Assembly (NCBI RefSeq): GCF_012952295.1
Contig: NZ_JABBCH010000002.1
Coordinates: forward strand, 124,001-188,000
From: Crystallibacter degradans
GTDB lineage: Bacteria; Actinomycetota; Actinomycetes; Actinomycetales; Micrococcaceae
Direction: 5' to 3'
DNA: 64,000 nucleotides
The notes beneath the pieces were generated by a model that saw only the letters and a list, made by a program, of their open reading frames with translations, was not told the origin of the DNA and made no database searches. Positions 1-64,000 of the stretch are shown here, piece after piece; within the stretch, counting starts at the first letter, position 1; each line of letters begins with the position of its first letter. A program made the translations under genes and the position numbers.

Positions 1-859
1 GGACAACCGCTTCGAGTGAGTCCACGCCGGGCTGGAAGCCCAGGACGCTGGCAATCCGGCCCAGATCGATCAGGTCGGTGGAGCTGAACGTGCGCAGGGA
101 TTCCAGGGCGGGCTCGACCTCGATGCCACCCTTGACCTCGGCGTAGTCACGCAGAATCATTTCGCTGTCGGGGCCGAGCCCGGAGGTGAGCTCATCGAGT
201 TGCAGGGACAGCAGACGCCCGTCGACGCCGAGCTCCAGAACGTACTGGGAGATTTCCTCCGAGATGCGCCGGACCATTTCCTGGCGCTGCAGCGTCACGG
301 CGACGTCCCGCAGCGTGACCATGGCTTCGATTTCCAGGGCCGAAAGCGAGCTGGTCACCTGGTCCAGGCGTGCGCGGTAGCGTTCCAAGGTGGCCAGGGC
401 CTGGTTTGCGCGGGCCAGCACTGGCTCCGAACCTTCGAGCACATGCCGGATTCCGTCGACATACAGGGCAATGATCTGCATGGATTGGCTGACCGAAATC
501 ACCGGCAGCCCGGTCTGGATGGCCACTCGTTCGGCCGTGCGGTGCCGGGTGCCGGATTCCTGCGTGGGGATGGACGGGTCCGGAACCAGCTGTACGGCGG
601 CTTTGATGATGTTCGCCGCGTCCTGGTCGCAGACAATGGCGCCGTCCATTTTGGCCAGCTCCCGCAGGCCTGTGGGCGAGAAGCCGATGCCGATGTCGAA
701 CCCGCCGCTGCTGATGGACTCCACCTGCTTGTCATAGCCGAGGACGATCAGGGCGCCCGTGCGACCGCGGAGAATCCGTTCCAGTCCGTCGCGCAGCTGA
801 GTGCCCGGAGCGACACGTGCCAAGGTAGCCTTCAAGGCGTCCTCGGGGCTCTTAGCCAT
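1..859 (-). CDS. disA: DNA integrity scanning protein DisA, diadenylate cyclase (3' end outside window)
   Basis: DisA condenses two ATP into cyclic di-AMP while scanning DNA, and slows this at branched structures. The reading frame begins at the ATG complement at 857-859 and runs off the left edge, leaving 286 codons: the whole N-terminal DAC domain and the start of the linker and helical part. Both DAC signature motifs are visible: MDGA at about residues 71-74 and GTRHRT at about 103-108. The C-terminal HhH DNA-binding part is not in the window. It lies downstream of radA on the same strand (about 180 bp gap), the usual disA-radA order in actinobacteria, so co-transcription is likely. The identification is firm; only the end is missing. 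Confidence 0.95.
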   Translation of the reverse strand, partial: MAKSPEDALKATLARVAPGTQLRDGLERILRGRTGALIVLGYDKQVESISSGGFDIGIGFSPTGLRELAKMDGAIVCDQDAANIIKAAVQLVPDPSIPTQESGTRHRTAERVAIQTGLPVISVSQSMQIIALYVDGIRHVLEGSEPVLARANQALATLERYRARLDQVTSSLSALEIEAMVTLRDVAVTLQRQEMVRRISEEISQYVLELGVDGRLLSLQLDELTSGLGPDSEMILRDYAEVKGGIEVEPALESLRTFSSTDLIDLGRIASVLGFQPGVDSLEAVV

Positions 860-1037
860 GAAGTTTCCTTTGATCAGTCGGTCGCAGTGCAGTCGGGCGG
901 GAGCCCGCTGCCTCCTGTTTCGGAAGGCTGCGGGAAACAGCCATTAGGCACCATAATAGGCTGACGAGGCGCGCGCCGCCGCCGCGGTTGTGCAGGACTG
1001 GTGCTAAGGCGGCGGCTGTGCGCGGGCTGTGGTGCGC

Positions 1038-2429
1038 CTAATTGGAGCTGGCAGTGCCTGCGCCGAAGAGAAGATCCAGGGCCTCGGCCACGGTGCCGAC
1101 CTCCTTGACCCGGAAGCCCTTGGGCACCTGCCCGGGCCCGCCGTGGGAAGCAGGGACAACGGCATGGGTGAAGCCCAGCCGTTCCGCTTCCTGGATGCGC
1201 CGGGCGATTCCGGGGACGGGCCGGACCTCCCCGGCCAGGCCAACCTCGCCGAAAGCGATCAGGCCCTTGGGCAGCGGCTTGTTGCTCTTGGCCGAGGCGA
1301 TGGCCAGGGCCGTGGCCAGATCCGTGGCCGGCTCCGTCAGTTTCACGCCGCCAACGGTGGCCACGTAGCTGTCATCTTTGTGCAGCGACATGGCTGCCCG
1401 GCGCTGCAGCACGGCCATCATCATGGCCACCCGGGAGGAATCAAGGCCGCTGGTGGCCCGGCGCGGCTGTGCGTTGGAAGTCTCGGCGAGCAGCGCCTGC
1501 ACTTCGGCCAGCAGCGGCCTGCGGCCCTCCAAGGTCACAGTGATGCAGGTACCGGAAACCGGCTCCGCCGCCGTGGACATAAACAGCCCGCTGGGGTCAG
1601 CCAGTCCCTCGATCCCCTCTTCGGTCAGATCGAAGCAGCCCACTTCATCCGTGGGGCCGTAGCGGTTCTTGATCGCACGAAGCAGCCGCAGCCTGGAGTG
1701 CCGGTCCCCCTCGAACTGGCAGACCACATCCACCAGATGCTCCAGCAACCGGGGCCCGGCAATGGAACCGTCCTTGGTGACATGGCCAACCAGAATGGTG
1801 GTCATGTTCCTGGTTTTCGCCGCGTTGATCAGCGAGGCAGCCACTTCGCGGACCTGGGTGACGCCGCCGGCGCTGCCTTCAACTGCGGAGCTGCTCAAGG
1901 TCTGGACGGAATCCACGATGAGCAGCGAAGGATCCGTCTTTTCGATCTGCCCCAGCGCGATGCCCAGATCAGATTCCGCGGTCAGGTACAGGGAATCCGC
2001 GACGGCGGAAATACGTTCGGCGCGCAGCTTGACCTGTGCGGCCGATTCCTCGCCGGTGATGTACAGGACATCCTTCGCAAGTCCGGCCACCCGTGCCGCT
2101 ACGTCGAGCAGCAGGGTTGACTTGCCCACGCCCGGCTCGCCGGCCAGCAGAATGACGGCGCCGGGCACCAGCCCGCCGCCCAACACCCGGTCCAGCTCGC
2201 CGATGCCGGTGGCCTGGAAAGCCGCCGTCGAGGCGTCCACGTCCGCGATGCGCTGCGCTGGTTTCGCAACGGCGGCGGCCGGCGTCGTTCTTGAAATGAC
2301 GGCCCCGGCTTCCTCCACGGTGCCCCAGGCCTGGCACTCGCCGCAACGGCCTACCCACTTAGCGGTGCTCCAGCCGCATTCGGCACATCGGTATGCGGGC
2401 GCTTTGGCGCGTGCGGTCTTAGAACTCAT
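1038..2429 (-). CDS. radA: DNA repair protein RadA
   Basis: RadA is a RecA-like ATPase that drives branch migration of recombination intermediates in the cytoplasm. The 463-residue product has the full family layout. A C4 zinc finger uses C15, C18, C29 and C32 with the intervening WVGRCGEC. Walker A is GEPGVGKST at about 97-105. Walker B is in the SLLIVDSVQT stretch near 168-177. The RadA-specific KNRYG motif (KNRFG in most species) is at 254-258, and a Lon-protease-like C-terminal domain follows. The ATG at 2427-2429 gives the expected N-terminus directly before the zinc finger. disA follows downstream on the same strand. Nothing looks broken. Confidence 0.97.
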   Translation of the reverse strand: MSSKTARAKAPAYRCAECGWSTAKWVGRCGECQAWGTVEEAGAVISRTTPAAAVAKPAQRIADVDASTAAFQATGIGELDRVLGGGLVPGAVILLAGEPGVGKSTLLLDVAARVAGLAKDVLYITGEESAAQVKLRAERISAVADSLYLTAESDLGIALGQIEKTDPSLLIVDSVQTLSSSAVEGSAGGVTQVREVAASLINAAKTRNMTTILVGHVTKDGSIAGPRLLEHLVDVVCQFEGDRHSRLRLLRAIKNRYGPTDEVGCFDLTEEGIEGLADPSGLFMSTAAEPVSGTCITVTLEGRRPLLAEVQALLAETSNAQPRRATSGLDSSRVAMMMAVLQRRAAMSLHKDDSYVATVGGVKLTEPATDLATALAIASAKSNKPLPKGLIAFGEVGLAGEVRPVPGIARRIQEAERLGFTHAVVPASHGGPGQVPKGFRVKEVGTVAEALDLLFGAGTASSN

Positions 2430-2468
2430 GGAATCAGGCTAACGGAACGGTGTGACAATCCCGGCCGG

Positions 2469-3596
2469 TCACAGTTTGGGCAGGTACGCGGCCGCTTCGT
2501 CATGGGTCAGACCGGTTGCTTCGAGGAGGTCGACCATGAGCGGGCGGAAGACGAGGACCAGGCCTTCACCTTCCAGCTTCTGGATGCCTAGGGTCTTCGG
2601 ATGCAGGAGGGTGGCCACGGCGGCCAGTTCGTTCCGGGCAGAGCTGAGCCTGCGCTCGCGTGCCGCGGCGTCCGGATCCGAGAGGCCGGCGGACAGCACC
2701 TCGACGGCGTCCGCGGCTTCCAGCAGCACCTCGCTGAAGGATTCGATGGCGTCGTCCGTCATCGCTGCATGGTTGATGGCCGAGGTCAGGCGCCGGGAGA
2801 AGACCCGGCTGTTGCGCATCGCCAGGTCAATCATCTCCGCAGACTTCTGCAGGTCGCCCACTTCTTCGCGGTGGCGGCGGTAGGCGGGGGAAATACGGGC
2901 CACTTCCCGCGCGCCGGAGAAAGACGTGCGGACCTCGTCGATCAGCTTCTGCGAGGCGCGGGCACGGACCAGGGCGTGCCAGGCCAACGTGGAGTCGCTG
3001 CGGCTGAGCGCATTGGAGCATTCGCGCAGCACCGACGCAAGCTCGCTGAGTAGCTTCTGCAGGTTCGTTTTGGGAGCGGACCGCGGGTCGCCCGGGATCA
3101 GCATGGTCACTACCAGCGCCAGGACGCCGCCGACCACGGCGTCCAGGCTCCTGGTGAACGGTCCGCCGTCGGGAGCCGGCAACAGTACTACCAGTACGGA
3201 CTGGATGCCCATCTGGGTCGAGAAGATGGACCCGCTGTCCAGGAAACGCGCCAGCAGGATGGAAATCAACAGAACGATTGCTGCCTGCCAGATTCCGGAG
3301 CCGAGGAAATGCAGGAGCAGGTCACCGACGGCGATGCCCAGGGTGCAGCCGATGGCCACTTCCATAACCTTGCGGAAACGCGGACCGGTGGCGAACCCCA
3401 AGGCTACCAGCGACGCCGTTGCCGCGAACAGCGGGCCCTCGTGGCCCAGGAGCTGCTCGGCGATCACGTAGGCGGCGACGGCACAGAGTGTCATCCGAGC
3501 AGCCGGAAACAGTGAAGCCTTGCTCCGGCTGAAACCCACGCGGGTGCGGGTGCGCAGGAAAGTACGGGCTCGGGAGAGAGGGCCGCCGGTACTCAT
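2469..3596 (-). CDS. FUSC-family (aromatic acid exporter-like) membrane protein
   Basis: The 375-residue protein has an N-terminal block of about five hydrophobic segments (roughly residues 28-165: AAYVIAEQLLG, LFAATASLVALGFATG, LLLHFLGSGIWQAAIVLLIS, SVLVVLLPAP, LALVVTMLIPGD). A long charged, helical cytoplasmic C-terminal half follows, interrupted by no further clear membrane span. This is the half-size FUSC/ArAE topology; relatives are proposed exporters of aromatic or other organic acids, but the substrate here is unknown. It is transcribed toward radA with a 39-bp gap, so it may feed into the radA-disA transcript. The start ATG is at 3594-3596. Function is inferred from topology and sequence style only. 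Confidence 0.75.
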   Translation of the reverse strand: MSTGGPLSRARTFLRTRTRVGFSRSKASLFPAARMTLCAVAAYVIAEQLLGHEGPLFAATASLVALGFATGPRFRKVMEVAIGCTLGIAVGDLLLHFLGSGIWQAAIVLLISILLARFLDSGSIFSTQMGIQSVLVVLLPAPDGGPFTRSLDAVVGGVLALVVTMLIPGDPRSAPKTNLQKLLSELASVLRECSNALSRSDSTLAWHALVRARASQKLIDEVRTSFSGAREVARISPAYRRHREEVGDLQKSAEMIDLAMRNSRVFSRRLTSAINHAAMTDDAIESFSEVLLEAADAVEVLSAGLSDPDAAARERRLSSARNELAAVATLLHPKTLGIQKLEGEGLVLVFRPLMVDLLEATGLTHDEAAAYLPKL

Positions 3597-3751
3597 GGGT
3601 TCAGTCTAGGCGGGAAGCCGGGGGCCTCCGGAACTGTGCCGCTGTGCGTCGCCGGAGCGCCGGGATGGGCAAAGGCGCAGGGGCCCTCTAATACGATTTC
3701 CATCACAAAAGCAACAGCATCAGCGGCGATGTTAGCGAATAGCCCGCATCT

Positions 3752-3773
3752 GTTCACTTTCCGTTCATTTTCA
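3752..3773 (+). promoter_or_regulatory. PHO box upstream of pstS (two 11-bp direct repeats)
   Basis: Two adjacent 11-bp units, GTTCACTTTCC (3752-3762) and GTTCATTTTCA (3763-3773), match the actinobacterial PhoP operator pattern (direct repeats of GTTCAnnnnnn). They lie about 110 bp before the pstS GTG start. A possible -10 hexamer TAGCTT is at 3801-3806. PhoP activation of pstSCAB under phosphate limitation is the expected regulation. The repeats are seen directly; their role is inference from the established PhoR-PhoP regulon. Confidence 0.75.
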
Positions 3774-3882
3774 CCCGTCAATCTCGTTACCTGACACGAA
3801 TAGCTTCGTAGAAGTACGAAACCGCACGGCCCTAACCGCGCATTTCGTCCATCTCGTTTGCTAACCCTGAAAGGGACCCAAA

Positions 3883-4998
3883 GTGAAGGCATTCCGCTTC
3901 GGCCGCGCGGCCGCAGTACTTTCCGTAGCAGCACTGGCCCTGACCGCCTGCGGCTCCGACAACGCCACCGGCTCGCAGGCGCAGGCCGGCGGCAGTGCCG
4001 CGGCAGCCGAAAGCGTCTCCGGCACCCTGTCCGGCGCCGGCGCTTCTTCCCAGGACGCAGCCATGCAGGCTTGGATGGCCGGTTTCCAGGGGCAGAATCC
4101 GGAAGCCACCGTGCAGTACTCCCCGGACGGCTCGGGGGCCGGCCGCGACAACTTCCTGGCCGGCGGCGTGCAGTTTGCCGGTTCCGATGCCTACATGGAC
4201 GAGGAGGAACTGGAGAAGTCCAAGGAGGTGTGCGGACCCGAGGGAGCCTTCCACATCCCGGGTTACGTATCTCCGATCGCTGTTGCCTTCAACCTTGAGG
4301 GTGTTGACGAGCTAAACCTCGATGCCGAGACCATCGCCAAGATCTTCCGCGGCGAAATCAGCAACTGGAACGACGACGCGATCGTCACCCTGAACGAGGG
4401 CGTGGAACTGCCGGACACCCCCATCACGGTGGTCCACCGCGCCGATGACTCGGGCACCACCGAGAACTTCGTGGAGTACCTGGCCGCCGCCGCTCCCGAG
4501 GTCTGGACCGACGAGCCGTCCGATGCCTGGCCCGCCGACATCGTCGCCGAGAACGCCCAGGGCACTTCGGGCGTCGTATCCGCCGCCAGCGCCACCGATG
4601 GTGCCATCACCTACGCCGATGCTTCCGCCGTCGGCGATCTGGGCACCGTCAAGGTCAAGGTCGGCGAAGAGTTCGTCGGCTACAGCCCGGAAGCCGCGGC
4701 CAAGGCCGTCGAGGTTGCCACGCCTGTCGAGGGCCGCAGCGACATCGACATGTCCCTGGACCTCAAGCGCGACACCAGCGAATCCGGTGCCTACCCGATT
4801 GTGCTCGTTTCGTACCACATCTACTGCACCGCTTACGATAACCAGGAGACCGTTGACCTGGTCAAGGCGTTCGGCAACTATGTGATCAGCGAAGAAGGCC
4901 AGCAGGTTGCTGCCGACTCCGCAGGCAGTGCGCCGATCTCCGAAACCCTGCGCGAGCAGGCCCAGACTGCTATCGAATCCATCACGGTGGCCTCGTAG
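3883..4998 (+). CDS. pstS: Phosphate-binding lipoprotein PstS
   Basis: PstS captures inorganic phosphate outside the membrane and passes it to PstCA. The 371-residue precursor has a lipoprotein signal peptide (positively charged MKAFRFGR, hydrophobic core, lipobox ALTAC with C23 as the lipidated residue). The mature domain carries the phosphate-loop motifs of the family: LSGAGASSQ near residue 47-55, SPDGSGAGRDNF around 80-91 and HRADDSGTTENF around 186-197. The GTG start at 3883 has a GAAAGGGA ribosome site 7 bases upstream and gives a well-formed signal peptide. It heads pstSCAB; a GC-rich hairpin separates it from pstC. Confidence 0.96.
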   Translation: MKAFRFGRAAAVLSVAALALTACGSDNATGSQAQAGGSAAAAESVSGTLSGAGASSQDAAMQAWMAGFQGQNPEATVQYSPDGSGAGRDNFLAGGVQFAGSDAYMDEEELEKSKEVCGPEGAFHIPGYVSPIAVAFNLEGVDELNLDAETIAKIFRGEISNWNDDAIVTLNEGVELPDTPITVVHRADDSGTTENFVEYLAAAAPEVWTDEPSDAWPADIVAENAQGTSGVVSAASATDGAITYADASAVGDLGTVKVKVGEEFVGYSPEAAAKAVEVATPVEGRSDIDMSLDLKRDTSESGAYPIVLVSYHIYCTAYDNQETVDLVKAFGNYVISEEGQQVAADSAGSAPISETLREQAQTAIESITVAS

Positions 4999-5016
4999 CA
5001 CCACGTACCCAGGGGA

Positions 5017-5047
5017 GCCCCGCCGTCGGACTAATGACGTGCGGGGC
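5017..5047 (+). terminator. GC-rich hairpin between pstS and pstC (attenuator-like)
   Basis: GCCCCGC (5017-5023) pairs with GCGGGGC (5041-5047) around a 17-base loop, just after the pstS stop. No U-tract follows. Such hairpins commonly protect or terminate the abundant binding-protein message so that pstCAB is expressed less; that role is inferred. Confidence 0.5.
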
Positions 5048-5145
5048 GCACCCGTGTCAGGGAGCCGACGTTGCCCCCGTGGACAAAACAGTGAAAACTG
5101 ACAAAGCCAGACCGCTAGACAACAGGGAGCCCGAAGGGTTGTGAA

Positions 5146-6075
5146 GTGTCCAACACATTGACAGAAAGCGGCAGCAGAGGCCGTGCCGGAGATAAGGTAT
5201 TCTCCGGCATCGCATTGTTCGCTGGCTGCCTGATTCTCTTCGTCCTTTTCTGCGTGGCGGTATTCCTGCTGTGGCAGGCCCTTCCAACGTTTACCGCGGA
5301 TCCAGCCGAAATCACCGGCGGCAGCGGTTTCTGGACCTACATCTGGCCGATTGTGATCGGCACGCTTATCGCCGCAGCCATTGCGCTGCTGATCGCTACC
5401 CCGATTTCCATTGGCGTGGCGCTGTTCATCTCGCACTACGCCCCGCGGAAGCTGTCCCAGGGGCTCGGCTACGTCATCGACCTGCTCGCCGCCATCCCAT
5501 CGGTGGTTTACGGCGCGTGGGGCATGACCGTGCTGGCGCCGGCCCTGGTGGGCCCGTACGTCTGGCTCGCGGAGAATGCCGGCTGGATCCCGATCTTCGC
5601 GGGCCCGGCGAGCCAGACCGGCAAAACCATGCTGACCGCCGGCATCGTGCTCTCCGTCATGGTGCTGCCGATCATCACCTCGCTCAGCCGGGAAATCTTC
5701 CTGCAGACGCCCAAGCTGCACGAGGAGGCCGCTCTGGCCATGGGTGCCACGCGCTGGGAAATGATCCGGATGACCGTGTTCCCGTTCGCCCGCGCCGGCA
5801 TCATCAGTGCCATCATGCTGGGCCTGGGCCGTGCCCTGGGCGAAACGATGGCCGTTGCCATGGTGCTCTCCGGCGGCGGCCTGATCGCCAGCCTGATCAA
5901 GAGCGGCAACCAGACCATCGCGGCCGAAATCGCACTGAACTTCCCGGAGGCTTTCGGGCTGCGCCTGGCGGAGCTGATTGCCGCCGGCCTGGTCCTGTTC
6001 GTCATCACCCTGGCCGTGAACATGGTCGCCCGCTGGATCGTTAGCCGTCACAAAGAATTCTCGGGGGCAAACTAA
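5146..6075 (+). CDS. pstC: Phosphate ABC transporter permease PstC
   Basis: PstC is one of the two transmembrane subunits of the high-affinity phosphate importer. The 309-residue protein has six membrane spans (the first near residues 22-44, GIALFAGCLILFVLFCVAVF) and the permease EAA loop around EEAALAMGATRWEMIRMTVF. The GTG at 5146 is chosen because it precedes the polar N-terminal tail; a second GTG at 5141 is not in frame. The stop codon overlaps the pstA start by one base (TAATG), so translation is probably coupled. It sits 147 bp after pstS. Confidence 0.95.
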   Translation: MSNTLTESGSRGRAGDKVFSGIALFAGCLILFVLFCVAVFLLWQALPTFTADPAEITGGSGFWTYIWPIVIGTLIAAAIALLIATPISIGVALFISHYAPRKLSQGLGYVIDLLAAIPSVVYGAWGMTVLAPALVGPYVWLAENAGWIPIFAGPASQTGKTMLTAGIVLSVMVLPIITSLSREIFLQTPKLHEEAALAMGATRWEMIRMTVFPFARAGIISAIMLGLGRALGETMAVAMVLSGGGLIASLIKSGNQTIAAEIALNFPEAFGLRLAELIAAGLVLFVITLAVNMVARWIVSRHKEFSGAN

Positions 6076-7190
6076 TGTCACAGACCGCTACGCGCACGCC
6101 TTCGCCGCTGCGTAAGAACACGCTGACCAAGAACCAGTTGCCGAAGTGGGCCATCTGGGCCGTGCTGGCCGGCTCGCTGGTACTGGGCGCTGCCGTTTCC
6201 TCCCTGATCGGCTTCCATGTGGTCGGCTGGGCGTTGTTCTCCGCCGTGATCTTTGTGATCGCCGGGTTCCTGGTCACGCTGTCAGTTGAGGGTGAGCGCA
6301 AAGCCAAGGACCGCTTCGCTTCCAACATGATCTACGCGGCGTTCATCGTCGCTCTGGTGCCGCTGGTCTCCGTCATCTGGACTGTCCTGGAAAAGGGCCT
6401 TCCCGGCATGACCTCCAACTTCCTGTTCACCTCCATGAACGGCATGACCGGCGTGGTAGACAACGAGACCGTCGAGAACGGCACCCCGGTGCTCGGCGGC
6501 GCCTACCACGGCATCGTCGGTACGGTCCTGATCACCTTCTGGGCGACCGTCATATCGGTGCCGGTGGGGCTGCTGACCGCCGTCTACCTCGTCGAGTACA
6601 GCCGGGGCGGCCCGCTCTCCCGCGGCATCACGTTTTTCGTCGACGTCATGACCGGCATCCCGTCCATCGTGGCCGGTCTGTTCGCGGCGGCGCTCTTCGG
6701 ACTGATCTTCGGCCCGTCCACGCGTACCGGCTTCGTCGCCGCCGTCGCATTGTCCGTGCTGATGATCCCCGTAGTGGTGCGTTCCACCGAGGAAATGCTC
6801 AAGATCGTGCCCAACGAGCTGCGCGAAGCCTCCTATGCCCTGGGCGTGCGCAAATGGCGCACCATCATCAAGGTCGTGGTGCCGACGGCGATCTCCGGTA
6901 TTGCTTCCGGTGTCACGCTGGCGATAGCCCGGGTTATCGGCGAAACCGCTCCGCTGCTGGTCACCGCAGGCTTCGTCAACAGCATCAACTTCAACGCGTT
7001 TGCGGGCTGGATGACCACCCTGCCGACGTTCATCTACCGGCAGCTGATGAACCCCACCTCGCCGACGAACATCGATCCGAGTGCCCAGCGGGCGTGGGCG
7101 GCGGCGCTGCTGCTGATCCTGATCGTCATGCTGCTGAACCTCATCGCCCGGGTTATCGCCCGCCTCTTCGCCCCCAAGACCGGCCGCTAA
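6075..7190 (+). CDS. pstA: Phosphate ABC transporter permease PstA
   Basis: Partner permease of PstC. The 371-residue product is longer than the E. coli PstA (about 296) because of an N-terminal extension carrying two extra hydrophobic segments ([20 protein letters not shown] and [15 protein letters not shown]). This is a common actinobacterial form. The core has six spans and the EAA loop at [20 protein letters not shown]. It overlaps pstC by one base and is followed 31 bp later by pstB, with an AGAAGGA ribosome site in that gap. Confidence 0.95.
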
Positions 7191-7221
7191 GCTACCACCT
7201 GCGTCCAAGAGAAGGAACACT

Positions 7222-8001
7222 ATGTCCAAGCGTATCGACGTCAATGATCTGAACGTCTACTACGGAAATTTCCGGGCCGTTGAAGGCGTGAACATCAACA
7301 TCGAGGCTCGGTCCGTCACCGCGTTCATCGGCCCCTCCGGTTGCGGCAAATCCACCTTCCTGCGGACCCTGAACCGGATGCATGAGGTGCTTCCGGGAGC
7401 CCGGGTCGAGGGCGAAGTACTCCTGGATGGGGAAAACCTCTACGGGCCCGGCGTCGATCCGGTCACCGTGCGCAGCCAGATCGGCATGGTTTTCCAGCGC
7501 CCGAACCCGTTCCCCACCATGTCCATCCGGGACAATGTCCTGGCGGGCGTGAAGCTGAACAACAAGCGGATCAGCAAGTCGGATGCGGACGCACTCGTGG
7601 AGAAGTCGCTGACCGGCGCCAACCTGTGGAACGAGGTCAAGGACCGCCTGGACAAGCCGGGCTCCGGCCTCTCCGGCGGCCAGCAGCAGCGTCTGTGCAT
7701 TGCGCGCGCCATTGCCGTCTCCCCGCAGGTGATCCTGATGGACGAGCCGTGCTCGGCCCTGGACCCGATCTCGACGCTTGCCATCGAGGACCTGATCGAG
7801 GAACTCAAGACCGAATACACCGTGGTGATCGTGACCCACAATATGCAGCAGGCCGCCCGCGTCTCGGACAAGACAGCGTTCTTCAACATTGCCGGCACCG
7901 GCAAGCCCGGCAAACTGATCGAATACAACGACACGCCCACCATCTTCAACAACCCGAGCGAGAAGTCCACGGAAGACTACGTCTCCGGCCGCTTCGGCTA
8001 A
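7222..8001 (+). CDS. pstB: Phosphate ABC transporter ATP-binding protein PstB
   Basis: PstB hydrolyses ATP to power PstCA. The 259-residue protein has a complete ABC ATPase set: Walker [11 protein letters not shown]-loop at [11 protein letters not shown], signature LSGGQQQR, Walker [14 protein letters not shown] and H-loop VTHNMQQ. Length matches the family. A GAAGGA ribosome site precedes the ATG. No phoU follows on this strand; a DUF47/PhoU-like protein is instead paired with the convergent pit gene. A strong bidirectional hairpin ends the operon. Confidence 0.96.
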
Positions 8002-8044
8002 CCAGAGCGCCCCGGTACCCAACCGGCGTCTGCACAGCGGTCCA

Positions 8045-8085
8045 CGGCGGCACCCGGCGGTTTACCCGCCAGCCGGGTGCCGCCG
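8045..8085 (+). terminator. Bidirectional terminator-like hairpin between pstB and pit
   Basis: CGGCGGCACCCGGC (8045-8058) pairs perfectly with GCCGGGTGCCGCCG (8072-8085), a 14-bp stem with a 13-base loop. It lies between the convergent ends of pstB and pit, so it probably ends both transcripts. There is no long T-tract on either side. Confidence 0.7.
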
Positions 8086-8102
8086 TCGTGCTTTGGCGGA
8101 AG

Positions 8103-9113
8103 CTACAGCAGCGGGTCCAGCGCCAGGTAGAAGACCGCGCCCATGATTGCCGTCGCGACGGCGGTCAGGATCCAGGTCAGGAAAACCCGGTTCGCGACGC
8201 GCCAGCGGACGGCGTCGAAGCGCTGATTGGCGCCCGCGCCCAGGATGGCGGAGGTCATGGTGTGCGTGCTGGAAAGCGGGATGTGCAGGGCAATCGCGCC
8301 GAAGAACAGCATGGCCGAACTCACGCCTTGTGCCACCGCACCGCGCAGCGGGTCCATCCTCACCAGCCGGTAGCCCAGCGTGTGCGAGAGGCGCCAACCG
8401 CCAAACAAGCTGCCGGCGGCCAGCAGGGTCGCCGCGAACAGCTGCACCCACAGCGGCATCCGGTCCCCGGTATCCAGCCCCGCAGCGACCAGCGCCAACA
8501 GCAGCACGGCCATGGTCCGCTGTCCGTCCTGGAGCCCGTGCCCCAAGGCAAAAGCACCCGCGAGGATGGATTGGGTCATCCGGTTCGTCTCGTTGGCCCG
8601 TTTGGGTGCCGTGTAGCGCGAAATCCAGGTCAGCGGAAACACCACAACGTAGGAGATGGCGAAGGCGATGACGGGGGTGAGCAGCAGCGGCAGGACAATC
8701 TGCGTGCCGATGAAGTTCTCCCCGGCGATGATGTTGTGCCCGCCGAGGAAGGCGGAGGCCGCGCCGGAGCCCACCAGCCCGCCCACAAGGGCGTGCGTGG
8801 ACGAGGAAGGCATCCGCCGCCACCAGGTGTAGATTCCCCAGCCGCAGGCGCTTAGGAGGCCGGCTATGAGGATGCCGAGGCCTTCAGGCCCTTCCGGCAG
8901 GCCGATCCAAGCCTCGCTGACCAGCAGGGCCAGGCCGGTGGAGATCATCGCACCGGCAAAGTTGAAAAAAGCCACAAGAACGACGGCGATGCTCGGCGTG
9001 AGTGCGCGGGTGCGGACGGCGGTGGCTACGGCGTTGGATACGTCATGGAAACCGTTGATGAAGGCGAAGGATCCGGCGAAGACGACAACTACTGCGAACA
9101 GGAACAGCTCCAC
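8103..9113 (-). CDS. pit: Low-affinity inorganic phosphate transporter, PiT family
   Basis: PiT proteins import metal-phosphate complexes using the ion gradient. The 336-residue protein has about nine to ten hydrophobic segments. The duplicated PiT signature appears in actinobacterial form: GFHDVSNAVATAVRTRAL near residues 21-38 and a second copy around SSTHTMTSAILGAGANQRF near 277-295. The first half also has SSTHALVGGLVGSGAA. Translation starts with GTG at 9111-9113, immediately after the TAG stop of the DUF47 gene, so the two are translationally coupled. Having pit beside pstSCAB suggests a phosphate-uptake island with both affinities. The pit symbol is used in the generic sense. Confidence 0.92.
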   Translation of the reverse strand: MELFLFAVVVVFAGSFAFINGFHDVSNAVATAVRTRALTPSIAVVLVAFFNFAGAMISTGLALLVSEAWIGLPEGPEGLGILIAGLLSACGWGIYTWWRRMPSSSTHALVGGLVGSGAASAFLGGHNIIAGENFIGTQIVLPLLLTPVIAFAISYVVVFPLTWISRYTAPKRANETNRMTQSILAGAFALGHGLQDGQRTMAVLLLALVAAGLDTGDRMPLWVQLFAATLLAAGSLFGGWRLSHTLGYRLVRMDPLRGAVAQGVSSAMLFFGAIALHIPLSSTHTMTSAILGAGANQRFDAVRWRVANRVFLTWILTAVATAIMGAVFYLALDPLL

Positions 9114-9731
9114 CTACGATTCCTTGATCAGTATCTGGCCTACGTGGTTCGAAACGCGCCGCAAGTCCTTGGTGACTTCCACGAGCTGATTGGCGACGTC
9201 CCGGTGGCGCAGGTAGTTGGGGGTCTTCAGCTCCTTTTGCGCCTCCGCGGTCCAGTTGCGGTGGGTCCGCTCCGCGCGCTTGGCCAGCCGGAGCATTTCC
9301 ACGTAGTACTCATCCAGATCCAGCAGGGAACTCAGCCGTCCCATCGCGTCCCGGGTCAGCTCCGACATGCGGGCGATGACCTCCAGCTGCTCCGACGCTC
9401 TGGTGGAAAGCCGTTTGACCCGGTTCAGGGCGATCAGTTCGGCGGCGCCGTCGAGCTTTTCGTAGGCCTCCACGATGTACCGGGAGATTTGGAACAGGTC
9501 CTCGCGGGGCAGGGGCGTGATGAAGCTGGTCCGTACGTGTGTCATCAGCGCGAAGTGAAGCTCGAAAACCTTGGCGTCATGCTGGTGCAGTTCTTCGGCC
9601 AGGCGATCGTAGTCATCTGCCGACGCGCCGAGGATCTCGGAGAGCGTGGTGACGCCGTGGGGGATTTGACCCGCCATCTCGGTCAGCAGATCCAGGCTCT
9701 TGTTCTCCTGGGGGAAGAGGCTTAGCTTCAC
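9114..9731 (-). CDS. DUF47 family PhoU-like protein, Pit accessory regulator
   Basis: The 205-residue all-helical protein belongs to the DUF47/PhoU-like family that is nearly always encoded next to pit genes and is thought to control phosphate flux through the transporter. The sequence is rich in amphipathic helices, with no membrane span. It starts with GTG at 9729-9731 and no strong ribosome site is visible, so the start is less sure than the rest. It directly abuts pit. A single PHO-box-like unit lies about 75 bp upstream. Confidence 0.85.
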   Translation of the reverse strand: MKLSLFPQENKSLDLLTEMAGQIPHGVTTLSEILGASADDYDRLAEELHQHDAKVFELHFALMTHVRTSFITPLPREDLFQISRYIVEAYEKLDGAAELIALNRVKRLSTRASEQLEVIARMSELTRDAMGRLSSLLDLDEYYVEMLRLAKRAERTHRNWTAEAQKELKTPNYLRHRDVANQLVEVTKDLRRVSNHVGQILIKES

Positions 9732-9805
9732 TGTTTCACCGAAAGTCTCTAGCTGTGGAAGAAATCTGCGGAGCTGAGGACGTCCGCAAGGCTAAGAGTA
9801 TCGCC

Positions 9806-9816
9806 TGAAAGTGAAC
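9806..9816 (-). promoter_or_regulatory. Single PHO-box-like unit upstream of the DUF47-pit pair
   Basis: The minus strand reads GTTCACTTTCA here. This differs from the first pstS PHO unit only in its last base. No second unit at an 11-bp step is recognisable. The surrounding 9732-10072 stretch (341 bp) holds no credible gene and no other clear signal. Confidence 0.35.
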
Positions 9817-10072
9817 AAGAATAATGGTGCCGAACTGGGAGCGCCTCTCGGCGGATGGCCGCTCGAAGCGGCTAAAAGTTGGAGCCCGGGGCTGCCACAG
9901 TTCGACACCACCTTCAGTTTTCTACGCCGGAGCATCGATGTCAACCACCGCGGAATAACGGGGAAAAAACGCTAAATCTGCTGGAAAATCGGGCCGGGCA
10001 GGGCTAACATGCCCCGCGCCCGGCGACGGTGCGATACCGGTGCTGCGGTGCTGTGAGGGACTGGCTGCAGCC

Positions 10073-10720
10073 CTAGTCCAACTCGCCGCGGCGCCAGGCA
10101 ACGGCCGCCGCTTCGAGGTCCTCTGCCGTCTTGATCAGGCGGTGGGAGCTCTGTGTGAGTTTTGCTGCATGGTTCTCGTTGGCGGGTTCGGCAGCGTCTG
10201 CGTGGTGCGTCTGGCCAAGGGCCACAACGCGGCAGAACGCAGCGGATCGGTCCAACGCGATGTCGAATTCGCCGTCGAAGGCTCCGGACAGAATGGTGTC
10301 CGCCATCCTGGTGACTTCGTCCGCCCCGGGAGGTTCGGCGACACCGGCCACCACCTTGGACACTTCAGCGACGTCCTTGCCGGCCTTAAAGAAGGCGGAC
10401 ATGCGCTCGGGGTTCTGCTGGGTGGCGGTGCGCAGGGCGTAGAGCCGCCAGAGCGCGCCGGGCAGCGACCGTGCGGGGCTCTCCGCCCACATTTCCGCGA
10501 TGGCTTCGAGGCCCTGCTGATCCGCCAGCTTGACCAGCCGCTTGGTGATCTCGGGATCATCCGATTCCCGGCCGTGGTGGACCAGTGCCTGCGCTGCCAG
10601 ATGGGCCGCTTCGGAAACCCGTGCCGGGTCCGCCCCGCCGGTGAATCCTTCGAAGTCCAACGGAGCAAATGGCTTTGGCTTATGCGGCCGCGGTGCGTCA
10701 ATTCCGTTGTTTCCGTCCAT
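10073..10720 (-). CDS. Conserved hypothetical protein, mostly helical, function unknown
   Basis: I do not recognise a functional domain. The 215-residue product starts MDGNNGIDAPRPHKPKPF, a proline-rich polar head. Long alanine-rich helices follow (AAHLAAQALVHHG, TKRLVKLADQQGLEAIAEMW, GALWRLYALRTA), and it ends in another helix (KTAEDLEAAAVAWRRGELD). No signal peptide or membrane span is visible, so it is probably cytoplasmic. The composition and the WRLYALRTA-type core resemble a family found across actinobacterial genomes without a proven role. Codon use matches the neighbours. It stands alone between the pit operon and tRNA-Lys. Confidence 0.7.
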   Translation of the reverse strand: MDGNNGIDAPRPHKPKPFAPLDFEGFTGGADPARVSEAAHLAAQALVHHGRESDDPEITKRLVKLADQQGLEAIAEMWAESPARSLPGALWRLYALRTATQQNPERMSAFFKAGKDVAEVSKVVAGVAEPPGADEVTRMADTILSGAFDGEFDIALDRSAAFCRVVALGQTHHADAAEPANENHAAKLTQSSHRLIKTAEDLEAAAVAWRRGELD

Positions 10721-10845
10721 GCCATGACGATACTCCTACGGTTCATATCGGTCGAGGACCGGCGATTCATCTGTAGGGGCATGGGTGCGATAAAGTAAGT
10801 AGCGGTCAATTTGGTCCGGGTCTTGCATCCGGCCGGATGGCTGGC

Positions 10846-10918
10846 GGGCCTTTAGCTCAGTTGGTAGAGCATCGGACTTTTAATCCGCGGGTCGCGGGTT
10901 CGATCCCCGCAGGGCCCA
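10846..10918 (+). tRNA. tRNA-Lys (anticodon TTT)
   Basis: A 73-nt cloverleaf. The acceptor stem GGGCCTT pairs with AGGGCCC, allowing one G-T pair. The D-arm is AGCTCAGTTGGTAGAGC, the anticodon loop CTTTTAA has TTT at 34-36, and the T-arm is GCGGGTTCGATCCCCGC. The discriminator is A. CC follows but the full CCA is not encoded. Confidence 0.97.
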
Positions 10919-10923
10919 CCGCT

Positions 10924-10964
10924 GCAGCACCCCTGCCAGACGATATGTCGGGCAGGGGTGCTGC
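10924..10964 (+). terminator. Terminator hairpin after tRNA-Lys
   Basis: GCAGCACCCCTGCC (10924-10937) pairs with GGCAGGGGTGCTGC (10951-10964), a perfect 14-bp stem followed by CCTTTA. It lies directly behind the tRNA and very likely ends that transcript. Confidence 0.8.
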
Positions 10965-11221
10965 CCTTTAACCAGGGCTTCCGAGGTGCGTTAACCGGCC
11001 GTTCGCGTGGCCGGCGCTCCCCGGAACCCACCCTTTTGGCCCGATGTGTCGATTTTGTCACACCGCAAATGTCACGGAATGGTAACGATAATTATTGCGA
11101 CGATCTCCGCCGTCGTCATTTCGCCGATTGCCAATCAAAATAAGGCCAAACCCGGAATGTACCGAAGAGGCTCCGGTAACCCCCTGGACGGCCAAAACCT
11201 GTCAAATCCGCCGATGTCAGG

Positions 11222-11249
11222 TTGATTATCATCCAGATCTCGTTACGGT
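11222..11249 (+). promoter_or_regulatory. Candidate ectA promoter
   Basis: TTGATT (11222-11227), a 16-bp spacer and TACGGT (11244-11249) lie so close to the ectA ATG at 11257 that transcription would begin at or next to the start codon. ectA also has no visible ribosome site, so a leaderless message is plausible. The remaining intergenic DNA (10965-11221) is relatively AT-rich near 11080-11110 (GTAACGATAATTATTG) but shows no assignable operator. Confidence 0.4.
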
Positions 11250-11256
11250 CGAATAG

Positions 11257-11766
11257 ATGGTTCAAGAACTCGCAGAAACCCAGACACGTCCGAGGCTAGA
11301 AGCAAAATTCCGTAAACCAACCCTGAATGACGGCGCCGCGCTGTGGCGCATGGCGAAGGACTCCCAGGTCCTGGATTTGAATTCGTCCTATTCCTACTTG
11401 CTGTGGTGCCGCGACTTCGCGGAGACGTCAGTCGTCGCCACCATTGATGATGAACCGGCCGGTTTTGTTACCGGCTACGTACGCCCCGATGAGCCGGGCA
11501 CCCTCATGGTGTGGCAGGTTGCCGTCAACCAAGCGTTCCGAGGTCAGAAACTCGCCGCCACCATGCTCGACGAGTTGGCCGCACGGCTGGATTCCGACTT
11601 CGTCGAAACGACGATCACCGACGACAACGCTGCATCAATGCGGCTGTTCTCCAGCTTTGCCGAGCGCCGGAATGTTCCGCTGGAGCGCGATCCCCTGTTT
11701 ACCCGGAGCATGTATCCCGACGGCCATGACACGGAATTCCTGTTCCGGATCGGCCCGCTGAACTAG
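11257..11766 (+). CDS. ectA: L-2,4-diaminobutyrate N-gamma-acetyltransferase EctA
   Basis: EctA acetylates L-2,4-diaminobutyrate with acetyl-CoA, the second step of ectoine synthesis. The 169-residue GNAT protein has the family start of FRKPTLNDGAALWRMAKDS, the substrate segment LDLNSSYSYLLWCRDFAETS, and the acetyl-CoA loop after the beta-4 strand VWQVAVNQAFRGQKLAATML (Q/R-x-x-G-x-A form). The C-terminal part has TITDDNAASMRLFSSFA. Length is normal. No Shine-Dalgarno sequence precedes the ATG. ectB follows after 132 bp, a gap large enough to hold a second promoter. Confidence 0.95.
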   Translation: MVQELAETQTRPRLEAKFRKPTLNDGAALWRMAKDSQVLDLNSSYSYLLWCRDFAETSVVATIDDEPAGFVTGYVRPDEPGTLMVWQVAVNQAFRGQKLAATMLDELAARLDSDFVETTITDDNAASMRLFSSFAERRNVPLERDPLFTRSMYPDGHDTEFLFRIGPLN

Positions 11767-11898
11767 GTAATCAATCCTTGTTCGTCCTGCTTTTCTCCGC
11801 AGTTTTGCTCCAGCACAAATTTTGTTAATCCGCGGCTGCGTTGCGCGTACCTCCCAAGAGGTTGCAGCGGCCGCACCACATGAAGGAAGTACTTTCTC

Positions 11899-13170
11899 AT
11901 GACTGATATTTTTGAAACGCTTGAATCAGAGGTCCGTGGATATTGCCGCAGCTGGCCCGCCGTTTTCGAACGCTCGCAGGGCAGCACCATGTACGCCGAA
12001 GACGGCAAGGAATACCTTGACTTCTTTTCCGGCGCCGGCGCGCTGAACTACGGCCACAACAACCCGCTGCTGCTCGAGCCGCTGCTGGACTACCTGCGCA
12101 GCGGCGCCGTGGTGCACTCGCTGGACATGAAGACCCCGGCCAAGCGCCGTTTCCTGGAAACCTTTCAGGAGGTCATCCTCAAGCCGCGCGGCATGGACCA
12201 CAAGGTCATGTTCCCCGGCCCCACCGGCACCAACTCGGTCGAGGCGGCCCTCAAGCTGGCCCGCAAGGTCACCGGGCGCCAGCACATCCTCAGCTTCACC
12301 AACGCGTTCCACGGCATGACGCTGGGCTCGCTGTCCGTCACGGGCAACTCGATGAAGCGCAAGGGTGCCGGCATCCCGCTGACCAACAGCTCCAAGATTC
12401 CCTACGACGATTACTTCGACGGCGAGACCGCGGACTTCCTGTGGCTGGAGCGCGTGCTCGAAGACAGCGGTTCCGGCGTGGATAAGCCCGCCGCCGTCAT
12501 CGTGGAGACCGTCCAGGGCGAAGGCGGCCTCAACGCCGCGCGCCTGACCTGGCTCAAGGGCCTGTCCGAGCTGTGCAAGAAGCACGACATCCTGCTGATC
12601 GTCGACGATGTCCAGGCCGGCTGCGGCCGCACCGGTACGTTCTTCAGCTTCGAGGACGCCGGCTTCACCCCGGACATCATCTGCCTGTCCAAGTCCATCT
12701 CCGGCTTCGGCCTGCCGATGGCGCTGACCCTGTTCCGTCCGGAACTCGATGTCTGGGAGCCGGGCGAGCACAACGGAACGTTCCGCGGCCACAACCCGGC
12801 CTTCGTCACCGGCACCGCTGCACTGAACACCTACTGGCGCGACGACGCCTTCCAGCAGCAGGTCGCTGCGCGCATCGCCCAGCTGCACGACGGTCTGGAG
12901 CGCCTCGCCGCTACGGTTGACGGCGCCAGCGTCCGCGGCCGCGGCCTGCTGGCAGGTGTGTTCTTCCCGGACACCGAGACCGCCGGCAAGATTGCAGCCG
13001 CTGCCTACGAACGTGGCCTGCTGGTGGAAACCTCCGGCCCCGAGAGCGAAGTTGTCAAGCTTATGCCGGCACTGACGATCACCGCCGTGGAACTGGAGCG
13101 CGGTCTCGAGATCCTGCTCGACGCTGCCAGCACCGTCACCGGTGCACGCGAACTGGTCGGTGCGCTCTAA
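11899..13170 (+). CDS. ectB: L-2,4-diaminobutyrate transaminase EctB
   Basis: EctB moves an amino group from glutamate to aspartate-beta-semialdehyde, giving L-2,4-diaminobutyrate, the entry step to ectoine. The 423-residue class III aminotransferase shows the PLP site [18 protein letters not shown] with [12 protein letters not shown]; the Schiff-base lysine is K265. [17 protein letters not shown] forms the phosphate-binding turn. The ATG follows a GAAGGAAG ribosome site. It is adjacent to ectC (49-bp gap), so both are probably on one message. Confidence 0.97.
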
Positions 13171-13219
13171 CCAGCGCCGCTGCCCGAAGATTTACGCCCC
13201 CAAGACCTAAGGAGCATCC

Positions 13220-13618
13220 ATGCTTGTTACCAACCTGAACGATCTGAACGACACCGATCGCGACGTGAAGTCCGAAACCTGGCGCAGCCGCCGCATGGTG
13301 CTGGCCGGCGAAGGCGTAGGCTTCTCGTTCCACGACACCGTGATCTACGCCGGTACGACGTCGACGTTCCACTACGCGAACCACATCGAAGCCGTCTACT
13401 GCGTGCAGGGTGAAGGTACCCTGACCAACGAGGTCACCGGTGAAGTCCACGAAATCAAGGACGGCACCATGTACCTGCTGGATGGCAACGAGAAGCACAC
13501 CGTGCGCGCCACTACGGAACTGCGCATGGCCTGCGTGTTCAACCCGCCGGTTACCGGACGCGAAGTCCACGACGAGAACGGCGTCTACCCGCTGGTGGTT
13601 GAAGAACCAGCCAACTAA
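13220..13618 (+). CDS. ectC: L-ectoine synthase EctC
   Basis: EctC closes N-gamma-acetyl-diaminobutyrate into the cyclic solute ectoine. The 132-residue cupin matches the family throughout: [20 protein letters not shown] at the start, [34 protein letters not shown] with the metal-binding glutamate, and [16 protein letters not shown]. An AAGGAG ribosome site sits seven bases before the ATG. A strong terminator-like hairpin follows its stop and separates it from ectD. Confidence 0.97.
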
Positions 13619-13633
13619 GACCCCCGGTCAGGT

Positions 13634-13670
13634 AAAAAGTCCGATCAGCCCCAAGCTGGCCGGGCTTTTT
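13634..13670 (+). terminator. Terminator between ectC and ectD
   Basis: AAAAAGTCCG (13634-13643) pairs with CGGGCTTTTT (13661-13670), a 10-bp stem with one G-T pair flanked by A and T runs, so it can act on both strands. It should end most ectABC transcripts and lower or uncouple ectD expression. Confidence 0.75.
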
Positions 13671-13708
13671 CCTTATCGGTAGCAAAAAAGAGAACGAGGA
13701 GGATAGGA

Positions 13709-14608
13709 ATGACTGCAACAGCAGAACCGCGCATTGATGTTTATCCGACACGTGTGGCAGGAAAGCCCAGCGTCCAGACCCGTGAAGACAAGGTTGTCTG
13801 GGGAACTGCGGCTGAGGGTCCCATGGATGAGGCCACGCTCGCCGGTTACGAGGAAAAAGGCTACCTCACCATCGAGCAACTCATCACGCCGGAGGAACTC
13901 AAGACCTTCCGGGCCGAACTGAAGCGGCTTTCCGAAGATCCGGTGGTCCGCGCGGACGAGCGCACTATCGTGGAGGCCAAGTCGCAGGAAGTCCGCTCGA
14001 TCTTCGAGGTACACAAGACCAGCGAGGTCTTCAAACGGATCGCCAACGACCCGCGGGTGGTCGGCCGGGCCAAGCAACTGCTGGGCTCAGATGTGTACAT
14101 CCACCAGTCCCGCGTGAACTTCAAACCCGGTTTCGAGGGCAAGGACTTCATGTGGCACTCCGACTTCGAGACCTGGCACGCCGAGGACGGCATGCCGCGG
14201 ATGCGCGCCGTGAGCATCTCGATCTCGTTGACGGACAACTACTCCTTCAACGGGCCGCTGATGATCATGCCCGGCTCCCACAAGGAGTACATCTCCTGCG
14301 ACGGCAATACGCCGGAGGACAACTACAAGAAGTCCCTCGTGATGCAGGGCGCCGGCGTCCCGGACAAGGGAATCCTGACCGAGTTCGCCGACCGCTTTGG
14401 CATCGATGTGCTCGAAGGCAAGGCCGGCGGAGCGATCATGTTCGATTGCAACTGCATGCACGCATCGAACGGGAACGTCACGCCGTTCTCCCGCTCCAAC
14501 GTCTTCATCGTCTTCAACAGTGTGGAGAACACCTGTGAAGAACCGTACTCCGCCGGCGCACCGCGTCCGGAGTTCGTCGGGGCAACAGACTTCACGCCCG
14601 CAGGCTGA
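13709..14608 (+). CDS. ectD: Ectoine 5-hydroxylase EctD
   Basis: EctD is an Fe(II)/2-oxoglutarate dioxygenase that converts ectoine to 5-hydroxyectoine. The 299-residue protein carries the iron triad H150-x-D152 (in FMWHSDFETWH) and H251 (in CMHASNGNVTPF). It also has the EctD signature stretch FMWHSDFETWHAEDGMPRM and the 2-oxoglutarate-binding SRSN segment. The start is an ATG after a GAGGAGGA ribosome site. The gene lies 90 bp behind ectC across a terminator, so it may have its own promoter or depend on read-through. Confidence 0.96.
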   Translation: MTATAEPRIDVYPTRVAGKPSVQTREDKVVWGTAAEGPMDEATLAGYEEKGYLTIEQLITPEELKTFRAELKRLSEDPVVRADERTIVEAKSQEVRSIFEVHKTSEVFKRIANDPRVVGRAKQLLGSDVYIHQSRVNFKPGFEGKDFMWHSDFETWHAEDGMPRMRAVSISISLTDNYSFNGPLMIMPGSHKEYISCDGNTPEDNYKKSLVMQGAGVPDKGILTEFADRFGIDVLEGKAGGAIMFDCNCMHASNGNVTPFSRSNVFIVFNSVENTCEEPYSAGAPRPEFVGATDFTPAG

Positions 14609-14630
14609 TAGCAAGAGTCCGTCTGAAACG

Positions 14631-14663
14631 GCTGCGGCCCGTCTGGCAAAGGCGGGCCGCAGC
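14631..14663 (+). terminator. Bidirectional terminator between ectD and the LysR gene
   Basis: GCTGCGGCCCG (14631-14641) pairs with CGGGCCGCAGC (14653-14663), an 11-bp perfect stem with an 11-base loop between two convergent genes. Confidence 0.75.
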
Positions 14664-14680
14664 TGGTTAAATCCTGGAGC

Positions 14681-15604
14681 CTAGCGGCGTGGGCTGGTGT
14701 AGGTGCCCGCTACCTGCTCAGCGGTCTGCTCCAGCACCCGGCGGAACGCCAGGATGGCCGGCCGGTGAGCGCTGGCGTGGCGGACGGAGGTGAAGACCGT
14801 ACGCCGCGGCTGACCGGGAAGCTCCAGCAGTTCGCAGCTGGTGCTTCGGCCGGTCCAGACCAAGTCGGGCATGAAGGCTACGGCGTTGCCGGATTCGATC
14901 AGGCGGATCTGGGCCTGCAGGTCCGCGGTCTCGTAACGCACGTCCGGTTCGAAGCCGGCGGTGCGGCAGGCCTGTTCCGCCCAGTGGCGGGAGGCTGCGC
15001 CGCGCGGCTCCATCACCCATGGCAGGTTGCGGGCATCGTCCACCGAGGCAACGGTGCGGCGGCTGCTGCCCTGCGGCGGGACGGCGAGCCGGATGGCATC
15101 CGTGGTGAGCCTGGTCCGGTCCAGCTCAGGGTGGTGCGGGGCCGCATGCCCGGGGTACTGCTCAGCGACCACCAGGTCGAAGTCCCGGGCCCAGGTTTCA
15201 TACAGCGCGGTTTCCGGTTCCCGCTGCACCATCTCGATCCGCACCTCCGGATAGCCGGCGTCCATGGCGCTCAGGGCATCGGGCATCAGCGCCAGCGCCG
15301 CGGACTGGAACACAGCCACGCGCACGGTGCCGGTAACGGTGGTCAGCGACGCGGCCAGGTCCGTCTCGGCCCGCTCCAGCGTCTGGAGCAGCTCGGCGGT
15401 GTGGGCCACGAGGACTTCGGCCTGCGGTGTCAGCTGCACTTTGCGCCCGGTCTTGCGCAGCAGCTCAACCCCGGCTTCCTTTTCCAGCAGTGCGAGTTGC
15501 TGGGATACGGAGGAGGGGCTGAAGTTCAGCGCCGCGGCGACTTCGGCGAGGGTCCCGCGGATCTTCAGCTCGCGCAAGAGCCGCAGCCTGCGTACGTCCA
15601 GCAT
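14681..15604 (-). CDS. LysR-family transcriptional regulator, likely controlling putA
   Basis: The 307-residue protein has an N-terminal winged helix (residues about 1-60, with AEVAAALNFSPSSVSQQLAL as the recognition region) and a periplasmic-binding-like effector domain (about 85-300), the LysR layout. The ATG at 15602-15604 is chosen because homologues begin just before RRLRLLRELKIRGTL; a longer frame upstream would add an unlikely N-terminal tail. It is divergent from putA with 128 bp between them, and that gap contains a near-perfect dyad. Control of proline catabolism is inferred from this arrangement. The effector is unknown. Confidence 0.88.
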   Translation of the reverse strand: MLDVRRLRLLRELKIRGTLAEVAAALNFSPSSVSQQLALLEKEAGVELLRKTGRKVQLTPQAEVLVAHTAELLQTLERAETDLAASLTTVTGTVRVAVFQSAALALMPDALSAMDAGYPEVRIEMVQREPETALYETWARDFDLVVAEQYPGHAAPHHPELDRTRLTTDAIRLAVPPQGSSRRTVASVDDARNLPWVMEPRGAASRHWAEQACRTAGFEPDVRYETADLQAQIRLIESGNAVAFMPDLVWTGRSTSCELLELPGQPRRTVFTSVRHASAHRPAILAFRRVLEQTAEQVAGTYTSPRR

Positions 15605-15613
15605 GGCGCTCCT

Positions 15614-15639
15614 ATTATTCGTAACAACCAACGGATAAT
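15614..15639 (+). promoter_or_regulatory. LysR-type operator dyad between the regulator gene and putA
   Basis: ATTATTCGT (15614-15622) and ACGGATAAT (15631-15639) are inverted repeats (8 of 9 matches) separated by 8 bp. They are AT-rich against a GC-rich background and lie next to the regulator start. This is the form expected of a LysR regulatory binding site. Confidence 0.6.
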
Positions 15640-15732
15640 GATCGGAAAACATCACTTTATCTAATCGAACGGCGGACGCATACTGGGGGAAGAAGGTACT
15701 AAAAGCCCCGTTCCAGAAGGAGCCGAAACGCC

Positions 15733-18700
15733 ATGACCGATGTCCTGAAAGAGCCCGTCGCACAGCCCCAGGCGCTGGCCGACCAGCAGGTCCACGACCT
15801 GGCCGAGGATGCCATCGAACTGGTCCGCCACTGGCTGACCGAGGCGTCCAAGATCCCGGTTGATGCCTCCGCGCAGCAGTTGGCCGGGGTCCTGAAGGAT
15901 CCCAACGGCCTGGAGTTCACGGTCGGCTTCGTCGACGGAGTGATCCGCCCCGAGGACCTCAACGTCGCTGCACGGAACCTTGCGGCGCTGGCGCCCAAGG
16001 TCCCGTCCTTCCTGCCCTGGTACATGCGCAGCGCGGTCCGCTTCGGCGGCGCCATGGCACCGGCTCTGCCGCAGGTGGTCATCCCGATTGCCCGCCGGGT
16101 GCTGCGCGAAATGGTGGGCCACCTGATCGTGGATGCCACCGATGCCAAACTCGGCCCTGCGATCGCCAAGATCAAGAAGCACGACGTCGGGCTGAACATT
16201 AATCTGCTCGGCGAGGCAGTGCTGGGCCGGCACGAGGCATCCCGACGGCTCGAGGGCACCCACAAACTGCTGGCGCGCGACGACGTCGACTATGTCTCCA
16301 TCAAGGTCTCCTCCACGGTGGCCCCGCACTCGCCCTGGGCCTTCGACGAGACGGTTGAGTACGTCGTCGAAAGCCTGACGCCGCTGTACCGGCAGGCCGC
16401 GGACGCCGCCACACCCAAGTTCATCAACCTTGACATGGAGGAGTACAAGGACCTGGAGATGACCATCGCGGTCTTCACCCGGATCCTGGACAAGCCCGAG
16501 TTCAAGAACCTCTCCGGCGGCATCGTCCTGCAGGCCTACCTGCCGGACGCGCTGTCCGCAATGATGCGCCTGACCCAGTGGGCGCAGGCCCGCCGCGCCG
16601 CCGGCGGTGCCCCGATCAAGGTGCGCGTAGTCAAGGGCGCCAACCTGCCGATGGAGCAGGTTGAGGCCTCGCTGCATGACTGGCCGCTGGCAACGTGGGG
16701 CACCAAGCAGGATTCCGACACCAACTACAAGCGGATCATCAACTACTCGCTGCAGCCGGACCGTGTGGATGCCGTCCGCATCGGCGTGGCCGGCCACAAT
16801 CTGTTCGACGTCGCCTTCGCCTGGCTCCTGGCCAAGCAGCGCGGCATCCCCGCCGAGCAGAAGGCGGTCGAGTTCGAGATGCTCCTCGGCATGGCGCAGG
16901 GGCAGGCCGAGGCGGTCAAGCGCGACGTCGGCTCGCTGCTGCTCTACACGCCCGTGGTGCAGCCGCAGGAATTCGACGTCGCCATCGCGTACCTGATCCG
17001 CCGGCTCGAAGAGGGGGCGAGCCAGGAAAACTTCATGTCCGCCGTTTTCGAACTGAGCGAAAACGAGGCGCTCTTCGAACGCGAGAAGCAGCGCTTCCTC
17101 GCCTCGCTGGCCAACCTGGACAACACCGTTCCGCTGCCCAACCGGCAGCAGGACCGCAACGTGGCGGAAGCCCCTGCTCCCCGGGACAGCTTCCGCAACA
17201 CTCCGGACACGGACCCGTCCCTGCCGGCCAACCTCGACTGGGGGCGCGCCATCCTGGCCCGGGTGCCCGAGTCCACCCTGGGCATCGACGCCGTGGAAGC
17301 GGCAACCCTGCGGACCCCGGACCAGCTCGAAAAGGTGGTCGCGGCCGCCGTCGAGCGTTCGAAGGCCTGGGGCGACATGACCGGTGCCGAGCGCGCCGAG
17401 GTCCTCCACCTGGCGGGCGATAAGCTCGCCGCCAACCGGGCCCGGCTGATGGAAGTTGCCGCAGCCGAAGCAGGCAAGACGCTGGACCAGTCGGACCCGG
17501 AAGTTTCCGAGGCGATCGACTTCGCGCACTACTACGCCGAGCTGGCGCGCAAGCTGGACTCGGTGGACGGAGCCACCTTTGTCCCCTCGCGGCTGACCGT
17601 GGTGACGCCGCCGTGGAACTTCCCGGTGGCCATCCCCGCAGGATCCACGCTGGCAGCGCTCGCCGCGGGCTCCGCCGTCGTGATTAAACCGGCCAAGCAG
17701 GCCCGCCGCACCGGCGCGGTCATGGTCGAAGCCATCTGGGAGGCGTTCGATGAGGCCGGCATTCCGCGCGACGTGCTGCAGCTGGTGCAGCTGGAGGAAC
17801 GGGACTTGGGCCGGCAGCTGATCTCCCATCCTGCCGTGGACCGCGTCATCCTCACCGGCGGCTACGAGACCGCCGAGCTGTTCCGCTCCTTTCGGCCTGA
17901 CCTGCCGCTGCTGGCGGAGACCTCCGGCAAGAACGCCATCATCGTTACCCCCAGCGCGGACTTCGACCTGGCCGCCAAAGACGTGGTGCAGTCCGCGTTC
18001 GGCCACGCCGGGCAGAAGTGTTCAGCGGCCTCGTTGGTGATCCTGGTGGGCTCGGTGACGCAGTCGCCGCGGTTCCGCAACCAGCTGGTGGACGCGGTCA
18101 CCTCGCTCAAGGTGGGCTATCCGGTGGATCCGTCTACCCAGATGGGTCCGGTGATCGAACCGGCCAACGGCAAACTGCTGGACGGGCTCACCAACCTCGG
18201 CGAAGGCGAAACCTGGCTGCTCAAGCCGGAGAAGCTGGACGAATCCGGCAAGCTCTGGAGCCCGGGTGTGCGCACCGGCGTTAAGCGCGGCTCGCACTAC
18301 CACCTGACCGAGTTCTTCGGCCCGATCCTCGGCGTCATGACCGCCGAAACGCTCGAGGAGGCCGTGGCCATCCAGAACGAGATCGAGTACGGGCTGACCT
18401 CCGGACTGCACTCGCTGGACCCGGCCGAGCTGGACTACTGGCTGGAGAACATCCAGGCCGGCAACCTGTACGTCAACCGCGGCATCACCGGTGCGATTGT
18501 GCAGCGCCAGCCGTTCGGCGGCTGGAAGAAGTCGTCGGTGGGTGCCGGTACCAAGGCCGGCGGCCCCAACTATCTGGCCGGTTTGGGCGACTGGGAACCT
18601 GCCCGCAGCCACTCTGCCGCGGCCGTCTCCCATGACGGCGTCCGCCACCTGCTCGACGCGGCACGGCTTTCCCACACTGCGGTGTCCGCCGAGGACGCGG

Positions 18701-19221
18701 CGTTCCTGGAGCGATCGCTGTCCTCCGACGCCGAGGCCTGGGCCACCGAGTTCGGCGCCGCCAAGGACGTCACCGGGCTGAGCGCTGAGCGCAACGTCTT
18801 CCGCTACCTGCCGCTGCCGGTGACCGTTCGCCTGGCCGAGGGCGAGCCGCTGGCCAAGCTGGTCCGCGTGCTGGCCGCCGGCGTGTTGGCCGGGTCCGAG
18901 GTCAAGGTATCCACCGCCGTCGAACTTCCGGCCGCCCTGCGCGCCGTGGCGATCGATAAGGGCATCGAGGTCACCACAGAGAACGACGCCGAGTGGCTGG
19001 CTCGTGCGGCCCGGTTTACCGCCGGACGCATCCGGCTGATCGGCGGGAACGCCAAGGCGCTCGCCGAAGCTACCGGGGGGCGGGTGGACCTGGCGGTCTA
19101 CGCGCACCCCGTCACCGAGGCCGGCCGGGTGGAAATGCTGCCCTTCCTCCACGAACAGGCCGTGAGCATCACCGCCCACCGCTTCGGTACCCCGAACCAC
19201 CTCTCGGACGAATTGATCTAG
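15733..19221 (+). CDS. putA: Bifunctional proline dehydrogenase / L-glutamate-gamma-semialdehyde dehydrogenase
   Basis: PutA oxidises proline to glutamate in two steps: FAD-dependent proline dehydrogenase, then NAD-dependent P5C dehydrogenase. In the 1162-residue protein the PRODH barrel spans about residues 80-470 (VKVSSTVAPHSPWAF, FINLDMEEYKDLEMT, VRVVKGANLPMEQVE). The aldehyde dehydrogenase spans about 490-960, with PPWNFPVAIPAGSTLAAL, the glutamate in LLAETSGKNAIIV, and catalytic C763 in GHAGQKCSAAS. A C-terminal domain of about 180 residues follows. There is no N-terminal ribbon-helix-helix DNA-binding domain, so it is not an autorepressor; the divergent LysR protein probably regulates it. 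An AGAAGGAG ribosome site precedes the ATG. Confidence 0.96.
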   Translation: MTDVLKEPVAQPQALADQQVHDLAEDAIELVRHWLTEASKIPVDASAQQLAGVLKDPNGLEFTVGFVDGVIRPEDLNVAARNLAALAPKVPSFLPWYMRSAVRFGGAMAPALPQVVIPIARRVLREMVGHLIVDATDAKLGPAIAKIKKHDVGLNINLLGEAVLGRHEASRRLEGTHKLLARDDVDYVSIKVSSTVAPHSPWAFDETVEYVVESLTPLYRQAADAATPKFINLDMEEYKDLEMTIAVFTRILDKPEFKNLSGGIVLQAYLPDALSAMMRLTQWAQARRAAGGAPIKVRVVKGANLPMEQVEASLHDWPLATWGTKQDSDTNYKRIINYSLQPDRVDAVRIGVAGHNLFDVAFAWLLAKQRGIPAEQKAVEFEMLLGMAQGQAEAVKRDVGSLLLYTPVVQPQEFDVAIAYLIRRLEEGASQENFMSAVFELSENEALFEREKQRFLASLANLDNTVPLPNRQQDRNVAEAPAPRDSFRNTPDTDPSLPANLDWGRAILARVPESTLGIDAVEAATLRTPDQLEKVVAAAVERSKAWGDMTGAERAEVLHLAGDKLAANRARLMEVAAAEAGKTLDQSDPEVSEAIDFAHYYAELARKLDSVDGATFVPSRLTVVTPPWNFPVAIPAGSTLAALAAGSAVVIKPAKQARRTGAVMVEAIWEAFDEAGIPRDVLQLVQLEERDLGRQLISHPAVDRVILTGGYETAELFRSFRPDLPLLAETSGKNAIIVTPSADFDLAAKDVVQSAFGHAGQKCSAASLVILVGSVTQSPRFRNQLVDAVTSLKVGYPVDPSTQMGPVIEPANGKLLDGLTNLGEGETWLLKPEKLDESGKLWSPGVRTGVKRGSHYHLTEFFGPILGVMTAETLEEAVAIQNEIEYGLTSGLHSLDPAELDYWLENIQAGNLYVNRGITGAIVQRQPFGGWKKSSVGAGTKAGGPNYLAGLGDWEPARSHSAAAVSHDGVRHLLDAARLSHTAVSAEDAAFLERSLSSDAEAWATEFGAAKDVTGLSAERNVFRYLPLPVTVRLAEGEPLAKLVRVLAAGVLAGSEVKVSTAVELPAALRAVAIDKGIEVTTENDAEWLARAARFTAGRIRLIGGNAKALAEATGGRVDLAVYAHPVTEAGRVEMLPFLHEQAVSITAHRFGTPNHLSDELI

Positions 19222-19292
19222 GAGGCGGATCCCACCGGGGCAAAAACCTAGTCCAACGCCCGCCGGAGGACTACTATCAGTTCACCTTTAAG

Positions 19293-19322
19293 CTGCCCGG
19301 GGTTGCGGGGGACCCCGGGCAG
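19293..19322 (+). terminator. Hairpin after putA
   Basis: CTGCCCGGGGT (19293-19303) pairs with ACCCCGGGCAG (19312-19322), an 11-bp perfect stem. It lies 70 bp behind the putA stop and 27 bp before the permease start, so it probably limits read-through. Confidence 0.6.
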
Positions 19323-19348
19323 AAAACTACCGACTCTAAGGTACGCAC

Positions 19349-20800
19349 ATGAGCAACCCTGATAGAAGCAAGTCGGTCCTCCGGCGGAAGCCGATCGACC
19401 TGGTTGAAGACGAGAACATCGACAGCGGGCTGTTCAAGAGCCTGGGTCTGTGGCAGCTGACCGCAATCGGCGTCGGCGGCATTATCGGTATCGGCATCTT
19501 CACGCTGGCCGGCTTGGTGGCCAACGGTGGCGAAGACGCCGACCCGGTGGGGCCCGGCGTCACGATCTCGTTCCTGATCGCAGGCCTGGCTAGCGCCGCC
19601 GCCGCCCTGTCCTACGCCGAGTTCGCCGGCATGATTCCCCGCGCCGGCTCCGCCTACACCTACGGCTATGTGGCCCTGGGCGAAATCATCGGCTGGTTCA
19701 TCGGCTGGGACCTGCTGCTGGAGTACACCGCCATCGTGGCGGTGGTGGCCATCGGCATCTCCGGATACTTCGCGGAGTTCATGTCCGGCATCGGTGTAGA
19801 CGTTCCCATCTGGATGCAGGGTACGGCGGACACCATCGAGGGCGGGATAGTAAATCTGCCGGCCATCGTGGTCTGCCTGTTCATCACCTGGATCCTGAGC
19901 CGGGGCACCAAGACATTCGGCCGGTTCGAACTGGTTGCAGTGGGGCTCAAGGTCCTGTTGATCCTGTTCATCATCGGACTCGGTTTCTTCTTTGTCGACG
20001 TCGATAACTACACGCCGTTCATGCCCTCAGGTTTCGGCGCTGTCTTCGCCGGCGCGGCCACGGTGTTCTTCGCGGTCTTCGGTTACGACGCGATGAGCAC
20101 GGCGGCGGAAGAAGCCGTGGACGGCAAGAAACACATGCCCAAGGCGATCCTGCTCTCGCTGGCAATCGCCATGACGCTCTACGTGCTGGCGACGCTGGTG
20201 CTGACGGGGATGGAGAACTACACCGAAATCAGCCCCACGGCGGGCTTCGCTTCCGCGTTCCAAGCAGTGGGACTGCCGGTTATCGCCACCATCATTTCGG
20301 CCTTTGCCGTGGTTTCCATCCTGACTGTGATGCTGACCTTCCTGCTCGGCGTCACCCGAGTCTGGTTCTCGATGAGCCGCGACGGACTGCTGCCCACCTG
20401 GTTCGCCGCAACGGACCGGCACGGCACACCGCAGCGGGTCACCTGGATTGCCGGCATCGCCTCGGCTCTGCTGGCCGGTGTGTTCCCCATCCGAGCGGTG
20501 GCGGACCTCACCAACATCGGTATCCTCGCCGCCTTCGTGGTTGTCTGCGTGGCCGTGATCGTGCTGCGCCGCACCCGGCCCGACGTGCACCGCACGTTCA
20601 AACTGCCGTGGATGCCGGTGGTGCCCGCGTTCGGCGTGCTGGCCTCCGGATTCCTGATGCTGCAGCTGCACTGGGAGACGTGGATGAGGTTCGGCGTCTG
20701 GCTGGTAGTGGGCCTGATCATCTACTTCTTCTACGGCCGCCGGCACTCGCTGATGAACCCGGAAAGCCCGCGCCACGGCCGCCACAAGACCCGCACCTGA
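19349..20800 (+). CDS. APC-superfamily amino-acid permease
   Basis: The 483-residue protein has 12 predicted membrane spans and the APC signature at its first helix (GVGGIIGIGIFTLAGLVA), followed by SFLIAGLASAAAALSYAEFAGMIPRAGSAYTYGYVALGE. This places it near the cationic-amino-acid/GabP-like group (YfnA type). Substrate cannot be read from sequence. Its position behind putA makes proline or a related amino acid attractive, but the hairpin between the genes weakens the operon argument. The ATG lies 8 bp after an AAGGTA site. No defect is seen. Confidence 0.88.
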   Translation: MSNPDRSKSVLRRKPIDLVEDENIDSGLFKSLGLWQLTAIGVGGIIGIGIFTLAGLVANGGEDADPVGPGVTISFLIAGLASAAAALSYAEFAGMIPRAGSAYTYGYVALGEIIGWFIGWDLLLEYTAIVAVVAIGISGYFAEFMSGIGVDVPIWMQGTADTIEGGIVNLPAIVVCLFITWILSRGTKTFGRFELVAVGLKVLLILFIIGLGFFFVDVDNYTPFMPSGFGAVFAGAATVFFAVFGYDAMSTAAEEAVDGKKHMPKAILLSLAIAMTLYVLATLVLTGMENYTEISPTAGFASAFQAVGLPVIATIISAFAVVSILTVMLTFLLGVTRVWFSMSRDGLLPTWFAATDRHGTPQRVTWIAGIASALLAGVFPIRAVADLTNIGILAAFVVVCVAVIVLRRTRPDVHRTFKLPWMPVVPAFGVLASGFLMLQLHWETWMRFGVWLVVGLIIYFFYGRRHSLMNPESPRHGRHKTRT

Positions 20801-20848
20801 CAGGGCGGCTGACGTTCTTCCCGGGCGGGTGAACCGCATACTGGGAAC

Positions 20849-21973
20849 ATGCAGCAGGACACCGTCAGGATCGCCACCTACAACGCCAGCCTCAACCGTG
20901 CGGCGAAGGGCCAGCTGGTGGCGGATCTGGCCACGCCGGGCCATGCGCAGGCGCGGAATATTGCCGAGGTGATCCAGCGGAACAACCCGGACATCCTGCT
21001 GCTCAACGAGTTCGACCACGACCAGGACCATGCAGCGGTGGACCTGTTCCGGGCGAACTACCTGGAGGTCGGCCAGCACGGCCAGGCTCCCGTGAGCTAC
21101 CCGTACGCCTACACCGCCCCGTCCAACACCGGTGTTGACTCGGGGCTGGATCTGAATAACGACGGCGAACTGGGCACCGCCGATGATGCGTTCGGCTTCG
21201 GCGAATTCGAGGGGCAGTACGGCATGGTGGTGCTGTCCAAATTCCCGCTCCAGACGCCGGGCATCCGCACGTTCCAGACCTTCCGCTGGCAGGACATGCC
21301 GGGCAACCTGATGCCGGCGGACTACTACTCGGCCCAGGCGCAGGAAGCGCTGCGGCTCTCCAGCAAGTCCCACTGGGATGTGCCGGTGCGGATGGGCGGC
21401 AAGATGGTCCACCTGCTCGCCAGCCATCCGACGCCGCCGTCCTTCGACGGGGATGAGGACCGCAACGGGCGGCGGAACAATGACGAGATCCGCTTCTGGG
21501 CGGACTACGTCTCCGGCGGCAAGCGGGCCGGCTATATTTACGACGACGCCGGGCAGCATGGTGGCCTGAAGCCCGGCGAACGGTTCGTCATCCTGGGCGA
21601 CCAGAACTCGGACCCGCGGGACGGCGATTCCTGGCCGGGGGCCATCGACCAGCTGCTGAAGCACCCGCGGGTCCAGGATCCGCAGCCGGCTTCACGGGGC
21701 GCGGTGGAGGCGGCGAGAAGCCAGGGAGGCAGCAACATCAGCCATCTGGGTGATCCGCGGCTGGACACGGCCGACTTCCAGGACGACCCGGCGCCCGGTA
21801 ACCTGCGGGTGGACTACGTGCTGCCCTCCGAGAACCTCCACGTCGGCGGTGCCGGGGTCTTCTGGCCGGCGCCGGGCGAGCCGGGCGCAGACCTGACCGG
21901 CGAATTCCCGTTCCCCACCAGCGACCCCCGGCTAGTCTGGGTGGACCTGTTGCTTCCGAAAGGTCCAGCTTGA
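20849..21973 (+). CDS. Endonuclease/exonuclease/phosphatase-fold protein
   Basis: The 374-residue protein has the DNase I-like fold motifs. IATYNASLNRA is at the N-terminus and DILLLNEFDHD carries the metal-binding glutamate. LLASHPTPPSFDG, FVILGDQNSDPRDGDSW and a final strand block ending near VDYVLPSENL and RLVWVDLLL follow. No signal peptide is evident, although relatives are often secreted. An internal segment near residues 100-115 (SGLDLNNDGELGTADDAFGF) resembles a calcium-binding DxNxDG loop. The substrate (nucleic acid, phospholipid or other phosphoester) is not determined. A 48-bp gap separates it from the permease. Confidence 0.82.
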   Translation: MQQDTVRIATYNASLNRAAKGQLVADLATPGHAQARNIAEVIQRNNPDILLLNEFDHDQDHAAVDLFRANYLEVGQHGQAPVSYPYAYTAPSNTGVDSGLDLNNDGELGTADDAFGFGEFEGQYGMVVLSKFPLQTPGIRTFQTFRWQDMPGNLMPADYYSAQAQEALRLSSKSHWDVPVRMGGKMVHLLASHPTPPSFDGDEDRNGRRNNDEIRFWADYVSGGKRAGYIYDDAGQHGGLKPGERFVILGDQNSDPRDGDSWPGAIDQLLKHPRVQDPQPASRGAVEAARSQGGSNISHLGDPRLDTADFQDDPAPGNLRVDYVLPSENLHVGGAGVFWPAPGEPGADLTGEFPFPTSDPRLVWVDLLLPKGPA

Positions 21974-22005
21974 CCGGACTTCGATCCGCTGAGTGGCCAG
22001 GTGTC

Positions 22006-22557
22006 TCACTGCCGCCGGCGCTGCCAGGCCAGGCCGTGGAGGACGAGTGCGGCGGCGAGGGCCGTCAGCCCGCCGGCAATGAGCCCCGGCGAGAGCATGC
22101 TGAGGAGGTAGATCCACTCTGGCGGGCCGAAGCCCGAGTTGACGCCGAACGGATCGTTCATGGTCATTACCGGTCCTAGCGCGGCCCAGAATCCCAAGGT
22201 GATGGCGCCTGCCCCCAGCAGCCAGAGGGCCAGCAGGAACGGATTGAACTTCGACCGCGGGGCCGGAGCGGCATCGTGCTCCTCTTTCCGCCCGGCCAGC
22301 TCGGGCGGAACGACCTCGGAGATGCCCGCCGCGCCGGTCAGGTCAGTGGAAGTGGGATGGGCCGCCGGGGTGGGACGGGGCGCCGCTGCTGCCGCAAATC
22401 CGGCCTCAGTGCGCTCGTTGCCAGCGCTAGCCGCCCTGGACCCGTTACCCGCTGTCCGGCCCGCGGGGTCCGCGGTAAGGCCCTGCGGCCTGCCATCGGG
22501 CTGGATCCGGTGCCCGCGCTGGTAGATCGGGTCATACCGGTCATCGAACTGCGTCAT
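22006..22557 (-). CDS. Hypothetical membrane protein with disordered N-terminus
   Basis: The ATG at 22555-22557 is supported by a GGGGGA ribosome site 4 bases upstream and gives 183 residues. Residues 1-105 are polar, alanine- and proline-rich and probably disordered. Two hydrophobic segments follow (FLLALWLLGAGAITLGFWAAL and WIYLLSMLSPGLIAGGLTALAAALVL). The protein ends in a short basic tail HGLAWQRRRQ. I do not recognise a family with known function. It faces the nuclease-fold gene tail to tail. Confidence 0.7.
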   Translation of the reverse strand: MTQFDDRYDPIYQRGHRIQPDGRPQGLTADPAGRTAGNGSRAASAGNERTEAGFAAAAAPRPTPAAHPTSTDLTGAAGISEVVPPELAGRKEEHDAAPAPRSKFNPFLLALWLLGAGAITLGFWAALGPVMTMNDPFGVNSGFGPPEWIYLLSMLSPGLIAGGLTALAAALVLHGLAWQRRRQ

Positions 22558-22569
22558 GGCGTCCCCCAA

Positions 22570-22824
22570 ATCTGTTGGAGAAAAATCTACCCGAACTTAG
22601 GCCGCGCTGTTAGGCTTGCACGCATGGGAACACTGATTTTCGAGTAGAGACGGTCTCCGCTGTACCGGCCGGCTCCAAAGCTGCCCTAAAGAAAATCCTG
22701 CTTGTTGAGGCTGTGCCTCCGAGTTCTTTTCCCGTACCTCGTGATGAAAAGACCCGTTCTGCCGGGTTCTGTTCCGGCATCTGGCGCACCCTCTCAGGCG
22801 TTCATCGTAAGAAACGGAGGAACC
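22570..22824. other. Intergenic stretch between the divergent membrane protein and a small ORF
   Basis: No credible gene is present in these 255 bp. The right half (about 22690-22810) is the leader of the small downstream gene and ends in a GGAGG ribosome site. I see no terminator-quality hairpin and no recognisable riboswitch. Confidence 0.5.
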
Positions 22825-23052
22825 ATGACCACCATCGACAACAACCCTGACGCGGCCAAGGCCGAACTCAACGTCCATCTTGCCCCCGCTGCCGCTGAGA
22901 AACTGAGCAAAGAGCAGCAGAAGCGGCTGACCGATGCCAAGGACGCCAAGAGCCCGGGGGACCTGCCCGGCTGGCACAGCATCGGCAACAGCCACAAGCC
23001 CACGCATGCCAGCAACAGGCGCGGGCCGGCCGAGAAGAAGGTCCGCTGGTAG
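22825..23052 (+). CDS. Small hypothetical protein (75 aa)
   Basis: The ATG follows an excellent GGAGG ribosome site (ACGGAGGAACC-ATG), which is the main reason to call this gene. The product begins MTTIDNNPDAAKAELNVHLA and has a lysine- and glutamine-rich helix (AEKLSKEQQKRLTDAKDAK). A glycine/histidine segment (GDLPGWHSIGNSHKPTH) and a basic end (RRGPAEKKVRW) follow. It has no membrane span and no cysteines. The family is unknown to me. A perfect terminator hairpin ends it, so it is probably an independent transcript. Confidence 0.65.
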   Translation: MTTIDNNPDAAKAELNVHLAPAAAEKLSKEQQKRLTDAKDAKSPGDLPGWHSIGNSHKPTHASNRRGPAEKKVRW

Positions 23053-23081
23053 CAGCGGGTCCCACTACTTGCTGCTAACGC

Positions 23082-23123
23082 CACAGGCTCCGGTTCAGTC
23101 GCAGGACTGGACCGGAGCCTGTG
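23082..23123 (+). terminator. Terminator behind the small ORF
   Basis: CACAGGCTCCGGT (23082-23094) pairs with ACCGGAGCCTGTG (23111-23123). Further pairing of CAGTC with GACTG inside extends the stem. It lies between convergent genes and may serve both strands. Confidence 0.75.
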
Positions 23124-23174
23124 CCGTCCCGGAACCGGTGGGACCGGAAACGGTGACGCTGCCAGCGGTAGGTG

Positions 23175-23453
23175 CTATTCGGCGTCGTGGTCTGTTTCGA
23201 GCACCTGCACCAGGGCGTCGAGGGCAGCATCGGCGCCGTCCCCCTCGGCCCGCAGCACTACCTTGGAGCCGTGTTCGGCGCCCAGACTCATCAGGGACAG
23301 GATGCTGGAGGCGTCCATGGCCTCGTCGGCGGGGGCGCCTTCCAGCGCGATGGTGACTTCCACCGGCTGGTCTCCGGCGGCCTCGGCGAAAATGGCGGCG
23401 GGGCGGGCGTGCAGGCCAACGCGGCTGGCTACGGTTGCGATACGTTCGGGCAT
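23175..23453 (-). CDS. ptsH: PTS phosphocarrier protein HPr
   Basis: HPr passes phosphate from Enzyme I to the sugar-specific EIIA domains. The 92-residue protein has the active-site motif RVGLHARPAAIF with phosphorylated H15, and the second conserved block ASSILSLMSLGAEHGSKV. The ATG at 23451-23453 follows an AAAGGAGAAACC ribosome site. Residue choice around S50 aligns with the regulatory serine region of HPr, but no HPr kinase is expected in actinobacteria. It lies 26 bp behind ptsI, so both are probably co-transcribed. Confidence 0.96.
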   Translation of the reverse strand: MPERIATVASRVGLHARPAAIFAEAAGDQPVEVTIALEGAPADEAMDASSILSLMSLGAEHGSKVVLRAEGDGADAALDALVQVLETDHDAE

Positions 23454-23479
23454 GGTTTCTCCTTTGTGACGGGACGTGC

Positions 23480-25165
23480 TTAGAGTCCGAGGGTTTCGAG
23501 CAGGGGCAGTTCGGCGCGCACTGCGGCGCGGGCTTCGGCGGCGGTGTCCGCTCCCAGCGCCAGGGCGGCCAGTTGCTGGGCCCGCTCCAGCGGAACGGAC
23601 CTTAGCACCGCGGCCACGCCGGCCAGCGAGCGGGCGCTCATGGACAGCGAGTTGATACCGAGGCCAACAAGTACGACGGCGAGGGCCGGGTCCGCGGCCG
23701 CCTCGCCGCAGACTCCCACCGGCTTGGGTGCTTCCTGCAGGCTGGCTGCGCCGTCCACGGTGGCCTTGACCAGGTGCAGGACGGCCGGCTGCCAAGGGTC
23801 GTTCAGCGCCGCCAACGGGCCGAGCTGCCGGTCCGCCGCCATCGTGTACTGGGTCAGGTCATTGGTGCCGATGGAGGCAAAATCCACACGCTTGAGGACC
23901 GAGCCGGCGGTCACCGCGGCGGAGGGAACTTCCACCATGACGCCGGGTGTCTCCAGCCCGGCGGCCTGGCAGAATCCGGCGAACCGGCCGGCTTCCTCGG
24001 CTGTGGCGATCATCGGCGCCATCACCCAGACCTCCGCCTGGCTCTGGCCGGCCGCCGTGGCGATGGCCTGCAGCTGGCGCTCCAGCACACCCGGGTTGGC
24101 CAGGTCCGTCCGGTAGCCGCGCACGCCCAGCGCCGGGTTGGGTTCGGTGCTGTCGGTCAGGAACGGCAGCGGCTTGTCGGCGCCGGCATCCAGTGTCCGG
24201 ACCACCACCTTCTTGGCCGGGAAGGCGTCCAAGACGGCTTTGTAGGCGGCGACCTGTTCGTCGATGGTAGGTTCCGCATCGCGGTTAAGGAAGCAGAATT
24301 CGGTGCGCAGCAGGCCAACCCCCTCGGCGCCTAGCGCTGCGGCCGCTAGTGCATCGGCGCCGCCGCCCACGTTGGAGAGCAGCGGGACCAGGTGGCCATC
24401 CGCCGTCATACCCGTGCCGTCAAAGGGCTGTAACGGTTCGCGGGAGGCATAGGCGGCAGCGAGGTCGCGCTCCGCCTCCCCCGGGGAGGGCGTGACGATG
24501 CCCATGGCGCCGTCCACGAAGACCTCGGTGCCCGGAGCCAGACCCGTGGCACCGGTGGCGGCGACGACGGCGGGCAGCCCAAGCGAGCGGGCAATGATGG
24601 CCGTGTGGGACTGCGGCCCGCCGCCGGAGGTGACCAGCGCCAGCACCATCGCCGGATCCAGCGTGGCGGTGTCCGCCGGTGCCAGGTCCTCGGCGGCCAG
24701 CACGAACGGGACGTCCGAGGCGGGGATGCCCGGGGCCGGTACGCCGCGCAGCTCGGCCACGATCCGGGCGCGGACGTCGAGCACGTCGGTGGCGCGTTCG
24801 GCCATGTAGCCGCCGAGCGACTTGAGCTGTTCGGCGACCTGCTCCGCGGCTTCCCAGATGGCGCGTTCGGTGCCGCGGCCGGCCTCCAGCAGCTTGACCG
24901 CGGATTTGAGCAGCATCGGATCGGCGGCCATCAGCGCGGTGGCCTGGAGGACCTCGGCCGCCTCCTTGCGTGCCCCGGCGGCGCGGTCCTTCAGCGCAGC
25001 CTGGACCGTCTTCGCCGCGGCACGGAGCCTGTTGGCTTCTCCTTCGGCGGTGGCTCCGGCCGGCAGCCCGGCGCCGGGTGCCGGCTCGGCGACGGCCGGC
25101 GGCATCTGCAGTACCGGCCCGATCACTCGCCCCGGGCTGACGCCTACTCCGGTAATGCTGGTCAT
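23480..25165 (-). CDS. ptsI: PTS Enzyme I (phosphoenolpyruvate-protein phosphotransferase)
   Basis: Enzyme I takes phosphate from PEP and phosphorylates HPr, starting the PTS chain. The 561-residue protein has the phosphohistidine loop GGGPQSHTAIIARSLG with H187. It also has the PEP-binding barrel motifs LLRTEFCFLNRD and RTLDAGADKPLPFL, the ASIGTNDLTQYTMAADR signature and the catalytic cysteine in PVGVCGEAAADP. The start is set at the ATG at 25163-25165 because an AAGGGG ribosome site lies six bases upstream. A longer frame to 25183 would use a start inside that site. It lies 57 bp behind fruA. Confidence 0.96.
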   Translation of the reverse strand: MTSITGVGVSPGRVIGPVLQMPPAVAEPAPGAGLPAGATAEGEANRLRAAAKTVQAALKDRAAGARKEAAEVLQATALMAADPMLLKSAVKLLEAGRGTERAIWEAAEQVAEQLKSLGGYMAERATDVLDVRARIVAELRGVPAPGIPASDVPFVLAAEDLAPADTATLDPAMVLALVTSGGGPQSHTAIIARSLGLPAVVAATGATGLAPGTEVFVDGAMGIVTPSPGEAERDLAAAYASREPLQPFDGTGMTADGHLVPLLSNVGGGADALAAAALGAEGVGLLRTEFCFLNRDAEPTIDEQVAAYKAVLDAFPAKKVVVRTLDAGADKPLPFLTDSTEPNPALGVRGYRTDLANPGVLERQLQAIATAAGQSQAEVWVMAPMIATAEEAGRFAGFCQAAGLETPGVMVEVPSAAVTAGSVLKRVDFASIGTNDLTQYTMAADRQLGPLAALNDPWQPAVLHLVKATVDGAASLQEAPKPVGVCGEAAADPALAVVLVGLGINSLSMSARSLAGVAAVLRSVPLERAQQLAALALGADTAAEARAAVRAELPLLETLGL

Positions 25166-25222
25166 TGCGTACCCCTTGCTCAACTACTAGATGGCTTGTC
25201 TGTCAGCGTAGGCTGCTGCGGC

Positions 25223-27310
25223 CTAGGCCGCGACAGTTTCTGCCGGAGCGGTCTTCTTCGTTGCGTAGCGTTTCAGGGCCAGGACGGCCAGGGCCGAAAT
25301 GATAGCTCCCACCACAACGGCTACAACAAACATAACCACATTGCCCATCGCAAAGAAGACGAAGATGCCTCCGTGCGGCGCCTGCGAGGTTACACCGGTG
25401 GCCATCGTCAGGGCGCCGGTTACCGCTCCGCCGAGCATGCTGGCGGGAATTACGCGCAGCGGATCGGCCGCGGCGAATGGAATGGCGCCTTCGGAGATGA
25501 ACGCCGCGCCGAGCAGCCAGGCGGCCTTGCCGTTTTCGCGTTCGGCCAGCGAGAAGCGCTTGCGGTCCAGCACCGTGGCCAGCGCCATCGCCAGCGGCGG
25601 CACCATGCCGGCCGCCATCACTGTAGCCATGATCATCCAAGGGGCCTGGTTGTCGGCGCTGCCCGCACCGAGACCGGCGACGGCGAAGGCATAGGCCACC
25701 TTGTTGACCGGTCCGCCGAGGTCGAAGCACATCATCAGGCCCAGGATGATGCCCAGGGCGGCGGCGGATACGCCGGTCAGGCCGGAGAGCCAGGCGTTCA
25801 GCGCAGTGGTCAGGCCGGCGATCGGGCCGCCGAGCACCAGGAACATCAAACCCGAGGCCACAATGGAGGCCAGCAGCGGGATGATCACCACGGGCATCAG
25901 GCCGCGCAGCCAGCGCGGGACGGACCATTGCCCGATCAGGTGCGCAATCCAGCCGGCCAGCAGGCCGCCGACCAGGCCGCCCAGGAAGCCGGCGCCCATG
26001 AAGCCCGCAACCGCGCCGGCGGTGAAGCCCGGGGCGATGCCCGGCCGGTCCGCAATGGCGTAGGCAATGTAGCCGGCCAGCGCGGGGACCAGGAAGGCCA
26101 TGGACAGCGCGCCGATCTTGAAGGCGACGGCACCCAGGTAGGTGAGCAGTCCGCCGTCGGGCAGGTTGCCGAAGTTGTTCTCCAGCACCACGGTGTCCGC
26201 AACATCGGTGATGGCGTAGCCGCCGAGCAGGAAGCCCAGCGCAATGAGCAGGCCGCCGCCGGCAACAAACGGGATCATGTAGCTAACGCCGGTCAGCAGG
26301 GCGCGCTTGAGCTTGGCGCCGATGCTTTCGCCGGTCTGGCCGGTCTGGTGCGAGGCCACGTCCGCGGTGCCGCTGACGCGCCGGGCGTTCGGGTCGTCCG
26401 CGGCGGCAAGCGCCTCGCGGAGCATCACGTCCGGTTCGTCGATGGCCCGCTTGACGGGCGACTGGATGACCGGCTTGCCAGCGAACCGCTCCTTCTCGCG
26501 CACATCGACGTCGACGGCGAAGATCACGGCGTCAGCCCTGTCGATGACGGCAGGATCCAGTGGTGTTGCGCCGGCCGAGCCCTGGGTCTCGACCTGCACC
26601 TCGATGCCGGCCTCCTTGCCCGCGGCGACCAGGGAATCGGCTGCCATGTAGGTGTGGGCGATGCCGGTGGGGCAGGCCGTGACGGCAACCAGCGACTTGG
26701 GGCGGTTCGGATCGGCGGCGGCAGCAGCGGCGTGCCGGCCGTGCTGCTCGGTAGCGGTGGCGGTCCCGGCACCTGCCGTGGAACCGGCACCGGAACCCGC
26801 AGCGGCGCCGGCCGGAGCACTGCCGGCCGGGGCACCCGCGGCAGCAGTGGCGCTTTCGTCGGGGAAGAGCGCGCCGTTGACCAGTGCCACGATATCCGCC
26901 GGCGACTCGGCGGCCCGCAGGCTGGCGGTGAAGTCCTTCTTGATCAGGGAGCGGGCGAGCTTGGAGAGCAGCTTCAGGTGCTCCTTGTCAGCTCCCTCGG
27001 GCGCGGCGATGAAGAAGACCAGGTCGGCCGGGCCGTCCTTGGCGCCGAAGTCCACGGCGGGAGCCAACCGCGCCATCGCGAGGGTGGGTTCGAGCACCGC
27101 GGTGGAGCGGCAGTGCGGGATGGCGATGCCGCCGGGCACGCCGGTGGCGGTCTTCTGCTCGCGTGCGACGGCGTCGGCATAGAGGCCGTCGAAGCCGCTG
27201 GCGCGGCCGCTGGCGAGCACCACCTGGGTCAATTGCCGGATCACATCCTGGCTGGTGGTGCCGAGGTTCTTATCCAGAGTGACAAGTTCTTCGGTGATGA
27301 GGTGGGACAT
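25223..27310 (-). CDS. fruA: Fructose-specific PTS enzyme IIABC
   Basis: This permease imports fructose and phosphorylates it to fructose-1-phosphate. The 695 residues fall into EIIA (about 1-148, phosphohistidine H66 in GIAIPHCRST), a long alanine/glycine-rich flexible linker (about 152-200), and EIIB (about 203-300, phosphocysteine C213 in VAVTACPTGIAHTYMAAD). EIIC (about 335-680) carries eight or more membrane spans and the fructose-family segment FVAGGGLLIALGFLLGG. A GGAGGA ribosome site precedes the ATG. It sits between fruK and ptsI in a fruR-fruK-fruA order. Confidence 0.96.
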   Translation of the reverse strand: MSHLITEELVTLDKNLGTTSQDVIRQLTQVVLASGRASGFDGLYADAVAREQKTATGVPGGIAIPHCRSTAVLEPTLAMARLAPAVDFGAKDGPADLVFFIAAPEGADKEHLKLLSKLARSLIKKDFTASLRAAESPADIVALVNGALFPDESATAAAGAPAGSAPAGAAAGSGAGSTAGAGTATATEQHGRHAAAAAADPNRPKSLVAVTACPTGIAHTYMAADSLVAAGKEAGIEVQVETQGSAGATPLDPAVIDRADAVIFAVDVDVREKERFAGKPVIQSPVKRAIDEPDVMLREALAAADDPNARRVSGTADVASHQTGQTGESIGAKLKRALLTGVSYMIPFVAGGGLLIALGFLLGGYAITDVADTVVLENNFGNLPDGGLLTYLGAVAFKIGALSMAFLVPALAGYIAYAIADRPGIAPGFTAGAVAGFMGAGFLGGLVGGLLAGWIAHLIGQWSVPRWLRGLMPVVIIPLLASIVASGLMFLVLGGPIAGLTTALNAWLSGLTGVSAAALGIILGLMMCFDLGGPVNKVAYAFAVAGLGAGSADNQAPWMIMATVMAAGMVPPLAMALATVLDRKRFSLAERENGKAAWLLGAAFISEGAIPFAAADPLRVIPASMLGGAVTGALTMATGVTSQAPHGGIFVFFAMGNVVMFVVAVVVGAIISALAVLALKRYATKKTAPAETVAA

Positions 27311-27343
27311 GGCGTCCTCCTTGTGGGCTTGGAAGGAATGAAG

Positions 27344-28315
27344 TCAGGGAGCGGGAACGGAAAGCGAACTAACGACGACGGCGTCCGGCGTCGTCTGTGA
27401 CAGGGCGGGCAGAGTGGTGCCGGGCAGTGCTGCGGCCGCGGCACCGTGGGCTACGGCCTGGCGGAGGCAGCCCGCGGCGCCCGCGCCCGAACTGTGTGCG
27501 AGCAGGTAGCCGGCCAGGGAGGAATCCCCGGCCCCCACGGTGCTGCGCGCACTGACCGGCGGATGCGTGGCGTACCAGGCGCCCTCCCGGGTGACGAGGA
27601 CGGCGCCCTTGGAGCCCAGCGTGGCCAACACCGCCTCGGCGCCCTTATCCAGCAGGAGCGCGGCGGTCTGCGCGGTGAGTTCCGGATCCGCCTCCAGCGC
27701 GGCCTCGCTGTGGACGCCGGCCAGCTCGGCCAGCTCCTCCGCATTGGGCTTGACCAGATCCGGCACGGCGGCCGGGCCGGCGGCAAATGCCTGGCGCAGC
27801 GGTTCGCCGGACGAATCCACGGCAATCCGCGGAGCTGCGGACCCGAGTTCTTCGCGGACGCGGATGGTGAGCCGGGCGTAGAAATCGGCTGGTACGCCCG
27901 GCGGCAGGGAACCGGCGAGCACGAGCCACGCCGCGCCGTCGCACTTTGCCAGCACCGCCGAGGCGAGCTCCTCCTGCCGGTTGCCGTCCAGGTGCGGGCC
28001 CGGTTCGTTGATCTTGGTGGTGGTGCCGTCCGGCTCGGTCAGCGTGATGTTGCTGCGCAGGGCCTGGCCGATGGGCAGCCCCACGTAGGCCAGGCCGTCC
28101 TGCCGCAGCCCGGTGATGACGGGATCCTCGGGGTCGCCGGGGAGGATGGCCAGATTGGCGACGCCGGAGGCGGTCAGCGTGCGGGACACATTGACGCCCT
28201 TACCGGCCGCCTGCTGGGAGGCGGCCACCGCGCGCTGGACGCCGCCGCGGATCAGGGAGCCGGGCAGTTCGACGGTGCGGTCCAGGCTGGGGTTGGCCGT
28301 AAGGGTGATGATCAT
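27344..28315 (-). CDS. fruK: 1-phosphofructokinase FruK
   Basis: FruK phosphorylates fructose-1-phosphate to fructose-1,6-bisphosphate with ATP. The 323-residue PfkB-family protein has the N-terminal ITLTANPSLDRTVELPG block and the first PfkB signature region QQAAGKGVNVSRTLTASG. LVLAGSLPPGVPADFYARL and the ATP-binding/catalytic end motif STVGAGDSSLAGYLLA (GAGD, catalytic aspartate) follow. It overlaps fruR by four bases (ATGA type), so the two are translationally coupled. fruA follows after 33 bp. Confidence 0.95.
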   Translation of the reverse strand: MIITLTANPSLDRTVELPGSLIRGGVQRAVAASQQAAGKGVNVSRTLTASGVANLAILPGDPEDPVITGLRQDGLAYVGLPIGQALRSNITLTEPDGTTTKINEPGPHLDGNRQEELASAVLAKCDGAAWLVLAGSLPPGVPADFYARLTIRVREELGSAAPRIAVDSSGEPLRQAFAAGPAAVPDLVKPNAEELAELAGVHSEAALEADPELTAQTAALLLDKGAEAVLATLGSKGAVLVTREGAWYATHPPVSARSTVGAGDSSLAGYLLAHSSGAGAAGCLRQAVAHGAAAAALPGTTLPALSQTTPDAVVVSSLSVPAP

Positions 28316-29094
28316 GCCACTACCACCTCGACGTCCGCGGCCTCGAGCGCCTCGGCCAGTGCGGCCGGGGGTGCGGCGTCGGTAATCAGGGTGTCGATCT
28401 CTTCTAGGCCGGCGAAGCGGACCAAGGTTTCCTCCTCGAGTTTGGATGAATCCACCAGCGCGACCACGCGGCGGGCACAGCGGACTATTGCCGTTTTCAC
28501 GGCCGCCTCCAGGGCGTCCGGGGTGCTGAGGCCGAAGCCGGCATCGATGCCGTTGGCTCCGATGAACGCGATGTCCGGGCGCAGGGCGGCAAACTGTTCC
28601 AGCGTCCGCGCGCCGATCCCGGCGCTGGTCAGGCCGCGGACCCGCCCGCCGATCATTTCCAGCTGCAGCTTCGAGCCGGTGGAGATCCGGAAGGCGATGG
28701 GGACCGCGTGCGTGATGACCAGCAGGTCTTCGTGCCGTCCGTTGGACTCGGAAGCCAGCAGTTCGGCCAGCTGCTCCGTAGTGGTGCCGGCGTCGATCAC
28801 CAGCGAGGCCGGGCCGGAGGGAATGAGTTCCAGGGCCTTGCGTGCAATCCGCTGCTTCTCCTCGTGCCGCTGGAGCTGGCGGCTGCCCAGGCTCTGTTCG
28901 CTGGTGCTGGCCCGGCCGGCCGCGACGGCGCCGCCGTGGACCCGGCGGAGCACGCCCTGCTGCTCGAGGGTGGCGAGATCGCGGCGGACGGTTTCCTTCG
29001 TGATGTCGAAGCGGTCGGCAAGTTCACCCACGGTGGCCCGGTTTTTGGCGGCCACAAGCTCACCGATCTTGCGGTGGCGTTCGGCGGCAAACAT
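28312..29094 (-). CDS. fruR: DeoR-family regulator of the fructose operon
   Basis: The 260-residue protein has an N-terminal DeoR helix-turn-helix (VGELADRFDITKETVRRDLATLEQQGVLRRVHGGA) and a C-terminal sugar-phosphate-sensing domain with DAGTTTEQLAEL and the GANGIDAGFGLSTPD motif. Fructose-1-phosphate or fructose-1,6-bisphosphate is the likely inducer, from the family. It is the first gene of fruR-fruK-fruA and is preceded by a TTGACA promoter with T/A-rich repeats, so it probably represses its own operon. Confidence 0.92.
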   Translation of the reverse strand: MFAAERHRKIGELVAAKNRATVGELADRFDITKETVRRDLATLEQQGVLRRVHGGAVAAGRASTSEQSLGSRQLQRHEEKQRIARKALELIPSGPASLVIDAGTTTEQLAELLASESNGRHEDLLVITHAVPIAFRISTGSKLQLEMIGGRVRGLTSAGIGARTLEQFAALRPDIAFIGANGIDAGFGLSTPDALEAAVKTAIVRCARRVVALVDSSKLEEETLVRFAGLEEIDTLITDAAPPAALAEALEAADVEVVVA

Positions 29095-29162
29095 GTTTTC
29101 TCCTTCGAGAAGTCGGACCGGGAGGGGGAGTGACTGGCATCACGTGAATCTTTGTTTTGACG

Positions 29163-29217
29163 ACTTTATCTGTGTTTGTTTCTGCTTGTCAACGAAAACC
29201 AACATAAAAACAGAAAA
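29163..29217 (-). promoter_or_regulatory. Promoter and candidate FruR operator region of the fructose operon
   Basis: On the minus strand TTGACA (29192 down to 29187) and TAAAGT (29168 to 29163) are separated by 18 bp, a good sigma-A promoter. The spacer and the DNA just upstream hold AT-rich repeats: plus-strand GTTTGTTTCTG at 29174-29184 and AAAAACAGAAAA at 29206-29217, whose TTTCTG/CAGAAA cores are inverted. A repressor bound there would block polymerase. Confidence 0.6.
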
Positions 29218-29273
29218 GCGGGCCTCCAAGGGTTTGGCAGAGCCTCTGAGACAGCTCTTATACAGTGGGTGCC

Positions 29274-29675
29274 ATGAGGGCCGATGTGCGCAGGTTGATG
29301 CTGCTCCAGGCCGGCAACGCGCTTTTCCTGGTGGCCGGACTGGGTGTGGTGCTGATTGGGGTGGACGCCCTGACCGCGCTGCTGGTGGGGTCCTCCGGGA
29401 ACCCGGGGCCGGGCGGGTTCGGCGCCGTCGTGATGATCGGCGGTGGCCTGCTTTCCTTGGTCTTCGGCGTCTTCGCCTACCGCTGGACGGCCCGCGGGGA
29501 ACGCTACGCGCCGCTGTTCGGCGTGCTCGGCTGGGCGGTGCTGTGGCTGCCGCTGTCCCTCGCCGCGGCCGTGCTCACCGGCGGGCATCCGGCCGCCTCG
29601 TTCATCGCCACCGGCATCAGCGGAGCGGGAATTGTGCTCTCACTTGTTGCACTGGGCAGCAAGAAGCCGCGCTGA
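29274..29675 (+). CDS. Small four-helix hypothetical membrane protein
   Basis: The 133-residue protein consists of four hydrophobic segments (LQAGNALFLVAGLGVVLIGV, GAVVMIGGGLLSLVFGVFAY, GVLGWAVLWLPLSLAAAVL and ISGAGIVLSLVALGS) with short loops and a basic end. The ATG at 29274 is preferred over a GTG nine bases upstream because it directly precedes the basic RADVRRL leader. No family with a known role is recognised. It is divergent from fruR. Confidence 0.65.
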   Translation: MRADVRRLMLLQAGNALFLVAGLGVVLIGVDALTALLVGSSGNPGPGGFGAVVMIGGGLLSLVFGVFAYRWTARGERYAPLFGVLGWAVLWLPLSLAAAVLTGGHPAASFIATGISGAGIVLSLVALGSKKPR

Positions 29676-29742
29676 CCGGCAGGCATGGTGCCACTGCCCG
29701 GCACGCGCGGTGCCCTCGGCCCGCGGATGGTAGAAGTAGTCC

Positions 29743-30363
29743 ATGACGACTGCCGTATGGTCCCGCCCAGAGGACGAGCGTGCCGGCACCGAGTTGCTGG
29801 TGATGATCCACGGCTACGGCTCCTCCGAGGAGCGGGTGCTGCCGTTGTTCGAGGCGCTGCCGGCGAACGTGACCGGGGTGGCGCTGCGCGGCCACTTCGA
29901 TGTCGGGGCCAACTACGGCTGGTTCCTGCTGGACGCGTTCCTCGCCTCGGACTTTGCCGACGTCGTCAGCTCAGCCAACAAGGTCTTCGCCTGGCTGGAC
30001 CCGGTGCTCGCATCCGGCACGTTCACCGGGACCAGCCTGCTGGGCTTCTCCCAGGGCATGGCCATGGCGACCACGCTGATCCGGTTGCGGCCCACGGCCT
30101 TTCGTGCCGCCGTCGGGCTTTCAGGTTTTGTGCTGGAGAACGAACTGCTGACCCTGACGGATGACCTGGACGGCACGCTGCCGTTTTTCTGGGGACGGGA
30201 CGCCGCCGACGTGGTGATCCATCAGGACGCGGTGGACTATGCGGCGGACTGGCTGGAGGCCCACACCCGGCTCACGGCGCGCACCTATCCCGGGATGGGG
30301 CACAACATCGGGCCGGAAGAGATCCGCGACGTCGGGATTTTCCTGAAGACCTACCTGGGCTAG
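29743..30363 (+). CDS. Alpha/beta hydrolase (carboxylesterase/phospholipase type)
   Basis: The 206-residue protein has the alpha/beta hydrolase core: oxyanion segment VMIHGYGSSEE, nucleophile elbow GFSQGMAMAT (GxSxG), a candidate acid in FFWGRDAADVV and the catalytic histidine in YPGMGHNIGPEE. It lacks a signal peptide, so it is cytoplasmic. This matches the small carboxylesterase/phospholipase family (YpfH/EstB-like); the natural substrate is unknown. Its stop codon shares the bases CTAG (30360-30363) with the stop of the convergent DUF6458 gene. Confidence 0.85.
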   Translation: MTTAVWSRPEDERAGTELLVMIHGYGSSEERVLPLFEALPANVTGVALRGHFDVGANYGWFLLDAFLASDFADVVSSANKVFAWLDPVLASGTFTGTSLLGFSQGMAMATTLIRLRPTAFRAAVGLSGFVLENELLTLTDDLDGTLPFFWGRDAADVVIHQDAVDYAADWLEAHTRLTARTYPGMGHNIGPEEIRDVGIFLKTYLG

Positions 30364-30611
30364 AGGCCGTTGTCCCGGGTGTCGTCCCGGCGGACGGTCT
30401 CCCCGGTGTGCGGATCGTGCAGCTGGCGGCTTTCGGTCACGCGGCGCCTGCTGGTGCCCGCCATGACCACCGAAATGATCAGGCCCAGTACGCCCACGCC
30501 CATCAGGATCCGGCCGACCAGCGTCAGGTCGATAAAGTCGACGACGTCCGCCACCGCGAACGCGAGGATGGCGCCGATGGCGATCAGGGCAATCGAAGAT
30601 CCGATTCTCAT
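30360..30611 (-). CDS. DUF6458-type small membrane protein
   Basis: The 83-residue protein begins MRIGSSIALIAIGAILAFAV, has a second span (VGRILMGVGVLGLIISVVM) and a charged tail rich in arginine and histidine (SRRRVTESRQLHDPHTGE). This is the pattern of the actinobacterial DUF6458 family, of unknown function. The ATG at 30609-30611 is preferred to one two codons upstream because it matches the usual N-terminus and follows an AAGGAG site. It ends in a stop shared with the opposite gene. Confidence 0.8.
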   Translation of the reverse strand: MRIGSSIALIAIGAILAFAVADVVDFIDLTLVGRILMGVGVLGLIISVVMAGTSRRRVTESRQLHDPHTGETVRRDDTRDNGL

Positions 30612-30807
30612 AACCAACTACTCCTTGTTCCTGACGCCCGCCTGCCCGTGGCCGCGGACGTAACCGATAGAGGAATACTGCGGTACTTTGCTCAGCATAC
30701 TGATCTTGTTTCCGTGCGGGGGAAAATTGCCGGTTCCCGGCGTGCTGCCGAACCGGTGATCTAGTGTTAAAGCGAACGGCCATGTCCGCTACCTCAAGGA
30801 GGACTTC

Positions 30808-31809
30808 GTGGCGAAGAACAGGAAATTCAACCCGGCGGTCAAGATGGCTGCCGGTGCGGCTTTTGATGAGAAGGGCAACCCCAAACCGGGTGTTGCCAAC
30901 GGAATTATGAAGGCCTTGGACGTCCAGCGCCCGCTGGTACTGGCCAACCTGAACCGGCTGCGGAGCAAGTATCCGGAGGCCTCGCCGGCGGAGCTGTCCG
31001 CGAAGCTCGAGAAGTACTATTTGTCCGCCATCACCGGGGGCGGGGCGGCCGTGGGCGGATCCGCACTGATCCCGGGCGTGGGCACCATCGCTGCCCTGGG
31101 ACTTTCCGCCGCTGCGACCGTGGGTTTCCTGGAGGCGACCGCGCTCTACGCCCAGTCCATCGCCGAGCTGCACGGAATCCACACGGACAACCCGGAACGG
31201 TCCCGCACCATGGTCATGGCCATCCTGATGGGCGAAGAAGGCAGCGCCCTGATCCGCGAACTGGCAGGCCAGACCAACGGGCGGAACAAGCCGGGACAGG
31301 CGTGGGGCAACGTCATCGGCACCAGCATGCCTGCGGGCATGATGGGCACCATCATGGACAGCATGCGCCGGCGCTTCCTGAAGAAGTTCCTGGCCAAGCA
31401 GGGTACCGCCCTGCTCGGCCGTGCAGTGCCGTTCGGTATCGGTGCCGTGGTGGGCGGTGCCGGCAACCACATGATGGGACGACGGGTCATCGAATCCACC
31501 CGCGAGGCCTTCGGCGAGCCGCCGCTGACCCTGCCGATTCCCCTGGTGGAGGAGCTGGCCCAGCGCAAGCACCTCATTCCGCGCAAGAAACTGATTCCGG
31601 GCAGGCGCAAGGAGCTTGGCGCGGGTGCCGGCGGTGCAGCTGCAGGCGCGGCAGTGCGTGCGAGCTCGTTGTCCACGACGCATGCCGGGCCTGAGTCCTC
31701 CCAGGCGCCTCGACCCGAGGATCTTGCGGCGTCGCCCGGGCCGGACCTGCCGGCTGAGACGGACCCGCAGACCGGGCAGCACCGCGGGGCCGAGCCGGAC
31801 GACGTCTAA
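30808..31809 (+). CDS. Hypothetical protein with a glycine-rich hydrophobic core
   Basis: The 333-residue protein starts with GTG after an AAGGAGGACTTC ribosome site. It has a basic N-terminus and a helical region with KLEKYYLSAITGG. Two glycine/alanine-rich hydrophobic stretches follow (AVGGSALIPGVGTIAALGLS around 92-111 and a second near GIGAVVGGAGNHMMG around 210-224). The last 80 residues are proline/alanine-rich and disordered. The first hydrophobic block resembles the membrane-interacting part of EcsC-like proteins, but I would not assign the family firmly. No operon partner is evident. Confidence 0.7.
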   Translation: MAKNRKFNPAVKMAAGAAFDEKGNPKPGVANGIMKALDVQRPLVLANLNRLRSKYPEASPAELSAKLEKYYLSAITGGGAAVGGSALIPGVGTIAALGLSAAATVGFLEATALYAQSIAELHGIHTDNPERSRTMVMAILMGEEGSALIRELAGQTNGRNKPGQAWGNVIGTSMPAGMMGTIMDSMRRRFLKKFLAKQGTALLGRAVPFGIGAVVGGAGNHMMGRRVIESTREAFGEPPLTLPIPLVEELAQRKHLIPRKKLIPGRRKELGAGAGGAAAGAAVRASSLSTTHAGPESSQAPRPEDLAASPGPDLPAETDPQTGQHRGAEPDDV

Positions 31810-31891
31810 CGAGGCCTCGCTCAGCCGGGGCCGACCAAGCTCCCGGTTCGGCTTCGGATCGGGAATCTGCTGTGCCCGCGTATCGGCTGCA

Positions 31892-31995
31892 GATCCCCGA
31901 ATCGCAGTGGATCCCCGAATCGCAGCGGAACCGCGCGCCCCGGAGTCCGCGCCCATTGCGAAGCCCGGGCCCATTTACGCAGCCCGCGCCCATTG
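31892..31995. repeat. Short tandem repeats behind the hypothetical gene
   Basis: GATCCCCGAATCGCAG occurs at 31892-31907 and again at 31910-31925 (18-bp step). A second repeat family with a CCCATT core occurs three times between 31949 and 31999, at 18- and 19-bp steps. The stretch 31810-32000 holds no gene. The repeats may be eroded coding sequence or a structured 3' region. Confidence 0.6.
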
Positions 31996-32000
31996 CGGAG

Positions 32001-33281
32001 CTAACCGAAGATGGCGTGCGCGACGGCGAAGATCACCAGGCCGGCCAGGGACCCGACTACCGTGCCGTTGATCCGGATGAACTGCAGGTCCCTGCCGACC
32101 TGCAGCTCGATCTTGCGGGAAGTTTCCTCGGCGTCCCAGCGCTCCACCGTTTCGGTGATGACGGACGCGATCTGGGACCGGTAGGTCCTGACCAGGTAAC
32201 CGGCGGCTTCCTCGATCCAGCCGTCCACCTTGGCGGCGAGTTCCTTGTCCGTGGCCAGCCGATTGCCGAAGTCGCGGACGGCCGTAGTGAACTTGCGGCT
32301 GAGCTCGCTCTGCGGATCCTCGACGGCCTCCAGCAGGGCGCGCTTGAGAGTGTCCCACGTCCGGACCGCAAGCTGGCGTACTTCCGGGTCACCCAGCGCG
32401 TTCTTCTTGAGGTTCTCCACCCGGGCGATCATGTCCGGGTCGGTCTGCAGATCCTGGGCCAGCGACTGGAGGTAGACGTCAAGCTGCTGCCGGACCTGGT
32501 GCTCCGGGTCCGCCTGTACGGCGGCGATGAACTTGTACAGCTCGAGGTGGACCTTGTCGCCCATCAGCGAGTCCACAAAGGAAGGAACCCAAGTGGGGGA
32601 GCGGTCCGCCACCAGCCGGGCCACCGTTTCCTGGTTGTCCAAAACCCAGTCAGCTGCACGGTCCAAGAGCAGTTCCACCAGTTTCAGGTGGTGCCCGTCG
32701 TCGAGCAGCCGCTTGGCGAGCTTGCCCAGCGGCGGGCCCCATTCCGGATCCAGCAGATGCCGCCGTGCCATCGACTCGATGACGTCCTGGACATCCTCGT
32801 CGTTGAGGACCAGCATTGCCGCGCGGATGGCGGTGGCGCCTTCCCTGGCCACCCGGTCCGCGTTTTCGGGCCGGGCCAGCCAGGCGCCGGTTTTCGCGGA
32901 GACCCCCAGCGAGGCGATCTTGGTTTTGACCACCTCTTCGGAGAGGAAGTTCTCCTCCACAAAAGAGCCGAGGCTGGCGCCGATCTGGTCCTTCTTGCGC
33001 GGGATGATCGCCGTGTGCGGGATCTTCAGACCCATCGGGTGCTTGAACAGCGCCGTGACCGCGAACCAGTCCGCAAGTGCGCCCACCATGCCGCCTTCGG
33101 CCGCGGCGCGGACGTACTGCAGCCAGGGATACTGCTCCTGCAGGGCGAAGGACACGATGAAAATCACCGCCATGAGCCCCAGCATGCCGGTGGCCAGGCG
33201 TTTCATCTTCGTCAGCCCGGCGGCACGTTCGGCGTCCCCGATAACGCTGCGGCCGTCGTCGTACATCACCTGTGTGCTCAT
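32001..33281 (-). CDS. DUF445 family membrane protein
   Basis: The 426-residue protein has two hydrophobic segments near the N-terminus (around 30-50, MLGLMAVIFIVSFALQ, and 58-75 region AEGGMVGALADWFAVTALF) and a closing segment at the C-terminus (VVGSLAGLVIFAVAHAIFG). Between them lies a long helical domain. The family hallmark GGMVGALADWFAVTALF is present, together with TAIIPRKKDQIGASLGSFVEENFL. DUF445 (YheB-like) proteins have no established function. It starts with ATG at 33279-33281 and is divergent from the glycerophosphodiesterase gene. Confidence 0.88.
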   Translation of the reverse strand: MSTQVMYDDGRSVIGDAERAAGLTKMKRLATGMLGLMAVIFIVSFALQEQYPWLQYVRAAAEGGMVGALADWFAVTALFKHPMGLKIPHTAIIPRKKDQIGASLGSFVEENFLSEEVVKTKIASLGVSAKTGAWLARPENADRVAREGATAIRAAMLVLNDEDVQDVIESMARRHLLDPEWGPPLGKLAKRLLDDGHHLKLVELLLDRAADWVLDNQETVARLVADRSPTWVPSFVDSLMGDKVHLELYKFIAAVQADPEHQVRQQLDVYLQSLAQDLQTDPDMIARVENLKKNALGDPEVRQLAVRTWDTLKRALLEAVEDPQSELSRKFTTAVRDFGNRLATDKELAAKVDGWIEEAAGYLVRTYRSQIASVITETVERWDAEETSRKIELQVGRDLQFIRINGTVVGSLAGLVIFAVAHAIFG

Positions 33282-33367
33282 CTGGCCTCCGCGGCAAAAA
33301 AAGTTCTGGGACCCGTCAAGCTAAGTTAACCAGTGAGCCGCCGCGAAAGCGGTTTCCAGTCGACAAA

Positions 33368-33382
33368 TTCACGTACGGTGAA
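33368..33382 (+). promoter_or_regulatory. Inverted repeat directly before the glycerophosphodiesterase start
   Basis: TTCAC-GTACG-GTGAA is a perfect 5-bp inverted repeat ending four bases before the ATG. It overlaps the weak ribosome site, so a bound protein could control translation or transcription. The role is speculative. Confidence 0.3.
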
Positions 33383-33386
33383 AACC

Positions 33387-34259
33387 ATGAAGCACAAGAT
33401 CTTCGCCCATCGCGGTTCCAGCGAACAGTACGCGGAAAACACCCGGGCCGCCTACCTGCAGGCGATAGCCGACGGCGCCGATGGGCTTGAGTGCGACATC
33501 CACCTGACTGCGGACCTGAAGCTGATCTGCTTCCACGACTTCGATCTGGACCGCACGTCCACCGGCACCGGTCACGTCGCCGACCACACGCTCGAAGAGC
33601 TGCTGCGGCTGGACTTCTCGTCGTGGCGCGGCGTGCCGATTCCGCCTGAGTACGGGGGCGTGGCGGACCAGTTACTCACGCTGGACGCGCTGATCGACCT
33701 CATGCGCGAGGCCGGCCGTCCGCTGGACCTGGCGATCGAGCTTAAGCATCCCAGCCCGTTCGGCCAGACCCTCGAGGACGAACTGCTGAAGTACCTGATG
33801 GCGGAGGGGTGGGACCCGGAGACGTCAAGGCTGGACAACCTCAAGCTCTCGTTCATGAGCTTCCACCCCGACACAGCCAAACATCTGGAAGACCATGTGC
33901 CTACGGACCACTTGTGCCAACTGCTGGACAACATTGAGGCCGAGGAGATCAAGAGTTCCCTCTTCATGGGCTCCCTGACCGTGGGCGCCGTAACGGCGCT
34001 GCTGCGCCGGGCGCTTTCCGAGGGCGAGGCGCTGATCGAACAAGGCGCCGTGGGGATGGCGGGCCCGGGCGTCGACTACATCAGGTCGCACCGGCCGCTG
34101 ATCGAGCGTTGGCTCGCGGCGGGCCTGCGCTTCAGGGTTTGGACCGTCAATGACCCGGAAGACGTCCGGCTTTGCCACGAGCTGGGGATCCACGAAATCA
34201 CCACCAACCGGCCCGTGCAGGTGCGGCAGTTGCTGGAACAGCTGGAGGCCGGTTCCTGA
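33387..34259 (+). CDS. Glycerophosphodiester phosphodiesterase
   Basis: GDPD enzymes split glycerophosphodiesters, released from phospholipids, into glycerol-3-phosphate and an alcohol. The 290-residue product has the full TIM-barrel signature: FAHRGSSEQYAENT with the catalytic histidine, GLECDIHLTADLKL with metal-binding glutamate and aspartate, and CFHDFDLDRTSTG with the second histidine. VWTVNDPEDVRL follows near the end. No signal peptide is present, so it is intracellular (UgpQ-like). The ATG at 33387 gives the standard short N-terminus before the first strand. Confidence 0.93.
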   Translation: MKHKIFAHRGSSEQYAENTRAAYLQAIADGADGLECDIHLTADLKLICFHDFDLDRTSTGTGHVADHTLEELLRLDFSSWRGVPIPPEYGGVADQLLTLDALIDLMREAGRPLDLAIELKHPSPFGQTLEDELLKYLMAEGWDPETSRLDNLKLSFMSFHPDTAKHLEDHVPTDHLCQLLDNIEAEEIKSSLFMGSLTVGAVTALLRRALSEGEALIEQGAVGMAGPGVDYIRSHRPLIERWLAAGLRFRVWTVNDPEDVRLCHELGIHEITTNRPVQVRQLLEQLEAGS

Positions 34260-34375
34260 GCTGGCGGTGTCCGGCAGACGTTGCGCCCCCGAGGACGGCA
34301 CCAGCAGCGCGGATAGTCGCGGCAGATTAACCCGGACCGTGGCAGACCTGCTCCTGCCTGTGGTTGAGTGGAGAA

Positions 34376-36583
34376 ATGGCATCTCCAATTGAGGACTACG
34401 CGCTCATATCGGATCTGCACACGGGGGCACTGGTCTCTAGGGGCGGCAGCATGGACTGGCTCTGCTTCCCGCGCTTCGATTCAGACTCCACGTTCGGTGC
34501 CCTGCTGGGCACGCCGGAGCACGGCCGCTGGCTGCTGGCACCGGACGGCAGCCATGAGCAAACAGGCGTGCCGTTGGGCACGGGGCCCGCAGGGGAGGCG
34601 GCGGGTGAAGGCGCCGGGCCTGCCGAGAGCGCCCGCGACGCCGGCAAAGAGATCGCCCCCGACACCGCCGCGAGCGGCGCGGACGCGAAAGCGCGGGACC
34701 GGGACGAAATCACGGAGGGCAAAGCGGATGCCGGCGGAACAGCCACGGCAAAAGTCGCTGACCAGAACCAGAACCGGGACCTGAAGGTGGCCGGGCGCGG
34801 CACCACCACGGAAGCCGCGCACCGCGGCGGTGAGGTCCGCGGGCAAGCCAAAGACCCGCGCGGAGACCTCGCCGAGCGGGAAGAATCCGTCCATGCCGAG
34901 GAAGGCAAACCCACCGGGGCAGACGAGGAAGACGAAGCAGAACGCAAGAAGCGCGCCGGAGCCGCCGTCGTCGTCGAACGCAGTTACATAGACTCCAGCT
35001 TTGTGCTCCGTACGCATTGGAAGACGGATACCGGCGAAGCAACCATTACCGAATTCATGCCGGTGGGAGACCGCCGCGCCTCGCTTGTCCGGCGGGTGGA
35101 GGGAATCTCCGGCACCGTGACCATCACCCAGGAGGTTGTGGTGCGGTTCGGTTACGGCGTGGTGGTGCCGTGGGTCAACCGGGTCAGGAACGCGGACACC
35201 GACGAGGAGTCCATCGTCGGCATCGCCGGGCCGGACGCGGTGGTGCTGCACGGGTCAAACCTGCCGACCGCCAAGGAGCGCCGCCACCGGGGCCAGTTCG
35301 AGGTCAAGGCCGGCGAAACGGTGGACTTCGAGCTGTGCTGGTTCCCGTCGCACCGCGAAGTTCCGGACATGATCGACGTGGACAAGGCGCTGGACGAGAC
35401 CCTGAAGTACTGGCGCGACTGGTGCTCGCGCTTCCCGCCGCAGGGCGAATACCACGAGATGGTCAAGCGCTCGCTGCTGGTGCTGCGCGCGCTGACGCAC
35501 GAGACGACCGGCGGCATCGTGGCCGCTCCCACGACGTCGCTGCCCGAGCATTTCGGCGGGGAACGCAACTGGGACTACCGGTACGTATGGCTCCGGGATG
35601 CCGCCCTGACGCTGGAATCCATGATGACGCACGGCTATGAGACCGAGGCGCTGGAATGGCGCAACTGGCTCCTGCGCGCGGTCGCCGGTGACCCGGAGGA
35701 CCTGCAGATCATGTACGGCCTGGCCGGGGAGCGCCATCTGGCCGAGCGGGAGCTGGACCAGTTCCCCGGCTACGCGGACTCCAAACCGGTGCGGATCGGC
35801 AACGGCGCCGTCGGGCAGTACCAGGCCGACGTGATCGGCGAGGTCATGGTCGTGCTCGAGAAGCTGCGCAACATGGGCGGGAAGGAGGACCACTTCTCCT
35901 GGCCCCTGCAGAAGGCGCTGCTGCATTACATCGAGAAGCACTTCGACAGCAAGGACCACGGCATCTGGGAGATGCGCGGCGAGAAGAAGTACTTCACCCA
36001 CTCGCGCGTGATGATGTGGGCTGCCTTCGACCGCGGTGTCCGGGGCGTGCGGGACCACGGGCTGGACGGCGAGGCAGAGCACTGGGGGAAGCTCCGCGAC
36101 GAACTGCGTGACGAAATCATGGAACAGGGTTTCAACAAGGAGATCAATTCCTTCGTCCAGACCTACGGCAGCACCGAAGTGGACGCTTCCCTGCTGGTGA
36201 TCCCCCAGGTGGGCTTCGTGAAGTACGACGACGACGTGATGCTGGGTACCGTGGCCCGCCTCGAGCAGGAGCTGGTTGAAGAGGCCGGCCTGATCCTGAG
36301 GTACCGGACGGAAGCCGGCATGGATGGCTTGGAGCCGGGCGAGCACCCGTTCCTCGCCTGTTCCTTCTGGCTGGTGGAGCAGTACGCGCGGTCCGGCCGG
36401 ATCGAAGACGCCCGCGAGCTGATGGACCAGCTGGTGGGCTACGCCAACGAGCTGGGGCTGATGGCCGAAGAGTACGACCCGGTGAACAAGCGCATGGCGG
36501 GCAACTATCCGCAGGCCTTCTCGCACCTGGCCCTCATCCGGGCCGCTGACGCCATCAACGGCCATGCGCAGGAGGCGCTGTAG
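34376..36583 (+). CDS. GH15 family glucoamylase/trehalase-like hydrolase with a large charged insertion
   Basis: The 735-residue protein has the GH15 N-terminal beta domain (IEDYALISDLHTGALVSRGG, SMDWLCFPRFDSDSTFGALLG) and the alpha/alpha-barrel domain. The latter includes ERNWDYRYVWLRDAALTLE, GHGIWEMRG-like acid site GIWEMRGEKKYFTHS (glutamate at residue 532) and AGNYPQAFSHLALI at the end. Actinobacterial relatives include trehalases and glucoamylases of about 600 residues. Here residues about 58-197, between RWLLAPDG and VVVERSYIDSS, are a polar, low-complexity insertion rich in Ala, Gly, Glu, Asp and Lys. The ATG at 34376 follows GAGTGGAG; a GTG at 34364 is possible. Substrate not determined. 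Confidence 0.88.
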   Translation: MASPIEDYALISDLHTGALVSRGGSMDWLCFPRFDSDSTFGALLGTPEHGRWLLAPDGSHEQTGVPLGTGPAGEAAGEGAGPAESARDAGKEIAPDTAASGADAKARDRDEITEGKADAGGTATAKVADQNQNRDLKVAGRGTTTEAAHRGGEVRGQAKDPRGDLAEREESVHAEEGKPTGADEEDEAERKKRAGAAVVVERSYIDSSFVLRTHWKTDTGEATITEFMPVGDRRASLVRRVEGISGTVTITQEVVVRFGYGVVVPWVNRVRNADTDEESIVGIAGPDAVVLHGSNLPTAKERRHRGQFEVKAGETVDFELCWFPSHREVPDMIDVDKALDETLKYWRDWCSRFPPQGEYHEMVKRSLLVLRALTHETTGGIVAAPTTSLPEHFGGERNWDYRYVWLRDAALTLESMMTHGYETEALEWRNWLLRAVAGDPEDLQIMYGLAGERHLAERELDQFPGYADSKPVRIGNGAVGQYQADVIGEVMVVLEKLRNMGGKEDHFSWPLQKALLHYIEKHFDSKDHGIWEMRGEKKYFTHSRVMMWAAFDRGVRGVRDHGLDGEAEHWGKLRDELRDEIMEQGFNKEINSFVQTYGSTEVDASLLVIPQVGFVKYDDDVMLGTVARLEQELVEEAGLILRYRTEAGMDGLEPGEHPFLACSFWLVEQYARSGRIEDARELMDQLVGYANELGLMAEEYDPVNKRMAGNYPQAFSHLALIRAADAINGHAQEAL

Positions 36584-36609
36584 CTCCTGTGGAGGACTAG
36601 TCTGGTGAG

Positions 36610-37416
36610 GTGAAGTTTTTGCAGTCCCCCGCGGTGAAGGTGGGGCTTTCCATCGCGATCGCCACCGGGCTCTACGGGATTTCGTTCGGCGCCTTGTCCG
36701 TGGCTTCCGGCCTGGATTTCTGGCAGACCGTGGCCCTGAGTTTCCTGCTCTTCAGCGGCGGCTCCCAGTTCGCCTTCATCGGCGTCGTCAGCGGCGGCGG
36801 CACCGGCATCGCGGCGATGAGCGCCTCGGCCCTGCTGGGCATCCGCAACGGGATCTACGGTATGCAGATGAACGCCCTGATCTCGCCGCGGAACTGGCGG
36901 AAACTGCTGGCCGCCCAGGTCACCATCGACGAGTCCACGGCCACTGCCTCCGGCCAGATCGACCCGGGCGAGCAGCGCGCGGGCTTCTGGACCGCCGGGG
37001 TGGGCATCTTCATCCTGTGGAACCTGTTCACCGCTGTCGGCGCGCTCGCCGGCAACGCGTTGGGAGACCCGAAGCAGTGGGGACTGGACGGGGCAGCCGT
37101 GGCGGCGTTCCTGGCACTGCTGTGGCCCCGGCTCAAGGGCAAGGAGCCGGCCGCCATCGCCGTCGTCTGCGGTTTGGCCACGCTGCTGGCTGTTCCCTTC
37201 CTGCCCAGCGGCGTTCCCATTCTGGTCGCCGCGGGCGTCGCTGGGGTCATCGGCTGGTTCAGCCGCCAACGCCTTCCCGCCGGCATGGCCCCGGACATCG
37301 AACCCTATGACGAGCCGTATTCCGAGCACGACTGCCACCACATGGTGCTGCCCGAAGACGCCACGGCCAGCCGCGGCCGGGGCAAGAACGGCCCCCAGGA
37401 GAGGAGGCCCGAATGA
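36610..37416 (+). CDS. azlC: AzlC family branched-chain amino-acid exporter, large subunit
   Basis: AzlC and AzlD together export branched-chain amino acids and analogues. The 268-residue protein has about seven to eight hydrophobic segments and the family start VGLSIAIATGLYGISFGAL, with FSGGSQFAFIGVV and LGIRNGIYGMQMN. It starts with GTG at 36610. Its last four bases overlap the azlD start (ATGA), so the pair is translationally coupled. The C-terminal tail is polar (YSEHDCHHMVLPEDATASRG). Confidence 0.9.
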   Translation: MKFLQSPAVKVGLSIAIATGLYGISFGALSVASGLDFWQTVALSFLLFSGGSQFAFIGVVSGGGTGIAAMSASALLGIRNGIYGMQMNALISPRNWRKLLAAQVTIDESTATASGQIDPGEQRAGFWTAGVGIFILWNLFTAVGALAGNALGDPKQWGLDGAAVAAFLALLWPRLKGKEPAAIAVVCGLATLLAVPFLPSGVPILVAAGVAGVIGWFSRQRLPAGMAPDIEPYDEPYSEHDCHHMVLPEDATASRGRGKNGPQERRPE

Positions 37417-37724
37417 GCCTGTGGTTCTGGATCGTCGTCGCGTGCGTGGTCAGCTACGCCACCAAACTCGTGGGCTATTTGGTGCCGGCGAAGTGGATGA
37501 AGAACGAGCGGATGTCCCGCGTTGCTGCCACGCTGACCATTGGCCTGCTGGCCTCGTTGACCGTGGTCAACGCGTTCTCCTCCGGACAGCAGCTGGCCTT
37601 CGATGCGCGGTTCGGTGCACTGCTGGCCGCGGCAGTTGCCCTGGTGCTGCGCGCGCCGTTCCTCGTCGTCGTCATCGCCGGCGCCGCTGCGGCGGCCCTG
37701 CTCCGACTCGCCGGCTGGGGCTAG
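37413..37724 (+). CDS. azlD: AzlD family branched-chain amino-acid exporter, small subunit
   Basis: The 103-residue protein has four hydrophobic segments (WFWIVVACVVSYATKLVGYL, then RVAATLTIGLLASLTVVNAF, FGALLAAAVALVLRA and PFLVVVIAGAAAAALLRL), the standard AzlD size and layout. It overlaps azlC by four bases. A ribosome site AGGAGAGG lies inside the end of azlC. Confidence 0.9.
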   Translation: MSLWFWIVVACVVSYATKLVGYLVPAKWMKNERMSRVAATLTIGLLASLTVVNAFSSGQQLAFDARFGALLAAAVALVLRAPFLVVVIAGAAAAALLRLAGWG

Positions 37725-37811
37725 GCAGGACCGGGAAATTCTGTGTTCGCGGACCCTTGACGCAGTTGCCATGGCGTCGGAAGGTGGGGGTGTTAAGAGG
37801 AGGCGGTGACC

Positions 37812-38078
37812 ATGGAGGAAAAGCGCTGGTCGGTGGAGATCGTCATCGACGAGTATGAAGGGAAAACGCGGGCCGAGGCGAAGTTGAAGGCGGACGACGG
37901 AGGAGACCACCGGGGAATCGGATTGGCCCGGCTGAATCCAATCGACTCCGATGTCCCCAGGATCGGCGATGAGTTGGCCGCCGCACGGGCCCTGTCGGAC
38001 CTGGCGCACCAGCTGATCGAAGCCACGGCGTCGGATATCGAAAACTCGACCAAGGAACGGGCGCACCTCAAAGGCTGA
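37812..38078 (+). CDS. DUF1876 domain protein
   Basis: The 88-residue protein matches the DUF1876 pattern seen across actinobacteria: WSVEIVIDEYEGKTRAEAKL, then GIGLARLNPIDSDVPRIGDELAAARALSDLAHQLIE. It is a small alpha/beta protein that resembles a double-stranded-RNA-binding fold but has no proven function. AGAGGAGG is placed 8 bases before the ATG at 37812; a GTG at 37806 is only 2 bases from it, so the ATG is preferred. It is the last ordinary gene before the AT-richer island. Confidence 0.85.
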   Translation: MEEKRWSVEIVIDEYEGKTRAEAKLKADDGGDHRGIGLARLNPIDSDVPRIGDELAAARALSDLAHQLIEATASDIENSTKERAHLKG

Positions 38079-38494
38079 TTTGTTCATCCAAGCGACCGGT
38101 GGGATCGAGGTCCACCGGCCCAGTTGCGCATGCCCGCGGTTCAGAACCTCCTCGACGAAGGCGCTGGGTACTTCTCCTACAAGCGATTGTTTGACATGTT
38201 TCTTAGAGCAGGTCGCCGTCGACCTGCTACCCAAGATAGGCCACGGAAGGGGCCGAGACAAGCAGTAAACGGATTGTCGGATCCAGGAACGGTGGCGTGG
38301 TGTCCAGAACGCGCTGGGATTGGAACGCGCCTACACGCTGGCTAAGTGTTATGACGAGGGCAAATATTTATCGGGGACGTTCTAGACCTTCGTCGATTCG
38401 ATCAAAGTACCGTGCCAAGTGCTGGTAATCAGAGCCCCTAACGAAGTAGAGCCGGACGAGGATTTCTTTCGATTAGCTCTTTGAAAAGCTTAGC

Positions 38495-38520
38495 GGGTCC
38501 CTAATCGTAAAAATTTTGAT
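38495..38520 (+). repeat. Left copy of the CCTAATCGTAAAA repeat
   Basis: CCCTAATCGTAAAA followed by ATTTTGA lies here on the plus strand. The same 14 bases plus TTTTGA occur inverted at 38904-38930, 436 bp away outer edge to outer edge, and a variant copy lies at 38932. Confidence 0.8.
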
Positions 38521-38557
38521 CGTTTAGCTGATCTTTAACTTGCGTGGACAAAGGACC

Positions 38558-38850
38558 TTAACTGCCGAGTGCAGCGGTTCCCTCCGTCGGTGCTTCTACG
38601 TGTGCCTCGATGAACGGCAGGAGCTCCACCAGTGCGAAGACGATTCCCAAGCCCGCCAATAGGATGTTGTGCGTGCCGTGGATCGAACCCTTGCAGCCTC
38701 TGCATGGTCAAGTCGATTGCACCAAGCGTCTAACACACACAGACGATTCGATTTCCATGCTTCAAAACTCGCTTGACTTACAGTTACGTCAGGAACGTCA
38801 CCCTCAGGAGACGATGGATCGAGACTGATGCCCCGCTCGATAGTCGGCAA
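38558..38850 (-). pseudogene. Remnant of a membrane-protein gene inside the repeat-bounded segment
   Basis: On the minus strand, one frame ending at the stop 38558-38560 reads GTHNILLAGLGIVFALVEL followed by LPFIEAHVEAPTEGTAALGS. This is a convincing membrane segment with a polar tail, but it has no start codon. A second frame from about 38850 reads like a soluble N-terminal piece (VTVSQASFEAWKSNRLCVLD) and would join the first only through a frameshift near 38680. I interpret this as one broken gene or two fragments. The family is not recognised. Confidence 0.4.
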
Positions 38851-38903
38851 TCACTCTGTTTCGTCCGAGAACATCGCTTGGTTCTGAAAGTTTTTCACCG
38901 ACA

Positions 38904-38950
38904 CTCTCAAAATTTTACGATTAGGGGGGTACCTAATTGTAAAATTTGTA
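38904..38950. promoter_or_regulatory. Large palindrome before the AlbA_2 gene (candidate operator)
   Basis: TTTTACGATTAGG (38913-38925) and CCTAATTGTAAAA (38932-38944) are inverted repeats with 12 of 13 matches and a 6-bp GGGGTA spacer. They end 11 bp before the ATG at 38956, so a bound dimer would cover the promoter or ribosome-binding region. The encoded protein's C-terminal winged helix is a natural candidate to bind it. Confidence 0.6.
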
Positions 38951-38955
38951 GCGGA

Positions 38956-40740
38956 ATGTTGATTCCTTTACATGAGCGAGAGCGAGATGCAGAAGCGATG
39001 ACCGACGAACTCATGGAACGTCGTGGCGAGCTGTTGGCCCAAGTCCGCAAGTATCTGCAAATCATCGACGAAGGTAAAGCGCTGCATATTGGCGAGCTCG
39101 AGTGTGTCGACTTCAAGGAGGAGGCGGGGCGCCGCGGAGCGGGTGGCATCTTGCAACCGGGGGAGAAGCAAAACCAGGTAGCTGCAACAAAACTGGCCGA
39201 CGAAGTTGCCTGCATGGCAAATACTCCTGGTGGAGGTGCGTTGGTTCTGGGCATTGAAGATAAGACGTGGCAGGTCTTAGGAACTGAATTGGACCTCGAA
39301 TGGCTTCGGTATCGGATCTACTCTGCTGTAGATGTGGCGCCGCACGTGCACGAGGAGACGGTACGAGGCCAAAGAGTCTTGGTCTTGCTCGTAGCGGAAG
39401 CGTCTGAACCTGTCGAAAACACCAGCAACCAGATCCGATGGCGGGTGGCGGACAATTGCGTTCCGGTGGATCGATCAGAGTGGTGGGCCACAAGGAATCA
39501 GCGACGGGGTTTCGATGAAATGGCTTCCCCAACGCGGGCGACGCCAGCAGACGTTCGTCCAGCCGCACTCGAGATGGCCAGATCCAGTTTGTTGGAAAAC
39601 GGTGGCGCTGACGTCCCGGCCGATGTATCCGACTTGGAGTTTCTGCACTTGATCGGCGCAGCCACCCCGGAAGGTCAGCTGACGCAGGCAGCGAAGCTGC
39701 TTTTTACGTCAAGTTCGGCAAGTCTCCTGACCCTGACGGTCTTTGATGTACATGGGGGAGAGGTAGAGAGCTTTCACGAGTTTCGACGGGGTTTGTCTCT
39801 CTTGGAACAAATTGGCGAAGTTGAGAAACTCATGGAAGTCGTCAATAGGAACAATGTTCTAGGCTCGAATTTTGCAGAGGGCCGCGTGCGAGATATTCCA
39901 CTGCGAGCAGTGCGCGAGGCCGTCCTGAACGGAGTCATACATCGCGATTGGAATTCAACGATTCCCACTGAAATCGTCTGGATCCGCTTCGACTCGACAC
40001 TTGTGGTCAAAAGTCCGGGTGGATTTAGTGGCGGGATCAGCGAGAACAACATTCTTAGCGACCGCTTTGCACGCTATCCGGCACTGGCGGACCTCTTCCG
40101 GGCACTCCACCTCGTAGACAAACAGGGCATCGGCGTGGATCGGATGTATCAGTCGATGATTGCGCTCGGCCACAGGCCGCCGAATATTCAACAAAACGTC
40201 GGACCCAGTGTGACTTGTACACTCATTGGAGGTCGGCCAGTTGTGCCGATTGTCCAATTGATACGTGCCATTGAGCCGGAACCTCGGCAGACGGACTACA
40301 GGGTCGCTGTAATTCTCGACCAGTTGCTGCACCGGCCCTTTATTACGATCAGCGCCGCTATGGCCAGCCTCCAAACTGATCGAATGTCAGCCGAGGTGGC
40401 GCTGCGTGCCGTCACGAGTTCCACTATCGGTTCAAAGCCACTTGTAGTTCAGTACAAGGACGTATGGATATTGGGTGTCGGCGCCCGAACCATGGCGAAG
40501 AAGTCTAAAGACACGATCCATGCGGCGAAATTCGTGGATTATCTGACTACGGACCGACAGAGTCTTAGGAACACCATTCGACTTTGGGGAGAAACTCATG
40601 AGGACATTACTAGTGGTGATCTAGCGGAAATTACGGGGATTTCGAGGCCAACTGCCAGCACGGCCTTGGGGGAGCTTGTCGACGACCTGCTGGTGCTGGT
40701 GGGTAAAGGACGGACTTCTCGATATCAGTACCTTCGTTAA
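38956..40740 (+). CDS. Schlafen AlbA_2 / GHKL-type ATP-binding protein with C-terminal winged helix
   Basis: The 594-residue protein has three parts. An AlbA_2 domain (about 45-170) contains ECVDFKEEAG at 49-58 and the family turn ANTPGGGALVLGIED at about 88-102. A HATPase_c_4-like domain (about 270-470) contains LRAVREAVLNGVIHRDW (N325 as the Mg/ATP asparagine) and KQGIGVDRMY. The C-terminus has a helix-turn-helix: SGDLAEITGISRPTASTALG. Relatives are annotated as ATP-binding or putative DNA-binding regulators and turn up in defence and accessory regions. Codon use is AT-richer than the neighbours. ATG 38956 is preferred for its position behind the palindrome; ATG 38998 is possible. Function unproven. 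Confidence 0.8.
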   Translation: MLIPLHERERDAEAMTDELMERRGELLAQVRKYLQIIDEGKALHIGELECVDFKEEAGRRGAGGILQPGEKQNQVAATKLADEVACMANTPGGGALVLGIEDKTWQVLGTELDLEWLRYRIYSAVDVAPHVHEETVRGQRVLVLLVAEASEPVENTSNQIRWRVADNCVPVDRSEWWATRNQRRGFDEMASPTRATPADVRPAALEMARSSLLENGGADVPADVSDLEFLHLIGAATPEGQLTQAAKLLFTSSSASLLTLTVFDVHGGEVESFHEFRRGLSLLEQIGEVEKLMEVVNRNNVLGSNFAEGRVRDIPLRAVREAVLNGVIHRDWNSTIPTEIVWIRFDSTLVVKSPGGFSGGISENNILSDRFARYPALADLFRALHLVDKQGIGVDRMYQSMIALGHRPPNIQQNVGPSVTCTLIGGRPVVPIVQLIRAIEPEPRQTDYRVAVILDQLLHRPFITISAAMASLQTDRMSAEVALRAVTSSTIGSKPLVVQYKDVWILGVGARTMAKKSKDTIHAAKFVDYLTTDRQSLRNTIRLWGETHEDITSGDLAEITGISRPTASTALGELVDDLLVLVGKGRTSRYQYLR

Positions 40741-40883
40741 GCTACGCATGCAAAATCTGGGGAAAGCGCTGCCGTATCCTGATCCGCCTTCCGGCCAGTG
40801 AACCGCTGTTTATGGCGGATGGATCGGATCGTAGACTTGCCCACCTACTTCAACGAGTCCGCTGTGGCTGGCTAGGCCGGCCG

Positions 40884-42026
40884 TCAACTGCCCTGAATAA
40901 CGACGGCGGCAGCCGCCTCGGCGATGACCTTTTCTTCGTCCGTGGGCACCACCAGGACGGGGATGGCGGATCCGGCGTCGCTGATCACGCGCGCCTCCTC
41001 GGGATCGTCGGCGGCCTCGTTGGCATCAATGTCCAGGGTGATGCCCAACGGGCCGAGGCGGTCGACGGCGAGGGCGCGGAACGTCGCGGAATGCTCGCCT
41101 ACTCCGGCGGTAAAGACCAGGGCCTGTGCGCCGCCGCAGGCAACATGGTAGGCGCCGACATACTTGGCTAGCCGGTAGCTCGCCACCTCCAGCGCGAGGG
41201 CCGCTCTGGCGTCGTCGTTGTTTGCCGCTTCGACGATCTTGCGCATGTCGCTCTCTCCGGCGAGAGCTTTCAGACCGGATTCATGGTTGAACAGGTCCTG
41301 CAGATCGTCCGGGGTCCGGCCGGCCTGCTGCAGAAAGAGCACCAGCCCCGGATCGAGATCGCCCGGCCGGGTGCCCATGACCAGACCTTCCAGCGGGGTC
41401 AGCCCCATGGAGGTATCCACGCTTTGTCCGCCGGAGATGGCGGTGGCCGAGGCCCCGTTGCCCACATGCGCAATCACGGCGCTGAAGGAACCGAGCGGGA
41501 TGCCGAGCAGCCTGGCCGCCTCCCCGGTGACGTATTCAAAGCTGCTGCCGTGGAAGCCGTAGCGCCGGATTCCATGTTCGCGGTACAGCTCATCGGGCAG
41601 CGCATAGCGCCAGGCATGTTCGGGCAACGTGCGGTGGAAGGCCGTGTCGAAGACGGCAACCTGCGGAATGTCAGGCCACTTCTGGCCGATAGCCCGGATG
41701 CCTTCGGCGTTCGCCGGGTTGTGGAGCGGCGCCAGCGCGCTGAGGCGCTCGATCGTGGCCAGCACCTCGGGCGAAATCAGCACGGGGCGGTCATAGTCCT
41801 CGCCGCCGTGCACCACCCGGTGGCCCACGCAGTCAATGCTGCGGGAGCCAAGTTGGCGGTCCAGCTCCGTGGCCATGGCCTCAAGGGCGTCGGTGTGGTC
41901 GCGGACCTCACCGTCGCCGATCTGCTCGATGCTGCCATCGGCCAGAACGCCATTGTCATCCGAGGGGACCTCGCGCACCTGGTACTTCAGGGACGAGGAG
42001 CCGGAGTTGATGACGAGGATCAGCAT
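40884..42026 (-). CDS. ackA: Acetate kinase
   Basis: AckA interconverts acetyl-phosphate plus ADP and acetate plus ATP. The 380-residue protein has the start LILVINSGSSSLKYQ (first acetokinase signature) and GHRVVHGGEDYD. FDTAFHRTLPEHAWRYALP, the second signature near FHGSSFEYVTGEAARLLG, GNGASATAISGGQSVDTSMG and VFTAGVGEHSATFRALA follow. The ATG at 42024-42026 removes a spurious 19-residue extension. pta is not adjacent on either side. Downstream lies the AlbA_2 island, upstream a divergent thiamine-binding-like gene. Confidence 0.96.
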   Translation of the reverse strand: MLILVINSGSSSLKYQVREVPSDDNGVLADGSIEQIGDGEVRDHTDALEAMATELDRQLGSRSIDCVGHRVVHGGEDYDRPVLISPEVLATIERLSALAPLHNPANAEGIRAIGQKWPDIPQVAVFDTAFHRTLPEHAWRYALPDELYREHGIRRYGFHGSSFEYVTGEAARLLGIPLGSFSAVIAHVGNGASATAISGGQSVDTSMGLTPLEGLVMGTRPGDLDPGLVLFLQQAGRTPDDLQDLFNHESGLKALAGESDMRKIVEAANNDDARAALALEVASYRLAKYVGAYHVACGGAQALVFTAGVGEHSATFRALAVDRLGPLGITLDIDANEAADDPEEARVISDAGSAIPVLVVPTDEEKVIAEAAAAVVIQGS

Positions 42027-42140
42027 AAAACGTGCCTCCCGGGGAAGTGTGGTCCACCCCATCCTGCCAAAGCCCGCCGCCACGGACTACCGCCATGGCA
42101 AAGCCTGTTGCGCCGCAGGTGGCTGTGTAAGACTGGGCTC

Positions 42141-42467
42141 ATGCTTGTAGCCTTCTCTGTTTCTCCGTCCGGCGCGCCTGCCAAAGGGCCCGCACCGCAC
42201 GACGCTTCGGTCCACGGGGCCGTCGCCGCCGCCGTGAAAATCGTCCGCGAATCAGGCCTGCCCAATAAGACGGATGCCATGTTCACCACCATCGAGGGTG
42301 AGTGGGACGAGGTCTTCGACGTCATCAAGCGGGCCACAGAGGCCGTCGGGCAGTTCGGTGAGCGCGTCTCGCTGGTCCTGAAAGCGGACATCCGGCCCGG
42401 CTACTACGGTGAGCTGACCGGCAAGGTGGAACGGCTGGAAGCAGCCATCACCGAGGACCGTGCATGA
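42141..42467 (+). CDS. Thiamine-binding-like protein (MTH1187/YkoF family)
   Basis: The 108-residue protein has the fold pattern of the DUF77/MTH1187 family: MLVAFSVSPSG at the start, HGAVAAAVKIVRESGLPNK in the middle, then MFTTIEGEWDEVFDVIKRAT and RVSLVLKADIRPG. Family members bind thiamine or related ligands as multimers. The ATG at 42141 is the natural start; a longer upstream frame is on the opposite side of the divergent promoter and is rejected. It overlaps the methyltransferase gene by four bases. Confidence 0.85.
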   Translation: MLVAFSVSPSGAPAKGPAPHDASVHGAVAAAVKIVRESGLPNKTDAMFTTIEGEWDEVFDVIKRATEAVGQFGERVSLVLKADIRPGYYGELTGKVERLEAAITEDRA

Positions 42468-43162
42468 ACGCCGGGCCGGGAGAGCGCTGGGTGGAGGTGG
42501 AGGAGTACCTCACCGCCACGCTCGTCGGCGAGGACGAGACGCTGGCCGCGGCCCGTGACGCCACCGTGGCCGCCGGACTGCCGCACATCGAGGTGGCCGC
42601 GCCACAGGGAAAGCTGCTGATGCTGCTGGCACGGTTGACCGGGGCGCGGAAGGTGCTGGAGATCGGCACCCTGGGCGGCTACAGCACCACGTGGCTGGCG
42701 CGCGGTCTACCGGACGACGGCGAAGTGGTCACCTGCGAGTACGAGGCGCGCCATGCCGAGGTGGCGCGGGAGAACCTGGAACGGGCCGGCGTCGGTGCGA
42801 AGGTCAGCATCCGGGTGGGTGCCGCACTGGACACGCTGCCGCAGCTCGAGGCTGAAGGAGCGGGCCCTTTTGACCTGGTCTTCATCGACGCGGATAAGGA
42901 AAACAACGCCAACTACGTCAACTGGGCGCTGAAGCTGACCCGTTCCGGCAGCCTGATCGTGGTGGACAACGTGGTCCGCGGCGGCAGCGTCCTGGATGCG
43001 GACCAGGCCGGTGCGGGTGGGGACGATGCGGAGGCGGCGGCCATCCGTGGCACGCGCGATGCCTTGGCGCTGCTGGGCAGCGATGGGCGGCTGGAGGCCA
43101 CGGCCGTGCAGACCGTCGGCTCCAAGGGCTGGGACGGCTTCGCCTTCGCGCTTGTGAAGTAG
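42464..43162 (+). CDS. Class I O-methyltransferase (catechol/caffeoyl-CoA type)
   Basis: The 232-residue enzyme uses SAM to methylate a hydroxyl group. The SAM-binding loop VLEIGTLGGYSTTWLARGL is at about 65-83, the acidic CEYEARHAEVARENL at about 92-106, and the metal-site motif LVFIDADKENNANYV at about 139-153. VVDNVVRGGSV follows. This is the typical bacterial family-3 O-methyltransferase plan. Its natural acceptor is unknown. Start ATG overlaps the stop of the upstream gene (ATGA), so the two form a small operon. Confidence 0.9.
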   Translation: MNAGPGERWVEVEEYLTATLVGEDETLAAARDATVAAGLPHIEVAAPQGKLLMLLARLTGARKVLEIGTLGGYSTTWLARGLPDDGEVVTCEYEARHAEVARENLERAGVGAKVSIRVGAALDTLPQLEAEGAGPFDLVFIDADKENNANYVNWALKLTRSGSLIVVDNVVRGGSVLDADQAGAGGDDAEAAAIRGTRDALALLGSDGRLEATAVQTVGSKGWDGFAFALVK

Positions 43163-43240
43163 GCCGGTTTCCGGCCGGAGCCGCGGACGTCTTACGATCA
43201 ACGGTATGACTGCGCCTGAATTCGCCGACCGGAACGGCTG

Positions 43241-44095
43241 ATGGGACGGCGGAACCGCGGCCGGAACCCGGAGCCGGCCGAGACTGCTGCCGGGCCCGCC
43301 GAAGGACGGTACGAAATTTCCTCCGGCGTGGCCGAACTCGTGCGGGACGCCGACGGAACGGACGCCTGGCTGCTGAAGATCAACGGGGTCCAGTCCTCGC
43401 ATGTGGTGATCGGCGAGCCCGAGCGGCTGGACTTCGAGTACATGCGCTGGATGGCGGCGCTGATCGAATCGCACTGGCCCGCAACGGGTTCACTGCGCGC
43501 GCTCCACCTGGGCGGCGGGGCCTGTTCGATGGCCCGTTACCTCGCGTCGCGCTACCCGGACGCGCGGCAGGTCGTCGTCGAAATCGATGCCAAACTTGCC
43601 GAGCTGGTCCGGCAATGGTTCGACATCCCCAAAGCGCCGCTGGTACGCATCCGCGTCGGCGAAGCCCGCGAGGTTACCGAGTCGCTGTCCGAAAACAGCC
43701 GGGACTTGATCATCCGGGACGTGTTCGCCGGCAGTCTGACGCCGGACAGCCTGGTCACGCTGGAATTCACCCAAGCGGCCCGCCGGGTGCTGGCGCCGGG
43801 CGGAATCTACCTGGTCAATTGCGGGGATACTCCGCAGCTGCTGGGCGCCCGTGCCGAGGCCGCCACCATCTCAAGCGTTTTCGAACATACCCTGATCATC
43901 GCCGATCCGCCTATGCTTAAAGGGCGGCGTTATGGCAATGTCATCATCGCCGGCAGTGACGTTCCGTTCGGCGACGACCCGCAGCTCGTGCGGGCCCTGC
44001 TGGGCGGCGCGGTCCCGGCCCAGCTCTGGGGCCGTGGCGAAGTAGCAAAGTTTTCCAGAGGCGTCGCCGTTCTGCAAGACCACGCAACGAATTAG
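43241..44095 (+). CDS. Spermidine-synthase-like SAM-dependent methyltransferase-fold protein
   Basis: The 284-residue protein has a polar N-terminal tail of about 20 residues. A Rossmann core follows: LRALHLGGGACSMARYLASR (SAM/dcSAM loop, about 87-106), VVVEIDAKLAELVRQWF (acidic end of strand 2), DLIIRDVFAGSLTPDSLV and LAPGGIYLVNCGD. Relatives are annotated spermidine synthase-like but lack evidence for polyamine synthesis. The gatekeeper motif of true SpeE is not obvious, so I would not call it speE. It lies 78 bp behind the O-methyltransferase. A string of hairpins follows its stop. Confidence 0.8.
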   Translation: MGRRNRGRNPEPAETAAGPAEGRYEISSGVAELVRDADGTDAWLLKINGVQSSHVVIGEPERLDFEYMRWMAALIESHWPATGSLRALHLGGGACSMARYLASRYPDARQVVVEIDAKLAELVRQWFDIPKAPLVRIRVGEAREVTESLSENSRDLIIRDVFAGSLTPDSLVTLEFTQAARRVLAPGGIYLVNCGDTPQLLGARAEAATISSVFEHTLIIADPPMLKGRRYGNVIIAGSDVPFGDDPQLVRALLGGAVPAQLWGRGEVAKFSRGVAVLQDHATN

Positions 44096-44119
44096 GATCG
44101 TTTCACCGAATGTTGTGAC

Positions 44120-44358
44120 TTGTCAGCAGGTTCTGTATTAGATTTAGAACGAACGGTCATGGGAGACCGTAAAAGGCCCGGGAGGGATCCGCTTTGCGGT
44201 GAACTCTTCGGAGGCAGACCGGGGACAAAATCGGCTTCGACACTATGGATGGTGGCTGGAGCACCCTGTCTGCTCAACCGGACCTGATCCGGTGCCGGAT
44301 GCCGGGAGCTGAAGCCTAATCCCCCCAAGTTAGGCCCAGCACCCGGCATCTCGGTTTT
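44120..44358 (+). ncRNA. Candidate structured small RNA with intrinsic terminator and C6 loop
   Basis: The gap contains a run of helices on the plus strand. ACGGTC/GACCGT pairs at 44153-44170 and CCGC-TTT-GCGG at 44189-44199. CTC-TTCG-GAG (a UUCG tetraloop) is at 44204-44213. GCAGAC/GTCTGC (44214-44219 with 44268-44273) encloses GGTG/CACC. ACCGGA/TCCGGT pairs at 44277-44293. A long terminator stem follows, made of GATGCCGGG/CCCGGCATC (44298-44306 with 44342-44350) and GCCTAA/TTAGGC (44314-44319 with 44330-44335), whose loop is TCCCCCCAAG, and then TCGGTTTTAAT. Possible promoter elements are TTGTCA (44120) and TTTAGA (44143). It could instead be a structured 3' region of the upstream gene. Confidence 0.55.
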
Positions 44359-44364
44359 AATCCG

Positions 44365-45825
44365 TCAGGAAACGCCCAGGAGCTGCTCGATCGGGCCGAT
44401 GCCGAAGAAGATGACAAACGCCCCGGCAACCGCCCACATCAGCGGGTGCACGTCCTTGGTCCGACCCTGCACAGCGCGAATGATGACGTAGGCGATGAAA
44501 CCGGCGCCCAGGCCGTTGGCAATCGAGTACGTGAACGGCATCAGCGTGAAGGTCAGGAAGGCCGGCAGGGCCACGCCCCAGTCCGACCAGTCGATCCGCC
44601 CTACCTGGGCCACCATCATGAAACCAACGACGACGAGCGCCGGCGCCACCGCCTCGAACGGCACCAGGTAGATCAGCGGAGTGAAGAACATGGCGACGAT
44701 GAAGAGCAGGCCTGTGACAATGCTGGCCAGTCCCGTCCGGGCCCCTTCCCCGATCCCGGCACCGGATTCAACGTAGATCTGGCTGGAGGAGACCGAAGCG
44801 CCGCCGCCGGCAATGGCGCCGGCCGCGTCGACCAGCAGCACCCGGTCCACGAGCGGGATGTTGCCTTCCTTATCGGTCAGCCCGGCTTCGTTGGCCAGAC
44901 CCACCATTGTGCCCATCGCATCGAAGAAGATGCTGAGCAGGATGGCGAAGGCCAGTAGGCTCGCGGCCGTGACGCCGAGTTCGCTGAACGCACCGAAGAT
45001 GCTGACCTGGCCGATCAGGCTCAGGTCCGGGGCAGACCAGTCCGGCAGGCTCGGAGTCACGAGGGACCAGCCGGTGGGGACGCCGGCACCTTGCGAACCG
45101 GGCTGGGCAACGGCCTCCACGATCAGGGCGAACACCGTGGCAGCCACGATGCCGATCAGGATGGCGCCTTTGACCTTCCGCACCACCAGGACCATGGTCA
45201 GGACCAGGCCGAAGATGAAGACCAAGGTGGGCCAACCCATGAGCTTGCCGTCGAAGCCCAGACCAACCGGAACGGTGGTGCCGGCAACGTCGGGGACGCG
45301 GCGGACGAACCCTGCGTTGACCAGGCCGATCAGCGCGATGAACATGCCGATGCCCACTACAATGGCCGTTTTCAGGCTCGCGGGAACAGCTTTGAAGACG
45401 GCCGTTCTGAACCCGGTCAGTACCAGGATCAGCATGGTGACACCGGACAGTACCACCAGACCCATCACATCGGGCCAGGTGAGGCCCGGGTTGCTAGCCA
45501 CAGTGACGGCAACGAACGCGTTGACGCCCAGGCCGGTCGCGAGAGCGAAAGGGTACTTCGCCCAGGCACCCATGACGATGGTCAGCACGCCGGCCACCAA
45601 CGCGGTGACGGCAGCAACGCGGGCACCACCGAGTTCATCTCCGTTGGCGTCTGCGCCGCTGAGAATCAGCGGATTGAGCACCACAATGTAGCTCATGGCA
45701 AAGAAGGTAGCCAGACCACCGCGGATTTCACGCGAGTAGTTGGAGCCTCTTTTGGTGATCTCAAAATACGTATCGACCTTGGCCAGGAAGCCTTGCTTGG
45801 TCTGTACATTTCCCTGTCGGGGCAT
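44365..45825 (-). CDS. NCS2-family purine permease (AzgA-like)
   Basis: The 486-residue protein has about 12-14 membrane spans and the hallmark starts of the AzgA-like (hypoxanthine/guanine/adenine) group: TFFAMSYIVVLNPLILSGA, then YPFALATGLGVNAFVAVTVA. AAGAIAGGGASVSSSQIYVESGAG follows later. Import of purine bases by proton symport is the family role; the exact base is not fixed by sequence. The ATG at 45823-45825 is kept because the leader up to GFLAKVDTYFEITKRGSNYSREIRGG resembles homologues. No purine riboswitch is visible before it. Confidence 0.9.
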   Translation of the reverse strand: MPRQGNVQTKQGFLAKVDTYFEITKRGSNYSREIRGGLATFFAMSYIVVLNPLILSGADANGDELGGARVAAVTALVAGVLTIVMGAWAKYPFALATGLGVNAFVAVTVASNPGLTWPDVMGLVVLSGVTMLILVLTGFRTAVFKAVPASLKTAIVVGIGMFIALIGLVNAGFVRRVPDVAGTTVPVGLGFDGKLMGWPTLVFIFGLVLTMVLVVRKVKGAILIGIVAATVFALIVEAVAQPGSQGAGVPTGWSLVTPSLPDWSAPDLSLIGQVSIFGAFSELGVTAASLLAFAILLSIFFDAMGTMVGLANEAGLTDKEGNIPLVDRVLLVDAAGAIAGGGASVSSSQIYVESGAGIGEGARTGLASIVTGLLFIVAMFFTPLIYLVPFEAVAPALVVVGFMMVAQVGRIDWSDWGVALPAFLTFTLMPFTYSIANGLGAGFIAYVIIRAVQGRTKDVHPLMWAVAGAFVIFFGIGPIEQLLGVS

Positions 45826-45898
45826 GGAGAGGTCCTCCGCAGAAGTGATGGGATGGCGCGTTTCCCATGAATCCTAACCCTCGACGTAGGCTGGAGGA

Positions 45899-46525
45899 GT
45901 GAAAAAGCTTTTCCTGAGTGCCTCCGCAGCCGTTAGGTTAGTCACGGCTGTGCTGGTGGCCGCTGCCTTTGTACTGTTTCCCACCGCCGGGGCACAAGCC
46001 CACGATGAACTCCTCTCGCAGACTCCGGAAGCCGGTGCGGTGGTGGAGGCCATGCCCGAGGAGTTGACGCTCAACTTCAGCAACGTCCCCGTGGCGCTGG
46101 GTTCCGTAGTGCAGATACAGGACTCATCGGGAACCAACTGGGCCGACGGCGAGGTGCAGATCGTGGACACCGAAGTCAGCCAGCCGATCAAGGCCGATGC
46201 GCCCGCGGGCGAGTACTCCGTGGTGTGGCGGGTGGTGTCATCGGACGCCCATCCGATCGAAGGGAACTTCACCTTCACCGTGGAATCCGGCGCGGATGAT
46301 GCGAGTGCGAGTGCAGGTGCAAGCGCCGGGGCGGGCACGGATGCCGAGGCGGGAACGCCCGAGCCGATCGAGACGCAAGAAAATCCGGCCGACGAGCCAG
46401 CAGGCATCACGGTAGCGGGCCAGACGGTTCCATGGAGCGTCCTCGGCATGGTCGCCGTGCTCGTCGTGCTTGGCATCGTCATCGGGGTGACGGCGAAGCG
46501 CCGTCTCGGCAAGGGCGGCGAGTAG
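45899..46525 (+). CDS. CopC-domain copper-binding membrane-anchored protein
   Basis: The 208-residue precursor has a signal peptide ending at AGAQA, so the mature chain starts with His (HDELLSQTPEAG), a copper ligand in CopC proteins. The CopC domain continues to VVSSDAHPIEGNFTFTV with a second conserved histidine. A low-complexity Ala/Gly/Asp/Glu linker and one C-terminal span (VPWSVLGMVAVLVVLGIVIGV) with a basic stop-transfer end follow. It probably binds copper outside the membrane. No CopD or YcnI gene is adjacent. The GTG at 45899 has GGAGG only one base upstream, which is unusually tight. Confidence 0.88.
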   Translation: MKKLFLSASAAVRLVTAVLVAAAFVLFPTAGAQAHDELLSQTPEAGAVVEAMPEELTLNFSNVPVALGSVVQIQDSSGTNWADGEVQIVDTEVSQPIKADAPAGEYSVVWRVVSSDAHPIEGNFTFTVESGADDASASAGASAGAGTDAEAGTPEPIETQENPADEPAGITVAGQTVPWSVLGMVAVLVVLGIVIGVTAKRRLGKGGE

Positions 46526-46526
46526 C

Positions 46527-47075
46527 TCAGGCGAGAAGCATGCGGCCGCCGGCAATGGCGTCGCCGACCAGTTTGGCCTGCCGCACAATCTCCCGGGTAC
46601 TGGGCGTGAGCAGATCGGCCACGCCGACCAGGTAGAGGCCCAGGGACTTCAACGTTGCCCGGAGGTCTCGGCCGAGGTTGATCCCGAGACCGCGCAGGAA
46701 CCGGCGGACCTGGTTCTGTGGGCAGTCCGTGAGCACCACGGACTCCGCCTGCAGGATGCCCTGTTCAGTGTGGATGACCCACTTCTGCTGCCGGTCCCGA
46801 CTCAGTTTGCTGGCCATCGTGCTGGGACGGACGTCCAAGCGGTGGCTGGTGGCATAGCCACGGAGCAGCCGCAGCAGTTCCGAGCGTTCCGTCAGCGAGA
46901 CCGAGTCCGTCATGACACTCCGGCGCTTGCCGGCCGTGCCCATGCCCTCCAGCACAATGGAGGCGACACCGTGCCTGCTCAATTCACTGGCCACGGCGAG
47001 GCCGGGCAGGCCGGCACCGATGACGACGGTGGTGGTGGATTCGATCGGTACGTCTGCGGGGCACACAGCACTCAC
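46527..47075 (-). CDS. Short FAD/NAD(P)-binding oxidoreductase-like protein
   Basis: The GTG at 47073-47075 is chosen because a perfect GAGGAGG ribosome site lies 7 bases upstream; a longer frame to 47141 would start before that site. The 182-residue product has an N-terminal dinucleotide-binding motif VVIGAGLPGLAVASELSRHG and a second half with ESVVLTDCPQNQVRRFL. Its end, VGVADLLTPSTREIVRQAKLVGDAIAGG, resembles the last helix of flavoprotein monooxygenases. At 182 residues it is less than half the usual length and lacks a recognisable substrate domain. It may be a shortened relative with an altered role. Confidence 0.65.
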   Translation of the reverse strand: MSAVCPADVPIESTTTVVIGAGLPGLAVASELSRHGVASIVLEGMGTAGKRRSVMTDSVSLTERSELLRLLRGYATSHRLDVRPSTMASKLSRDRQQKWVIHTEQGILQAESVVLTDCPQNQVRRFLRGLGINLGRDLRATLKSLGLYLVGVADLLTPSTREIVRQAKLVGDAIAGGRMLLA

Positions 47076-47274
47076 CGTACAGCCTCCTCGAACGGGTAGG
47101 AGAGTGCCACGGCGGCGGGATCCGCATCGGGCACAGGTCACAGGCCGAGGGAGAGCTCGACAGCGATTTCTCGAAGCCTATCCAAATTTGCCCTCCCTGA
47201 GAAGAGGCTTCTCTGCGAGTAAGCTGGGAGTAGATGGCAACGGAGCAGTTGCCCATTCGAGGGAGGCGGGAGCA

Positions 47275-48288
47275 ATGACAAACGCAACACCCGGTAATGC
47301 CAGCCGCGGCGGAACGCCCCGCGGAATCGTGGTTGGTGTGGACGGTTCGGACCAGAGCCACTGCGCGCTGGTATGGGCAGCCCAGGAGGCACAAAAACGC
47401 CGGACCCCGCTGCATGTCATCACCGCCTATACCGTTCCCGTCTTCGCCGCTTCGAGCATGGATGCCGGCTACGCCACTTTGGATGATGCGGTGATCCGCG
47501 AGGGCGCGGAAGCCGTACTTGAGCAGGCCGTGGAGAAGCTGGACGGCTACGGCGTCGAGGTTCATGCCACGGTCGAAACCGGGGACGCCGCCGGGGTGCT
47601 CCTGGAGCTGTCGGAAGAGGCGGAGCTGGTAGTCGTCGGTACGCGTGGACGCGGCGGCTTCATGGGCCGGCTGCTGGGTTCTGTCAGCAGCGCCGTCCCG
47701 GCGCACGCCCATTGCCCCTCGGTGACCATCCCGCTGGCGTGCGCTCCGCGGCTCGAAGGCATCGATTTCGAACTGCCCAAGGGCAAGGACGTCCCGGTCA
47801 AGCCCGACGACGTGGAAAAAGTTGTCCTGGTCGGCGTCGATGGCTCGGAGCAGGCACGCATGGCGACGCTCGTCGCTGCCGAGCAGGCCGCGCGCTGGGG
47901 TCGCCCGCTGCGCGTCATCTGCGCTCTGCCGCCCTTCACTGGTTCATTGGCCTGGGTGCCCGCGCCGCTGGACCGGGAGGCGCTGTACGCGGACCTCAGG
48001 ACACAGCTGGACGCCGGCGTGGCCTGGTTGCGCAGCCACTTCCCCGGCCTGCAGATCAGCGGCGAGGTCCAGGACGGATCTCCCGTGGAGCTGCTCATCG
48101 AAGCCACGCGCACGGCGGAACTGCTGGTCATGGGTACGCGCGGACGCGGTGGGTTTGCCGGCATGCTGCTCGGTTCCACCAGCCAGGGAGTCCTCCATCA
48201 CGCCAAGGGCCCCGTCATGGTGGTACCGGACGCCTATGATCCACGGCTCGAGGACCGCAAGAAGTTCGGCCCTATGCCGGAGGAATGA
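47275..48288 (+). CDS. Tandem universal stress protein (two UspA domains)
   Basis: The 337-residue protein contains two Usp domains, about 15-155 and 180-320. Each has the N-terminal VGVDGS strand and the ATP-binding G-2x-G-9x-G(S) signature: VVVGTRGRGGFMGRLLGSVS in the first and LVMGTRGRGGFAGMLLGSTS in the second. This marks the nucleotide-binding type. Such proteins support survival in stationary phase, hypoxia or oxidative stress. The ATG follows GGGAGGCGGGAGCA. It stands alone on the plus strand. Confidence 0.93.
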   Translation: MTNATPGNASRGGTPRGIVVGVDGSDQSHCALVWAAQEAQKRRTPLHVITAYTVPVFAASSMDAGYATLDDAVIREGAEAVLEQAVEKLDGYGVEVHATVETGDAAGVLLELSEEAELVVVGTRGRGGFMGRLLGSVSSAVPAHAHCPSVTIPLACAPRLEGIDFELPKGKDVPVKPDDVEKVVLVGVDGSEQARMATLVAAEQAARWGRPLRVICALPPFTGSLAWVPAPLDREALYADLRTQLDAGVAWLRSHFPGLQISGEVQDGSPVELLIEATRTAELLVMGTRGRGGFAGMLLGSTSQGVLHHAKGPVMVVPDAYDPRLEDRKKFGPMPEE

Positions 48289-48314
48289 TCGGATCCTGCC
48301 CGCAACTTCCCGTT

Positions 48315-49922
48315 TTAGGTCCAGCGGGCTCCATAGCCGTGCAGTTTGCCGTACATGTAGCCGATGGGTGTGACGCGCAGGCCGTCGTTCGGGTTCATGG
48401 CGTGAACCACCTGGCCGCCGCCGATGTAGAGCGCGACATGCCAGAAGTTTCCTTCGGTGCCCCAGAACACCAGATCTCCGGGCTGCAGATTGCCCAGCGA
48501 AACCTTGTGCGGTGCCTGGTCGTACTGTGCCGCGGCGGTGCGCGGAATCCACTTGCCCGCCGTGCCGAACGCCTGCTGCGTCAGGCCGGAGCAGTCGAAA
48601 CCCCAAGGTCCGTTGCCGGCCCATTCGTAGTAGGACTTTTTGTTTGAGGCCTTGGCGGTCGCGTAGTTGATCGCCGTCTGTGCCATGGAGTAATTCGGTG
48701 CGGGTGCGGGAGCCGGCTCCTGCTTCGGCGGAGCGGGTTTCGGCGAAGGCTTGGGTGCCGGCGCGGGGGCCGGGGGTGGTGCAGGTGCAGGGGCCGGTGC
48801 GCGTTCGGGCTCGGGTGCAGGTTGCGGTGCCCGGTCCGGTGCGGGTGCCGGAGCGGCAGCAGGTGGGGCCGGGGGAGCCACCGGTGCGGAAGGCGCCGAC
48901 GGGGTGCTGGGGGTGGCCGGAGCCGGAGAAGCCGGGGCCGGCGTGATGCCGTCCGCGGCCGGAACGACCATCGCAGATGCCCCCGCCGGGCTTCCGTTAT
49001 TGCCGGAGGCAGGTTGGTTGGTGGCGCCTGCGGCCGGCTGTGCGGCTGCCTGGCGTTCGGACGCAGCCACCAGAGCCTCGAACTGGCGTTGCTGCTCGGC
49101 TTCTTCCAGTGCGGAGATCCGCTGGTTCTCCTCGGCGACGCTGGTGCCGCGGAGTTCGGCCAGATGGTCCAGCAGGACCTGGCGCTGTTCTTCCTGCTTG
49201 CTGACGAGCTGCTCGTGGGCGGCGCTGGCGGCCTTGGCGTTCGACTCCGCGGCCTTGGCCGCGGCAGCCGCGTCCTGGGCGGCTTCTTCGGCTTCCGAAA
49301 CGTGGAGTTCCCAGGCTGCCCATAGCTGGGCTGCCTGCTGGGCAGAGGTCAGGGTTTGGAACCGGTTGTCGGACAGTGCGTCCAGGGTGGACGCCTTGTA
49401 GAGCACTTCGTCCGCATCGGCGCTGGCCAGCAGGGAGCTCAAACCCGGGTTGACGCCACCATTGCGGTACAGCTCACCCGCCAGCTGGCCCACCTGGTCC
49501 TGAACCGCTTCGAAGTATTCACCGGCCTTCTTCGCCTTGCCGCGAGCGTCCTCCAGCTCGGACGTGCGGTCCTGCTGGATGAGCAGGGCGGTGCTGTAGT
49601 TGTTCTGCGACTGCATCGTCTCGTAGCGGGCGCTTTCCAGCTCCCCGCTGGCCGCGCGCAGCTGCTCTTCGATCCGTTCGACGAGCGCCTTCGTCGCCTC
49701 GGCGTCCCCCTTGGCCGCGTCAATGTCCTTGTCAGACAGGGCGGGACTGGCGGGAATCTGCACTGTGGACACTGAAACCTGCGGCAGTTCGCCCGTGGGT
49801 GCCGCGACGGCCGGTGGCAGGCCGGCTGTGGTGAGCAAAGCGACAGTGGCAGCCGCGAGCGAAATGGTGCGCACCGGCGTCGTGCGTTTTGAACGGGCAG
49901 AGCGCCCTTCAGGCATCCCCAT
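48315..49922 (-). CDS. Secreted NlpC/P60 peptidoglycan endopeptidase with coiled coil (RipA-like)
   Basis: The 535-residue protein has a signal peptide (basic head RSKRTT, core ISLAAATVALLTTAGLPPAVAA) and a long coiled coil of about 60-290 (ALVERIEEQLRAASGELESA, QEEQRQVLLDHLAELRG). An extended Pro/Ala-rich wall-spanning linker covers about 290-420. The C-terminal NlpC/P60 domain shows catalytic Cys in WGFDCSGLTQQAFG, His in FWHVALYIGGGQVVHAM, and a downstream polar residue. It cleaves stem-peptide bonds during growth or cell separation. The ATG at 49922 is 8 bases behind GGGGGA. A cloverleaf-like leader lies just upstream. Confidence 0.93.
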   Translation of the reverse strand: MGMPEGRSARSKRTTPVRTISLAAATVALLTTAGLPPAVAAPTGELPQVSVSTVQIPASPALSDKDIDAAKGDAEATKALVERIEEQLRAASGELESARYETMQSQNNYSTALLIQQDRTSELEDARGKAKKAGEYFEAVQDQVGQLAGELYRNGGVNPGLSSLLASADADEVLYKASTLDALSDNRFQTLTSAQQAAQLWAAWELHVSEAEEAAQDAAAAAKAAESNAKAASAAHEQLVSKQEEQRQVLLDHLAELRGTSVAEENQRISALEEAEQQRQFEALVAASERQAAAQPAAGATNQPASGNNGSPAGASAMVVPAADGITPAPASPAPATPSTPSAPSAPVAPPAPPAAAPAPAPDRAPQPAPEPERAPAPAPAPPPAPAPAPKPSPKPAPPKQEPAPAPAPNYSMAQTAINYATAKASNKKSYYEWAGNGPWGFDCSGLTQQAFGTAGKWIPRTAAAQYDQAPHKVSLGNLQPGDLVFWGTEGNFWHVALYIGGGQVVHAMNPNDGLRVTPIGYMYGKLHGYGARWT

Positions 49923-49951
49923 GTGTACGGTCCCCCAGCTGCAAGTGAGCA

Positions 49952-50043
49952 GTGAATGCGCACGTTCAGGAACGGCCGATCACGGGATCGAGGCGGTCTC
50001 AGGCCCACTAAGAAGGCCGAACGGGAGACCGGGCTGCATTCAC
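49952..50043 (-). ncRNA. Candidate cis-regulatory leader RNA (cloverleaf-like) of the NlpC/P60 gene
   Basis: On the minus strand GTGAATGC and GCATTCAC close a 92-nt region with a perfect 8-bp helix. Inside lie GGTCTC/GAGACC (with inner GGCC/GGCC), CGATC-CCGT-GATCG, and CGTT-CCTG-AACG. The four-helix arrangement ends 29 nt before the start codon. It does not match the cyclic di-AMP (ydaO) riboswitch consensus that precedes some actinobacterial wall-hydrolase genes. A regulatory role is inferred. Confidence 0.5.
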
Positions 50044-50204
50044 AACTCCTTGAGAATATGCATCCCTAGTCACTTTGGCAACATTTGTCCCATTGGAAAC
50101 ATTAGTAACAACAGTGTAGTTCTGTCGCTATTGTGCAGGGCGTGTCGCAGAAACGGACGTGACTTTGCCAGGGCGATCCGCAGTGGATGGGGTGGGCGGA
50201 AACG

Positions 50205-51131
50205 TCAGTCGTGGTGACGGGTTTCGTGATCGGCGTGGGACACCGGCTCGATCTGGAAGGTGCAGTGTTCGGTATCGAAATGGCTGCCCAGGCACCCGGA
50301 AAGCCGGTCCAGCACGCGGTCGATGCCCTCGGCATTAAGGGTCTCGTCGGCCACCACTACATGCGCCGAGAACACCGGGACGCCGGACGTAATGGTCCAG
50401 ATGTGGATGTCGTGGACGTCCACCACGCCGTCGGCGCTCATGATGTGTTCGCGGATGCTGGCCACGTCCACGTTCTTGGGTGTCGCCTCGAGCAGTACAT
50501 TGACGACGTCGCGCAGCAGGCTCCAGGCGCGCGGCAGGATCATCACGGCAATCAGGATGGAGGCGAACGTGTCCGCCTGGACGAAGCCTGTCACGGCAAT
50601 AACGACGGCGGCGACAATCACCGCCACCGAGCCCAGCAGGTCCCCGAGCACCTCCAGATAGGCGCCGCGGACGTTGAGGCTTTCCTTGTGCCCGCCGTGA
50701 AGGATCAGCAGGCAGACGAAATTTGCGACGGCGCCGAGCACGGCCGTCAGGAGCATCGCGCCGGTATGGATCTCCGGCGTCTGCCCGAACCGGCGCAGCG
50801 CCTCCAGGAAAATGATGACCGCAATGACGATCAGCACCATGGCATTGGCCAGTGCCGCCAGGACTTCGGCGCGCTGGTAGCCGTAGGTGCGTTTGTCCGA
50901 GGGTGGCCGTGTGGCAATCCACGCGGCCAGCAGGGCAATCGAGACACCTGCCGCGTCAGACAGCATGTGGCCGGCGTCGGCCAGCAGGGCAAGGGAGCCG
51001 GAGATGAAGGCGCCGATAATCTGGATGACCACCACGGCAAGCGTGATGGCGACCACCCAGATGAGCTTCTTGCGGTGTTTGGCGGCCGCGGTGCCGGAAG
51101 CGGGCAGTCCGTGGCTGTGTCCGTGGCCCAT
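50205..51131 (-). CDS. Cation diffusion facilitator metal exporter
   Basis: The 308-residue protein begins with the His-rich GHGHSHGLP and has six membrane spans. It carries the CDF metal-site pattern in TM2 (LALLADAGHMLSDAAGVSIAL, HxxxD) and a matching one in TM5. A cytoplasmic ferredoxin-like C-terminal domain follows (VVDVHDIHIWTITSGVPVFS). It should export zinc or a similar divalent metal using protons. The ATG at 51129-51131 lies 3 bp behind the metallopeptidase stop; the alternative start 51143 would overlap that gene. Both genes probably share a message. Confidence 0.92.
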   Translation of the reverse strand: MGHGHSHGLPASGTAAAKHRKKLIWVVAITLAVVVIQIIGAFISGSLALLADAGHMLSDAAGVSIALLAAWIATRPPSDKRTYGYQRAEVLAALANAMVLIVIAVIIFLEALRRFGQTPEIHTGAMLLTAVLGAVANFVCLLILHGGHKESLNVRGAYLEVLGDLLGSVAVIVAAVVIAVTGFVQADTFASILIAVMILPRAWSLLRDVVNVLLEATPKNVDVASIREHIMSADGVVDVHDIHIWTITSGVPVFSAHVVVADETLNAEGIDRVLDRLSGCLGSHFDTEHCTFQIEPVSHADHETRHHD

Positions 51132-51133
51132 GC

Positions 51134-51505
51134 TCAGCCCCACCCCAATTCGTGCAACCGGTCATCGGCGATGCCGAAGTGGTGTGCCACCTCGTGGATC
51201 ACGGTGACCAGGACCTCGTGGATGACCTCATCCCGGCTCTCGCACATCCGCAGGATCGGTCCGCGGAACACGGTGATCCGGTCCGGAAGCGAGCCTGCGT
51301 CCCACCATTGGTCCCGCTCCGTCAGGGGTGTCCCTTCATAGAGGCCGAGCAGTTCCGTTTCGGGATCCTCCCATGGCTGCGGGGCGTATTCCTCCTCGAC
51401 AAAGATGCCCACGTTGCTCATCTCGCGGGCGATCTTGTCCGGAATTTGATCGATCGCGTCATTGACCGCGTCCTCGAAATCCGGCAGGGACATTTCCATC
51501 GGCAC
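51134..51505 (-). CDS. Zinc-metallopeptidase-like protein (DUF1025 / minimal zincin)
   Basis: The 123-residue protein has the zinc motif HEVAHHFG (HExxH plus glycine) near residue 104 and the family core MSNVGIFVEEEYAP, LGLYEGTPLTERD and ITVFRGPIL. It belongs to the small minimal-gluzincin family common in actinobacteria, whose proteolytic activity is not established. It starts with GTG at 51503-51505, which gives the usual MPxEMS-type N-terminus of relatives. The CDF gene starts 3 bp after its stop. Confidence 0.88.
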   Translation of the reverse strand: MPMEMSLPDFEDAVNDAIDQIPDKIAREMSNVGIFVEEEYAPQPWEDPETELLGLYEGTPLTERDQWWDAGSLPDRITVFRGPILRMCESRDEVIHEVLVTVIHEVAHHFGIADDRLHELGWG

Positions 51506-51607
51506 GTATCGACTCTACCCGGGCCAAAAACCCGTTTTGGAAAATCCGGATCTAGGCTCTATAGTTTTATGAGTCCACAGCGGGTGACAATCCGAAGTGG
51601 TCCTAAG

Positions 51608-51680
51608 GCCCCCATCGTCTAGCGGCCTAGGACACCGCCCTTTCACGGCGGCGGCACGGGTTCGAATCCCGTTGGGGGTA
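51608..51680 (+). tRNA. tRNA-Glu (anticodon TTC)
   Basis: A 73-nt cloverleaf. The acceptor GCCCCCA pairs with TGGGGGT, with G1-U72. The D-arm has GTCTAGCGGCCTAGGAC, the anticodon stem-loop is CCGCC-CTTTCAC-GGCGG with TTC, and the T-arm is ACGGGTTCGAATCCCGT. It is the first of three clustered tRNAs. Confidence 0.97.
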
Positions 51681-51763
51681 CTCAGTAAGCTGATTTCCAG
51701 TCAGCCGGACGTGGTCAAGGCCGCTCCAAAAGACTGGTAAGATGAATGCTGGCAAAAAAGCAA

Positions 51764-51837
51764 GGCCCTGTAGCGCAGTTGGTTAGCGCGCCGCCCTGTC
51801 ACGGCGGAGGTCGCGGGTTCGAGTCCCGTCAGGGTCG
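51764..51837 (+). tRNA. tRNA-Asp (anticodon GTC)
   Basis: A 74-nt cloverleaf. The acceptor GGCCCTG pairs with CAGGGTC and the discriminator is G, as expected for Asp. The anticodon stem-loop is CCGCC-CTGTCAC-GGCGG with GTC. It shares its anticodon stem with the neighbouring tRNA-Glu. It lies 83 bp behind it. Confidence 0.97.
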
Positions 51838-51895
51838 CTCTGGTTTTCTAGAGTGATTTAGAAAGTCAAACGGTGATCATCGTCAGATGTTCCCA

Positions 51896-51968
51896 GGCTC
51901 TGTAGCTCAGTTGGTAGAGCGTTCGACTGAAAATCGAAAGGTCACCGGATCGACGCCGGTCGGAGCCA
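51896..51968 (+). tRNA. tRNA-Phe (anticodon GAA)
   Basis: A 73-nt cloverleaf. The acceptor GGCTCTG pairs with CGGAGCC, with one U-G pair. The anticodon loop CTGAAAA has GAA in a TTCGA/TCGAA stem. The T-arm reads ACCGG-ATCGACG-CCGGT: its loop begins A instead of the near-universal T54, which is unusual. CC follows the discriminator A but no full CCA. Confidence 0.95.
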
Positions 51969-51977
51969 CCACTAGAT

Positions 51978-52007
51978 CCCCGCCTTCATGGAAGCGCGGG
52001 GTTCTTT
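51978..52007 (+). terminator. Terminator after the tRNA cluster
   Basis: CCCCGC (51978-51983) pairs with GCGGGG (51996-52001) and is followed by TTCTTTC. It lies 10 bp behind tRNA-Phe and probably ends the tRNA transcript. Confidence 0.7.
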
Positions 52008-52118
52008 CATTTAACGCAGCCCTCGCCGAATCCGGCACCTGGATTAGCGGGCATTGTCCGCCCGGCACGGCTGAAACGTTCCCATGGTCTTCACAGAGTG
52101 GCCCGATACCCTGCTTGC

Positions 52119-52742
52119 GTGGGTACGGCGCTATTTTCATTCGGGAGGACAGGACTGTTCCTGGCGAAGCTCGCGGTCATTTTCACGGCCGCGATAGTGG
52201 GACTGACTTCCTGCACACCCTTCCCGCAGTCCACGTCCGAGGCTTCGGCCAAATTGACGTCGCCCGGGGTGATCGAACCGGACCCACCGATTGAAACGGA
52301 AGCCGGACAGCCGCCGTCGTCCGCTCCCGGCTCCGGAACATTCAGCGATGGGGAAGCCGGGATCCCGGTCGACGAAATGCCCTTGGAGAGCCCGGACGGC
52401 GCCAGCAGCAGTTTCGAAGATTCGGCGGCGTCCTCGGACCCCGCCAAGTGGGGAAGTTACGGCACCAGGACCGGAGCCTGCACGGCCGTGGCGGCCAAAG
52501 TCGCCGTCCTGATGCTGGCGCCGCTGAGCTTTATTGCGGGCGTGGATGAAGCGCGGCTGGATGAGCTGCAGGCCGAGGTTGAGGATCTGCGGGATAAGGC
52601 GCCAGCTGAGCTGTACGACGAGCTGGACGAGGTTGAAGCGGAGCTGACAAAGCACGAGGACCGCACCGATTTTGACGACGAATCATTCCGGGAAGCGGTA
52701 GAGCCCATTCAGGAGTGGCTGAGGTCCAACTGCACCTTTTAA
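52119..52742 (+). CDS. Hypothetical lipoprotein
   Basis: The GTG at 52119 gives a good lipoprotein signal peptide: GRTGLFLAKLAVIFTAAIVG followed by lipobox LTSC with C32. A GTG at 52098 is also possible. The mature chain has a disordered Pro/Ser/Glu-rich stretch (about 35-105) and a short hydrophobic patch (VAAKVAVLMLAPLSFIAGVD). An acidic helical coiled-coil-like C-terminus follows (ARLDELQAEVEDLRDKAP, YDELDEVEAELTKHED), ending in SNCTF. The family is unknown to me. It lies between the tRNA terminator and the Asp23 operon. Confidence 0.65.
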   Translation: MGTALFSFGRTGLFLAKLAVIFTAAIVGLTSCTPFPQSTSEASAKLTSPGVIEPDPPIETEAGQPPSSAPGSGTFSDGEAGIPVDEMPLESPDGASSSFEDSAASSDPAKWGSYGTRTGACTAVAAKVAVLMLAPLSFIAGVDEARLDELQAEVEDLRDKAPAELYDELDEVEAELTKHEDRTDFDDESFREAVEPIQEWLRSNCTF

Positions 52743-52800
52743 CCGGGCGCTCCCGCCGCCGTCCATACGCGTTAGGCTTGCTTCAAGAGAAAGCACGGCG

Positions 52801-53304
52801 ATGGGAGAACAGGTGGAGAACCAGAATTCGGCAGGTCAACCGCCGGCGTACCAGCCCGCCGTCCCCGACCCTGCCCTCCAGGAACCGGCTTTGCACAACG
52901 CAGGTCCGGAGGCGCCCGGCCGGACAACGATCTCGGATACCGCGGTAGCCAAGGTCGCCGCGGTGGCGGCGCGCAGCGTCAGCGGGGTTTATGCCTTGGG
53001 CTCGGGCACGGCGCGTGCACTGAGCGCGCTCCGCGATGCCGTGGGCGGCAGCGATCTCGGCCAGGGCGTCCGCGTGGAGGTGGGGCAGACCCAGGTGGCC
53101 GTGGATATTAATCTGGTGGCCCAGTACGGTGTGCCGCTGCAGCAACTCGCGCAGAAGGTCCGTGCGGCGGTCTACAGTGCCGTGGAGCAGTTCGTCGGGC
53201 TGGATGTTATCGAAGTCAATGTGGAAATCAACGACGTACACGTGCCCGGCCTCAATGACGCGAAAACAACGGCGGAGAAATCCGCCCGGCAGCCGGCACC
53301 GTGA
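52801..53304 (+). CDS. Asp23/Gls24 family envelope stress protein
   Basis: The 167-residue protein has a disordered proline-rich N-terminus of about 40 residues. The Asp23 domain follows: TTISDTAVAKVAAVAARSVSGVYALG at about 41-66, then GVRVEVGQTQVAVDINLVAQYGVPLQQLAQKVRAAVYSAVEQ and LDVIEVNVEINDVHV. Asp23 proteins form membrane-tethered cytoplasmic layers held by AmaP and are induced by alkaline or cell-wall stress. It opens a five-gene run with overlapping starts and stops. Confidence 0.92.
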   Translation: MGEQVENQNSAGQPPAYQPAVPDPALQEPALHNAGPEAPGRTTISDTAVAKVAAVAARSVSGVYALGSGTARALSALRDAVGGSDLGQGVRVEVGQTQVAVDINLVAQYGVPLQQLAQKVRAAVYSAVEQFVGLDVIEVNVEINDVHVPGLNDAKTTAEKSARQPAP

Positions 53305-53333
53305 AGGCCGGAGAACCTGGAGGCAGGCCAAAA

Positions 53334-53525
53334 ATGAGCAACACCGTAGTCGGCATGGCCGTGGGCGCGGCCCTGGCGTGGGCGGCACTGGTATTCGAAT
53401 TCTGGGGCTTCCTGCTGATGGCCGTGTTCCTGGCCGTCGGCGCCCTGATCGGCCGTGCCGCGGACGGCAAACTCGATCTGCGCGGTGTCCGCGACGCGCT
53501 GACCGGACGCCGCTCCTCTTCATGA
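53334..53525 (+). CDS. Small membrane protein of the Asp23 operon (DUF2273-like)
   Basis: The 63-residue protein is almost entirely one hairpin-like membrane region: VVGMAVGAALAWAALVFEF and WGFLLMAVFLAVGALIGRA, followed by a charged tail ADGKLDLRGVRDALTGRR. This is the DUF2273-type partner found in Asp23/AmaP operons. The ATG at 53334 is preferred because GGAGG lies upstream; a GTG at 53301 would add a tail overlapping asp23. It overlaps the next gene by four bases. Confidence 0.8.
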   Translation: MSNTVVGMAVGAALAWAALVFEFWGFLLMAVFLAVGALIGRAADGKLDLRGVRDALTGRRSSS

Positions 53526-53914
53526 CTGCCGCTGATGCCGCGGTTCCGGCCCGCGGAGCAGAGCGCCGGCTCGCCGGGCATAACCGCGTCAGCACGCAGG
53601 CCCTGACCAGTACGGCCCAAGGCGTGGCCGGGGAGGTACTTGGCGTTTCCCCCACGCTCATCCGGGCAAGTTGGCGGGATGACCAGGGCTATCTGGCGCT
53701 CTCGCTGGCCCTGCCGATAGGCATTCCCTCGCTGACCCGGGTCCTGCAGGATCCGCAGCTGGTGGCCGGCTTCGGCGGCTCGATCTGGGAGCGGGTCCAC
53801 GCGGCCAAAGGGGAAATCCTGGACCGGGTCACCCGCATCAGCGGATCCACCCTGAGCCGGGTGGACATCCGCGTGACCGGAATCCGGATCCAGGGCGGAG
53901 GCCGCGTTCGATGA
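53522..53914 (+). CDS. Asp23-like protein in the envelope stress operon
   Basis: The 130-residue protein has the beta-strand pattern of a shortened Asp23 domain, with VSTQALTSTAQGVAGEVLGV at the start, YLALSLALPIGIPSL in the middle and LSRVDIRVTGIRIQGGGRVR at the end. It lacks a membrane span. The final RVDIRVTGIRI strand resembles the terminal strand of the first Asp23 protein. It overlaps both neighbours by four bases, which supports obligate co-expression. Function is inferred from the operon. Confidence 0.65.
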   Translation: MTAADAAVPARGAERRLAGHNRVSTQALTSTAQGVAGEVLGVSPTLIRASWRDDQGYLALSLALPIGIPSLTRVLQDPQLVAGFGGSIWERVHAAKGEILDRVTRISGSTLSRVDIRVTGIRIQGGGRVR

Positions 53915-54528
53915 GCGGCACCGACTACCAAAAGCAGTATGACGGCCAGGCCGGGGACCGCTTCAACGACCGGCTGGCCGTGCGCGAAACCCGCAGTTCC
54001 CGTGCCCCGGCAGCGATCATCGCCGCGGTCCTGGTTTCGCTTATCTGTCTCTACGTCCTGCTCGAAGCTGCGCTTAAAGCCATCGGCCAACCAGCCTGGC
54101 TGCTTGAACCCCGCGATTTCGCTGCCTGGCTGAACCAACTGCCCCAGAACGTGCCGCCGCTGATCCTGGGCACCAGCGGCGTTCTGATCCTCTTCGCCGG
54201 CCTGTTCTTCTTCCTGCAGGGTGTCCTGCCCGGCCATCTGCACCGCCACGTCCTCCCCAGCCGGCGCGGAATCGCCGTCGTGGACGACGAAGTTCTGGCC
54301 TCTTCGCTGGCGCGCCGTGCGCGGACCCGGGCGAATGTCACTGAGGACCAGGTGCTCGTGACGGTTTCACGCACGCTTGTGGAGGTCCAGCTGCGTCCTA
54401 CTTCCGGCATTCCGGTGGAGGAATCCGCCATCCAGTCGGTTGTGGAGGACGAGCTCCTGCGCTCGCATATCGATCCCATGCCCGAGGTCCGGGTCAGAGT
54501 CTCGACGTCGGGAGTGGTAGGCCAATGA
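53911..54528 (+). CDS. DUF6286-type membrane protein of the Asp23 operon
   Basis: The 205-residue protein has two membrane spans (IIAAVLVSLICLYVLLEAALK at about 31-51 and PLILGTSGVLILFAGLFFFLQG at about 89-110). A soluble C-terminal domain with Asp23/AmaP-like strands follows (DQVLVTVSRTLVEVQLRPT, EVRVRVSTSGVV). It matches the DUF6286 proteins found beside Asp23 genes in actinobacteria and probably anchors the complex. Coupled to both neighbours by ATGA overlaps. Confidence 0.8.
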   Translation: MSGTDYQKQYDGQAGDRFNDRLAVRETRSSRAPAAIIAAVLVSLICLYVLLEAALKAIGQPAWLLEPRDFAAWLNQLPQNVPPLILGTSGVLILFAGLFFFLQGVLPGHLHRHVLPSRRGIAVVDDEVLASSLARRARTRANVTEDQVLVTVSRTLVEVQLRPTSGIPVEESAIQSVVEDELLRSHIDPMPEVRVRVSTSGVVGQ

Positions 54529-55136
54529 ACGAGACTCCGCGGGCACTCAACCGCGTGCTGCTGACCCTGATCGGACTGCTGCTCGCCGCCGTCGGCGCCA
54601 CGGCCGTGGCGCTCGCCGCCGCTCCGGCACTCGCCGGCACCTGGCATGCGGTGACGCGGCGGGCCGGGGCAGGTGTGGAAAACGTGCTGGCCGCGACCAC
54701 CTTGCCCGGCCAGCGCGACAGCTGGCTGTGGATTGTGCTGGCGCTGGTGATGCTGGTGCTGATCGTGCTGATGATCGCGTGGGTTGCGCAGCAAGGCAAG
54801 GGCCGGGCCAGTACGTTGGCGGCCGATTACAACGACGACGGCGGCCCAGGCACCGTTGAGCTGGGCGCTGCAGTTGCGGAGCAGGCGCTGAAGGCTGCCC
54901 TGCTGGAGCACGAGGAAATCCTGCACGCCACAGTGGCCACCTACGAGTTCCGGGGCACGCCGGGCCTGCGCATCAGGGTGCTGCCGCGCAAGGGCGTGCC
55001 GCCGTACCTCGTGGCCGAGCAGGTCTCGGATCTGGTGGAAGCGCTGGACCTGGTGATCGGCCGGGAGACACCGGTGGTCATCAGCATCGGTACCAGCGCG
55101 CGCGCCCGGCTGGGGCGCACCGAACGCGTCCACTAG
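54525..55136 (+). CDS. AmaP-like alkaline shock membrane anchor protein
   Basis: The 203-residue protein has two membrane spans (LLTLIGLLLAAVGATAVALAA and LWIVLALVMLVLIVLMIAWVA) and a C-terminal cytoplasmic domain (ALLEHEEILHATVATYEFRG, LRIRVLPRKGVPPYLVAEQV). This is the AmaP plan: a membrane hairpin that recruits Asp23. It is the last gene of the operon. About 213 bp of non-coding DNA follow before the sugar transporter. Confidence 0.82.
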   Translation: MNETPRALNRVLLTLIGLLLAAVGATAVALAAAPALAGTWHAVTRRAGAGVENVLAATTLPGQRDSWLWIVLALVMLVLIVLMIAWVAQQGKGRASTLAADYNDDGGPGTVELGAAVAEQALKAALLEHEEILHATVATYEFRGTPGLRIRVLPRKGVPPYLVAEQVSDLVEALDLVIGRETPVVISIGTSARARLGRTERVH

Positions 55137-55253
55137 CTCTCCCTAGGCGGTCCTGCCTGGTTCCACGAAGGCGTGGGGTCGGCGGCTCCGTGGCTTGCAT
55201 CACAATTCAGCATCAAAGGCTACCGGTCGGTAAAACGTTCTTGTCATGCGCAG

Positions 55254-55267
55254 CGTAAGCGTTTACG
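55254..55267 (+). promoter_or_regulatory. LacI-type operator before the sugar ABC transporter
   Basis: CGTAAGCGTTTACG is a near-perfect palindrome with the central CG of LacI-family operators. It lies 83 bp before the binding-protein start. A second AACGTT core occurs at 55234-55239. The LacI regulator at 58728 is the obvious ligand. Confidence 0.7.
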
Positions 55268-55349
55268 TTTCAGATACCCGATCCACACCTGGTGGCTTAC
55301 TGCTGCTTTGTCCAGTTCACTCGCGGCCACCTGACAAAGGAGTCACAAC

Positions 55350-56705
55350 ATGGGATTTGTCCGCTCGAAAAAGGCAGTTCTGCCGTTGGCAACACTCAGT
55401 GCGCTGGCCCTCACCCTCTCCGCCTGCGGCCCAAGCGGCCCGGAAGAGGGAGGAGGAGGCTCGGAGGCGGCCGCGGACTGCAGCACCTACGAGACCTACG
55501 GAACGTTCGACGGCGCCGAGGTAAGCGTCTACTCAACCATCACCGACCTCGAAGGGGAGCGCCTCGAGAACTCCTGGGTGGACTTCGAAGAGTGCACCGG
55601 GATCGATGTAGTGTACGAAGGCTCCAACGAGTTCGAGACCCAGATCGGGGTGCGCGCCCAGGCCGGAAATCCGCCGGATGTTGCCATCATTCCGCAGCCC
55701 GGCCTGCTGGCCGCCCATGCCAAGGCAGGCTACCTGAAGCCGGCTCCGGCGGAAGTCGAAGCACTCGTGGATAAAAACTGGTCCGAGGACTGGAAGGGCT
55801 ACGGAACCGTAGACGGCACGTTCTACGCCGCTCCAATGCTGGCCAGCGTCAAGGGCTACGTCTGGTACGTGCCGTCCACCTTCGAGGAGAAGGGCTGGGA
55901 AGTCCCGCAGACCTGGGACGAAATGATGACCCTGTCCCAGACCATCGCGGACGAGGGCACCATGAAGCCCTGGTGCGCCGGTTTCGAAGCCGGCGAGGCC
56001 ACCGGCTGGCCGGGCACGGACTGGGTCGAGGACGCCGTGCTGCGCCAGGCCGGTCCGGAGGTCTACGACCAGTGGATCAGCCACGAAATCCCGTTCAACG
56101 ACCCGCAGATCGCCGACGCGTTCAACGCTGTGGGCGACATCGTCAAGAACCCGGACTACGTCAACGGCGGCTTCGGCGACGTCCGCTCCATCCTTTCCAC
56201 CACCGTCGAAGAGGGCGGCCAGCCGGTGCTGGACGGCAACTGCGCCATGCACCACCAGGCCACCTTCCAGGCAGCCAACTGGCCGGAGGGCACCACCGTG
56301 GCCGAAGACGGCGACGTCTGGGCCTTCATCACCCCGGGTGAGGAAGCCGGCGCCGGTGCCATCACCGGTGGCGGCGAATTCGTCGCCGCGTACACGGACC
56401 GCGAAGAAGTATCGGCGTTCCAGCAGTACATGGCCTCGGCGGAGTTTGCCAACAACCGTGTGCAGCAGGGAGCAGCCATCAGCGCCAACAAGGGCCTGGA
56501 CCCGTCGCTGGCGCAGAACCCGCTGGACCGGCAGTCCATCGAGCTGCTGCAGGATGAAAACACGGTGTTCCGCTTCGATGCCTCGGACCTGATGCCCGGA
56601 GCGGTCGGAGCCAACTCCTTCTGGAGCGGCATCGTCGAGTGGATCAACGGCAAGTCCACCGAGGAAGTGCTGGATTCGATCGAATCCAGCTGGCCCAGTG
56701 AGTAA
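55350..56705 (+). CDS. Sugar ABC transporter substrate-binding lipoprotein
   Basis: The 451-residue precursor has a lipoprotein signal peptide (SKKAVLPLATLSALALTLSAC, C26). It belongs to the family-1 extracellular solute-binding proteins for oligosaccharides: VYEGSNEFETQIGVRAQAGNPPDVAIIPQPG, then WYVPSTFEEKGWEVPQTWDE. GNCAMHHQATFQAANWPEG and YMASAEFANNRVQQGAAISANKG follow. The resemblance is closest to alpha-glucoside binding proteins (AglE/AglK type), but the sugar is not settled. It is the first gene of a permease operon controlled by a LacI operator. Confidence 0.9.
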   Translation: MGFVRSKKAVLPLATLSALALTLSACGPSGPEEGGGGSEAAADCSTYETYGTFDGAEVSVYSTITDLEGERLENSWVDFEECTGIDVVYEGSNEFETQIGVRAQAGNPPDVAIIPQPGLLAAHAKAGYLKPAPAEVEALVDKNWSEDWKGYGTVDGTFYAAPMLASVKGYVWYVPSTFEEKGWEVPQTWDEMMTLSQTIADEGTMKPWCAGFEAGEATGWPGTDWVEDAVLRQAGPEVYDQWISHEIPFNDPQIADAFNAVGDIVKNPDYVNGGFGDVRSILSTTVEEGGQPVLDGNCAMHHQATFQAANWPEGTTVAEDGDVWAFITPGEEAGAGAITGGGEFVAAYTDREEVSAFQQYMASAEFANNRVQQGAAISANKGLDPSLAQNPLDRQSIELLQDENTVFRFDASDLMPGAVGANSFWSGIVEWINGKSTEEVLDSIESSWPSE

Positions 56706-56792
56706 CTGAGTCCACAGGCCCGGCCGGACCGCCTGAACAGTGCACCGGCCGGGCCTCAATCGCTTCATTCCCAGCATCAAGGAGGCTGCGCC

Positions 56793-57758
56793 ATGGAAGA
56801 TCTTGGCGAGAAGTTTTTCCAGGTGGTGATTGCCCTCGCCATCTTCGCCGCGATCATCGGCCTGATCATGTTGCTGGTCGACAGGGCGCCAAAGTCGTTC
56901 CGGGACAAGGCCACGATTATCGGCTTCCTTGCCCCGGCAGCCGTTCTGCTGGCCGTCGGACTGGTCGGCCCTGCCGTACTGACGGCCCTCCTGGCCTTCA
57001 CGGACCGGAATGGCGACCCCAACGGACTGGACAATTTCGTCTGGATGTTCACGCAGCCCGAAGCTCTGGTCACGCTGCGCAATACGGTGCTCTGGGTCAT
57101 CCTGGTGCCGCTGCTCTCGACCGGTATCGGACTCGCCTATGCGGTCTTCATCGATAAGGCCAGGGGCGAAAAAGGCCTGAAGGCGCTGGTCTTCATGCCG
57201 ATGGCCATCTCGATGGTCGGTGCGGGCGTGATCTGGCGCTTCATGTACGCCTACCGCGGTGCGGAGCAGGAACAGATCGGCTTGCTCAACCAGATCCTGG
57301 TGTGGTTCGGCAGCGAGCCCAAACAGTTCCTGCTGGACGCCCCCGAAAACACGTTCTTCCTGATCGCGGTAATGATCTGGATCCAGACCGGCTTTGCCAT
57401 GGTCATCCTGTCCGCGGCGATCAAAGGCATTCCGAACGAGATTGTGGAAGCGGCCCGGCTGGACGGTGCCAGCGCCTGGCAGCAGTTCCGCAACATCACC
57501 ATTCCGTCCATCCGCGGCGCGCTCATCGTCGTGATCACTACCATCACGATCGGCACATTGAAAGTATTCGATATTGTCCGGACCATGACCGCCGGCAACT
57601 TCGAAACCTCGGTCATCGCCAACGAGATGTACACTCAGGCGTTCCGCGCCAACGAGCCCGGCCGCGGTGCCGCGCTTGCGCTGGTGCTGTTCCTGATGGT
57701 CCTGCCGATCGTCGTGTACAACGCACGGCAGCTGAAGATGCAGAGGGAGATCCGATGA
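56793..57758 (+). CDS. Sugar ABC transporter permease (MalF-like)
   Basis: The 321-residue protein has eight hydrophobic segments, two of them before the conserved six-span core, and the EAA loop EIVEAARLDGASAWQQFRNI that docks the ATPase. It matches the alpha-glucoside permease group (AglF type). The ATG follows AAGGAGG. It overlaps the next permease by four bases. Confidence 0.9.
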   Translation: MEDLGEKFFQVVIALAIFAAIIGLIMLLVDRAPKSFRDKATIIGFLAPAAVLLAVGLVGPAVLTALLAFTDRNGDPNGLDNFVWMFTQPEALVTLRNTVLWVILVPLLSTGIGLAYAVFIDKARGEKGLKALVFMPMAISMVGAGVIWRFMYAYRGAEQEQIGLLNQILVWFGSEPKQFLLDAPENTFFLIAVMIWIQTGFAMVILSAAIKGIPNEIVEAARLDGASAWQQFRNITIPSIRGALIVVITTITIGTLKVFDIVRTMTAGNFETSVIANEMYTQAFRANEPGRGAALALVLFLMVLPIVVYNARQLKMQREIR

Positions 57759-58720
57759 GCGCCATACCAGCAGATGCGTCCGCGGCGACGGCGGTGGCGA
57801 CCGAAGATGTCATCGAGTCCCGCCGGCCGGAACCAATGGCCCGACGGGTCCGGCAGCGGCTGACTTCCCGCGGCGCCACGGCGGCCGCGATCATCATCGC
57901 CACCATCTGGACCATCCCGACCTTCGGGCTGTTCATCTCCTCCTTCAGGCCCGAAGACAGCATCCAGAACAGCGGCTGGTGGAACTTCCTGGGCGACTTC
58001 CAGTTCACGCTGGAGAACTACGGCGACGTGCTGGCCTCCGGCAGAAGCTCTTCGCCCAATCTGGGCCAGTATTTCCTGAACTCCCTGGCCATCGTCATCC
58101 CGGGAACCATCTTCCCGCTGGTGCTCGCGTCCATGGCAGCCTATATTTTCGCGTGGGGCAGGTTCAGGGGCAAAGATACACTGTTCATCTTCGTCTTCGC
58201 CCTGCAGATCGTTCCGCTGCAGATGGCCCTGATTCCGCTGCTGTCCCTGTTCATCAACCTGAAAATCGGCGAATTCCAGCTGCTGCCCGCGGGCACTTAC
58301 GCGCAGCTGTGGATAGCGCACACCATCTTCGCCCTGCCGCTGGCCATCTTCCTGCTGCATAACTTCATCTCCGAGATCCCGGGCGAGATGATCGAAGCGG
58401 CACGCGTGGACGGCGCGGGCCACGCCACCATCTTCTGGCGGATCATTCTGCCGCTCTCCGTGCCGGCGATCGCCTCCTTCGGCATCTTCCAGTTCCTGTG
58501 GGTGTGGAACGATCTCCTGGTGGCGCTCGTCTTCTCCGGCGGCACCGCGGATGTCGCCCCGATTACGCAGCGGCTGGCCGAGCTGACCGGCACCCGGGGC
58601 AACGAATGGCACCGGCTCACCGCTGGAGCCTTCGTCTCCATGATCGTTCCGCTGGCGGTGTTCTTCGGCCTGCAGCGCTACTTTGTCCGCGGCCTGCTCG
58701 CAGGTGGCCTCAAGGGGTGA
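57755..58720 (+). CDS. Sugar ABC transporter permease (MalG-like)
   Basis: The 321-residue protein has a polar N-terminal tail of about 45 residues and six membrane spans. The EAA loop is at EMIEAARVDGAGHATIFWRI. It pairs with the MalF-like permease, to which it is translationally coupled. No ATP-binding subunit lies in this operon; actinobacterial sugar importers commonly share one ATPase (MsiK type) encoded elsewhere. The stop is followed by the LacI gene after 7 bp. Confidence 0.9.
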   Translation: MSAIPADASAATAVATEDVIESRRPEPMARRVRQRLTSRGATAAAIIIATIWTIPTFGLFISSFRPEDSIQNSGWWNFLGDFQFTLENYGDVLASGRSSSPNLGQYFLNSLAIVIPGTIFPLVLASMAAYIFAWGRFRGKDTLFIFVFALQIVPLQMALIPLLSLFINLKIGEFQLLPAGTYAQLWIAHTIFALPLAIFLLHNFISEIPGEMIEAARVDGAGHATIFWRIILPLSVPAIASFGIFQFLWVWNDLLVALVFSGGTADVAPITQRLAELTGTRGNEWHRLTAGAFVSMIVPLAVFFGLQRYFVRGLLAGGLKG

Positions 58721-58727
58721 GGCTGCC

Positions 58728-59741
58728 ATGACCGGGATCGACGACGTCGCCCGGGCACTGGGCGTATCGACGGCCACGGTGTCCCGTGCGCTGCGCGGAT
58801 TGCCCGGGGTGTCGGCAGCCACGCGCGGCAAGGTGCTGGCGAAGGCGGAGGAGCTGGGCTATGTGGCCTCCTCTTCGGCCGCGCACCTGGCCTCCGGACG
58901 CACCATGGCCATGGGCGTGCTGCTTCCGCTGATTGACCGCTGGTATTTTTCCTCCGCGCTGGAGGGCGTTGACCGGGCACTGCGGGCCGCCGGCTATGAC
59001 ATGGTGGTCTTCAGCCTCGGCGGCACCGGCCTGAACCGGGACCGGGTTTTCCACCGCTCCATGCTGCGCAAGCGGATCGATGCACTGCTGGTGATGTGCA
59101 TGGAGCTCACCCCCGAGGAACTGGCGGCGCTGCAGCAACTGGACTATCCCAACGTCACCATCGGCGGATACGTGGACGGGCTACGCAACGTCAGCATCGA
59201 CGACGGCGGGGCGGCCACGGATGCCATGGAGTACCTGATCGGCCTGGGCCACACCCGGATCGCCCATGTACGCGGAGGCGGTGAGTACGGCATCGAGTTC
59301 GCCGTCCCGCAGCAACGCGAGGAAGCTTACCGGGCAGCGCTGGAACGCCATGGGCTGGAGGCCAGGCCCCAGTGGCTGATCACCGGAGAATTCAGGTTCC
59401 TGGAGTCCAAGTTGGCAGCCGCCCGGCTTTTCGACCAGCCGGGGGAGCGCCCCACCGCCGTCTTCGCATCCTCAGACGAGATGGCCTTCGGCGTGCTGGT
59501 GGCCGCCCAGGAGCGCGGGATCCGCGTCCCCGAGGAACTCTCCGTGATCGGAATCGACGACCACGAGTTTGCCGAGCCCATAGGGCTGACAACGGTGCGC
59601 CAAAGCCCGGAGGACCAGGGCAGCTACGCGGCGGAACTCCTGCTCGGCGAATTGCAGGGGGCGCCGCGGCTGGCCACGCCGCCCTTCCAGCCGCATGAGC
59701 TGATCATCCGCCGCTCCACGGCACCGCCGCCGTCGTCGTAA
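58728..59741 (+). CDS. LacI-family regulator of the sugar transporter
   Basis: The 337-residue protein has the LacI helix-turn-helix and hinge at the N-terminus (GIDDVARALGVSTATVSRAL) and hinge helix. A periplasmic-binding-like sensor domain follows with VRGGGEYGIEFAVPQQREEAY, AVFASSDEMAFGVLVAAQERG and SVIGIDDHEFAE. The ATG at 58728 follows the transporter permease by 7 bp, so it is in the same operon. It probably represses the operon through the palindrome at 55254 and is released by the imported sugar. Confidence 0.92.
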   Translation: MTGIDDVARALGVSTATVSRALRGLPGVSAATRGKVLAKAEELGYVASSSAAHLASGRTMAMGVLLPLIDRWYFSSALEGVDRALRAAGYDMVVFSLGGTGLNRDRVFHRSMLRKRIDALLVMCMELTPEELAALQQLDYPNVTIGGYVDGLRNVSIDDGGAATDAMEYLIGLGHTRIAHVRGGGEYGIEFAVPQQREEAYRAALERHGLEARPQWLITGEFRFLESKLAAARLFDQPGERPTAVFASSDEMAFGVLVAAQERGIRVPEELSVIGIDDHEFAEPIGLTTVRQSPEDQGSYAAELLLGELQGAPRLATPPFQPHELIIRRSTAPPPSS

Positions 59742-59880
59742 TCATAGGCAGGCCGGGGCAAAGAGACGGCGATGCAAAGAGGGAAAGAAATTTTCGGACC
59801 GGTGTCGATTCCCACGTGTCCGGTTCGACGCAATAGTAGAAGGACGCGCACGGCGCCTTCATCCAGACCAGGAGAGAACC

Positions 59881-60324
59881 ATGAAATACATGTTCATCAT
59901 GCGCAGCACCGCCGAAGCTCTTGACGCCGCCAAGGAGATCCCTTTCGAGGCGATGATCAACAAGATGGGCGCCTACAACGAATCGCTCATCAAGGCCGGA
60001 GTCATGCTCGGCGGGGACGGTCTGGCCGACGTGTCCGAGGACGCGAACTTTGTTGTCGACTTCTCGGGTGAGCCGCCCGTTGTCACGGACGGCCCCTACG
60101 GCGAGACCCATGAGCTGTTCAACGGGTTCTGGATCATCGAGGTCTCGTCCAAGGAAGAGGCCGTCGAGTGGGCGAGCCGCTGCCCGCTGGGGCCCGGTTC
60201 CAAGCTCGAAGTCCGCCGGGTCACCGAGGAGGCAGATTTCGCCGATTTTGCGGACAACGAATACATCCAGAAGGAATCCGAATGGCGCAAGCAGGAAGCG
60301 GACCTGAACAGCGAGAACGGCTAG
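59881..60324 (+). CDS. YciI-like (DGPF) family protein
   Basis: The 147-residue protein matches the YciI/DGPF family: MKYMFIMRSTAEALDAA, then INKMGAYNESLIKAGVMLGGDGL and the hallmark VTDGPYGETHELFNGFWIIEV. Such proteins are ferredoxin-like-fold enzymes or binding proteins of unclear role, often encoded directly before a SigJ/DUF6596 sigma factor, as here. An AGGAGAGAACC ribosome site precedes the ATG. The downstream sigma gene is disrupted. Confidence 0.9.
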   Translation: MKYMFIMRSTAEALDAAKEIPFEAMINKMGAYNESLIKAGVMLGGDGLADVSEDANFVVDFSGEPPVVTDGPYGETHELFNGFWIIEVSSKEEAVEWASRCPLGPGSKLEVRRVTEEADFADFADNEYIQKESEWRKQEADLNSENG

Positions 60325-60349
60325 GACCAGCCGCGCGGCGGGAACCTGT

Positions 60350-60697
60350 CATGACCGGGCGGAGGCAGCGGACAAGCTCCGGCGCCGGATCGATGCGCTG
60401 TGGCGGATCGAAGGCGCTCGGATCGTCGCGGTCCTGGCGCGGGCGACCGGGGATGTCGGGCGCGCGGAGGATCTGGCCCAGGAGGCGGTGGCCGATGCCC
60501 TGGCCCAGTGGCCGGAATCCGGCATTCCGCGCAACCCCGGCGCCTGGCTCACCACGGTGGCCAAACGCAAGGCCATCGACGGATGGCGCCGGGCCGAGCG
60601 GCTCGACGAGCGCTACCGCGATATCGCCCGCGGGCTGCAGGACGAAGACGCGGTGGCTTGGGAACCGCTGGACGACGACGTGCTGCGGCTGGTGTTC
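60350..60697 (+). pseudogene. SigJ/DUF6596-type sigma factor, 5' part (disrupted)
   Basis: In the frame of 60350 the DNA reads ADKLRRRIDALWRIEGARIV, ARATGDVGRAEDLAQEAVAD and GIPRNPGAWLTTVAKRKAID, the N-terminal region-2 half of a large sigma-70-like factor of this family. It ends at LDDDVLRLVF, where the IS607-like element interrupts it. No in-frame ATG, GTG or TTG start exists at the expected place: an ATG at 60351 is one base out of frame, which suggests a one-base loss. The upstream YciI-like gene is its normal partner. Confidence 0.85.
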
Positions 60698-60768
60698 GTA
60701 ACTAGTGTCATTTCTTATGGATTTTTATCCACAAATAATGTCTCACCTTCCTGCTAGCGTAACCGTTA

Positions 60769-61341
60769 TGAAACTGTCGCAGTACTCGACGAAGGCCGGA
60801 ATGGGCTCTATCGTGCTGCGTGGGGCCGGTACAAAGCCTGGCACATTCCCGGTGCGTGGCAGGACGGGCGCGGCACCATCCACGTGCCCGGGTTCGGGTC
60901 GCTCATGGCATCCAGGGCCGCCGTTTTGCGCCCGGGTTTCCTCCGCGCCCAAAAAGGCGGACTGGGAGGGTCAGTGCCCGGCGCATGGCCGGCTACGGCG
61001 GCGCGGGGCCTCAGGTCGTGTCAGTGACCCGAGAAGCGGCCGGTGGCGTCCACGATGAACGCCCGAAGCTGATGAAGCTGCTCCGTTCGGAGGACCGGGG
61101 CACACCCGTCGGCAAACACTGTGCCCGGCTCGCCCGCGCCGGGCACACCCGCTTCGAAGTGTTCCTCGCCCTGGAAGGGCTCCGCGTCGAGGGGGCGGAC
61201 GTTGCGCAGCCTTCGGATCAGGTCGATGGCTACTTGTTGCTGATTTACTCGTTCACCGCGGGCTTGTATGGGCTGCGCGGCTCAAGACGCCGGAGCAAGA
61301 AGCTCATCGCTGCCTTTGAAGACGAAGCCGCCGGAAAATGA
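60769..61341 (+). pseudogene. IS607-family TnpA serine recombinase, multiply frameshifted
   Basis: Similarity to IS607 TnpA jumps between frames. MKLSQYSTKAGMG starts at 60769. YRAAWGRYKAWHIPGAWQDG (MerR-like helix-turn-helix end) starts at 60809 in the next frame. CARVSSAPKKADW, the catalytic-serine motif, is at 60927 in the third. RRMAGYGGAGPQVVSV and VHDERPKLMKLL onward are back in the first frame to 61341. At least three frameshifts make it nonfunctional. Its stop overlaps the tnpB start (ATGA), the normal element layout. Confidence 0.85.
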
Positions 61342-62891
61342 CGGCGACCGGGGCAGCGCAGAAGCAGGCCATCAAGGTTCGGGCGTACCCGCTGCCCACT
61401 TTCGCGAACGAGGGCAAACTCGCCCGGGTCCATGCACTGCTGGGTCCGTGGCGCGACGCCCTGGGCGGAATGCAGGCCCAGCTGCACCGGCAAATCCTCG
61501 ACGGCCAGCCCCTCATGAAGCGCATGCCAACCAAAATAACGGACCTGACGTTCACCACCGAATTGTCCGCCCGGCAGGTCAAGTCCGTTTACAACCAGAC
61601 GTTCCAAGCACTGAACGCATGGACCGGTTCGGTCAGGAACGCCGTCCGGGAGCTTATCAGCGGCTCCAGCCTGGACGATGAGACCCGGACCGTCCTCTAC
61701 CGGGTGAACGCACGGAAGGCGTGGTACGCCAAGGAACTGGTACTCCCGATAAAGGTCAATACGGCAACCGGCGAGGTCCGGCATAGCGACGGCAAACCCG
61801 GCAAGGGCTGGGCCAAGGACGAGGTACCGGTATCCGCGGAACTGTTGAAGCTCTCGCGGCGCATGGCCAAACAGGTAGGCAAGCATGCCGTTTCGCTGCC
61901 CGACCTGTCCCGGGCGAACACCATGCTCATGGACGGCACCATCGCACAGGTCGAACCCTCGAAGAACAGCTCCTTCGACTACTGGGTACGCGTCTCCACA
62001 CTGACCAAGGGCGCCGTGGCATGGATCCCGCTGAAGGCACACCGGTTCTTCGCCAATGCTCCGGGCGAGGTCTCCGGCTTCGTGCAACTCAATGTGCTCA
62101 AGGATGGCAGCCTGCAGTTCGTCCTCCAGAAAAAGTCCCCAATCGCCCGACCGCGCCCCGAGGGTGATTACCTTGGCCTGGACTGGGGGATGAAGTCCCT
62201 TTTCGCGACCAGCGACGGCCGCCTCTTCGGCGTCGGCGCGATGCCGCACCTGACGGAGCTGGACCGGCAGGCGCAGGACCTCGCCAAGAGCCTGCAACGG
62301 CAGGGCATCCGCCTCAAGACCAACCGACGCTACCGCAACTTCCAGCGCCGCATGCGCGAATACATCGTTAACGAGGTCAACCGCATCCTGAACAAGCTCT
62401 CGACCGAAGACATCCAGGGCCTTGTCGTCGAGAAGGTCGATGCCAGGGGCGGCGGGATGAGCCGGGACATGCACCGTCTGGTCACCCGCTTCGGCCGAGC
62501 GGCCATCAAGAAAAAGCTGGCATCCCTGCAAGAAGACACCGGCCTCGACGTGATCGAGGTCAACGCTGCCTACACCTCCAGGGAATGCTCATCCTGCGGC
62601 CTCGTCCATGACGGGAACCGCAAGGGACTCAAGTTTTCCTGCCGCTTCTGCGGCAGGAAAACCCACGCCGACATCAACGGTGCACGGGTCGTTCTGTCAA
62701 GACGTTCTTGGCATACCCAAGGCGACTCGAAAACCAAGTCACAGCGTGGGACAGTCCGCCGACGGCTGGACGATGTGTTCAAGGCTCGCTGGGGCTGCGC
62801 ACCGCCTACCCGAGGCTCGATAGGGATCCGGAAACCAGGCTCCCGACGCCGCCCAGCAGTGCGGCTAGTCACGGCCCCTCACAGGGGCTAA
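61338..62891 (+). CDS. tnpB: TnpB RNA-guided nuclease of an IS607-like element
   Basis: TnpB proteins cut DNA matching a guide in an RNA made from the element's right end and are related to Cas12. This 517-residue protein has an N-terminal helical/wedge region and a complete RuvC domain: D282 in LGLDWGMKSLF, E365 in LVVEKVDARG and D445 in THADINGARVV. It also has the zinc ribbon with C417, C420, C435 and C438. The C-terminal tail after the RuvC block is about 65 residues, basic and polar. No stop, frameshift or missing key residue is visible, in contrast to its tnpA partner. Confidence 0.93.
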   Translation: MTATGAAQKQAIKVRAYPLPTFANEGKLARVHALLGPWRDALGGMQAQLHRQILDGQPLMKRMPTKITDLTFTTELSARQVKSVYNQTFQALNAWTGSVRNAVRELISGSSLDDETRTVLYRVNARKAWYAKELVLPIKVNTATGEVRHSDGKPGKGWAKDEVPVSAELLKLSRRMAKQVGKHAVSLPDLSRANTMLMDGTIAQVEPSKNSSFDYWVRVSTLTKGAVAWIPLKAHRFFANAPGEVSGFVQLNVLKDGSLQFVLQKKSPIARPRPEGDYLGLDWGMKSLFATSDGRLFGVGAMPHLTELDRQAQDLAKSLQRQGIRLKTNRRYRNFQRRMREYIVNEVNRILNKLSTEDIQGLVVEKVDARGGGMSRDMHRLVTRFGRAAIKKKLASLQEDTGLDVIEVNAAYTSRECSSCGLVHDGNRKGLKFSCRFCGRKTHADINGARVVLSRRSWHTQGDSKTKSQRGTVRRRLDDVFKARWGCAPPTRGSIGIRKPGSRRRPAVRLVTAPHRG

Positions 62892-62941
62892 TGCGAATAC
62901 GTGAAGGCATGGTGAAACTTCCATGAATTCACAAACTGTTC
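62700..62941 (+). ncRNA. Presumed guide RNA (reRNA/omegaRNA) region of the TnpB element
   Basis: In TnpB systems the scaffold of the guide RNA comes from the 3' part of tnpB and the right end, and the guide lies just outside. Here the interval contains the stem GCCCCT-CAC-AGGGGC (62874-62888, the last 6 codons of tnpB) and the terminal stem GTGAA/TTCAC plus CATGG/CCATG (62901-62932). The guide would begin ACCGCCTGCCACCCC, in the sigma-factor gene. Extent inferred, not observed. Confidence 0.5.
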
Positions 62942-63637
62942 ACCGCCTGCCACCCCGTCCTCTCGCGCGAGGCCCAGATGGCCCTGACACTGCGGATCGT
63001 CGGGAGCCTGACCACGGAGGAGGTCGCGCGGCTGTTCCTGGTGCCCGTCGCCACTATCCAGCTGCGGATTGTGCGGGCCAAGAAGACCCTCGCGGCCGCC
63101 GGCGTGCCCTTCGAGGTCCTGGAACCGAATGAGTGGGGCGAGCGGCTCGGTGCGGTCCTCGGCGTCGTGTACCTCATGTTTACCGAGGGGTATGAGGCGA
63201 CGTCGGGCGACCGCTGGATCCGGCCGCACCACGCGAACGAGGCGCTGCGGATTGGCCGGATCCTTGCCGGGCTGGTGCCGCATGAGCCCGAGGCCCATGC
63301 GCTCGTGGCGCTCATGGAGTTCCAGACCTCCCGTTTCGCCGCCTGAAACCGGCCGGACGGAACACCGGTCCTGCTGGCAGACCAGGACCGGAGCCGGTGG
63401 GACCGGGCCCCAGATCCGGCGGGGCGAAGCCGCCTTGGCGTGGGCCGACGCGTTGGGCCGGGGGAGGAACAGTTATGCGCTGCAGACCGCGATAGCCCAA
63501 AGCCACGCCCTTGCGGCGAACTGCTGGCCCGGCTCGGCCGGCGGGAGGAGGCCCGCGCGGAGTTTACCGTGGCAGAGGCACTCGCCAGGAACGACCGTGA
63601 ACGGGCGGTTCTCGAAGGCAAGGCCGCCGAGGCCTGA
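62942..63637 (+). pseudogene. SigJ/DUF6596-type sigma factor, 3' part (decayed)
   Basis: The reading frame resumes TACHPVLSREAQMALTLRIV, with region-4-like SLTTEEVARLFLVPVATIQ and the DUF6596 segment RLGAVLGVVYLMFTEGYEA. A premature stop at 63344-63346 follows LMEFQTSRFAA. Beyond it the sequence continues in shifted frames: VLLADQDRSRWDRA, then RRGEAALAWADALGRGRNSY, then ELLARLGRREEARAEFTVAE. About 70 family residues between the last two pieces are missing. So the gene carries a nonsense or frameshift lesion and a deletion in addition to the insertion. Confidence 0.85.
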
Positions 63638-63650
63638 AGACCCGGAAGGC

Positions 63651-64000
63651 TCAGGAGGCGCGTGCCAGCTGCCGGATCTTGATCCAGCGGGTGGCCAGGC
63701 GCCGGTAGGCGGCAGCGGCCCCGGTCATATCGCCCTCGGCCAGCGATTCGATGCCGGCCTGGACATCGGAGGGCGAATCGTCCGGGTAGACCATGTCCGC
63801 TACGCGCCCGTAATCCAGTTCCAGCATGCCCGTCAGCGTGAACGTCTCCATCCACTCGGTGATCTCCGTGAGTTCGTCGAGCAGGTCAAGCCCCGGCGCC
63901 GCCACCGCGAGGCTGGCCGCTGCGTAACGGGCGCGGTCGATGCACTGCATCAGCGGCGCGCTCAGCCGCACGGTCTCCACGCCGTGGCGGCCTTCGATCA
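63651..64000 (-). CDS. Hypothetical protein, C-terminal part (start outside window)
   Basis: The frame is open to the right edge (upstream codons read IEGRHGVETV), so the start is probably beyond 64000; a GTG at 63980 is the first possible start inside. The visible 116 residues are helical: LMQCIDRARYAAASLAVAA, LDLLDELTEITEWMETFTLTG, MTGAAAAYRRLATRWIKIRQ. No catalytic motif, signal peptide or membrane span is seen. I do not recognise a family with a known role. Confidence 0.65.
   Translation of the reverse strand, partial: IEGRHGVETVRLSAPLMQCIDRARYAAASLAVAAPGLDLLDELTEITEWMETFTLTGMLELDYGRVADMVYPDDSPSDVQAGIESLAEGDMTGAAAAYRRLATRWIKIRQLARAS

What the first reader, a model, noticed from the sequence alone, without database searches (positions are those of the whole stretch)
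61338..62891. Intact TnpB nuclease retained beside a dead transposase
The TnpB frame is unbroken for 517 residues with D282, E365, D445 and all four zinc cysteines, yet the tnpA in the same element has at least three frameshifts. With TnpA lost, the element cannot move by itself, so an open tnpB suggests either very recent decay of tnpA, mobilisation in trans, or selection on TnpB itself. IS607-type actinobacterial TnpBs are less studied than the ISDra2 model. This is the strongest candidate for an active, undescribed RNA-guided nuclease in the window.
Basis: partly seen in the sequence, partly recalled or inferred. Interest (0 to 1): 0.75.

Follow-up and report, generated by a model that had tools for sequence, protein, structure and literature searches.

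The report
Guided nuclease outliving its dead transposase
A small jumping element in a soil bacterium has lost the enzyme that moves it but keeps an intact-looking RNA-guided DNA-cutting enzyme, and comparison with sister copies indicates that the cutter, unlike the mover, has been protected by natural selection; the general pattern is already known in other bacteria.

Summary
An open 517-codon tnpB (61338-62891 +) with the RuvC triad and four zinc cysteines lies in a 2.25-kb IS607-type element (60693-62938) that interrupts an ECF sigma-factor gene. Its tnpA has five frame-changing indels relative to two intact relatives.

All five left ends found (four here, one in a sister species, at different sites) share tnpA lesions, so tnpA was lost before these copies spread. 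Since then tnpA has drifted as if neutral, while tnpB shows purifying selection (dN/dS 0.22) and no indel in codons 1-514. In one sister copy, whose ends were paired through its empty site, 9 amino-acid changes were seen against about 33 expected if neutral.

"Very recent decay" is rejected. Selection on TnpB is supported, but copies are mosaic, so recombination with elements having a live tnpA remains a rival. Past trans-mobilisation is inferred. The last ~60 codons probably overlap guide-RNA scaffold.

Novelty is limited: PMC11061315 reports 30% of IS607 TnpAs as pseudogenes, and in PMC11870625 the plasmid advantage of such an element came from TnpB, not TnpA. Nuclease activity is untested.

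The parts
60691..60694 (+). target motif GGTG at the left junction; TG is the inferred crossover dinucleotide
   Evidence: GGTG directly precedes the left end in 5 of 5 left ends found; the window site is uninterrupted in 8 of 8 orthologous genes examined; the TG overlap is seen at two other sites from empty alleles
60693..62938 (+). whole IS607-type element, including both copies of the TG overlap
   Evidence: left and right junctions aligned across copies, empty sites
60768..61341 (+). tnpA pseudogene (IS607 serine transposase), five frame-changing indels
   Evidence: NF033518 E=1.3e-6 on the C-terminal part; alignment with intact tnpA of L030/L031; dN about equal to dS among sister copies
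61338..62708 (+). tnpB, conserved protein part, codons 1-457, with RuvC D282/E365/D445 and Cys417/420/435/438
   Evidence: dN/dS 0.22 over the whole ORF, W-G007; start codon overlaps the tnpA stop (ATGA)
62709..62891 (+). 3' end of the tnpB frame, codons 458-517 and stop; probably overlaps the guide-RNA scaffold rather than being conserved protein
   Evidence: dN/dS 0.86 in this segment for W-G007, 0.38 for G001-G003; codons 401-510 have fewer synonymous changes than 1-400, P=0.006 (W-G007) and 0.053 (G001-G003)
62730..62938 (+). candidate guide-RNA (reRNA) scaffold ending at the right end ACAAACTG
   Evidence: MFE -81.4 kcal/mol, z -1.90, 5 of 200 shuffles at least as good; consensus fold has 56 pairs, none with a two-sided change; suggestive only
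62939..62958 (+). host sequence directly after the right end; would be the guide, matching the uninterrupted sigma-factor site next to GGTG
   Evidence: inferred from the anatomy of other TnpB loci; empty sites
60351..63637 (+). host gene (ends approximate): ECF sigma factor (Sigma70 region 2, region 4, DUF6596) interrupted by the element and with a further deletion downstream
   Evidence: PF04542 (under its cut-off), PF08281, PF20239; orthologues

Best explanation
This is a non-autonomous copy of an IS607-type element. Its serine transposase gene was inactivated in a common ancestor of a small subfamily, which nevertheless reached several sites in two species, probably with transposase supplied in trans by an autonomous relative (inferred). 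The RNA-guided nuclease gene stayed under purifying selection after that loss (shown statistically, with a recombination caveat). The likely reason (inferred from the TnpB literature) is that TnpB, with a guide RNA made from the right end plus the adjacent host sequence, cuts alleles that lack the element next to a GGTG motif, so that repair copies the element back or element-free DNA is lost; this pays even without a functional TnpA in cis.
For: Subfamily: the exact left-end pattern occurs 4 times in this genome and once in G007, with no exact match in the other 393 of 395 family genomes sampled. All 5 share a tnpA lesion; two related elements, G001 and G003, have open tnpA frames of 201 codons. 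Neutral tnpA: dN/dS 0.99 (W-G007), 1.19 (W-C36), 1.11 (G007-C36), 1.28 (W-C114), 1.68 (G007-C114), 2.73 (C114-C48, 17 changes). Constrained tnpB: dN/dS 0.22 (W-G007), like 0.21 for the pair with open tnpA (G001-G003). Indels: 7 events not common to the subfamily in about 2500 bp of tnpA, none in tnpB codons 1-514 of 6 copies (about 6.7 kb), conditional P=1e-4 with the indels at 62881, in the last codons, left out. Copy C114+C13, paired by its empty site: left-end/tnpA divergence from the window copy 31/436; tnpB codons 255-457 show 9 nonsynonymous changes against 32.8 expected if neutral for that time, Poisson P=9e-7, two-rate Fisher P=1.3e-4, N/S against tnpA P=5e-4. Catalytic residues invariant.
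Against: Copies are mosaic and tnpB is older than tnpA between copies (W-G007: tnpA 5.9% different, tnpB dS 0.24), so part of the tnpB signal may predate the loss of tnpA. For W-G007 and W-C36 the raw number of nonsynonymous changes (49 and 20) is not far below the neutral expectation (60.7 and 21.9). In the youngest matched segment (W-C36 codons 1-115) the deficit is not significant, P=0.061. For G007 against C114+C13 the rate test is weak (P=0.042 Poisson, 0.11 Fisher) although the N/S test is strong (P=5e-4). In G007 the frame changes compensate, leaving one open frame of 213 codons over tnpA; I read it as dead because the stretch aligned to the catalytic ARVSS motif (name recalled) is out of frame and has no serine, but function was not tested. 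The two tnpB halves C63 and C103 are not paired with a left end. A live tnpA hidden in an assembly gap, or another of the serine recombinases matched, cannot be excluded as helper. No two-sided compensations support the RNA fold. No expression or activity data.
Confidence: 0.6

Rival explanations
1. TnpB looks constrained because its sequence is repeatedly refreshed by recombination with autonomous elements that have a live tnpA; selection acts on those, not on the tnpA-dead copies.
For: Max-chi mosaic signals with 0 of 1000 permutations as strong for C103, G007, C114, C48 and C63, and 1 of 1000 for C36; C13 not significant (72 of 1000). From 62866 to its right end G007 is 97% identical to G001 but 79% to the window copy.
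Against: No live tnpA of this family found in this genome and only the altered frame in G007; the paired copy C114+C13 shows the deficit although its tnpB synonymous divergence (0.122) is not lower than its tnpA divergence (0.071).
Confidence: 0.27
2. TnpB has been taken over by the host (domesticated regulator or defence).
For: tnpB constrained without a working tnpA.
Against: Multi-copy, at different sites in two species, element ends kept, nuclease triad kept; three sites tested are not shared: the window and C114/C13 sites are empty in G007 and the G007 site is empty here.
Confidence: 0.05
3. Very recent decay of tnpA, tnpB simply not yet hit.
For: tnpA still recognisable.
Against: Shared lesion in 5 of 5 left ends and two species; 7 later indels.
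Confidence: 0.04
4. The open tnpB frame is a chance open frame of GC-rich DNA.
For: Chance long frames exist here, e.g. 428 aa on the other strand.
Against: Family matches, invariant residues and dN/dS far under 1.
Confidence: 0.01

Closest known systems
IS607-family insertion sequences (serine transposase TnpA plus TnpB)
   Same: gene order, overlapping tnpA/tnpB, TnpA remnant matching NF033518, no target duplication beyond a dinucleotide overlap, TnpB with RuvC triad and zinc ribbon
   Different: tnpA inactivated in the whole subfamily seen; overlap reads TG in a GGTG context instead of GG as reported for IS607 (PMC4058570, PMC6188088, passages read); TnpB frame 517 codons against an average of 390 aa in PMC11061315
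IS607 TnpBs with RAGATH-18-derived reRNA (ISFba1 and relatives, PMC11061315, passages read)
   Same: RNA-guided nuclease anatomy; 30% of TnpAs there are also pseudo proteins
   Different: no RAGATH-18 match at E<=1 in 60600-63100 (that Rfam holds this family is recalled); different target motif (AGGAG or GAGGG there)
IS607 element of a Bifidobacterium longum plasmid (L091, annotated IS607 family transposase plus RNA-guided endonuclease TnpB)
   Same: 38% identical TnpB and a TnpA 55% identical to that of G001
   Different: tnpA intact
Solo tnpB (IS1341-type) elements in Natronomonas and Haloquadratum (PMC3119063, passages read)
   Same: tnpB without working tnpA
   Different: IS200-type tnpA lineage; in Haloquadratum most tnpB are also disrupted

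Membership tests
IS607 family | serine-recombinase TnpA with N-terminal DNA-binding domain | tested here: met
   remnant matches NF033518 (1.3e-6, below cut-off); relatives L030/L031 have it open for 201 codons; the window gene itself is broken
IS607 family | no target-site duplication, dinucleotide overlap | tested here: met
   empty versus filled sites give a TG overlap only; at the window site microhomology TGTTC leaves the exact point ambiguous
IS607 family | GG overlap dinucleotide as in IS607 itself | tested here: not met
   overlap reads TG, preceded by GG in 5 of 5 left ends; described for IS607, it may not define the family
TnpB RNA-guided nuclease | RuvC D/E/D and four-cysteine zinc ribbon | tested here: met
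   invariant in 8 of 8 sequences; PF07282 above cut-off
TnpB RNA-guided nuclease | NCBIfam NF040570 above curated cut-off | tested here: not met
   90.8 against 100 bits; a naming threshold rather than a biological feature
TnpB RNA-guided nuclease | reRNA from the right end | tested here: inconclusive
   reduced synonymous change and a stable fold but no two-sided compensations
TnpB RNA-guided nuclease | RNA-guided DNA cleavage | not testable with these tools
   needs an experiment
RAGATH-18 IS607 TnpB group | RAGATH-18 RNA downstream | tested here: not met
   no match at E<=1; presence of the model in Rfam recalled
TnpB-derived dead repressors (TldR; recalled, no call) | loss of RuvC catalytic residues | tested here: not met
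   residues kept

The most novel reading that the evidence does not exclude
A transposase-dead IS607 subfamily that keeps itself, and perhaps spreads between strains, by its RNA-guided nuclease alone (a homing-like element), with the mosaic structure of its copies being the trace of TnpB-induced repair between copies.
Probability: 0.1. Interest if true: 0.7.

Novelty: new member of a known kind. Interest (0 to 1): 0.36.

Why it matters
It gives a natural case in which tnpA drifts neutrally and tnpB does not, inside one subfamily, so the question of whether TnpB pays for itself without transposition can be addressed from sequence and then tested. The general pattern is already known, so the gain is a clean example from Actinomycetota (outside its genus the nearest relatives found are about 40% identical), with an inferred target motif GGTG ready for testing.

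Tried and rejected
AlphaFold2 with 3 sequences gave mean pLDDT 41.2 and pTM 0.27: unusable, so no fold search was made. The viral-contig scan found no relative. Rfam gave only an sR14 match below its gathering score, E=0.28. phmmer's best solved structure was Cas_phi3 (7odf, 4.1e-11) over residues 377-455; with a family profile, chains labelled IS605 OrfB, OrfB_Zn_ribbon and Cas12f rank above it, so no special CasPhi link is claimed. RNA covariation was not found. Pairwise dN/dS was not taken as final because of the age mismatch between tnpA and tnpB. Literature searches for a selection test on TnpB in the held library (listings seen): TnpB/IS607/tnpA/purifying selection, any three, 20 papers; TnpB/IS607/Arthrobacter, 0 papers; TnpB/without tnpA/transposon retention, any two, 2 papers; TnpB/pseudogene/tnpA/IS605/non-autonomous/selfish, any four, 30 papers, 15 listed; TnpB nucleases/exaptation etc., 58 papers, 15 listed; TnpB/gene conversion etc., 408 papers, 10 listed; IS607/Mycobacterium/TnpB/RNA-guided, 0 papers; TnpB/IS607/nonsynonymous, 0 papers; tnpB/nonsynonymous/transposase/RNA-guided, 3 papers, none on this by title. 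None of the titles listed names such a test; the library is partial. PMC9956272 was looked at by passages and added nothing. Rows dropped before counts: plasmid hits H2 and H4-H7 were not examined for tnpA; right-end halves C13, C63, C103 were not counted as separate tnpA states; the NF033518 matches that are not copies of this element were not examined one by one.

Full report
Observation. The window lies at C37:124001-188000 of a 4.96-Mb draft genome in 124 contigs. The nearest named relative found with this protein is in Arthrobacter sp. VKM Ac-2550, 91% identical (the same element as in G007, by identical alignment). The tnpB ORF is real, 517 aa, 61338-62891 +, with a TnpB zinc-ribbon domain above Pfam's cut-off and the NCBI TnpB model just below its cut-off. 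D282, E365, D445 and the four cysteines are invariant in 8 of 8 sequences aligned. Upstream is an IS607 tnpA remnant whose stop overlaps the tnpB start as ATGA.

Boundaries and target. The left end GTAACTAGTGTC is preceded by GGTGTTN in 5 of 5 left ends. The right end is ACAAACTG or ACGAACTG in 7 of 7 right ends aligned, G001 and G003 included. The element interrupts an ECF sigma-factor gene; 8 of the 9 other genomes searched in the genus have the gene and in 8 of 8 it is uninterrupted at this point. Two other insertion sites have empty alleles: the G007 site, empty in this genome and in G001, and the C114/C13 site, empty in G007, G003 and G001. There the filled left host side ends in GGTG (one of the five empty alleles reads GATG), with a TG overlap and no other duplication. 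C114 and C13 are therefore the two ends of one copy; the left side was matched by BLAST for two of the three empty alleles, the third gave no row.

Copies. The exact left-end pattern occurs 4 times in this genome and once in G007, and in none of the other 393 of 395 genomes in the family sample; matches with 1-2 mismatches in other genomes were not pursued, and the reversed control pattern also matches in many genomes. Three right ends besides the window's lie on contigs that begin or end inside the element, as do the three other left ends, so the genome holds at least four copies, three of them split by the assembly. TnpB relatives at E<=1e-80 occur in 6 of 395 family genomes, and at E<=1e-100 in 3 of 396 phylum genomes, this genome included in both: a rare family.

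State of tnpA across 14 loci examined. Intact: G001, G003, L091 from Bifidobacterium longum, L093. Inactivated: window, C114, C48, C36 and G007 and L090, a Mycobacterium intracellulare plasmid (internal stop; separate small ORFs annotated there). None detected: L032, L033. Undecided: L023 (match to residues 1-160 of 192) and L094 (contig ends). G007 needs a remark: its frame changes compensate, so that one frame of 213 codons is open across tnpA, 52% identical to G001's TnpA; but the segment aligned to the ARVSS motif of G001 reads without serine, and EHRDR reads KHCAR (that these motifs are catalytic is recalled). So tnpB without a working tnpA is recurrent in this family.

Timing. Relative to G001/G003, all five subfamily copies share a +2 frame change in the DNA-binding part; where the sequence is present (C36 has a 92-bp deletion) they also share a +1 and a -1, and the 6-bp deletion near the end is shared by the three copies that reach it. 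KHCAR is also read in the window copy. tnpA was thus inactive before the copies were placed at different sites. On the longer branch to G001 tnpA still shows constraint (W-G001 dN/dS 0.28), so the loss is old relative to the copies but not relative to the family. Later changes in tnpA look neutral: dN/dS 0.99, 1.19, 1.11, 1.28, 1.68 for W-G007, W-C36, G007-C36, W-C114, G007-C114, and 2.73 for C114-C48 on 17 changes.

Selection on tnpB. dN/dS is 0.22 for W-G007, 0.27 for W-C36 (192 codons), 0.26 for W-C13 and 0.29 for W-C63 (263 codons each), against 0.21 for G001-G003, where tnpA is intact. Nonsynonymous changes in codons 1-457 are fewer than neutral: P=4e-17 (W-G007), 5e-4 (W-C63), 4e-6 (W-C13). 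Seven indels not common to the subfamily (one shared by C114 and C48) fall in about 2500 bp of tnpA; tnpB of six copies (6.7 kb) has none in codons 1-514, only indels at 62881, in the last three codons. Of these six, C63 and C103 are not paired with a left end. The most direct test uses the paired copy C114+C13: 9 nonsynonymous changes in codons 255-457 against 32.8 expected from the divergence of the dead tnpA region (Poisson P=9e-7; two-rate Fisher 1.3e-4).

Caveats. Copies are mosaic: C103 is G001-like to about 62472 and window-like after; G007 changes affinity near 61796; C114, C48, C63 and C36 also show breakpoints; C13 does not reach significance. tnpB is older than tnpA between copies, so some constraint may have been recorded before tnpA died; for W-G007 and W-C36 the nonsynonymous count alone is close to the neutral expectation, the youngest W-C36 segment is not significant (P=0.061), and G007 against C114+C13 is borderline on rate. 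In this genome G001's TnpA matched only fragments in the four copies; the IS607 model also matched other serine recombinases below its cut-off, which were not examined, and a live copy in an assembly gap cannot be excluded. Hence confidence 0.6 and a serious recombination rival.

Guide RNA. Codons 458-517 lie beyond the matched TnpB family and have dN/dS 0.86 in W-G007 but 0.38 in G001-G003; synonymous change drops in codons 401-510 (P=0.006 and 0.053 in two independent pairs). The last 209 nt fold stably (z -1.90, 5 of 200 shuffles as good), with one-sided but no two-sided compensations. Together this suggests, without proving, an RNA scaffold overlapping the 3' end of tnpB, as in other TnpB loci.

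Comparison with the literature (passages seen, not whole papers). PMC11061315 states that 80% of its IS607 loci encode TnpA and TnpB and that 30% of those TnpAs are pseudo proteins by frameshift or stop. PMC11870625 reports that the advantage of an IS-bearing plasmid in competition depended on TnpB's RuvC and not on TnpA. PMC3119063 describes many tnpB not linked to tnpA in haloarchaea. PMC10711439 reports that in ISXfa1 (IS607) the right-flanking nucleotide belongs to the reRNA scaffold. PMC4058570 and PMC6188088 give the GG overlap of IS607. The present case is a new member of a known kind; what it adds is a within-subfamily contrast of neutral tnpA and constrained tnpB.

Noticed in passing
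window 63346-63640: The host sigma-factor gene has further damage downstream: against close orthologues (G001, G003, G007) about 195 bp are missing near 63519, and the frame holding region 4 and DUF6596 ends at 63346 with DUF6596 matched only to position 67 of 102.
   Followed up: partly
L020 (C103), L029 (G007), L015/L016 (C114/C48), L019 (C63): Element copies are mosaics of a window-like and a G001-like lineage with significant breakpoints; the right-end region swaps independently of the rest.
   Followed up: partly
L032:5075-7180 and L033:5307-7271: In another genus of the family, TnpB-only elements (86% nucleotide identity over tnpB, 78-84% upstream) lie in otherwise unmatched surroundings, with no recognisable tnpA.
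   Followed up: partly
L030 and L031, left ends: The G001/G003 elements share ACAAACTGTCAGACCCGGAAACTAG at the left, where ACAAACTG resembles the family's own right end; whether this is target preference or a tandem remnant is open.
   Followed up: no
L090:2386-4500: A Mycobacterium intracellulare plasmid carries an open TnpB of this family behind a decayed tnpA; the upstream stretch is annotated as small separate genes.
   Followed up: partly
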